From contig JAHDCO010000042.1 in NCBI GenBank assembly GCA_020629835.1, forward strand, positions 1-34,237: a stretch of DNA of 34,237 nt, in the 5' to 3' direction. Both the position numbers and the translations under genes were made by a program. This DNA is from Granulosicoccaceae bacterium. GTDB lineage: Bacteria; Pseudomonadota; Gammaproteobacteria; Granulosicoccales; Granulosicoccaceae. Below, piece after piece: positions 1 through 34,237 of the stretch (positions are counted from its first letter, which is position 1; each line of letters opens with the position of its first letter). The notes beneath the pieces are model-generated. The model saw only the letters and a list, made by a program, of their open reading frames with translations, was not told the origin of the DNA and did no database searches.

Positions 1-56
1 CCAATTGTGCCTACGTTAACGTGCGGCTTATTACGTTCGAATTTTTCCTTAGACAT
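1..56 (-). CDS. tuf: Elongation factor Tu, N-terminal fragment
   Basis: Only the first 18 codons lie in the window; the gene continues past the left edge. The reverse strand reads ATG then MSKEKFERNKPHVNVGTIG, the conserved EF-Tu start just before the GTP-binding loop. EF-Tu delivers aminoacyl-tRNA to the ribosome in the cytoplasm. It lies 119 bp downstream of tRNA-Thr on the same strand, the tRNA-Tyr/Gly/Thr/tufB order known in gammaproteobacteria, so it is probably co-transcribed with the tRNAs. A GAGG Shine-Dalgarno-like stretch lies about 12 nt upstream of the ATG. Identity is secure; whether this copy is tufA or tufB cannot be told from so short a piece. Confidence 0.93.
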   Translation of the reverse strand, partial: MSKEKFERNKPHVNVGTI

Positions 57-175
57 TCAGGCGCTGCCTCTATATACCGGGTAATGCGAGTTGGAAATCA
101 GGCTTGCTGGCGATGCAAACCAAACTGTATAACTACTGGGTACTGCAAACTGTTGAACGTTCGAGCGAGCGTCGA

Positions 176-251
<76 letters not shown>

Positions 252-291
252 ACTAGTGTCGAGCATTCCAGCACTTGATCGATACAAACTA

Positions 292-365
<74 letters not shown>

Positions 366-388
366 CTATCGAACATTCGCTTGCCAAA

Positions 389-473
389 TGGTGGAGGGAG
401 GAGGATTCGAACCTCCGAAGGCGTAGCCAGCAGATTTACAGTCTGCCCCCTTTGACCGCTCGGGAACCCCTCC
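389..473 (-). tRNA. tRNA-Tyr (anticodon GUA)
   Basis: An 85-nt class II tRNA on the reverse strand with encoded CCA and a long variable arm (GCTACGCCTTC region). The acceptor stem is GGAGGGG/TCCCTCC with one G-U pair, and the anticodon stem-loop is CAGACTGTAAATCTG. It is the first gene of the tRNA-tuf transcript, 16 bp downstream of the promoter -10 box. Confidence 0.96.
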
Positions 474-488
474 CCAGGCAAGCCGCTC

Positions 489-517
489 ATAATAGTAATA
501 GACTTTGAAAGTGTCAA
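489..517 (-). promoter_or_regulatory. Strong sigma70 promoter of the tRNA-tuf transcript
   Basis: On the reverse strand a perfect TTGACA (complement of 512-517) is followed after exactly 17 bp by TATTAT (complement of 489-494). The start of transcription should fall a few bases before tRNA-Tyr. The GC-rich bases after the -10 box (GAGCGGC) resemble the discriminator of stringently controlled stable-RNA promoters; that regulation is inferred. Confidence 0.85.
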
Positions 518-655
518 CTGTGTCGCCTGAAAAATCCACGGAAATCGCACCGATTCCAGCATTCAGAAATTGAGATATATCGCCTGCCTGTGTCCGTGTG
601 GGGTACGGAACTAGGCGTTTTTGCGCACTAATAGGACGCAATCACGCACCATAAA

Positions 656-672
656 TGTGTCTAAGTGACACA
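656..672. promoter_or_regulatory. Inverted repeat upstream of aapJ, possible operator
   Basis: TGTGTC-TAAGT-GACACA is a perfect 6+6 bp dyad with a 5-bp spacer, centred about 170 bp before the aapJ start. It resembles a dimeric regulator site but does not match the CRP consensus (TGTGA-N6-TCACA). The regulator is unknown. Confidence 0.3.
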
Positions 673-835
673 ATTTCCAATTAAATAGATAAATGTGATG
701 CTAAGCGCGATCAAATCCCCACAGCGTACAGTTTTCTCGGTTAACATTGCGTCTGCGCTGGGGGGCAACCTCCGAAGCAAACTCAAAAACCTCTACATAC
801 AACTTGGTTAGAGCATCACCCTCTTAGGAGAACTC

Positions 836-1849
836 ATGAAGAAGACATTACTCGCGGCTACAGTCGCGATGACCGCGATTGCGGGCACAGCGCAAGCTGC
901 CACGTTAGAAGACGTTATCGCACGCGACGAAATGAACTGCGTCGTTACCACAGGCTTGGTGGGCTTCGCAGCTCCTGATGCTGATGGTCAGTGGCAGGGT
1001 TTCGACGTTGATTTCTGCCGCGCAGTTGCTGCCGCAGTATTAGGCGACGGTTCAAAAGTAAAATTCGTACCTTCAACTGGTAAGACTCGTTTCACTTTGC
1101 TGAACTCTGGTGAAGGTGACATCCTGTTCCGTAACACGACAGAAACTATGAGCCGCGACGCGGATCTGAAACTGTCTTTCTTGCCAGTTAACTACTATGA
1201 CGGCCAGGGTTTCATGGTCGCCAAAGAGTTGGGTGTTTCTTCTGCGACTGAATTAGACGGCGCTTCTGTATGCATCCAGACGGGTACAACAACAGAACTG
1301 AACCTGGCTGACTACTTCCGCACAAACGGCATGTCTTACGAGCCTGTGCCAATTGAAACTAACGAAGAAGCAAAGACTAACTACCTGGCTGGTCGTTGCG
1401 ACGTATACACAACTGACGCTTCTGGCTTAGCCGCTACGCGTGCTGCTTTCGAAGCACCTGATGATCACATGGTACTGCCAGAAATCATCTCAAAAGAACC
1501 ACTAGCTGGTGCGGTTCGTCACGGTGATGACCAGTGGTTCGACGTTGCCAAGTGGACTGTATTGGCTCTGATCGCTGCTGAAGAAATGGGCATCACAGCT
1601 GCAAACGTTGAAGAAATGTCAGCTGGTGGCGACAACCCTAACATTAACCGCTTACTGGGTAGCGAAGGTGACTTCGGCGCAATGATCGGTCTTGACAAAG
1701 AGTGGGCTAAGCGAGCAATCGCAGCGGTAGGTAACTACGGCGAAATCTTCGACCGTCACATTGGTCCTGACACAGCTCTGGGTATCCAGCGCGGTCTGAA
1801 CGCTCAGTGGAGCGATGGCGGCATTCTGTACGCAGCGCCAATTCGCTAA
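836..1849 (+). CDS. aapJ: General L-amino-acid ABC transporter, periplasmic binding protein AapJ
   Basis: The periplasmic receptor that hands amino acids to the AapQMP import complex in the inner membrane. The 337-aa product starts with a clean Sec signal peptide (KK, hydrophobic core, AQA cleavage near residue 21). The mature part shows AapJ/BztA family signatures: GFDVDFCRAVAAAV, the RNTTETMSRD block near residue 100, YYDGQGFMV, and four spaced cysteines likely to form disulfides. The start is supported by AGGAG 6 nt upstream. It is first in an aapJQMP operon, and its restricted codon set suggests high expression. Substrates are probably broad (polar and acidic amino acids), as in Rhizobium Aap and Rhodobacter Bzt; the exact range cannot be read from sequence. 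Confidence 0.93.
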   Translation: MKKTLLAATVAMTAIAGTAQAATLEDVIARDEMNCVVTTGLVGFAAPDADGQWQGFDVDFCRAVAAAVLGDGSKVKFVPSTGKTRFTLLNSGEGDILFRNTTETMSRDADLKLSFLPVNYYDGQGFMVAKELGVSSATELDGASVCIQTGTTTELNLADYFRTNGMSYEPVPIETNEEAKTNYLAGRCDVYTTDASGLAATRAAFEAPDDHMVLPEIISKEPLAGAVRHGDDQWFDVAKWTVLALIAAEEMGITAANVEEMSAGGDNPNINRLLGSEGDFGAMIGLDKEWAKRAIAAVGNYGEIFDRHIGPDTALGIQRGLNAQWSDGGILYAAPIR

Positions 1850-1866
1850 GTTAGCGATAGCATGAT

Positions 1867-1897
1867 TAAAAAAGGGGCACACAGTGCCCCTTTTTTT
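1867..1897 (+). terminator. Intercistronic hairpin with T-tract between aapJ and aapQ
   Basis: GGGGCAC-ACA-GTGCCCC is a perfect 7-bp stem with a 3-nt loop, preceded by an A-run and followed by seven T. It has the full form of a Rho-independent terminator but sits inside the operon. It probably ends most transcripts after aapJ and lets some through, a common way to make the binding protein in excess over the membrane components. Confidence 0.85.
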
Positions 1898-1932
1898 GTA
1901 TCTCAATTCCCCAAGGCCTTAGGTAACTGCCG

Positions 1933-3132
1933 ATGAGCACACCCGCCCTAGCGCATTCCCCCTCACAACCGTCGCTAATAAGCCGGTTGTGGTACGACAA
2001 AGAAAACCGATCCATCATTGTTCAGATCTTGGCTGCTATGGCTTTGCTCTGGTTGTTCGGATCTATGGTGTTAAATGCCATCCATAACCTTGAGGCATTA
2101 GGCAAAGGGTTTAGCTTTAACTTTTTAAAGCAGCCCGCCAGTTATGACATCAATCAGACGCTGATTGAATATTCATCTCGCTCAACGCATTTCCGGGCCA
2201 TGCTGGTCGGAATAATCAATACGCTGCTCGTAGCCGTAGCCGGCATCTTTCTGGCCACCATCCTGGGCTTCATTCTCGGGGTGCTACGGCTTTCCAAGAA
2301 CTGGTTGGTGAACAAGCTGGCGTATTGCTACATCGAATTTGTAAGAAACGTCCCGCTGTTGTTGCACATATTGCTGATACACGGCGTTGTCGTTCATTCA
2401 CTCCCCCGTCCAAAACAAGCAATCAATGTAGGCGATGCCGCGTTCTTTACCAACCGCGGCGTGTTCATGCCAAGTCCAGAATTTCTACCGCTTTTCAAAT
2501 TTGTAGCGGCCGCTTTTATCATTGGCGTTGTCTTCACGTGGGGCTTTCGACGCTATGCAAAAGCCTTACAAGAACGAACGGGCAAACAGTTACCGGTATT
2601 TTGGGTATCACTCATTGCCATCATTGGCTTACCTGTCGTCGTTTTTCTAGCCACTGGCCAGCCAGTTAACTGGGACATTCCTGTACTGTCTGGGTTTAAC
2701 TACAAAGGCGGCATGGTTGTTCGGCCTGAATTTCTAGCACTGTGGCTGGCCTTATCTTTGTACACCGCTGCGTTTATCGCAGAAATCGTACGCGCAGGTA
2801 TTTTGGCTGTTAACCATGGTCAAACTGAAGCGAGTATGGCGCTGGGCCTTCCACGCAATCGCACCTTAAACCTGGTTGTTATCCCTCAAGCGCTGCGCGT
2901 CATCGTGCCGCCGCTATCCAGCCAGTATTTGAACCTGACCAAAAACTCCTCACTGGCCATCGCCATTGGTTATATGGACGTTACTGCCACAATCGGTGGT
3001 ATTTCCCTTAACCAAACCGGTCGAGAGATGGAATGCATGCTGATCGTGATGGCGATTTACTTGAGTTTTTCGTTATTGATTAGTGCCGGCATGAACTACT
3101 ACAACAACCGTATTGCGTTGGTGGAGCGTTAA
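1933..3132 (+). CDS. aapQ: General L-amino-acid ABC transporter permease AapQ
   Basis: Inner-membrane permease of the amino-acid importer, 399 aa, the usual size for AapQ/BztB (longer than HisQ-type permeases because of an extra N-terminal segment). A first membrane helix lies near residues 31-50, and further helices follow after residue 90. The permease core contains the conserved FVRNVPLLL segment and, near residue 285, the EAA loop (EIVRAGILAVNHGQTEASMALGLP) that docks onto the ATPase. The start at 1933 follows the intercistronic hairpin with a weak AGGTA Shine-Dalgarno. The gene ends 3 bp before aapM, so the two permeases are very likely co-translated and act as a heterodimer. Confidence 0.92.
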   Translation: MSTPALAHSPSQPSLISRLWYDKENRSIIVQILAAMALLWLFGSMVLNAIHNLEALGKGFSFNFLKQPASYDINQTLIEYSSRSTHFRAMLVGIINTLLVAVAGIFLATILGFILGVLRLSKNWLVNKLAYCYIEFVRNVPLLLHILLIHGVVVHSLPRPKQAINVGDAAFFTNRGVFMPSPEFLPLFKFVAAAFIIGVVFTWGFRRYAKALQERTGKQLPVFWVSLIAIIGLPVVVFLATGQPVNWDIPVLSGFNYKGGMVVRPEFLALWLALSLYTAAFIAEIVRAGILAVNHGQTEASMALGLPRNRTLNLVVIPQALRVIVPPLSSQYLNLTKNSSLAIAIGYMDVTATIGGISLNQTGREMECMLIVMAIYLSFSLLISAGMNYYNNRIALVER

Positions 3133-3135
3133 GTC

Positions 3136-4455
3136 ATGAGCGAATCGACACAAACAAAATACGAACCCGGCCAACACCCTTCGTTACCGCCGCCGTTTAA
3201 AACCCGCGGGGTAGCGTTGTGGTTAAAAGAGAATTTGTTTTCCACACCGACGAATGTCGTGTTGTCTTTACTGGCTATTTATTTCTTGTACAAAGTGGTG
3301 CCGGGTGTACTGGAATGGAGCTTATTCGATGCGGCATTCACCGGGAATGATCGCAACGAATGTCGTGCCCAAGCTGGTGGTGCCTGTTGGGCATTCATAG
3401 GCGAACGCTTGCAGTTATTCACCTACGGTTTCTATCCCGAGGCTGAACGCTGGCGAGTCAATCTGTCTTTTGTTCTGCTGGTTGTTTGCAGTGTGGGTCT
3501 GTTGTGGGAAAACTGCCCCGGACGAAAATGGATTATCGCTCTATCGGTAGTTTTTCCGTTCGCTGCCGCGTTCTTACTCGTGGGTGGAAACGGCGTAAAG
3601 TTATTTGTAGCACTGGCGTGTGTCGCCGTTGCATTGGCGTTGATGTTCCGCGGCTCATCTACCACTTTCGTCATCGTGATCGGTGCGGTGTGCGCGTTTC
3701 TTGCCAAGTTTATTTTCTTTGGCGGCATCACCCTGCCATTCACCGATATCCACGTCGGTGGCATCATTGACCTGGACGATTACACATTCCTAAACCTTCC
3801 CGAAGTATCCACTGACTTGTTCGGTGGTTTTATGCTGACGCTTATCATCGGTGTCACCGGGATTGTGTTCTCACTACCTTTGGGTATTCTTCTAGCGCTT
3901 GGTCGTCAGTCCAATCTGCCCATCGTTAAGTATGCCTGTGTGGTATTTATCGAGTTCATTCGCGGTGTACCGTTAATCACACTGTTGTTTGTTGCATCGA
4001 CCATGCTCAGCTACTTCCTGCCGCCTGGTACCACATTCAACTTACTGATCCGTGTGCTTATTATGGTTACGCTCTTCGCCTCAGCTTATATGGCTGAAGT
4101 GGTGCGAGGTGGCTTGCAGGCTGTACATAAAGGACAAACAGAAGCGGCCGATGCTTTGGGGCTTAAGTACTGGCCTTCAATGCGACTTATCGTGTTACCA
4201 CAAGCATTGAAAATTTCTATCCCCGCCATTGTTAACACCTTTATCGGGTTATACAAAGATTCCACGCTTGTAATCGTTATCGGCTTGCTCGACCCCCTGG
4301 GCATTGGGCGCGCATCATTGGCCGACACCAAATGGAACGGTTTAACCAACGAGGTGTACCTGTTCGTAGCGATTTTCTTTTTTATCTCATGCTACGCCAT
4401 GGCACGTTATTCCTTATATCTAGAAAACAAACTCCACACCGGTCATAAACGATAG
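3136..4455 (+). CDS. aapM: General L-amino-acid ABC transporter permease AapM
   Basis: Second inner-membrane permease, 439 aa, partner of AapQ. The N-terminal part carries several hydrophobic helices not found in short HisM-type permeases, typical of AapM/BztC. The C-terminal half is the ABC permease core, with [15 protein letters not shown] and the EAA loop [20 protein letters not shown] near residue 320. Only 3 bp separate it from aapQ and 11 bp from aapP. AapM and AapQ share the core but differ in the N-terminal segments, as in other Aap systems. Identity is secure at family level. Confidence 0.92.
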
Positions 4456-4466
4456 GGCTTTCACTA

Positions 4467-5249
4467 ATGAATGATTCAACCAATAACGTCAGTGCTACCG
4501 GTCGTGCCTTAGGCGAGTCCACCATCCAGATCCGGAACATGCACAAGTGGTACGGTGAGTTTCACGTGCTGCGTGACATCAACCTGGACGTAAAAAGCGG
4601 TGAACGCATCGTAGTGTGCGGGCCTTCGGGTTCGGGTAAATCCACCATGATTCGCTGCATTAACCGATTGGAAGAGCATCAACAGGGCGACATCATCGTC
4701 GACAATGTTGAACTCACCAACGATTTGAAAAACATCGAAGCAGTACGCCGCGAAGTCGGAATGGTGTTTCAGCACTTCAACCTATTCCCGCATTTGACAG
4801 TGCTGGAAAACTGCACACTAGCGCCCATCTGGGTTCGTAAGCAGCCCAAGGCTGAGGCGGAAGCTATCGCCATGAAATATTTGGAACGTGTAAAGATTCC
4901 GGATCAGGCGCTGAAGTATCCCGGGCAGTTGTCAGGGGGGCAGCAACAACGTGTGGCCATCGCCCGTTCGCTGTGCATGAGCCCTAAGGTCATGCTGTTC
5001 GATGAGCCGACCTCAGCGCTAGACCCAGAAATGATCAAAGAAGTGCTGGACGTCATGATTGAATTGGCCGAAGAAGGCATGACGATGATCTGTGTGACGC
5101 ACGAAATGGGCTTTGCCAAAACCGTGGCCGACCGCGTTATTTTTATGGACGAGGGTCAGATCATCGAAGAAAATGAGCCGGATCAGTTCTTTAACAATCC
5201 GCAGTCTGAGCGTACCCAGCTGTTCTTAAGTCAGATCCTGGCGCATTAA
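4467..5249 (+). CDS. aapP: General L-amino-acid ABC transporter ATPase AapP
   Basis: Cytoplasmic ATP-binding subunit (260 aa) that powers amino-acid import through AapQM, in the HisP/GlnQ family. All nucleotide-binding motifs are intact: Walker [11 protein letters not shown]-loop FQHFNLF, signature [14 protein letters not shown], Walker [14 protein letters not shown] and the switch histidine in VTHEMGF. It is the last gene of the operon, 11 bp after aapM. Downstream at 5277-5317 there is an inverted repeat but no clear T-run, so the operon's terminator is not obvious. Confidence 0.95.
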
Positions 5250-5276
5250 ACACTCACCCTTTTTCTGAACCCAACG

Positions 5277-5317
5277 CCTCACCCGCGAGAGCAAACGATA
5301 ACGCTTAGCGGGTGAGG
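5277..5317. terminator. Inverted repeat between the convergent aapP and lipoprotein genes
   Basis: CCTCACCCGC at 5277-5286 is perfectly complementary to GCGGGTGAGG at 5308-5317, with a 21-nt loop. It lies between two gene ends facing each other, the place for a shared terminator. No T-run follows on either strand, so this is at best a non-canonical or Rho-assisted terminator. Confidence 0.45.
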
Positions 5318-5331
5318 TAGAACGGCTGCAT

Positions 5332-6066
5332 TCAGGCTACCGGCAGCTCGTCGGCCACATCGATTAGCAGCTCATAGAAGCTTTGATACAAGCTTGGTGC
5401 GGCAGGCCAGTCAGGCCCACGCGTCCCATTGGCCACGGTGTTGGCCAATCGCGCGGCAACCGTGCCCGTCAGGCTTGAGCCGTGATATTTCAGGTAGCGT
5501 TTTCGCTCCACCGATTCGTAACGAAAATCGTTGTGCATGCGCACTCGTCCCAATCCCAAATCCACCAATGTGGCCGACAAACTGACGCTGCGGGCCGTTG
5601 ACAGCACAACATGCGTACGGTCGGTAATTCTTACTCCCCGATTGTCCCGTAGAGGCTGCTCCAGCGGCTCGAGCTTTTCCACATCATCGCCGGTAATCGT
5701 TAGCATCACCGCCATTCGCGTCGGTAGATTGGCACGGTTAAGCATGGTTAGATCAGAGCCATCAAGACCACCCTGTTCGGACACACGCTTCAGCAACAAA
5801 TCATGCCTGTCCTTACCTAAGGCCACACGGGTTTCGCCTACCGGCATTACGGCGTACTGATGATTGTCGCGCAGCAGATTTTCTAAATCGGTTGCCAGGC
5901 GGTGCTCATTGACGGCCACGGACAGCCCTTGGCGCTGAACCACACCCAGTACCGCAACACTATTCGCAACTGCGGGCGTGCCGTTTCCGCCACCCACGGT
6001 GGCACAGCCTGTGGCGCTTAGACCCAGGGCGGCAGTACCAATCAGGAATTTGCGACGCTCGTTCAT
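5332..6066 (-). CDS. Putative Tat-exported lipoprotein of unknown function
   Basis: I do not recognise the family. From the ATG at 6066 the 244-aa product begins MNERRKFLIG, matching the twin-arginine motif (RRxFL), followed by a short hydrophobic stretch and a lipobox ending ATGC at residue 21. This suggests Tat export and lipid attachment. Ala after the Cys points to the outer membrane by the E. coli sorting rule. The rest is soluble and mixed alpha/beta, with no membrane helix and no catalytic motif I can name. A GTG six codons upstream (6084) is an alternative start; neither has a clear Shine-Dalgarno. The gene is monocistronic and convergent with aapP. A strong hairpin at 6114-6141 lies upstream. 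Confidence 0.75.
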   Translation of the reverse strand: MNERRKFLIGTAALGLSATGCATVGGGNGTPAVANSVAVLGVVQRQGLSVAVNEHRLATDLENLLRDNHQYAVMPVGETRVALGKDRHDLLLKRVSEQGGLDGSDLTMLNRANLPTRMAVMLTITGDDVEKLEPLEQPLRDNRGVRITDRTHVVLSTARSVSLSATLVDLGLGRVRMHNDFRYESVERKRYLKYHGSSLTGTVAARLANTVANGTRGPDWPAAPSLYQSFYELLIDVADELPVA

Positions 6067-6113
6067 GCTGGGAGTGTAGACCACGGCTGAATGACCGCAC
6101 GGACATAGAGATT

Positions 6114-6141
6114 CGCAGAGGGCGACGGCACGCCCTCTGCG
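6114..6141. other. Perfect 11-bp hairpin upstream of the lipoprotein gene
   Basis: CGCAGAGGGCG-ACGGCA-CGCCCTCTGCG forms a GC-rich stem of 11 bp with a 6-nt loop, 48-75 bp before the lipoprotein ATG. There is no T-run on either side, so it is not a normal terminator. It could be an mRNA leader structure or an operator. Confidence 0.55.
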
Positions 6142-6461
6142 TTGAGAATAAGCCGATTTGGCTCTGAAGATGGATCGCCTATGTTGTTGTTTCTGTCTGA
6201 CGCAGAATATTTATGACGGCGATTTCAATCAGAGCAGGTATCCTCCATTCGTGCCCAGTGAGGCACCATGCCGGCGCCAATACACAGTTAGCGACAATTG
6301 CCCTACCCGATTGACCCCCGTATTTCAGCCGATGAACGGTTCTGTGGACCACGGTCACGGCCACTTCAAAAATGCTCGCCACAATCAGACACAGTTGGGA
6401 AACTGAGCTTCGACCAGCGCACAATCAACCGGTTGCTAGAACGCTGTAAATACTTTCTATA

Positions 6462-6491
6462 TGTTTTTGTCACAAACCGACGGCATATAAT
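6462..6491 (+). promoter_or_regulatory. Candidate gltA promoter
   Basis: A consensus TATAAT lies at 6486-6491, about 95 bp upstream of the gltA start. A weak -35 (TGTTTT at 6462-6467, 18-bp spacing) precedes it, so a transcriptional activator may help. No CRP or ArcA site could be identified with confidence. Confidence 0.5.
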
Positions 6492-6585
6492 GGTGTCTCA
6501 TGTATTCCGGCGGTGCGCCTTTGGGCACTGATGCACTGTCGGCTGCGGACGTTGTGTACCGCAAGCCACAAACACGGAGAATCGA

Positions 6586-7866
6586 ATGACCGACCGCACC
6601 GCTAAGCTCACATCCCATGATGGATCGAGCGCCGATTTAACAGTACTCAGCGGCACGCATGGGCCCGATTGTGTTGACGTTCGCGGCATGAACAAGTCCA
6701 CCGGCCTGTTTACATACGATCCTGGTTTCGCCACAACCGCCAGCTGCAAGAGCTCCATCACATTCATCGATGGTGGCGAGGGCATATTGCTTTACCGCGG
6801 CTACCCCATTGAGCAACTGGCGGAGAGAAGTACGTACCTGGAAGTGTGTTATTTGCTGATGTATGGAGAGCTGCCAACACCGGAACAGTCTGAAAGCTTT
6901 AATAGCATCATTACCCAACACACCATGGTGCACGAGAATGTCAGGAACTTTATTGCTGGCTTCCGTTATGACGCACATCCCATGGCCATGTTGGTGGGTA
7001 CCGTTGGGGCGCTATCGTCGTTCTACCACGATTCACTCGACATCAATAACCCGAAACACCGTGAGATTTCGGCGCATCGCCTGATCGCCAAGATGCCCAC
7101 CATTGCTTCCTACATTCACAAGCACTCGCTCGGGCAGCCGTTTATGTACCCCCAAAACGAGCTGAGCTACGTTGAAAACTTCACCCAAATGATGTTCGCG
7201 GTACCCGCCGAGAACTTCACCCCCAACCCAACTGCAGTCAAAGCGCTGGAATTGATCCTGATTTTGCACGCCGACCACGAGCAAAATGCCAGTACCTCCA
7301 CCGTCCGCCTCGCCGGCAGTTCTGGCGCTAATCCATTTGCGTCTATCGCGGCCGGAGTAGCCAGCTTGTGGGGGCCTGCCCACGGCGGAGCTAATGAAGC
7401 GGTCATGAATATGCTGGACGACATTCTGCACTCCGGCGAAACCATCGAACGTACTATCGAGCGTGCGAAGGATAAAAACGATCCTTTCCGCCTCATGGGT
7501 TTTGGACATCGGGTGTATAAGAACTTCGACCCAAGAGCCACGCTAATCCAGAAGATGTGTCACGACCTGCTGGACGAATTAGGCGGCGATCAACCGTTAT
7601 TCGAACTGGCGATGGAGCTCGAAAAAGCCACACTTGCTGACCCTTACTTCATTGAGCGCAAGCTGTACCCGAATGTGGATTTCTATTCCGGCATCATATT
7701 GCGGGCACTGGGTATCCCAATGAGCATGTTCACCGTGATGTTTGCTATGGCAAGAACCGTGGGCTGGATTTCGCACTGGATTGAATCTCACGAAGATCCA
7801 GAAGGCCGCATTGGCCGGCCCCAACAAATCTACACAGGCCCGGCACGCAGAGACTATCCTGCGTGA
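6586..7866 (+). CDS. gltA: Citrate synthase
   Basis: Condenses acetyl-CoA and oxaloacetate to citrate, the entry step of the TCA cycle, in the cytoplasm. The 426-aa length matches the hexameric, NADH-sensitive type of Gram-negative bacteria (E. coli 427 aa). The catalytic triad is visible: His266 in [10 protein letters not shown], His308 in GFGHRVYKN and Asp365 in PNVDFYSG. The CoA/oxaloacetate site block [10 protein letters not shown] is near residue 228. The ATG is preceded by GGAG about 9 nt upstream. The stop TGA overlaps the GTG start of the next gene (GTGA), so translation is likely coupled to the flavin-reductase-like gene. Confidence 0.97.
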
Positions 7867-8372
7867 CAGAGCGGCCGTACCAGCACTCCCCAGCCTGCAA
7901 CACTGAAGACTTCGTAGCCGCTTTATCACTGGCGGCTAACGGAGTGGCCATTGTCACGACCGATGGGGCCGCTGGGAAGTCTGGATTGACCGTCAGTTCA
8001 ATGGTTTCGGTGTGCGCTGAACCCGCGTTGATGCTGGCTTGCGTCCATTCGAAAAACGAGTTCTGTGACATGGCGGATGCAAACGGTGCGTTCGCCATTA
8101 ATCTCCTGGGCGAAGACCAGCAAACCATTTCCAATGTGTTTGCAGGATTTGGTGAGGATCCCACACTTGACCGGTTCACCGTAGGCACGTGGACTACCAG
8201 AGACACACGAAGCCCGATCTTGGACAACGCGCTAGTGTCATTGGATTGCGCATTAGAAGAATCCAAAACGCACGGTACGCATCGGATCTATATCGGCCGG
8301 GTCTTAAGTGTGGAAACCTGCAACAAAACCCCGCTGGTATACAGCCAACGTGGCTACGTGAGTTTGGCCTGA
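7863..8372 (+). CDS. Flavin reductase-like domain protein
   Basis: A 169-aa single-domain protein resembling the HpaC/DIM6 flavin reductase family, which uses NAD(P)H to reduce free FMN or FAD for a partner monooxygenase. The order is right: [12 protein letters not shown] at the N-terminus, [20 protein letters not shown] (flavin contact block), then [10 protein letters not shown], and a closing segment with [12 protein letters not shown] and PLVYSQRGY. It overlaps gltA by 4 bp (GTGA) and ghrA by 1 bp (TGATG). No partner oxygenase is adjacent, so the flavin acceptor is unknown. The family is fairly sure; the specific activity is not. Confidence 0.82.
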
Positions 8373-9316
8373 TGGCGCTGGTGTTCTACAGCCACTCAGA
8401 TGAAGGTGGCTTGTTCGAAAAACGCTTTCGAGCTGCAATAGCCGAACAGCTACCCGATCTTGAGGTTCGCACCTGGCCTGAAATCGGCGATGCCTCTGAA
8501 GTGATCTATGCCGCACTGTGGTTACCACCCGAAGGCTTATTCAAAGCACTTCCCAACCTTACCCATATCTTTGCTTTATCAGCCGGCGTAGATCGGCTGC
8601 TTCAAGCACGTGATCTGCCTTCCGAAGTGCCGATCTATCGCTTAGAGGAAGGCGGAATGGCAGCCCCGATGAGCCAATACGTACATTATGGTGTTCTGCA
8701 TGCGCAGCGCCAAATGGGGCTTTACAAAGAAGCCCAACAGCGCCAGCAGTGGAAACGCGATGCCGCCGAGCCTGCTGCCGGCGATTGGGAAGTGGGTATT
8801 TTGGGTGCCGGTGTGCTCGCGTCAGCGGTAGCTGAGACCTTAACCGTGGCCGGTTATCCGGTTCGTACCTGGAGCCGATCCCGCAAGCAACAGGCTGGCG
8901 TCACAAGTTTCGCTGGCTGGGACGAACTGCCTGCATTTTGCGAGAACTTAAACACCCTGGTGTGTTTGTTACCGCTCACCTCCGATACCGACAGCATCAT
9001 GAACGCTGAGCTGTTCAATCGTCTGCCCAAAGGAACGTCACTCATTAACGTCGCTCGCGGTGAACACTGCGTGGATGAGGATTTGTTAACTGCCCTCGAT
9101 TCAGGTCAAATTTCTTCAGCACTACTGGATGTCTTTCGGCAGGAACCACTGCCCAGCGACCATCCATTTTGGCTACATGAACGCATCATGATGACACCCC
9201 ACATCGCAGCACCCACCGCAGGAGGCATTGCAGCCAAACAGATAGCCAAAGGGGTAGCGGACGCCGCGGCGGGCTTACAACCGGCGGGTTTTGTGGATAG
9301 GAAAACCGGTTACTAA
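8372..9316 (+). CDS. ghrA: Glyoxylate/hydroxypyruvate reductase A
   Basis: A D-2-hydroxyacid dehydrogenase that reduces glyoxylate to glycolate and hydroxypyruvate to glycerate with NADPH. The product is 314 aa (E. coli GhrA 312). The Rossmann motif reads GILGAGVLAS, so the third glycine of GxGxxG is Ala. Catalytic Arg, Glu and His lie in NVARGEH, FRQEPLP and MTPHIAAP. The C-terminus VDRKTGY closely matches the VDRARGY end of E. coli GhrA. I chose the ATG at 8372, overlapping the upstream stop as TGATG; the open frame extends further upstream but only through the flavin-reductase gene. The stop overlaps the lptE stop on the other strand. Confidence 0.93.
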   Translation: MALVFYSHSDEGGLFEKRFRAAIAEQLPDLEVRTWPEIGDASEVIYAALWLPPEGLFKALPNLTHIFALSAGVDRLLQARDLPSEVPIYRLEEGGMAAPMSQYVHYGVLHAQRQMGLYKEAQQRQQWKRDAAEPAAGDWEVGILGAGVLASAVAETLTVAGYPVRTWSRSRKQQAGVTSFAGWDELPAFCENLNTLVCLLPLTSDTDSIMNAELFNRLPKGTSLINVARGEHCVDEDLLTALDSGQISSALLDVFRQEPLPSDHPFWLHERIMMTPHIAAPTAGGIAAKQIAKGVADAAAGLQPAGFVDRKTGY

Positions 9317-9879
9317 CGACGATCCACCAGGGTCGCTACCGTCCGAAGAACAACCTGACGCACCAGCTCCTGGCGCATTTCCTCGCGCAAAATCTCGGCT
9401 TCTTGCTCTTTGCCCAGCACCCCACGGGTATCGTTCGTGTATTCGCGAATAACTTCAACCCGGTTAGCCGGTTGTTCGGGGTCATACGCCGGGGGTTCGC
9501 CACCCTGACCTTGGGCAACCTGCATTTTTACCGCATGACTCAGCTCTAACTCACTCACACGGCCCGTACTCTGGATGGACACGATACGCTGACTTTGTTG
9601 CTCTTCACTGATACGCAACAGGATATCAGCCACATCACGATTGTTGGCAATACGGAACGCGCGTTCTTGCAGTGCAACCTGCAAATCACTACGCAAAGTA
9701 ACTCCCCGAGAGATATCAACAAAAATTGCCCCGGGATCGGCTAACTCAGTCACGCTGCCCCGCGGTTGGAACCCGCATCCGGCTGCACTCAGCAGCAAAA
9801 CCAGCAGCACCGAATGAACACCCGCATGTCGGCTTAGGCGTTTTCGCCCCGCGGTCAGGAAACCAGTGGTTGTTTGCAT
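9313..9879 (-). CDS. lptE: LPS-assembly lipoprotein LptE
   Basis: Outer-membrane lipoprotein that plugs the LptD barrel and helps insert lipopolysaccharide in the outer leaflet. The 188-aa product has a basic N-region, a hydrophobic LLVLLLSAAGC lipobox (Cys35) and right after it the family hallmark CGFQPRG. The rest is a small alpha/beta domain with VFR/IV-type repeats and an acidic helix (LGKEQEAEILREEMRQELV) close to the C-terminus, as in LptE. In most gammaproteobacteria lptE directly follows leuS and precedes holA. Here leuS lies over 4 kb away, other genes separate them, and no holA follows. Its stop codon overlaps that of ghrA on the opposite strand. Confidence 0.85.
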   Translation of the reverse strand: MQTTTGFLTAGRKRLSRHAGVHSVLLVLLLSAAGCGFQPRGSVTELADPGAIFVDISRGVTLRSDLQVALQERAFRIANNRDVADILLRISEEQQSQRIVSIQSTGRVSELELSHAVKMQVAQGQGGEPPAYDPEQPANRVEVIREYTNDTRGVLGKEQEAEILREEMRQELVRQVVLRTVATLVDRR

Positions 9880-9999
9880 AGATAAGGGGACACCTGGCCC
9901 GAATGTGCCTGTTCACAGCCTAGCTTAGCGCACTACACAAACCCACGCTGCAACCACCCGGGGTTACGCGAGCTGGCCGGTAACGTTACACTCTGCCCG

Positions 10000-10530
10000 A
10001 TGCACGAATTACTGATGAATCGAGAGATATACACCCGCTTCGTGCAACCGCTGTTGCCGGAGGCAAAACGCTTTCTTTGGCTCGTTACCGCTGACATAAA
10101 AGACTTGTACATTGATGCCAATGGCTCTTTTCAGCCACTACTAACGACGCTGGATGATTTGGTACGTAACGGTGTGTCGGTTCGCTTAATTCATGCAAAA
10201 GAACCCGGGCCCAGATTCCGGACCGACTTTGATCAATGCCAAGCCCTGATACGAAGCGAAAGTTTCGAGCGAGTCTTGTGTCCACGCGTCCACACCAAAG
10301 CCATCGTTATTGATGGTCGAGTAGCCTTTGTAGGTTCTGCTAATTTAACCGGTGCAGGACTTGGCGCAAAACACGAAGACAAGCGTAATTTTGAAGCGGG
10401 TTTCATGTTCGATGAACAAAAGGACATCGATCGCTTAATGACCTGGATCGACGAACTGTACCTTGGTGAACACTGCAAGCAGTGTCGTCGTCGTGATTTC
10501 TGCCCCGACCCCATCATCGACCATCTGTAA
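10000..10530 (+). CDS. Single-HKD phospholipase D-fold protein (putative nuclease)
   Basis: A 176-aa protein with one PLD/HKD motif: His98-x-Lys100-x4-Asp105 followed by GSANLTGAG, the block that binds the phosphate. One motif per chain implies a homodimer, as in the Nuc endonuclease. After the PLD domain comes a C-terminal tail with Cys159-x2-Cys162-x5-Cys168 next to arginines (CKQCRRRDFC), which may bind zinc or a nucleic acid. There is no signal peptide. The next gene, an RNB exoribonuclease, starts 24 bp downstream, so nucleic-acid cleavage is more likely than lipid hydrolysis; this is inferred from context. No Shine-Dalgarno precedes the ATG; a TACACT box ends 7 nt before it. An in-frame ATG at 10015 is an alternative start. 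Confidence 0.75.
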   Translation: MHELLMNREIYTRFVQPLLPEAKRFLWLVTADIKDLYIDANGSFQPLLTTLDDLVRNGVSVRLIHAKEPGPRFRTDFDQCQALIRSESFERVLCPRVHTKAIVIDGRVAFVGSANLTGAGLGAKHEDKRNFEAGFMFDEQKDIDRLMTWIDELYLGEHCKQCRRRDFCPDPIIDHL

Positions 10531-10554
10531 CGCAAGGATCACCGGGGACGACCT

Positions 10555-12117
10555 ATGAACGCCGAGGCACTGATCAAAGAGATCGTAAACCGAAACGAAC
10601 TGCAATTGGCTCACAGTCAAGCCGCGCTAAATGAAGTCAGCGACTGGCAGAGCAACCCGGGCATTGATGACCCAGCCCTGATCGATTGGACCGCCGATGC
10701 CTTCGTCACGATTGATAACCCAGACTCCCGTGACTTAGATCAAGCACTACTCATAGAGCAACTGGATGACGGATACCGCTGCCGATACGCCCTGGCGGAT
10801 GCGTCTTATTACGTTATGCCAGGCAGTGCCCTGTTTTCAGATGCACTGACGCGCGGTGCAAGCTACTACCTTCCCGATCGCTCAATTCCTATGCTGCCGG
10901 TGGCGTTATCTGAAGATTTAGTTTCACTGAACGCCGGGGTGAATCGCCGGGCTTTAGTCTTTGATATGTACCTTAAAACTTCGGGCGAGTGCATTCGAAC
11001 CGATATTGTGCGTGCCCGAATTCAGAGTCAGGCCAAGTTGAGTTACGGCGGCGTACAGCGACACCTGGATAATGCCTCCTTGCCAACCGACCCGTCTATC
11101 AGTGATGCGGTTGATCGTTCACTCAGTGCATTGGAGGCCTTAGGTAAAACACTGATTCAACGTTCTGATGAGCGAGGCGTGATTCAATTCGATCGGCAAG
11201 AAACCCAGGCATCAGTGGTTAATGATCGTATTGAGTTACAGGTTAGGGCTCGTTATGAAACCGAACGATATAACGAACAAATAAGCCTTCTGTGCAATAT
11301 GGAAGGGGCTAATTTGTTGCAGGCACTGGACCGTGTGAATCCCGACCTGCAACCGATATTTCGGGTACACGATGCGCCATTGAAAGGCCGACGGCAGGCA
11401 CTGGAAAAAACCATCGCTGATTTAGTTCAGGCTAAAAACTTACCTGAAGCGTTTCAATGGCAGCGCGACCAATCCCTGGCTGACTACGTAGGCAACTTAC
11501 CCAACGATGACAAATACACTCATTTGGTACGAGCCATCGAACGCCAGATTCTTATCGTTAATCAAGCGTCAGTTTTTCAGGCAGAGCCCGGAAGGCATCA
11601 CGCGTTGGGTGCGGCGAGTTATGCGCGCTTTTCATCACCAATGCGCGAAGTCGTTGGTATTTTCACGCACAAAGAACTGCTGGAAGCGCTTAATCTAATT
11701 GCACCGCGCAATGCCGATCAAGACGACGAATTGCGGCGTCAGGTTATTGAAGCGGCTAATCACGCCAAACAACAACAAAAGAAATTGGGTAAAGCCATCG
11801 AGTTTGCTGCGATTAACGCCTATTTTCATACCGATGTAACCGCGCTGAACGAGGGATTATCAGCGCCACAACATACCGGTACCATCATGGGGTTTAGAAA
11901 AGGTCGGCTATACGTGTCGTTAGAGCGTTTCGCCGTAGATGTAAAAGTATATGTCGATGATCTTAACCGGCAATACCAAACTACTTTTGAGCTAAATGAG
12001 GTAAGCGCGATTTCGAACGAGCAGTCGTTTTATCTGGGTGATGCCGTGAGCGTCGAAGTTACCAATTTTGATCGCGCGCAAAAACGGTTTACGCTTTCCA
12101 TTAACCCAGGTGATTGA
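10555..12117 (+). CDS. RNB-domain exoribonuclease (RNase II/R family, short form)
   Basis: A probable 3'-5' exoribonuclease, 520 aa, shorter than RNase II (644 aa) because the N-terminal cold-shock domains are missing. The RNB domain starts near residue 35. Its metal site TIDNPDSRDLDQAL supplies Asp54, Asp60 and Asp62, but the fourth position (Asp210 in E. coli RNase II) is Gln63. Further RNB landmarks are GASYYLPDRSIPMLP and YARFSSPMRE (Arg364, the RNA-phosphate contact). An S1-like beta barrel occupies roughly residues 435-515. GGGGA lies upstream of the ATG. It forms a likely operon with the PLD-fold gene. It is clearly neither canonical rnb nor rnr. Confidence 0.88.
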   Translation: MNAEALIKEIVNRNELQLAHSQAALNEVSDWQSNPGIDDPALIDWTADAFVTIDNPDSRDLDQALLIEQLDDGYRCRYALADASYYVMPGSALFSDALTRGASYYLPDRSIPMLPVALSEDLVSLNAGVNRRALVFDMYLKTSGECIRTDIVRARIQSQAKLSYGGVQRHLDNASLPTDPSISDAVDRSLSALEALGKTLIQRSDERGVIQFDRQETQASVVNDRIELQVRARYETERYNEQISLLCNMEGANLLQALDRVNPDLQPIFRVHDAPLKGRRQALEKTIADLVQAKNLPEAFQWQRDQSLADYVGNLPNDDKYTHLVRAIERQILIVNQASVFQAEPGRHHALGAASYARFSSPMREVVGIFTHKELLEALNLIAPRNADQDDELRRQVIEAANHAKQQQKKLGKAIEFAAINAYFHTDVTALNEGLSAPQHTGTIMGFRKGRLYVSLERFAVDVKVYVDDLNRQYQTTFELNEVSAISNEQSFYLGDAVSVEVTNFDRAQKRFTLSINPGD

Positions 12118-12169
12118 CTTCCACTTATCACTCTAAACTCAGAGCCTTTTGTTCGCGTGACGACACGAG

Positions 12170-12775
12170 TCAAACACGACAGACATAAACCGCTGCAGGC
12201 GGTACGTTTCGGAACGTATGAGTGACACGATGTACGGTTCCAAAATGCTTTCGAGCAACGTGCCTAAGACGTGCTCCCGAAGGTAACCATTCCGCGCCCA
12301 GGTACATATAAAAAATGAAGTTACCACGGGGGGACAACGCCGCACGGATGGATTGAATTAAACGATTCTGGGTGTCGGCATCAAACAAAGTCCAAGGCAA
12401 AGCAGACACCACACAATCACAGTGATCGATACCAAAATGCTTGAGTTGCTCGTGCAGCGTTGTAGCACAGCCCACTTTAACTTCGATACCGGGGCAACGT
12501 CGACGCGTTTGCTCAGCCAATTTCGGATTCAGTTCTAACGCAAAAAAATGCGTATCTGCCGGTAAACGTTTAACCAGACTTTCGGTAATCACACCGGTGC
12601 CAGGCCCAAGTTCGACAATAGATTTAGCGTGGCTAAATTCAATTTGGTTGACGAGGTCTGTAACCAGCGTTGCGGATGACGGTGCAACGGCCCCTGTCTT
12701 AAGCGGGTTCCGTAAAAACTCAAGAGCAATTTGTATGGACGAATCCGGCGGATTGCCCTTGGGTTTCAGCGACAT
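12170..12775 (-). CDS. SAM-dependent methyltransferase, PmtA-like
   Basis: A class I methyltransferase of 201 aa. SAM motif I is ELGPGTG (residues 55-61), followed by LELNPKLAE (motif II acidic position) and SALPWTLF in the motif IV position. The N-terminal LRNPLKTGAVAPSS resembles the start of PmtA-type phospholipid N-methyltransferases, which convert phosphatidylethanolamine to its methylated forms, and of KsgA-related enzymes. The exact substrate is unproven. I place the start at 12775 because GGAG lies about 8 nt upstream; the frame is open 13 codons further. It follows the EamA gene by 25 bp and is the last gene of the leftward operon, convergent with the RNB gene. Confidence 0.8.
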   Translation of the reverse strand: MSLKPKGNPPDSSIQIALEFLRNPLKTGAVAPSSATLVTDLVNQIEFSHAKSIVELGPGTGVITESLVKRLPADTHFFALELNPKLAEQTRRRCPGIEVKVGCATTLHEQLKHFGIDHCDCVVSALPWTLFDADTQNRLIQSIRAALSPRGNFIFYMYLGAEWLPSGARLRHVARKHFGTVHRVTHTFRNVPPAAVYVCRV

Positions 12776-12800
12776 GCCATTCTCCGGCGCGGCCAGTAGT

Positions 12801-13682
12801 CTATCGTACCGCACTCTTTTCGGCTAGAAAGATTCCCCCTAACACCAGCGCCATGCCAACGGCGTGATAAACCTTGAACGATTCTCCAATAAGCAGAACC
12901 GCCAACAAAGAGCCGAACACCGGCACCAGATTAATAAACAATCCCGCGCGATTTCCGCCAATTAATTCAACGCCGCGCGCGAAGGCCAACTGAGACACAA
13001 TAGTTGGGAAAATAACCACATAGGCGAGCAACAGCCACCCCGTAGTACTAGGAACATCAAAGCCTTTACTATTAATTTCCCATAGGCTTAACGGAAAGCA
13101 CACGGCTGTCGCACCACATCCAATAACAAACAAAAAACTTAACCAATGTATCTGAGGCCGCCAGCGTAACGAGATGGTGTAACCCGCATAAAACGTACAG
13201 GCTATTAACATAATGGCATCACCCTTGTTCAGGGCACCAGAGAAGAAGCCCAGAGGTTGCCCGTTTGTACTGGTTACCACGACACCAATAATGGAAACAG
13301 CCACGCCAATTAACTGCAAAACGCCCGCACGCTGTTTAAACAACAGAAAGTTGGCCAGGATGATCAGCACAGGCATCACCGACTGCTCGATGCTGACGTT
13401 AACCGCGGTGGTATAACGCAAGGCCGTGTACATAGTCAGGTTAAACAAACCCATGCCAAAGGCGCCCATGCACAACAACGTGATTAATTTGGGTTTGAGC
13501 AATGGCCAGTCATTAACAAGATGTCGATACGTAAACGGTAACAACAGTGCAATGGTGACTAACCAGCGCACGAACGTTAAGGTGAAGGAATTCCATTCAT
13601 CGGCAGCAAGACGACCTGCCACTGCGTTACCACCCCACATCATGGTGGCCGTGACAAGTAACACGTAAGCGTTAGAAAACAA
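12801..13682 (-). CDS. EamA/DMT-family transporter
   Basis: An inner-membrane carrier of the drug/metabolite transporter superfamily: 293 aa with about ten hydrophobic helices in two EamA repeats. The first repeat begins with TATMMWGGNAVAGRL and the second contains LLAYVVIFPTIVSQLAFARGVELIGGNRAGLF. Such proteins usually export amino acids or metabolites; the substrate cannot be read. The first in-frame start is TTG at 13682, directly next to the stop of the LysE-type gene, consistent with translational coupling; the first membrane helix begins right after it. Confidence 0.85.
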   Translation of the reverse strand: MFSNAYVLLVTATMMWGGNAVAGRLAADEWNSFTLTFVRWLVTIALLLPFTYRHLVNDWPLLKPKLITLLCMGAFGMGLFNLTMYTALRYTTAVNVSIEQSVMPVLIILANFLLFKQRAGVLQLIGVAVSIIGVVVTSTNGQPLGFFSGALNKGDAIMLIACTFYAGYTISLRWRPQIHWLSFLFVIGCGATAVCFPLSLWEINSKGFDVPSTTGWLLLAYVVIFPTIVSQLAFARGVELIGGNRAGLFINLVPVFGSLLAVLLIGESFKVYHAVGMALVLGGIFLAEKSAVR

Positions 13683-14312
13683 TCAACGCTGCCCTTGAGC
13701 GAGCAACCAGGCTCCCCCTCCCAGTAAGAAGGTTCCGGATATCCGTTCGAGCCATACCACACGCGTATGCGTCAGCCATTTACCCGCTTTGCCTGCAGCA
13801 AAGGCGTACAAGCTGTCTAATACGCCACCCACCAACATAAACAGTAGGCCAAACGCAAACACTTGCGGTATCACAGGTTGAGCGGGATTAACAAACTGGG
13901 GAATGAAAGCCCCAAAGAAAAATAGCGCTTTCGGATTTGCGAGAAGCACAAAAAACCCTTGCCAGAAATAGCGCATGGCCGGCAAGGAGCTTCCGTTGTT
14001 GCGTAGCTCTAAGGTGGCACCACGCGCTCGCCACAACTTAACGCCCAAGTACATCAGGTAGGCAGCGCCAACAATGCGCACCACGGTAAACACTGGAGCA
14101 ATGGCCGACATCAGCGCGCCGAATCCGAATGCCAGGATGGTAATGAGTACAAACAGCCCCAGCTGCGTGCCAAGCACATTCCACAAACCCGCCCGGGCAC
14201 CCGCGGCCAAGCTGTTAGCCACAATCACCGTAACGGTCGGCCCGGGCACAGCCACGATTGCAGCCGATGCCAAAACAAAAACAAGAACCGTCGAGAAGCT
14301 GTCAATTGGCAA
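13683..14312 (-). CDS. LysE/RhtB-family amino-acid exporter
   Basis: An inner-membrane exporter of 209 aa with six predicted helices. The family hallmark [18 protein letters not shown] lies in the first helix region, followed by [12 protein letters not shown] and [28 protein letters not shown] is the conserved mid-protein block. Family members expel amino acids such as homoserine, threonine or leucine; here the substrate is unknown. The start is a TTG inside the leuS end (11-bp overlap), so translation probably depends on ribosomes finishing leuS. An exporter coupled to leucyl-tRNA synthetase is suggestive but not evidence for leucine export. Confidence 0.87.
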
Positions 14313-16902
14313 CGATGTTCACCAGTTTCCCAGGAACGACAATGACTTTTCGCACTGTTTTTCCCTCGAGGTTTTTAGCCACGTTATCGTCTTCCATCGC
14401 TGCCTTTTCGCAGTCTTCTTTCGACGCGGTTGCGGCAACAATCATTTCTCCACGCCGTTTGCCGTTGACCTGTAGCACCATCGTAAGGCTGTTTTTCACT
14501 AAGGCCTCTTCATCCACTTCCGGCCACGCCTCATCGATCAATGCTGATTCATAACCCAAACCTGCCCACATCTGGTGAGTAATGTGTGGCGTGAACGGAC
14601 TCAATAAACGCACGAGTACGCTGAACGCTTCATGCTGCACAGCAAACGCACTCGGACCACGTTCGTCAAAACGACTGGCTTCATTGAACAGCTCCATCAT
14701 CGAGGCGATGGCTGTGTTAAACGTGTAACGGCGTTCAATGTCATCGGTGACTTTGGCGATGGTTTCGTGAGTTTTGCGTCGTAAGGCGCGCTCGGCTTCG
14801 TTCAATTCGTCTGGCTCATACGCGTGCTGACCAGCGTCATCGGGTAATCGCGACACTTCGCGCCATACCCTGCGCAAGAAACGGTTCATGCCTTCAACAC
14901 CCCCGTCCTTCCATTCCAGCGACTGGTGAGGAGGGCTATCACTCATTGAAAACAGTCGTACCGTATCGGCGCCGTAACGATCAATCATTTCCAAAGGATC
15001 AACGCCGTTATTCTTCGACTTTGACATCTTTTCAATACGGCCAACGGTGACCGGCTTACCGTCAGTTTTTAACGTAGCGCCCGAAATTCTTCCCTTGTTG
15101 TCGTATTCCAGATTTAGTTCGCGTGCATTGAAATACTCTGGCTTACCTTCATCGTCACGGTAAAACGTTTCCGCAATCACCATGCCTTGCGTTAACAACC
15201 GGGTGAACGGCTCATCAGAATCGATTAGCCCCACATCGCGCATCAACTTATGGAAAAAACGCGCGTACAGTAAGTGCAGCACGGCATGCTCTACCCCACC
15301 GATATATTGATCCACTGGTAGCCAGTAATTGGCTCGGCTATCCAACATTTGATCAGCGTCCGGGCACGCATACCGGGCGTAGTACCAGCTGGATTCAAAG
15401 AACGTATCGAAGGTATCGGTTTCACGAATACCCGGTTCGTCAGTACCGGGAACCGTTGTGTTTATAAAATCCGGATCGTCTTTTATGGGTGATTTGACAC
15501 CGGAAAATGCCACATCCTCCGGTAATACAACGGGCAAATCGGATTCGGGTACGGTGTGCGCGTTTCCGTCCTTGTCATAAATAATCGGGATGGGACAACC
15601 CCAGTAGCGCTGACGGGACACGCCCCAGTCACGCAAGCGATAGTTCACTTTTTTATCGCCATTTGCCGATTCAGCTAAGAAATCAGCCGCCGCCTGAAAG
15701 CAGGCTTCAAAATCCAATCCATCAAACTGCCCCGAATTAATGGCCACAGTATTGGTTTTCTCGGTAAACGCTTGCTCAGTGACATCGACCGGTTCTACCG
15801 TTGATTGCACCACCTGCTTAATCGGCAAACCGAATTTTTTTGCAAATTCAAAATCGCGCTGATCATGGCCGGGAACCGACATCACAGCGCCCGTGCCGTA
15901 GGTCATCAAGACAAAATTGGCAACGTACACAGGAACCGCTTCACCCGATATCGGGTTAATCGCTTCAATGCCTAATGGCACCCCTTTCTTTTCAAGCTTC
16001 TCCATTGCGGCTTCGGAGGTGCCGGTTTGCTTGCAGTCCTCAACGAAGGCTTTAACGTCCGCATTCGATGCGGCTGCAAAGGTGGCTAAGGGGTGTTCTG
16101 CAGCCACCGCCATGTAGGTAACGCCTGCCACCGTATCCGGGCGCGTGGTGTACACCCGAATCGCCGATACATCACCAATGGGTCCGTTCGCCAGAGCAAA
16201 GTCAAACTCCACACCTTCAGACCGACCAATCCAATTGCGTTGCATGGTCCGAACGGCGTCTGGCCAGCCTTCCAGCTTTTCAGTTTCGGCCAGCAGTTCG
16301 TCGGCGTACTGGGTAATTTTTAAAAACCACTGGGATATTTCGCGCCGCTCCACCAAAGCGCCGGAGCGCCATCCGCGACCTTCAGCATCCACCTGCTCAT
16401 TCGCAAGAACGGTTTGCTCAACCGGATCCCAGTTAACGGTAGCCATTTTTTTGTACGCCAGGCCTTTTTCGACCAACTTGGTAAAGAACCACTGTTCCCA
16501 ACGGTAGTACTCGGGCGTGCAGGTTGCGAATTCGCGGGACCAGTCATAGGCGATACCCATACGCTGCAACTGCTCACGCATCTCATCGATGTTTTGGTAA
16601 GTCCATTTGGCAGGCGCTGTATTGTTTTTGATGGCCGCGTTTTCAGCGGGAAGTCCGAACGCATCCCAACCCATAGGCTGCAGCACGTTGAACCCCTGCA
16701 TGCGCTTGTAGCGTGAGAGCACATCGCCGATGGTGTAGTTACGTACGTGGCCCATGTGAAGGCTGCCGCTGGGGTACGGGAACATACAAAGGCAGTAATA
16801 CTTCGGCCGAGATTCGTCCTCAGTAACCTGGAACGCGTTGTTCGCGTTCCAAACATCTTGCACGTGCGACTCTACCGATGTGGCGTCGTACTCTTCCTGC
16901 AT
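14302..16902 (-). CDS. leuS: Leucyl-tRNA synthetase
   Basis: Charges tRNA-Leu with leucine in the cytoplasm. At 866 aa it has the bacterial length. The class I signatures are intact: HMGH at residues 49-52 and KMSKS at 625-629. The CP1 editing domain sits between them (TTRPDT region near residue 250), and WGCPIP and the C-terminal anticodon and KGE-type domains follow. Unlike in most gammaproteobacteria it is not followed by lptE-holA; instead a LysE-type exporter overlaps its stop by 11 bp. cobT ends 41 bp upstream, so leuS may be read from the phyH/cobST promoter as well as from its own, which I cannot see. Confidence 0.97.
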
Positions 16903-16943
16903 GGGGGTTTCGCTCTGCTGAACATATGGAGGGTGCGTTGATT

Positions 16944-18701
16944 CTAGCGCATGCGCCCTGCAAACAAGGCGTGTAATACACGGTAACTGGCCTGGCCCAG
17001 GGTGCCGTTGAGATCCAGGCCCACACTGTTGTGATAGGTGTCGGATAAATCCAGGTCAATACCGATAGCGCCGAGATGTACGGGCGTTTGCTGTTCAATA
17101 TGATGCGCCACGTCGCGCAAGTGCTGATCCAGAAAGCCATCGGGGTTGTTGTGGTGTGTGGCAGCATCCATCGGTGCGCCGTCAGAAATAACCACCAGGA
17201 ATTTTTGTGCCTCGGACTGGTTGCGCAATCGACGATAGGCCCACAACAGCGCTTCACCATCAATGCCCTCCCGAAAATGCAAGGTTTCGAGCAGGCTTGC
17301 CATACCCAAACGGGCACGACGCCAGGCCGTGTGTTGATCCTTGTAAACAACATGCATGGCCTCGCCCAGGCGACCCGGTTCCTCAGGCATGCCGGCTTTA
17401 CGCCAGGACTCCATCGCTTTTCCACCGTTCCAATCACCGGTGGTAAAGCCTAAAACCTCGGTGGTCACCCCGGCTAGCTGAAGCGCTCGGCAAAAGGTAT
17501 CGATTAAGGTTGCAACCGCCACAAAGCGCTGGCGTTTCATCGATCCTGAGTTATCGATTAAAAACGTAACGGCAGACTGGGACTTTGGCTGCTGACGCCG
17601 CTGCACAAAGACTTGCTTGTAATCAGGGTTACTGACCAGCTGCGCCAGTCGGCGTGCGTCTACTAACCCGGCTTCCTGACCAAACAGCCAGCCGTCGTCT
17701 TGCGGCTGGGAGAAAAGATGTTGCAGCTCCCTGGCCAGGCGAGGAACGCTAACCGCCTGCGCTAACACGTGCCGGTCCAGGTCAGCTCGTAGCTCAGCCC
17801 GTTTGGCTTCTCGATACAGCGATTCACCGGTGACTTCTTTATCGAACTCGGTGGTGTACACGTGATACCCGCCAGCGGTATCCAGCAAGGATTCATCGAG
17901 GATGTCAGCTTCAGGCATTGAGCCTGCTGCCCCCTCGCCCACTTCGTCAACCCCATCGCCATCCCAGTCCGGCGGCAGGATAATGGAGTGTCGCTCCTTA
18001 ACCGACTCCACGTCAGTGTCATTGGATGCGTCATCGTCGATCATGGCCGACAGTTTGTTGGCCATAGACAAGGCCTGTTCCGCAAACGCACGCTGATCAA
18101 AGCGATCTTTCTTGAAGGCGTAAAGCTCGTGACCAATCACGGGCGACAAGTTCGCACGGGTAGCTTCCACGAGAGCTTCCGCCGTTTCATCTTCAATGGT
18201 ACTGACCAGTCGAGCCCTTACCATGTGCACCACGGTATAGAGCAGGATGCCCAAAGCGCTGTCCGCCATGCTGCCTCCATGCACGGTTTGGCACCACTGA
18301 ACGAATGCAGCATCCAGGTTTTTGCGAATGCCGCGCATCGATTCATCAGCTAAGGATTCACAACGCAGTTGTTCGAACAGATCGAAGAAGATCCGGGCAA
18401 TACCATCTTCGGGCGCTAGCGACTGGTGCAACGCACGGTCACTGTGGCGCAGGCGAAGGCCCAGAGAATCGGCGATACCTCGGCTTCCCTGCATGGACGA
18501 TTCAGCAAAGGACACCCCCAGATGCGGGCTGGCAAAACCTTGCGCTTTGTGGGCTACTCGCAAGCGGCTAGCACGGTATTCAGCATCCGGAACACCACTT
18601 AACGCTCTTAACGAGGCGGCACCATGACGTTCCAGCTGGCGCGTCCGAGTTAACTCGTTGGAGATACCCGTGGCCGACTCATTGGAACTGTTATTCACCA
18701 T
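16944..18701 (-). CDS. cobT: CobT-like VWA-domain protein (cobaltochelatase subunit family)
   Basis: In aerobic cobalamin synthesis CobT joins CobS to form the ATP-driven chaperone that helps CobN insert cobalt. The 585-aa protein has an N-terminal alpha-helical CobT domain (residues 10-220), an acidic linker (220-280, many D/E) and a C-terminal von Willebrand A domain. The metal-binding MIDAS is intact: DNSGS at 383-387, TTGDWNGG near 421 and ISDGAP near 507. It overlaps cobS by 11 bp. No cobN or other cob gene is visible, so a role outside B12 is possible; the name gives the family only. Confidence 0.88.
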
Positions 18702-19671
18702 GGTGGGCGATGGAACTGCTTAATTCTTCGCCTAACGCACGCTGGTAGTACTCCGCCACAATGCTGTGTTCGGCATCGTCACATTTGTTCAGGTAACTCA
18801 GCTCAAACGCTTTGGTGACATCGTCAAAGATGGCGATGTTCTCTGCCCAGGTAATGACCGTTCTGGGTGACATCACCGTGGATACATCGCCAGCAATAAA
18901 ACCATCGCGGGTTAACGCGGCCAAGGCCACCATCGAATTGACCAATGCCTGGCCGTCGGCACGCTCTTGCATGGCAGGTACACGTGCATTCACGATAGAG
19001 GCTTCAGCTTCGGGTGCCAGATAGTTCAGCTTGGAGACGATGTTCCAGCGATCGATCTGTGCCTGATTGAGTACCTGGGTGCCGTGGTACAGCCCGTTCA
19101 AGTTACCCAAGCCGATGGTGTTAGCCGTGGCAAACAGTCGAAACGAGGCGTGTGGATTGATCACTCGGTTTTGATCCAGCAGCGTGAACTTTCCATCGCG
19201 CTCCAATATACGCTGGATAACGAACATCACATCGGGTCGCCCCGCATCGAACTCGTCAAAGATCAATGCAACAGGACGTTGCAGCGCCCACGGCAGGATG
19301 CCTTCCTGAAATTCTGTGACTTGCTGGCCGTCCTTCATGACGATGGCGTCACGGCCTACCAGATCCAAACGAGAGATGTGGCCATCCAGGTTGACGCGTA
19401 CGCAAGGCCAGTTAAGTCTCGCCGCGACTTGCTCGATGTGCGTAGATTTACCCGTGCCATGGTAGCCCTGGACCAGCACTCGCCGGTTTTGACTAAAGCC
19501 TGCCAAAATTGCCAGGGTGACGTCACGGTCGAAGCGGTATGCCTCATCGATCGCAGGCACATGTTCCGTACGTTCGCTGAACGCAGGTACTCTTAAGTCA
19601 CTGTCGATGCCTAAGGCTTGACGAACGGAAACGGTGGTATCGGGCAAGCCGTGGTCTGTATTCATGTCCAT
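18691..19671 (-). CDS. cobS: CobS-like AAA+ ATPase (cobaltochelatase subunit family)
   Basis: A MoxR-type AAA+ ATPase of 326 aa, partner of CobT. It opens with [15 protein letters not shown], typical of CobS. It carries Walker [10 protein letters not shown] (residues 69-77), Walker B LIFDEFD (136-142) and the sensor-1 segment FATANTIG. In cobaltochelatase the CobS hexamer stacks on CobT and uses ATP to drive CobN. I place the start at the ATG at 19671, which fits CobS length; the frame runs open to a TTG at 19707. The adjacent upstream gene on the same strand is the phyH-type dioxygenase, 78 bp away. CobN is missing from the neighbourhood. Confidence 0.9.
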
Positions 19672-19749
19672 CAATCTATCATTCCAACTTCGTCCATCGG
19701 CTACCAACAGACCAGCCTGTTTGGCGCCAAGCCAACGGCTGCGCCCGAC

Positions 19750-20502
19750 TCAGCTGACCGGGATATCGTCAAAAACCGAGGAACGCGTCTCGGGAATGGG
19801 CTGGTTACTTCCCGCGCGGTAGGTATAAACCAATGTACGTTTCACGGTATTCGATTGGTTTTGTCCCGCCGCATGCAGTGTTTTGGAATGAAAGAACAGT
19901 ACGTCGCCTCGCTCAAGCTCTACCGGCGTGGCAGTAGCAAGCAGCGCTTCATTTTCTGGAATGTCGGTGCGCAAAAATAACGACGCATCAAAACGGCCGG
20001 GGTCGAGCTCCCACTTGTGTGACCCGGGCATGACCAGTAAACAGCCGTTGTCGACGTTTTCAGGCCCCAGAGCCAACCAAACACTGACAAGCTCCGGCCG
20101 ATCAAAACGCCAGTAGCGAATGTCCTGATGCCAGCTCGTGACGCTGGAGTACCCGGGGTGCTTCGTCATCACGCAATTATGGTGATTCTGGGACAGCAAG
20201 ATTTCCTGTGCGTCCATTAGCGCTTGCAGCGTTTCAACAATTTTGGGGTGACGGCCGATTGCCTGAAACTGCTCGTCCCGGCTGTAAGCATGCAAAAGCC
20301 GCCGAGGGGTATTTCCGCCAGGCGCCACTCGGGATTCGGGCGCACCCGGGTAATGCACATCCGCTTCAAACTCCACTGGAGCCAATGCCGGTTTCAGTGA
20401 TCGATCAATAAGCTCAACCAGACGACCCGCAGCCCTCTCGTCAATTAACCCACGCCGGATCAGATACCCGTTATCCGCGAACGACTGAATTTCCTCTTCC
20501 AT
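19750..20502 (-). CDS. Phytanoyl-CoA dioxygenase (PhyH)-family protein
   Basis: A non-haem iron, 2-oxoglutarate-dependent dioxygenase of 250 aa. The iron-binding facial triad is visible as His and Asp in SWHQDIRYW and a distal His in KTLHAAGQN, with the 2-oxoglutarate-binding Arg probably in TYRAG. LLVMPGSHKWE is the usual PhyH block between them. The substrate is unknown; members hydroxylate lipids, ectoine, antibiotics and others. I chose the ATG at 20502 because GGGAG lies about 9 nt upstream; longer starts reach 20664 and would overlap uvrA. It is the first gene of the leftward operon and is divergent from uvrA. Confidence 0.85.
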   Translation of the reverse strand: MEEEIQSFADNGYLIRRGLIDERAAGRLVELIDRSLKPALAPVEFEADVHYPGAPESRVAPGGNTPRRLLHAYSRDEQFQAIGRHPKIVETLQALMDAQEILLSQNHHNCVMTKHPGYSSVTSWHQDIRYWRFDRPELVSVWLALGPENVDNGCLLVMPGSHKWELDPGRFDASLFLRTDIPENEALLATATPVELERGDVLFFHSKTLHAAGQNQSNTVKRTLVYTYRAGSNQPIPETRSSVFDDIPVS

Positions 20503-20546
20503 TGCCCACTCCCAATCTAAATACCGTGATGGATACGGCCGAGCCA

Positions 20547-20576
20547 TTGCTTGGCTCAACTTTATACGGATATAAC
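20547..20576 (+). promoter_or_regulatory. Weak candidate promoter upstream of uvrA
   Basis: TTGCTT at 20547-20552 and TATAAC at 20571-20576 with 18-bp spacing give a moderate sigma70 match, about 75 bp before uvrA. No LexA box (CTGT-N8-ACAG) is seen in this region, so classic SOS control is not evident. Confidence 0.35.
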
Positions 20577-20650
20577 ACCGTTGGGTGCGCTCTTTTCCTG
20601 AAGCAGAATGCCTATGAACTTCCAGCAAGTGAACCGCGTAACATGACGGT

Positions 20651-23600
20651 ATGAGTAAACACATCGTGGTGAAGAACGCTCACCAAAACAACCTCAAACA
20701 CCTTAACCTGAAATTACCGCTTGGCGAGTTGATTGTGGTAACCGGTGTCAGTGGGTCCGGAAAATCAACGCTAGCGTTTGACACTATCTATGCCGAAGGC
20801 CAACGCCGCTATGTGGAAACCTTTTCACCCTACGCTCGGCAGTTTCTTGATCGCATGGATAAGCCAAGTGTGGACAGTATTGAAGGCATTCCACCGGCGA
20901 TCGCGATTGACCAAACCAACCCGGTAAGAACGTCACGCTCAACGGTCGGCACCATGACCGAGCTGAACGACCACATCAAGTTATTGTTTGCCAGAACCTC
21001 GGCTCTGTACTGTGGCGGCTGCGGTGCGCCGGTAAAACGAGATTCTGCGCAAAACATCTGTCAACGCTGGATGAGTGATGAGGGCGCGCGCGCGATGGTC
21101 ACATTTGAAGTGCCCATACCCGATAACTTTTCCCAGGAAGAAATCACCGACTGGCTTGGCCGCCAAGGGTATACAAGAACGCATCAATCGACAGACTCAA
21201 CGATCGAAGTCATTCAGGATCGCGTGACCACCAACAGCGAGAACCTGGGCCGGTTTACTGAAGCTGTAGAAACCGCGCTGCGTTTTGGTCGGGGCAAGGT
21301 AAAGATTTACCCGCTGAACACAGACAAAAGTGTTGGATCACCCCACGCATATTCTGTCGCGTTGCGATGCGAGTCGTGCGACAGGCGCTATCGTGAACCG
21401 ACCCCTAGCAGTTTTTCTTTCAACTCACCCATCGGGGCCTGCGACGACTGTAAAGGCTTTGGTCGCGTAATGGGAATCGATCACCGCCTGGTTATTCCAG
21501 ACCACAGCAAAACCCTGGCAGAAGGAGCGGTAAAACCCTTTCAGACTGAGTCAAATAAAATTTGCCAAAGCGACCTGGTGCGCGAAGCCAAAGCACAGGG
21601 CATTCCGTTGGACGTGCCATGGGAATCCATGTCTGCGGATGACCAGGCCTGGGTTGTTCACGGGGATGGAGGTAAGCGACGCGGTGGTAAACGCAGTAAA
21701 CATCACTGGTACGGCATCGATGGTTTTTTCAATTACCTCGAAAGAAAAGCTTACAAGATGCACGTGCGCGTGTTCTTGTCCAAGTACCGCAGTTACGAGC
21801 CATGCACGACGTGCAACGGTGCCCGTCTGAAGGCCGATTCCCTGAACTGGCGTGTGGGCTCTTTTAAACAAGCCAGTGACGTACTTGACCCGGCGGATCG
21901 CTATTACCCTGCCAACACACCAATCAAAACCGCCGTGAGAGAGGCGTTACCTGGCTTAACCATCGTAGACATGATGCGCCTGCCGTTGAGCACACTGCAA
22001 ACGTTTATTGCAGATGTCGTCAGTACCGATGCGGACGAAGCAACCGCATTGGTTTTGTCAGAGATGCGATCACGCCTTCAATATCTAAACGATGTAGGGC
22101 TGGGCTACTTAACACTGGATAGGCAGTCTCGAACCTTATCGGGTGGCGAGGTACAACGAATCAATTTAACCACCGCCTTAGGCACGTCACTGGTCAATAC
22201 ACTGTTTGTTCTGGATGAACCCAGTATTGGGTTGCATCCTCAGGACATGGACAGAATTGTGCGCGTGCTGCAGCGTTTGCGTGACGCTGGCAACACCTTG
22301 ATTGTTGTTGAGCACGACCCTCAGGTGATGTTCGCAGCCGATCGGATTATTGATATGGGCCCAGGGCCGGGCAAGCTGGGTGGATCCATTACTTTCAACG
22401 GTAAACCACCGTCATTGCTGAGCAGCACAAAATCCTTAACAGCAAAATATTTGGCTGGGCAAACATCACCAACGCCAGAGAAAAACAAACGAGCGAAAAG
22501 CCCAGGCAAGCTACACCTGAAAAAAGCAACGGGCCATAATTTAAAAAATATCACGGTCAGTTTCCCGCTGAATCGCTTGGTGGTTGTAACCGGCCCCAGT
22601 GGTTCAGGTAAGTCGACACTGATACATGACACCTTATATCTATCACTGCTCAGCGCTTTCGGCACACCCAAAGATTTACCCGAACCACATGGTGCATTAA
22701 CAGGCGTAGAGCACATCGATCAAGTCGTCATGGTTGACCAATCACCGATCGGCAAATCGGCGCGTTCCAATCCCGTCAGCTATACCGGCGCATTTGAAGC
22801 CATTAGAAAAGTGTTTGCGAATAATCCGGAAGCGAAAGAACGTGGCTATAAAGCGAGCTCTTTTAGCTTCAATAGCGGTATGCGATGCCCGGTGTGTTCG
22901 GGTAATGGGTTCGAACACGTAGAGATGCAGTTTTTAAGTGATGTGTACTTACGCTGTGGCGAATGTCAGGGCAAACGGTACCGCCCTGAACTCCTGGAAA
23001 TAAAAGTATTTTCTGACACCCGCTCCGAAGGGTTGTCCATTGCAGACGTACTGGATATGACAGTGGATGATGCCCTAGCGTTTTTTCATGATGACGATAA
23101 AGTCACGCTAGGTCTTAAGCCCTTAAAGGATGTCGGTTTAGGTTATGTACAACTCGGGCAACCCGTACCCACCTTAAGTGGCGGTGAGGCACAGCGTTTA
23201 AAGTTGGCTGCACACCTGGTGCAAGCCGAGGCCGCTTTGCGCAAGCGCAATGCGGTTCAAACTCACACCCTATTTTTGTTTGATGAGCCAACCACCGGGT
23301 TACATTTTGACGATATCGCAAAATTATTAGGAGCCTTTGAACAGCTAATCGATAAAGGTCACTCGTTAATCGTTATTGAGCACAATTTAGATGTCATAAA
23401 ACACGCGGATTGGTTAATCGACCTGGGGCCTGCAGGCGGGTTAGCCGGTGGCGAAGTTTGCTTCACCGGTACACCAAAAGCCATCTGCAACCACGAGACA
23501 TCAGTGACCGGAAAAGCACTGTTGGCTTACGAGGCCTCGACTACAGATCTGCGCGTAGCATCGGGCTTTTCAACTCAGGACAATCAGATTGCTGAAGACG

Positions 23601-26239
23601 CGTTTATACAAAACCAGGCCCTAACTCAGGATATTCGCGTTCAACACGCACGTGAACATAACCTTAAAAACGTGGAGGTCTCCATTCCCCGCGATAAGCT
23701 GACGGTCATCACCGGCATGAGCGGTAGTGGCAAAAGCACCCTGGCGTTTGACATCGTTTTCAATGAAGGCCAACGTCGATACCTGGAATCACTAAACGCT
23801 TACGCGCGCCAATTTGTCCAGCCGGCCGCTCGTCCGGATGTAGACGCCATTACCGGCATCCCACCAACCGTTGCCATTGAACAACGCACCAGTCGTGGTG
23901 GCCAGAAAAGTACGGTAGCTACCATGACCGAAATCTACCATTTTCTACGGCTTATGTTTGTAAAACTGGGTGAGCCTTATTGCCCGGATTGCGGTGTAGC
24001 CATTTCCGCACAGTCGGTGGACGCTATCACCGCACAGGTGATGAAAAAACACAAAAATACCGACGTGGCTGTTTTCGCTCCGTTGATTGTTGATCGAAAA
24101 GGCTATTACACCGATTTGGCAAAGTGGGCACTGAAAAAAGGCTTTTCTCACTTACGTGTAGATGGTGAGCTCACGCCCACTGATGACTGGCCACGTTTAG
24201 ATCGCTTTAAAGAGCACACCATTGATCTACCGGTGGGAGTCGAAAACGTTTCTGCCAAGAACGAACCGGCCGTTCTGGCCTTGATTCAACTGGGTTTGGA
24301 TTATGGCAGCGGGGTGGTGAAAATTGATAAACACCAGCCCAACGCCAAAACCCGAAAATCGCCCGGCTCTGAAACTTTGTTTTCAACGCAACGTGCTTGC
24401 CCCAGTTGCCAGACCAGTTTTCCCGAACTAGACCCCCGTATGTTTTCCTACAACAGTAAACATGGGTGGTGCCCAGCCTGCTACGGCACGGGTATCGATA
24501 TGCCTGAGATGAAAGAAGAGGAGTTACAGGAAGGTGCAGACATCACCGTAGCAAGTTCTGAGGATGATAGCGAACCGAGCCAATGTGATTGGTGTCAGGG
24601 CCAACGGCTCAAACCTGAATCGTTAAATGTCTACTTCAAAGACTACAACATCGCTGAGTTAACCGAATTATCAATCAAAGACGCTGCAGTCTTGTTTGCC
24701 AAGCTGAAATTAACCGAACGCGAAGCAGCCATAGCCCGAGATAGTATGCAGGAGCTAATATCTCGCTTGAAGTTTTTGGATGAAGTAGGTTTATCCTACC
24801 TACAGCTCAACCGCGCCGCGCCCACCCTCAGCGGAGGCGAAGCCCAGCGTATTCGCCTCGCCGCACAGTTGGGTTCGAACCTACGGGGCGTGTGCTACAT
24901 ACTTGATGAGCCAACCATTGGCCTGCACCCGCGTGATAACCGAATGCTGCTGGATACGCTCGGTAAATTGCGTAAAAAGGGAAACACCATTGTTGTGGTT
25001 GAGCATGATGAGGAAACCATCAACAGTGCCGAACACGTTATCGACATCGGACCGGGCGCCGGTGTACGAGGTGGCGAAGTAGTGGCCACCGGTACGGTCG
25101 CTAAAGTGAAAAATAACAAAGCATCGATCACCGGCCGGATGCTGGCGAATCCCCTTAAACACCCGCTATACAAGCCACGCACGAAAGCAGAAAACGCCAT
25201 CACCATTCAGGGTGCGCATTGTCATAACTTAAAAAACGTCAACGCCACCATTCCACTTGGGCAATTGGTTGGCGTTAGCGGCGTTTCGGGATCAGGAAAA
25301 AGTACCTTGGTGCGTGATGTGTTGCACGATAACCTGCGCGTTATCAACGGTAAAAAGCGTAATCGCAGCTTAGGCGCTGTCAGTGGTTGTCAGGCTATCG
25401 AAGGTTGGGAAACCATCGATCGCGTATTAGAAGTTGACCAAACCCCCATTGGCAAAACCAGCCGTTCCTGCCCTGCTACGTATATCGGGTTTTGGGACAA
25501 CATCCGCCGCTTGTTCGCCGACACCACAGAAGCTCGAATACGAGGCTACACCGCCAGTCGCTTCTCTTTCAATATGAAAGGTGGGCGTTGCGACGAATGC
25601 GATGGCCGCGGTATGCAGCGCATTGAGATGAGTTTTCTACCTGACGTGAAAATCCCGTGTGAGGTATGCAATGGGGAGCGCTTTAACCAAGAAACGCTAT
25701 CAGTGCGTTATCGAGGTAAGAGTATTGGTGATGTTTTAAAGATGAATGTTGACGAAGGTGTGGAATTTTTTGAAGCACACAACTCCATTCACCATGCGTT
25801 GAAGTTACTGCAAGATGTTGGCTTAGGCTACCTAACACTAGGCCAGCAAAGCCCCACTTTAAGTGGCGGTGAAGCGCAACGCATCAAGCTTGTCAGTGAA
25901 CTGGCCAAGGCCAAGCCTGTACTCAAGGACTCCTCTGGCAAGGCGGTTGTTTCTGTGCACACGCTGTACATACTCGACGAGCCCACCGTGGGTTTGCACA
26001 TGGCGGATGTTGAAAAACTCATCCATGTATTGCATCGATTGGTGGAATCCGGCAATTCAGTGGTTGTCATTGAACACAACCTGGATCTCTTGGCCGAAGC
26101 CGATTACCTGCTGGATATGGGTCCTGAAGGTGGTAGCGGTGGCGGTAAGGTCATTGCCAAAGGCCGCCCTGCACAGGTTGCTAAATCTAAAACGTCTCGC
26201 ACCGCACCGTTTATTAAAGAGCTGCTGGAGCGGCCGTAG
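20651..26239 (+). CDS. uvrA: Tandem-duplicated UvrA excinuclease ATPase (double length)
   Basis: UvrA detects bulky DNA lesions and loads UvrB in nucleotide excision repair. This 1862-aa protein is two UvrA units in one chain (normal length about 940). Four Walker A motifs have their Lys at residues 38, 654, 1028 and 1550. Four ABC signatures start near 496, 842, 1393 and 1737 (LSGGEVQR, then three LSGGEAQR). Each half keeps CxxC-type zinc modules (for instance CESC/CDDC and CPSC/CPAC; CPVC/CGEC and CDEC/CEVC) and a reduced UvrB-binding-like insert. A fused form should fold as an internal dimer. Similar long UvrA proteins exist in some bacteria; a separate normal uvrA may exist elsewhere. There is no clear Shine-Dalgarno. 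Confidence 0.93.
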   Translation: MSKHIVVKNAHQNNLKHLNLKLPLGELIVVTGVSGSGKSTLAFDTIYAEGQRRYVETFSPYARQFLDRMDKPSVDSIEGIPPAIAIDQTNPVRTSRSTVGTMTELNDHIKLLFARTSALYCGGCGAPVKRDSAQNICQRWMSDEGARAMVTFEVPIPDNFSQEEITDWLGRQGYTRTHQSTDSTIEVIQDRVTTNSENLGRFTEAVETALRFGRGKVKIYPLNTDKSVGSPHAYSVALRCESCDRRYREPTPSSFSFNSPIGACDDCKGFGRVMGIDHRLVIPDHSKTLAEGAVKPFQTESNKICQSDLVREAKAQGIPLDVPWESMSADDQAWVVHGDGGKRRGGKRSKHHWYGIDGFFNYLERKAYKMHVRVFLSKYRSYEPCTTCNGARLKADSLNWRVGSFKQASDVLDPADRYYPANTPIKTAVREALPGLTIVDMMRLPLSTLQTFIADVVSTDADEATALVLSEMRSRLQYLNDVGLGYLTLDRQSRTLSGGEVQRINLTTALGTSLVNTLFVLDEPSIGLHPQDMDRIVRVLQRLRDAGNTLIVVEHDPQVMFAADRIIDMGPGPGKLGGSITFNGKPPSLLSSTKSLTAKYLAGQTSPTPEKNKRAKSPGKLHLKKATGHNLKNITVSFPLNRLVVVTGPSGSGKSTLIHDTLYLSLLSAFGTPKDLPEPHGALTGVEHIDQVVMVDQSPIGKSARSNPVSYTGAFEAIRKVFANNPEAKERGYKASSFSFNSGMRCPVCSGNGFEHVEMQFLSDVYLRCGECQGKRYRPELLEIKVFSDTRSEGLSIADVLDMTVDDALAFFHDDDKVTLGLKPLKDVGLGYVQLGQPVPTLSGGEAQRLKLAAHLVQAEAALRKRNAVQTHTLFLFDEPTTGLHFDDIAKLLGAFEQLIDKGHSLIVIEHNLDVIKHADWLIDLGPAGGLAGGEVCFTGTPKAICNHETSVTGKALLAYEASTTDLRVASGFSTQDNQIAEDAFIQNQALTQDIRVQHAREHNLKNVEVSIPRDKLTVITGMSGSGKSTLAFDIVFNEGQRRYLESLNAYARQFVQPAARPDVDAITGIPPTVAIEQRTSRGGQKSTVATMTEIYHFLRLMFVKLGEPYCPDCGVAISAQSVDAITAQVMKKHKNTDVAVFAPLIVDRKGYYTDLAKWALKKGFSHLRVDGELTPTDDWPRLDRFKEHTIDLPVGVENVSAKNEPAVLALIQLGLDYGSGVVKIDKHQPNAKTRKSPGSETLFSTQRACPSCQTSFPELDPRMFSYNSKHGWCPACYGTGIDMPEMKEEELQEGADITVASSEDDSEPSQCDWCQGQRLKPESLNVYFKDYNIAELTELSIKDAAVLFAKLKLTEREAAIARDSMQELISRLKFLDEVGLSYLQLNRAAPTLSGGEAQRIRLAAQLGSNLRGVCYILDEPTIGLHPRDNRMLLDTLGKLRKKGNTIVVVEHDEETINSAEHVIDIGPGAGVRGGEVVATGTVAKVKNNKASITGRMLANPLKHPLYKPRTKAENAITIQGAHCHNLKNVNATIPLGQLVGVSGVSGSGKSTLVRDVLHDNLRVINGKKRNRSLGAVSGCQAIEGWETIDRVLEVDQTPIGKTSRSCPATYIGFWDNIRRLFADTTEARIRGYTASRFSFNMKGGRCDECDGRGMQRIEMSFLPDVKIPCEVCNGERFNQETLSVRYRGKSIGDVLKMNVDEGVEFFEAHNSIHHALKLLQDVGLGYLTLGQQSPTLSGGEAQRIKLVSELAKAKPVLKDSSGKAVVSVHTLYILDEPTVGLHMADVEKLIHVLHRLVESGNSVVVIEHNLDLLAEADYLLDMGPEGGSGGGKVIAKGRPAQVAKSKTSRTAPFIKELLERP

Positions 26240-26241
26240 CC

Positions 26242-26967
26242 GTGCGACTGGCTTACTTACAAACGCGCAAAAGCGACAGTGACCAACCCGGCGTTTTATT
26301 TTTGCCCGGATTTCACTCTACGATGCAAGGCAACAAAGCCCGGCATCTGGCTGCGTTTTGCGAATCGGCCGGCGTTCAGTTCACGCGCTTTGATTACTCA
26401 GGGCATGGATCATCCGCTGGACGATTTGAAGATGGCACGATCACGCAATGGCGAGACGATGCCTTGGAAATTCTAGACACCGTATGCAAGGGGCCACAGA
26501 TTCTTGTGGGATCAAGCATGGGGGCTTGGCTGGCAACCTTGGTGGCGTTAGAGCGCCCACAAAGCGTGGCGGCACTGTTAGGTATTGCTGCAGCTCCAGA
26601 CTTTACCGACGAACTATTGACTCCCGCATTAACAACCGTTCAGCGCAGACACCTGCAAGACGGTCTTACTCTGGAGTGGGGCAACCACTACGACCCTGCG
26701 GAGCCGCATAGAATCCGGCAAGCCCTACTGGATTCGGGCCACTTATGCCGTGTACTCGACCGCCCGTTGTCTATTGATTGCCCCGTGCGTCTGCTGCATG
26801 GGCAAGCCGATGATGACGTGCCATGGCAACTTTCCATGCGATTGCTGGAGGGAATAAGCAGCGCGGATGCCCAGCTTTTGCTGCTTAAAGGCGCTGACCA
26901 TCGCTTCTCCACCGCCCCGCAACTCGCGCTCATCGAGAAAACTCTGGCCGAACTCCTCGCCATCTAA
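26242..26967 (+). CDS. Alpha/beta hydrolase
   Basis: A soluble serine hydrolase of 241 aa. The nucleophile elbow is GSSMG (Ser92), the oxyanion strand is LFLPGFHSTMQG, the acid is one of the Asp residues in GQADDDVPW (190-192) and the catalytic His is in GADHRFS (His220). FDYSGHGSS is typical of the strand preceding the elbow and recalls small thioesterase/ABHD10-like proteins. The substrate is unknown. It begins with GTG 2 bp after the uvrA stop, so it is likely translated by the same ribosomes; a functional link with DNA repair is not obvious. Confidence 0.85.
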   Translation: MRLAYLQTRKSDSDQPGVLFLPGFHSTMQGNKARHLAAFCESAGVQFTRFDYSGHGSSAGRFEDGTITQWRDDALEILDTVCKGPQILVGSSMGAWLATLVALERPQSVAALLGIAAAPDFTDELLTPALTTVQRRHLQDGLTLEWGNHYDPAEPHRIRQALLDSGHLCRVLDRPLSIDCPVRLLHGQADDDVPWQLSMRLLEGISSADAQLLLLKGADHRFSTAPQLALIEKTLAELLAI

Positions 26968-27020
26968 GCAGTGGAACAAGTTTTGCGTAGTCCATCACAG
27001 TTTTGATGGAGAGACGCCTC

Positions 27021-28268
27021 GTGAGCACGACCGCAGTAACCACGAAAACACTAACCGCTCGATTAACCGCACTGCTGCTTGGCAGCGTGGTGTGTGGTGC
27101 TGTGCTTGGAACGGTCTTGACGTACCAGGCTAACCAGAGCTCTAAACCGGCCATCACAACCGATACGATGGTGTGGGGAACGGTGGCCACGTCAGCGTCC
27201 CGTGCTGGAAAGCATAGCCAGAAACAAGCTAAGTCCTACACCACGCTTGCACCCGCGCTTGCACCCGCGCTTGCACCCGCGCTTGCACCCGCGCTTGCAG
27301 CGAAAGAAGACCCTGCTCTAAGCACCCTGGTTGCCAGTAAAGCGTTGGCCCCAACCACTAGCCAGTGGGTGGTTACCATCAACTCCATAAAGCTCGACCG
27401 GCCCTCCTGGGGCTGGAGCCGAGAGTCACTTCATGTTGCCAACGCTCGGGTAGACAGCGTCTTTGGAACGCCTAAGCGAGCGGTCAAGAAAAACGCTGCG
27501 GTGAAGCTTAAGAAAACCCTTCCTGCCGAATTAACAACGCCTGTCGCTGCAACAACAAAAGCAGCACCGTCGGACGGTAAACGCCGGCTAGTCGTTGCCT
27601 TAGACCCAGGACACGGTGGCACCGACCCTGGATCCGAAGCCTACAACGGCTTAGTTGAAAAAGAATTAACGCTGGATATGGCCAAGCGCGTTCAGTTGTT
27701 TTTATCGGAAGTGAATGACGTGGACGTCATCATGACGCGGACAACGGATACCGGTATGTCTCGACAGAGCCGCGTGGAAAAAATCAAGGCTGCCGGTGCT
27801 GATGTCGTGGTGTCACTGCACTTCAATCACCTACCGCAGAAGAACATCAACCTGGTTGAAACCTTTTACGCCGATCGCCACAACATCATCGAGAGTCTGG
27901 AAAAGCAAAACCGCCCAACAGATTCTGTGAACCTGGATTTCACTCAGGCTTCGCGCCACTTAGCGGGCATCATGCACAAGAAAGTTCATCGGGAAGTCGC
28001 CAGCCAAAACCCCGATGTGGTGGACGCCGGTGTAAAGCAGGACACCCTGTTCGTACTAACGCGCAGCTTTGCACCCGGTGTTTTGCTGGAGTTAACCTGT
28101 ATCAGTAACCCTGCGGAAGCCGACCGACTCGTATCGGAGTCTTACCGGAATCAACTGGCTGCGGCTATTGCGGACGGCCTGCGGGATTACTTGATGAAAC
28201 AACGAACCGGACGAATTGGTGAACTGCTCGCCAATCTGGATCTGGAAGCACCAAAAATTAATCAGTAG
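27021..28268 (+). CDS. N-acetylmuramoyl-L-alanine amidase (AmiA/B/C type)
   Basis: A zinc amidase that cuts the bond between MurNAc and the peptide in peptidoglycan, needed for daughter-cell separation. The start is taken as the GTG at 27021 with GGAGAG 7 nt upstream; ATG 27006 and TTG 27003 are alternatives. The 415-aa product has an N-terminal membrane segment (ALLLGSVVCGAVLGTVL), a long low-complexity linker with an Ala-Pro-Ala-Leu tandem repeat, and an Amidase_3 domain from about residue 190. Its Zn ligands are His198 (DPGHGG), a Glu near 213 and a His near 266 (SLHFNH); the catalytic Glu is in LLELTCISN. The linker lacks a recognisable AMIN domain. It lies 53 bp after the hydrolase. Confidence 0.9.
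   Translation: MSTTAVTTKTLTARLTALLLGSVVCGAVLGTVLTYQANQSSKPAITTDTMVWGTVATSASRAGKHSQKQAKSYTTLAPALAPALAPALAPALAAKEDPALSTLVASKALAPTTSQWVVTINSIKLDRPSWGWSRESLHVANARVDSVFGTPKRAVKKNAAVKLKKTLPAELTTPVAATTKAAPSDGKRRLVVALDPGHGGTDPGSEAYNGLVEKELTLDMAKRVQLFLSEVNDVDVIMTRTTDTGMSRQSRVEKIKAAGADVVVSLHFNHLPQKNINLVETFYADRHNIIESLEKQNRPTDSVNLDFTQASRHLAGIMHKKVHREVASQNPDVVDAGVKQDTLFVLTRSFAPGVLLELTCISNPAEADRLVSESYRNQLAAAIADGLRDYLMKQRTGRIGELLANLDLEAPKINQ
27245..27299 (+). repeat. 12-bp minisatellite in the amidase linker
   Basis: GCTTGCACCCGC is repeated four times perfectly (27245-27292) plus a partial fifth copy. Being a multiple of three, it adds Ala-Pro-Ala-Leu units in frame. Perfect copies suggest recent or ongoing slippage. 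Confidence 0.95.
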
Positions 28269-28280
28269 CATCAATTTTGT

Positions 28281-28415
28281 GACTTAAGTCCCTACTCAAA
28301 GACTCAAGTCTGGGGCATCATCGTTTTCGTCAAGCGAAGAGACGCAACGAACGACTCCCGACGTCTCCTTAGAAAAACCCGCCAACTGCCCAGAGACAGT
28401 TTCGCGGGTTTTTTT
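28281..28415 (+). ncRNA. Structured 3' region, possible small RNA
   Basis: A run of inverted repeats fills the gap after the amidase gene: 28281-28310 (GACTTAAGTC against GACTCAAGTC, one mismatch), a small TTCG/CGAA hairpin near 28326-28338, GAGACG at 28339-28344 with CGTCTC at 28362-28367, and the final terminator hairpin. It could be an sRNA released from the 3' end of the amidase mRNA or an independent sRNA. No clear promoter is seen. Confidence 0.25.
28373..28415 (+). terminator. Rho-independent terminator after the amidase gene
   Basis: AAAAACCCGC and GCGGGTTTTTTT flank an inner AACTG/CAGTT stem, giving a long interrupted hairpin followed by seven T. It should end the uvrA-hydrolase-amidase transcript. 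Confidence 0.88.
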
Positions 28416-28425
28416 ATGCGTCACG

Positions 28426-28431
28426 TATAAT
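28426..28431 (+). promoter_or_regulatory. Consensus -10 box directly before the small membrane-protein gene
   Basis: A perfect TATAAT ends 7 nt before the GTG at 28439, so transcription would start at or next to the start codon (leaderless mRNA). No good -35 is found. Confidence 0.45.
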
Positions 28432-28438
28432 CCCGGCT

Positions 28439-28657
28439 GTGAGATACCGAACTGACGAAGGCCCGAATGCGGCCTACCCCTACTCCGAAAGCATGCACCA
28501 AATGCTTAGTCTGACCATGGTAATTGCCATCGTCATCGGCCTGATTTTTATCGTGGCGGGGCGCAAAGGTCGAAGCCTGTGGATGTTGGTTTGGGGGTCG
28601 GGACTTTTAATCCTGGCGGTGGCCTACCTGGTTGCCGACTTTGTTGGGTTTATATAG
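28439..28657 (+). CDS. Small two-helix membrane protein, unknown function
   Basis: Not a family I recognise. The 72-aa frame from GTG 28439 has a polar N-terminal part, a hydrophobic helix (MLSLTMVIAIVIGLIFIVAG), a basic loop GRKGRS and a second helix (LWMLVWGSGLLILAVAYLVA). The positive loop between helices suggests both ends face outward. Internal ATGs at 28493 and 28502 would give shorter proteins containing both helices; none has a Shine-Dalgarno. A TATAAT box lies 7 nt before the GTG. The ATPase gene follows 17 bp later, so the pair is probably co-transcribed. Confidence 0.65.
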   Translation: MRYRTDEGPNAAYPYSESMHQMLSLTMVIAIVIGLIFIVAGRKGRSLWMLVWGSGLLILAVAYLVADFVGFI

Positions 28658-28674
28658 TTAGAGTGAACTAACAC

Positions 28675-29835
28675 ATGCTGCAAACGCTGGCTATCTCCGG
28701 CTACCGATCACTGCACGACGTGGTGCTGCCCATGGGTGAGCTAACCGTCATCACAGGAGAAAATGGCAGCGGCAAATCCAATCTGTATAAGTCCCTAAGG
28801 CTGATAACAGCCGCAGCCGAAGGCAACATCATCCGAGCCCTTGCATATGAGGGTGGCCTACCCTCAACTTTATGGGCAGGCCCGGAAAACATCAGCTCGG
28901 CGATGAAGCAAGGTACCCGTCCCATCCAGGGCGGGCCACGCAAGGCTCCAGTACGCTTGAAGCTGGGGTTTGCAGCCGATCCTTATAGTTATCTCATCGA
29001 ATTGGGTATGCCGGTGCCAGCACCGCGTTCATTGTTTAACCTGGACCCGGTTATCAAACGCGAATGCTTGTTTGTCGGGAACGCTTGGCGGCAAGCCGCC
29101 ATGCTGATCGACCGCAAGGGCCCGTTGCTTCGGCGGCGTACGAACCGTCAGTGGGAAACCGTCTCCGAACATTTACCCGAGCATGAGGCACTGTTTGCAC
29201 AAGCCGGTGACCCTACTTCCGTGCCAGAGGTGTTTTCACTGCTGCACAGTATTCAGTCGTGGCGTTTTTATGACGATTTTCGTACCGATCGAGAAGCTCC
29301 GGCCCGCCGTAATTGGCCTGCGACTCGCACACCGGTTTTAGCCTCTGACGGCAGAGACCTGGCTGCGGCGTTGCAGACCATTCGGGAAATTGGTGATGAG
29401 AGAGCACTTAACAATGCAATCAATGACGCGTTTCCTGGATCAGCGCTGGTTATTGAGTCCATTGATGACGGCAAGCTTGAATTGACCTTTCAACAGCCTG
29501 GACTTCTGCGAACACTCAAACTGAGTGAGTGGTCTGATGGAACCCTGCAATACGTCATGCTGGTCGCGGCTTTACTGACCCCAAGGCCGCCGCCGTTGCT
29601 CGTTCTGAATGAGCCGGAGTCCAGCCTCCACCCTGATCTGTTGCCCGCCCTGGCTCGCTTGATTAAAAATGTGAGCAACGAGACGCAAGTTTGGGTGATA
29701 ACGCATGCCAATCGCCTGGTCAACGCCTTAAGCGAGTTTGAAACAACCGAGTCTTTGCATTTAGTGAAGTCTTATGGGCAAACCGGTGTGCACGGCTTAC
29801 ACGATTTGGACGTACCGATGTGGCGCTGGCCCTAG
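28675..29835 (+). CDS. AAA/SMC-type ATPase (COG4637-like)
   Basis: A soluble 386-aa ATPase of the RecF/SMC/OLD fold. It begins with ISGYRSLHDVVLPMGELTVITG, the usual start of these ATPases. Walker A is GENGSGKSN (residues 28-36), a signature-like segment reads LSEWSDGTLQ, and Walker B is LLVLNEPESSLHPD with Asn312-Glu313 where most ABC proteins have Asp-Glu. The switch His is in VITHANR. The middle part (about 90-230) is family-specific. No nuclease (TOPRIM) domain follows. The function is unknown; related ATPases act in DNA repair or phage defence. It ends convergently with the next gene, the stops sharing the palindrome CTAG. Confidence 0.85.
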   Translation: MLQTLAISGYRSLHDVVLPMGELTVITGENGSGKSNLYKSLRLITAAAEGNIIRALAYEGGLPSTLWAGPENISSAMKQGTRPIQGGPRKAPVRLKLGFAADPYSYLIELGMPVPAPRSLFNLDPVIKRECLFVGNAWRQAAMLIDRKGPLLRRRTNRQWETVSEHLPEHEALFAQAGDPTSVPEVFSLLHSIQSWRFYDDFRTDREAPARRNWPATRTPVLASDGRDLAAALQTIREIGDERALNNAINDAFPGSALVIESIDDGKLELTFQQPGLLRTLKLSEWSDGTLQYVMLVAALLTPRPPPLLVLNEPESSLHPDLLPALARLIKNVSNETQVWVITHANRLVNALSEFETTESLHLVKSYGQTGVHGLHDLDVPMWRWP

Positions 29836-30341
29836 TCCTCTGACTGAAAGCGTTTTCCGCGACGACGCCGAAGCCGTTCCTCGGTCGCATCACTGACCGA
29901 TGAGCCTACACCCCACGTTAAATTCATAGCCACAAAAGAACGTGGTACACCCACAGCTTCCAGGTCGTCTTCGGAACACTGGTACAAGTGGTATTGAACG
30001 CGCAATAAAGCGCCGATTAATTCGTCTACATTACGGTGCTGCACCAGGAAGCTTCTGTCGTTTTGTGCAATACGTAACTGGCCAAACTCCATGGCCAAAT
30101 GTTCGTGCAACAAGTCGAGCACGGCTTTCTTCTGTTCTGAAGGCGTTAGGGCGGATAATTCATCAACTTCAACGGATGCGTAACTGGTCACACGATCGTC
30201 AAGAGAAACTACGACGGCTTCAGTCTGTTTGGCGTGTTGGTTGGCTCGCTCCAGCGTGAAGTCTTCCAGCAGCAAGCGACGCTGTTGATAATCCGCCAAT
30301 TGCACAACTCTGGCCACAGCTGGATAGGTTTTTGGCGGCAT
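29832..30341 (-). CDS. Hypothetical protein, charged helical
   Basis: I do not recognise this 169-aa protein. It is soluble, with no signal peptide or membrane helix. An N-terminal helical stretch (DYQQRRLLLEDFTLERANQHAK) is followed by a mixed region, with a helix EQKKAVLDLLHEHLAMEF, and a basic C-terminus (EERLRRRRGKRFQSED) that could touch nucleic acid. No Shine-Dalgarno precedes the ATG. It lies about 150 bp downstream of the phosphoribosyltransferase gene on the same strand and shares the CTAG stop palindrome with the ATPase gene. Confidence 0.6.
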   Translation of the reverse strand: MPPKTYPAVARVVQLADYQQRRLLLEDFTLERANQHAKQTEAVVVSLDDRVTSYASVEVDELSALTPSEQKKAVLDLLHEHLAMEFGQLRIAQNDRSFLVQHRNVDELIGALLRVQYHLYQCSEDDLEAVGVPRSFVAMNLTWGVGSSVSDATEERLRRRRGKRFQSED

Positions 30342-30492
30342 GTCGAACGGGGAACCTGTCGTGAAATCGAGCTAATCTGCAGCACGCCAGGCGCTAACCA
30401 CAGAACCGCAAACATAGTACCGCGATGCTCATAATAAGGATGCGAGCCAGTACCCGAATCCACGGACGCTAATGCCTCATTTGCGACACGCA

Positions 30493-31068
30493 CTATCGAC
30501 TGGGTGGGCTTTCTGCGCTCATCAAAATATGGTAGAGATCAGGCCGATTTTGCTCAACTTCATCGAGGCTTAGGCCTTCCAGCGAATGTGGAAATTTTAA
30601 CCACTGGTCGGTTTCGTGCAAAAAGTAATCAGGTATACGATTCGTTTGATTGCGGGCAGGTTTGTAGTAAGGCACTGCCACTTTGACAGCATGAGGCATA
30701 TTCAAACGTGTGGCTTTTTGCAGCGCAGCGATGATTGCCTCAATGCTTCGGCCGGTGTCATACACATCGTCAACGATAAGCAGCCGATCATCAGCGGACA
30801 TTTTCTTGATCAGATAGCTCAGGTTATACACCTCTACCTGAGCCGCTTGCTGATCGATTGCATGATACGACGAGGTACGAATGGCGATGTGATCGGTTTC
30901 GATACCTCGATAAGCCAAGAGCTCCTGCACCGCGATACCCATCGGGGCACCGCCACGCCATACGGCCACAATAAAGCTGGGGCGATAGCCACTACGATAA
31001 ACCTGAGCCGCTAAACGGAACGAATCTTCCAGCAATTGCTGGGCATCAAGATAAATTTTTTCTGCCAT
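30493..31068 (-). CDS. Phosphoribosyltransferase, canonical PRPP loop
   Basis: A type I phosphoribosyltransferase of 191 aa, related to hypoxanthine/xanthine-type enzymes, which join a purine base to PRPP. The PRPP motif LLIVDDVYDTGRS is canonical (Asp100-Asp101, then D104-T-G-R-S108). FIVAVWRGGAPMGIAVQE (residues 32-49) forms the pyrophosphate loop region. It continues with GIETDHIAIRTSSY and a C-terminal YYKPARNQTNRIPDYF. It is about 45-50% identical by eye to the divergent gene at 31144. The base substrate is not certain. Transcription is leftward from the shared 75-bp intergenic region. Confidence 0.88.
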   Translation of the reverse strand: MAEKIYLDAQQLLEDSFRLAAQVYRSGYRPSFIVAVWRGGAPMGIAVQELLAYRGIETDHIAIRTSSYHAIDQQAAQVEVYNLSYLIKKMSADDRLLIVDDVYDTGRSIEAIIAALQKATRLNMPHAVKVAVPYYKPARNQTNRIPDYFLHETDQWLKFPHSLEGLSLDEVEQNRPDLYHILMSAESPPSR

Positions 31069-31143
31069 CTGCTGCTACCGATTACCTGACTACGCTCTGG
31101 CGTTGATAGTACGCCAGTCAATGCTTGCGGTACACTTTCTGAC

Positions 31144-31731
31144 GTGACTACTAAACACTTTATAAACGAATCCGATCTGCTGCAAGATGCTTATCGACTG
31201 GGCGTTAAAATTGCCGACAGCGATTTCAAACCGACGTTTATTGTCGGGTTGTGGCGTGGCGGCAGTGTGGTGGGTATTGCCGTACAGGAATGCTTGCAGT
31301 ACCTGGGCATAGAAACCGATCACATCGCCTTACGTACCTCCTACCGAGGCGCGGCGGGCTACCAGCAAATGGTCAACAACCCTGAGGAAGAAATTCGGAT
31401 ACACGGGACGCAATACTTACTGGAAACCATCAACCACAACGACAGTTTGTTAATTGTTGATGATGTCTTTAGTTCAGGATTAAACGTTCAGGCCGTTATC
31501 AGTCGTTTAACCAAACGGTTAAAGCGCAACATGCCCCAGGAAGTTCGCGTTGCAGTGCCTTGGTACAAACCGGCTCACAATCGCACCGATCGTGCGCCCG
31601 ACTACTACCTACACACCACGGAATCCTGGCTGGTTATGCCATACGAGCTTAGTGGGCTCAACGCAGAAGAAATTGCGCAAAACAAACCGTTTATGACGCC
31701 CATTTTGCAAGATCTGGATTCAAGCACGTGA
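31144..31731 (+). CDS. Phosphoribosyltransferase paralog, altered PRPP loop
   Basis: A 195-aa paralog of the neighbouring phosphoribosyltransferase, with the same landmarks: FIVGLWRGGSVVGIAVQE, GIETDHIALRTS and WYKPAHNRTDRAPDYY. The PRPP motif keeps the two Asp (106-107) but the following loop is S110-S-G-L-N114 instead of D-T-G-R-S. It also carries a few extra residues near 72-82. This could change PRPP binding, substrate or activity. The start is GTG 31144 with a TACACT box ending 7 nt before it and no Shine-Dalgarno. Its stop overlaps the DUF368 start as GTGA. Confidence 0.85.
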   Translation: MTTKHFINESDLLQDAYRLGVKIADSDFKPTFIVGLWRGGSVVGIAVQECLQYLGIETDHIALRTSYRGAAGYQQMVNNPEEEIRIHGTQYLLETINHNDSLLIVDDVFSSGLNVQAVISRLTKRLKRNMPQEVRVAVPWYKPAHNRTDRAPDYYLHTTESWLVMPYELSGLNAEEIAQNKPFMTPILQDLDSST

Positions 31732-32645
31732 AAACCGACGTAGCCACTTTCCTCAATGGCCTGGCCATGGGTGCAGCCAACGTAATTCCCGGTGTATCCG
31801 GCGGCACCATCGCCTTGATCACAGGCATTTATGAACGGCTCATCAATGCCATTAAACGGTGTGACCACAACGCCATCAAACTGGTGCTAACCGGAAAGAT
31901 CAAGCAAGCATGGGAGTACGTCGACGGTCGCTTCCTGTTTCTGCTGCTCAGTGGTGTGGCCATCAGCATAGTGACCCTAGCGCGCTTATTTGAATATCTT
32001 TTGGAGCATCACGAGCGCATGACCATGGCGTTTTTCTTCGGGCTTATCTTGTTATCGATTGTCTATGTGGCTCAGCGAATCTCAGCGTGGACACCATCGG
32101 TTTGGATATCACTGCTCATCGGGTCGGGTGTCGCCGTGGGAATCGCCCTACTGGCGCCAGCATCAGAAAATCCAGCGTTTGTTTATGTGTTTATCTGTGG
32201 CGTTGCCGCTATTAGCAGCATGATACTTCCCGGGCTATCCGGTTCGTTTGTCTTAATCATCATGGGCAACTACTCACTGGTACTCAGCGCCATCAACACA
32301 GCCAATCTAAGCATCTTGCTGCCTTTGGCCCTGGGCTGCGGCTTCGGTTTAATCGCCTTTTCGCATTTGCTGTCCTGGGTGTTCAAACACTACGAAAATC
32401 AAACCCTGGCCGTGATGACCGGTTTTGTTATTGGGTCGTTGGTGGTTATCTGGCCATGGAAAGAAACACTGACCGAACAAGTCATTCGCGAAGGCAAACC
32501 ACCCAAGGAAGTGGTCACCGGCTACGAATGGTTAGCTCCAAACCTAAGCAGTGCGGACACGTGGCTAGCGGTCGGTTTGATGGTGCTCGGCGCGGTTAGT
32601 ATCGTCGTCATGGAACGCACCGCAAGTAGAGGCAGCCAGGCGTGA
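31728..32645 (+). CDS. popT: DUF368 membrane protein, undecaprenyl-phosphate flippase (PopT family)
   Basis: A polytopic inner-membrane protein of 305 aa with about eight or nine helices. The DUF368 signatures are present twice: NVIPGVSGGTIALITGIYE at the N-terminus and ILPGLSGSFVLIIMGNY near residue 165, reflecting an internal repeat. DUF368 proteins (PopT) were identified as translocases that return undecaprenyl phosphate to the cytoplasmic face after cell-wall and surface-polymer synthesis. The start is GTG 31728, overlapping the stop of the phosphoribosyltransferase by 4 bp, which couples the two. The gene ends before a hairpin terminator at 32673. Confidence 0.85.
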   Translation: MKTDVATFLNGLAMGAANVIPGVSGGTIALITGIYERLINAIKRCDHNAIKLVLTGKIKQAWEYVDGRFLFLLLSGVAISIVTLARLFEYLLEHHERMTMAFFFGLILLSIVYVAQRISAWTPSVWISLLIGSGVAVGIALLAPASENPAFVYVFICGVAAISSMILPGLSGSFVLIIMGNYSLVLSAINTANLSILLPLALGCGFGLIAFSHLLSWVFKHYENQTLAVMTGFVIGSLVVIWPWKETLTEQVIREGKPPKEVVTGYEWLAPNLSSADTWLAVGLMVLGAVSIVVMERTASRGSQA

Positions 32646-32672
32646 ATCACAGCCTTACAGCTTTTGTGGTGT

Positions 32673-32702
32673 AACTGTCGCTGTGTAAACAGCGATAGTT
32701 TT
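32673..32702 (+). terminator. Hairpin terminator after the DUF368 gene
   Basis: AACTGTCGCTG at 32673-32683 pairs with CAGCGATAGTT at 32690-32700 (one G-U pair), loop TGTAAA, followed by a short T-rich run. It ends the rightward transcript; the left-reading beta-helix gene also ends 33 bp away. Confidence 0.7.
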
Positions 32703-32734
32703 GTCTATTTAGATTTGTTTAATTGATCGGTTGA

Positions 32735-34237
32735 CTAATCAAGCGACAACTTAACATCATCGATCATGACCGATGAGTTCGGTTTGCTCACACGCAATTC
32801 CGCCCAGACGCGATTTGAGCCGCCCGGTGCCGTCATGACCAGGTTGGGTGTGCCGACCCACGGGCCTACCGTCGAAGCATCAGCCGAGGTTAAGGATTCA
32901 CAACGCGTATGTGTAACCGTTGTGTTGTTGGCAAAAACCAAACACCATTGTCCATCAGTACCGCCTACCCACGCAGCGGCCTGCACGCTCTGACCGTTAG
33001 ACACGGTTTGCGCTGAAGTCTTCAAAGTTACCGGTTGGCTGTCGCACCCAGCAGAGCCTGTGGAAACCTCCGCAACACATGAACCGTAGCGACTATCGCC
33101 CTGCCCGCAAACACGTTCAATGGAAGCACCGGGGCACGAACGATCGGTGTCAAAGTGAGCTGCCAAGTCATTACCGCCTTCAAAGCTCTGAAACCAACGT
33201 GTATCCTGAATTTGATTATTGGATGCTTGTCCACCCACCAGGCTTACGCCGATATAGTTGGAGAGCAGACGGTTACCTTCTACTCGCACCGAGCTGGGCA
33301 ACTGGCTGTTGACGTTACTGTGGATGCCATAGCCGTCATGATTGACAATGGTATTCCCACGTACATTCAACAAACTCACAGTCGGTTGACCGGGAATCCC
33401 CAACTCCAACCCGGTGACTCCCGATCGAGCGCGACGCTGCACAAAACAATTCTCACAATAACCGTCGCTGATTTCGTTGTTCTCAAAAGTAACACCTGAG
33501 GATCTCGCCAGATACACCTGGCCACCACCGGTAAAACCCTGACCGTACTGCGGTTCAACCTGCCATTGCCCTAAGCGGTGATTGCGCAGGAAGCGGTTAT
33601 TTACAACTTGGTTGGTGCTTACATCATTACCCACCACACCCAGCATTGCCAGGGCGTTCGTCTGGTTATCAATAAACGTGGAATTCTCCACCCGCACGCG
33701 TGTGGATGGACGATCCCCATGACCAATGTAGAGGCCTAAAACACCAGAATTAATTAATCGGCTGTTAGTGAATTGAAAACCATCAACTTGATCGATGTAG
33801 ATGGTATACGCCTTACCGTTCATCACCGTGACGTTGTTAAACACTATGTTGCTGGCGTTTCGAACGTGCAGTGCTCTGGGGCAGTTGTCGTTGACTTGGC
33901 ACGGAGTCACCGATATGTCTTCGTCCAACACCCAATTCTGTAATGTGATGTTTGATCCGCCCACCACGTCAAACAAACTGCATTGACGATGGCCACTGCT
34001 ACGAAGCAAGCGTTTACCGTTACCTTCAATCACCAATTGCTGTGCAGATCGAAGCTGCATCAAGGCATTCCCCGACGGGCAACAATCGCCTGATTGACAA
34101 TGCAAATCTGAACGAACATTTATCAAATCGTACCGGTTTGCATTTTGTACACAAGCAATCAGTTCAGCCACAGAAGTTACGTTGCAGGCGTTGGACACAG
34201 ACGCTGCAACCGAAGGCACAGTGCCAGCGTTTGTGGG
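32735..34237 (-). CDS. Secreted parallel beta-helix repeat protein, N-terminus missing
   Basis: The frame is open to the right edge, so the true start and any signal peptide lie outside the window; about 500 residues are visible. Repeated N-x-F/V-x-N-N-type coils (for example NIVFNNVTVMNG, GFQFTNSRLINSG and GVTFENNEISDG) show a right-handed beta-helix as in polysaccharide lyases and adhesins. Many paired cysteines (CQSGDCC, CENC, CPGAS) suggest disulfides and export. The last 110 residues look like a separate beta-sandwich, possibly a carbohydrate-binding module. No catalytic site is identified. It could be a polysaccharide-degrading or surface-binding protein; the role is inferred. Confidence 0.7.
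   Translation of the reverse strand, partial: PTNAGTVPSVAASVSNACNVTSVAELIACVQNANRYDLINVRSDLHCQSGDCCPSGNALMQLRSAQQLVIEGNGKRLLRSSGHRQCSLFDVVGGSNITLQNWVLDEDISVTPCQVNDNCPRALHVRNASNIVFNNVTVMNGKAYTIYIDQVDGFQFTNSRLINSGVLGLYIGHGDRPSTRVRVENSTFIDNQTNALAMLGVVGNDVSTNQVVNNRFLRNHRLGQWQVEPQYGQGFTGGGQVYLARSSGVTFENNEISDGYCENCFVQRRARSGVTGLELGIPGQPTVSLLNVRGNTIVNHDGYGIHSNVNSQLPSSVRVEGNRLLSNYIGVSLVGGQASNNQIQDTRWFQSFEGGNDLAAHFDTDRSCPGASIERVCGQGDSRYGSCVAEVSTGSAGCDSQPVTLKTSAQTVSNGQSVQAAAWVGGTDGQWCLVFANNTTVTHTRCESLTSADASTVGPWVGTPNLVMTAPGGSNRVWAELRVSKPNSSVMIDDVKLSLD

Follow-up and report, generated by a model that had tools for sequence, protein, structure and literature searches.

A CobS/CobT-type MoxR/VWA pair strongly associated with core Xsc probably serves C2-sulfonate breakdown

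The window, by which we mean the whole stretch of 34,237 nucleotides analysed here from a Granulosicoccaceae bacterium, contains a two-gene unit encoding a CobS-like MoxR AAA+ ATPase and a CobT-like VWA protein. As described in the initial annotation, the two reading frames overlap by 11 bp and the pair sits between a dioxygenase gene, phyH, and leuS. The features are as follows.

16944..18701, minus strand: CobT-like VWA protein of class C, 585 residues, an open frame; Pfam CobT at residues 28-230 and CobT_C at residues 364-575
18691..19671, minus strand: CobS-like MoxR AAA+ ATPase of class C, 326 residues, an open frame; Pfam CobS_N and AAA_5
19441..19467, minus strand: Walker A of CobS, residues 69-77, GYHGTGKST; G69 and H71-T77 unchanged across 8 CobS sequences of class C
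19243..19269, minus strand: Walker B region of CobS, residues 135-143, ALIFDEFDA; D139 and E140 unchanged across 8 CobS sequences of class C
17541..17555, minus strand: MIDAS DxSxS of CobT, residues 383-387, DNSGS; D383, S385 and S387 invariant in 11 Granulosicoccaceae members
17181..17183, minus strand: MIDAS acidic residue of CobT, D507 in SDG; invariant in 11 Granulosicoccaceae and 20 wider members
19750-20664, minus strand: phyH, flanking the pair on the cobS side; Pfam PhyH above its cut-off
14302-16902, minus strand: leuS, flanking the pair on the cobT side

Matches to CobT_C, CobT, CobS_N, AAA_5 and PhyH all pass the Pfam cut-offs. In the 20 wider members, the first Asp and last Ser of the CobT DxSxS motif are invariant and the middle Ser is kept in at least 90%. 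Walker A, Walker B and MIDAS are the customary motif names for these families, and D507 is the presumed acidic residue of the MIDAS. Open frames, Pfam matches and residues conserved in relatives confirm that the pair is real and that its ATPase and MIDAS motifs are intact: it is a MoxR AAA+ protein with intact Walker motifs and, in the same operon, a VWA partner with an intact MIDAS. Both proteins score below the NCBIfam equivalog models for the cobaltochelatase subunits, CobS with 527.8 bits against a cut-off of 558.55 for TIGR01650, and CobT with 307.5 bits against 759.05 for TIGR01651. In Foldseek, a structure model of CobT (mean pLDDT 80.9, pTM 0.63) is matched best by the NorD VWA domain from NorQD complexes (E 4.4e-08); the model does not indicate a client. 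Of the 29 open reading frames called in the window, 23 were scanned with Pfam and two, LeuS and UvrA, with NCBIfam alone; among these 25 no cobalamin gene besides CobS and CobT was found, so that the earlier description of a window lacking CobN and other cobalamin genes holds for these 25 of 29. The UvrA frame (20651-26239, 1862 residues) is about twice the usual length and looks like two UvrA copies in one frame.

The initial annotation suggested that this CobST acts without CobN, on another target, and that cobN and corrin-ring genes be sought throughout the genome. The host assembly, at 97.13% completeness, totals 4.34 Mb over 149 contigs. Its single match to PF02514 lies on contig C38 inside a bch cluster, whose genes we name from family knowledge as bchI, acsF, puhA, lhaA, bchM, bchL, bchH, bchB, bchN, bchF and bchG. 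The sole match, standing amid bch genes, is therefore BchH, and a CobN hidden elsewhere in the host genome was rejected, BchH being its only protein of the CobN family. PF02570 (CbiC/CobH), a marker of corrin-ring synthesis, is absent from the host genome; the same search finds CbiC in 3 of 48 Granulosicoccaceae genomes. The host assembly thus has CobST without CobN. The cluster on C38 makes the host look like an aerobic anoxygenic phototroph of the Granulosicoccaceae. A second CobST, of class A, lies where host contigs C65 and C107 end, and these breaks seem to truncate its cobT.

Profile searches find CobT_C in 45 of the 48 Granulosicoccaceae genomes, in several score groups. Class A CobT scores about 300-336 bits for CobT_C and has cobS adjoining; class B, together with a small further group, scores about 221-285 bits and lacks cobS where the flanks were examined; class C scores about 144-166 bits and occurs in 11 genomes, the host included. 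Class B CobT without adjoining cobS (L049-L053, L056-L058, L066, L068) is found beside genes for a dynamin-like GTPase, a ComF-like protein and OmpA. PF02514 is matched in 15 of the 48 genomes, 6 of them at 1290 bits or more, which is CobN-like by score, while the others score like BchH. CobT without CobN is accordingly the rule among these 48 genomes. One genome, G047, 100% complete, encodes a CobN-score protein with no match to CobT_C or to CbiC. Among 50 genomes behind loci related to class C, CobN is present in only 9; this count, and the lack of CobN and CbiC/CobH in the host, support the suggestion of a CobST that works without CobN on some other target. The premise that cob genes usually cluster did not hold in two alphaproteobacterial records, where genes for BolA and J-domain proteins neighbour canonical cobST and the annotation shows no further cob gene within 9 kb.

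The order uvrA, phyH, cobS, cobT, leuS, eamA is kept across the Granulosicoccaceae class C loci. All 11 have cobS-cobT-leuS-eamA, and phyH precedes cobS in all 8 that retain that flank, the other 3 of the 11 being cut by contig ends. Such constancy could be read as the mark of a pair that matures the neighbouring PhyH-type iron dioxygenase, as had been proposed at first. The predicted order phyH-cobS-cobT was indeed found in relatives within the family, but not beyond it: by tblastn, neither phyH nor leuS lies near cobST in any of 56 class C-search loci outside Granulosicoccaceae. Moreover, the block also holds uvrA, leuS and eamA, and a relative without class C, G020, keeps uvrA-phyH-leuS-eamA with cobST missing. 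PhyH was therefore rejected as the partner, and maturation of the dioxygenase by the pair is extremely unlikely. LeuS was rejected as well, since it adjoins cobST only in Granulosicoccaceae. Because the order is conserved inside the family, a lack of conservation in relatives, which the initial annotation had named as the finding that would count against PhyH, could not have exposed the misreading.

Class C forms a group of its own. Compared with class A of the same family, its CobS proteins are 61-65% identical and its CobT proteins 30-33%. A search with the class C alignment against 84,980 species genomes returned 66 loci. They come from Granulosicoccaceae, from other Gammaproteobacteria and from Actinomycetota, where most are titled Acidimicrobiales. 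In a CobT tree of 56 rows, a branch supported at 100/100 separates all 32 class C rows, together with L166, a lower-scoring row on a long branch, from the rest; the tree is midpoint-rooted, and the term clade assumes a root outside class C. Three candidate relatives, L129, L131 and L132, fall outside class C in this tree, were rejected, and are therefore dropped from the class C counts. One locus titled Acidimicrobiales, L076, has a CobT nested among Granulosicoccaceae and an Xsc that groups with Acidimicrobiales, with similar G+C content in the two stretches (57.7 vs 57.0%); it may represent transfer of cobST into an Xsc-bearing genome, or a binning fault.

The identity of class C CobS to class A CobS would suit an ordinary cobaltochelatase whose cobN was missed or whose cobyrinate is scavenged, and a study of Granulosicoccus, in its accessible portion, counts cobS and cobT as aerobic cobalt insertion (PMC9238374). 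Against this stand the lack of CobN and of CbiC/CobH in a 97.1% complete genome, the presence of CobN in just 9 of the 50 related-locus genomes, a CobT far under its equivalog cut-off and in a separate clade, and a class A CobST already present in the host. We regard a chelatase role as highly unlikely, and class C CobST is filed here as a MoxR/VWA-type pair, not as a cobaltochelatase.

The genes found beside class C cobST in other lineages point elsewhere. Xsc is a thiamine-diphosphate enzyme of taurine breakdown that converts sulfoacetaldehyde and phosphate to acetyl phosphate and sulfite. Class C loci were found by CobT likeness alone, and xsc was then scored by thresholded tblastn; linkage counts come from tblastn in place of our gene calls, which were made with a crude longest-frame script that performs poorly in G+C-rich loci, where long opposite-strand frames occur. 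Of 53 class C loci outside Granulosicoccaceae, 22 contain Xsc and 35 contain at least one sulfonate gene; several of the loci without one are short contigs. By the same tblastn scoring, sulfonate genes are found in none of 23 class A/B loci and none of 11 other non-C CobST loci; a sulfonate link for class A/B CobT of Granulosicoccaceae was rejected on the former count. Nor does xsc adjoin cobST in any of the 11 Granulosicoccaceae class C loci, so within that family the link rests on co-occurrence; physical linkage of xsc to the pair is seen in actinobacteria, Burkholderiales and several Gammaproteobacteria.

In 17 actinobacterial loci xsc precedes cobS in the same orientation, at a distance of no more than 212 bp; in an eighteenth, L114, it lies 1.9 kb upstream, and in a nineteenth, L098, a piece of xsc is cut by the contig end. 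The gene upstream of cobS in one actinobacterial locus scores 987.8 bits as sulfoacetaldehyde acetyltransferase, against an NCBIfam cut-off of 676.4. Aeromonadaceae class C loci contain a SulP transporter and TRAP components (Pfam/NCBIfam). Phosphate acetyltransferase genes near class C cobST score 297.6-312.4 bits, close to their cut-offs, and the taurine transporter-like TauB and TauC score below theirs. A PF03601 gene, presumably of the family of TauZ-type sulfite exporters, adjoins cobST in Motiliproteus and Pseudomonas kuykendallii. No large CobN-like gene recurs in the class C neighbourhoods listed from the crude gene calls, which suggests that the pair probably acts on its client in trans.

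Plasmid-borne copies were sought in a protein search that matched 821 records, of which the best 15 were listed and 10 of these examined. By best reference 7 of the 10 are class C, 6 from Burkholderiales and 1 from Photobacterium, and among the matches listed each of the 7 carries xsc and pta no more than 9 kb away. Neither gene is found with the remaining 3 (Pandoraea, Rhizobium, Cereibacter), which are nearer class A. Paraburkholderia phymatum STM815 and Caballeronia sp. NK8 are culturable, non-pathogenic bacteria with class C cobST beside xsc, and the public annotation of Caballeronia sp. NK8 shows pta, xsc, an AAA ATPase and a 'cobalt chelatase' together. In the Pandoraea oxalativorans plasmid pPO70-1 (L205, 3375-10833), ureC to ureD run on one strand and ureG-cobS-cobT on the other; this CobST, nearer class A, thus lies beside the genes for urease, a nickel enzyme. 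CobT-like VWA pieces also occur on hundreds of enterobacterial plasmids, and SSU5-kind phage records label such pieces 'porphyrin biosynthesis protein'; CobT matches in phage records were partial only, none covering 80% of the query.

Genome-wide co-occurrence was assessed for two forms of Xsc: 'core' Xsc, at least 62% identical to the core Xsc of Granulosicoccaceae, and the other main form, 45-48% identical to it. In an Xsc tree of 71 rows, the strict core clade holds 59 (support 98/99). All 52 rows from class C genomes fall inside it, and the 12 rows outside it come without class C. Seven core rows carry no class C label (G144, G139, G279, G002, G037, G041, G042), one of which, G144, is class C by the CobT tree. 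Many rows entered this tree on the strength of class C in their genomes, which leaves the genome draws as the fair tests. As for residues special to core Xsc, ten alignment columns, including 4 in the stretch 26-39, set it apart from three near relatives, which are too few outgroups for these residues to be relied upon.

Among the 48 Granulosicoccaceae genomes, core Xsc (at least 1020 bits) is present in 11 of 11 with class C and 4 of 37 others (Fisher P 6e-8, a value that ignores shared ancestry). The four non-C assemblies with core Xsc are G002, G037, G041 and G042; in these, leuS was not found at E <= 1e-100, and it was found in 4 of 4 controls. Since leuS flanks class C in every Granulosicoccaceae locus, the class C locus may simply be unassembled in all four.

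The genome draws assign class C by bit score, with a limit set after the score gap was seen; G144 is class C by tree at only 424 bits, so the limit can miss true members. In an even draw of 369 Gammaproteobacteria, 7 genomes have core Xsc; these include all 4 genomes that score as class C, and also G144, with cobST beside pta and tauABC. The last two of the 7, G139 and G279, belong to one genus and have no CobT match at the limit used. Of the 7 genomes in this draw with lower-scoring, non-C CobT, 5 have the other form of Xsc. A second even draw, of 398 Pseudomonadota and partly overlapping the first, gave class C CobT at 530-818 bits in 7 genomes, with the next score at 461, and core Xsc (77-100% identical) in exactly those 7. 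The other Xsc form is the only one in 20 genomes of this draw, many of which have tauR or pta next to xsc; none of the 20 has CobT at the class C level. In 6 of the 7 class C genomes cobST and xsc share a contig, adjacent on opposite strands in 4 and separated by 21 and 28 kb in 2; only in the host genome are they apart. The 7 genomes represent 4 genera, and P values ignore ancestry. Within genus g279, two genomes have both class C and core Xsc and a third, G517, has neither at the limits used.

Across genomes behind named loci, Xsc is present in 43 of 50, or 43 of 47 once the three tree-excluded loci are removed, and 6 further loci outside this count have xsc beside cobS in every case. Class C occurs without Xsc in the genomes of L082, L093, L112 and L130, of which L112 (Motiliproteus) is an isolate genome that lacks Xsc and has CobN. 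Transporters and upstream pathway genes vary among class C genomes.

The association of class C CobST with core Xsc is strong. The missing linkage in Granulosicoccaceae, the four class C genomes lacking Xsc, core Xsc without class C in G139 and G279, and the other-form Xsc of the 5 genomes with non-C CobT count against Xsc as the client. The association could still reflect a shared lifestyle or joint transfer, with the pair serving a tetrapyrrole or metal enzyme unrelated to taurine. Ten gammaproteobacterial loci (L080, L081, L082, L091, L094-L097, L100, L104) carry no sulfonate genes upstream of cobS but, on the opposite strand, hemH, cbiX or a small EamA gene, and urease genes adjoin other CobST. 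Yet every one of those ten genomes except that of L082 has Xsc, hemH and cbiX are absent from the loci of other lineages, and a match with core Xsc that does not extend to the other form is hard to obtain from lifestyle. This explanation is very unlikely.

A rather unlikely but more plausible alternative is that the client is another protein of the sulfonate pathway, such as the aldehyde dehydrogenase, aminotransferase, transporter or exporter, which merely accompanies core Xsc; genes for aldehyde dehydrogenase, SulP, TRAP, PSE, Pta and TauABC do adjoin class C cobST in several lineages. None of these is common to all lineages, however: TRAP and SulP belong to Oceanospirillaceae and Aeromonadaceae, TauABC to the actinobacteria, and PSE to two loci, whereas Xsc is the one common gene. 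Genomes with the other form of Xsc, moreover, keep tauR or pta and manage without class C; this favours the enzyme over the pathway as such.

Class C CobST has therefore probably left cobalt insertion and serves the breakdown of C2 sulfonates such as taurine, with core Xsc its likeliest client. That Xsc itself is the client we infer from linkage, co-occurrence, the separate clade, the intact motifs and a genome that lacks CobN; a pair that travels with one form of Xsc is probably the dedicated helper of that enzyme. More specifically, there is about an even chance that class C CobST works as an ATP-driven activase dedicated to core Xsc, perhaps as one case of a wider habit. In such a mechanism the CobS ring and CobT would dock on Xsc through the VWA/MIDAS domain, and ATP would then be spent in remodelling it. 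Remodelling might free a dead-end cofactor adduct from Xsc, as CbbQO does for Rubisco, or it might load or order the thiamine diphosphate-metal site, in the way that NorQD inserts iron. The activase option is slightly favoured by the nature of the proposed client, a soluble metabolic enzyme. The wider habit is suggested by loci L065 and L067, where a CobT paralogue lies beside a lipoyl-ligase-like gene (scanned) and genes resembling those for E1 alpha, E1 beta and E2 of a 2-oxoacid-type dehydrogenase, which we take to be thiamine-dependent on family knowledge.

Three characterized systems offer comparisons. The nearest solved sequence relatives of both proteins are the CobS and CobT chains of CobNST (PDB 9ujv, 9uka), which share the two-gene order and domain plan of the class C pair; class C differs in that no CobN or corrin pathway was found with it, in scoring below both equivalog cut-offs, in its separate clade and in its linkage to xsc. 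In the available parts of two papers, NorQ and NorD are described as MoxR and VWA partners responsible for iron insertion into NO reductase (PMC9976466, PMC13036017). They too combine MoxR and VWA proteins with a dedicated client, and the NorD VWA domain is the top structural match of the CobT model, but the NorQD client is a membrane haem enzyme and there is no sequence-family match beyond the domains. CbbQ and CbbO, the Rubisco activase, are described in the available part of a third paper as a MoxR/VWA pair that frees inhibited enzyme (PMC4660213). Here the likeness is to the proposed working mode, in which a soluble metabolic enzyme encoded beside the pair is rescued from dead-end complexes; the proposed class C client is by contrast a thiamine-diphosphate enzyme. 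In sequence, class C CobS does not qualify as CbbQ-type: it matches CbbQ chains weakly (E 3.5e-07 and 5.1e-07), compared with 1e-159 or better for CobS chains (best 2.3e-160). The known Xsc/taurine clusters (tauABC, tpa, xsc, pta) contain the same pathway genes that surround class C cobST in several lineages. No CobST or MoxR partner of Xsc or the taurine pathway was found in the literature searched, nor was any paper naming both 'sulfoacetaldehyde' and 'MoxR' in that literature, from which subscription journals were largely absent. 'Sulfoacetaldehyde' and 'CobT' are mentioned together there in one paper, whose accessible text concerns methanogens. A paper on taurine in a sponge symbiont names tauABC, tpa and xsc, with no mention of MoxR or CobT found in the available part of its text (PMC10356861).

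If the proposal is correct, annotation would need correction, because cobS and cobT are currently taken as evidence of B12 synthesis. In kelp Granulosicoccus, going by the accessible portion of the report, all 8 genomes were credited with 'insert cobalt ... (cobS and cobT)' and 1 of 8 with corrin-ring genes (PMC9238374); of our 48 Granulosicoccaceae genomes, 45 have CobT, 3 have CbiC and 6 have a CobN-score protein. Xsc would be a new class of client for MoxR/VWA machines, and the pair would provide a test system, in culturable bacteria, for MoxR/VWA action on a soluble enzyme. The proposal would also explain why one form of Xsc has a helper and the other, by this survey, has none. Class C CobST would then be a chelatase motor turned into an enzyme-repair machine for the use of taurine carbon.
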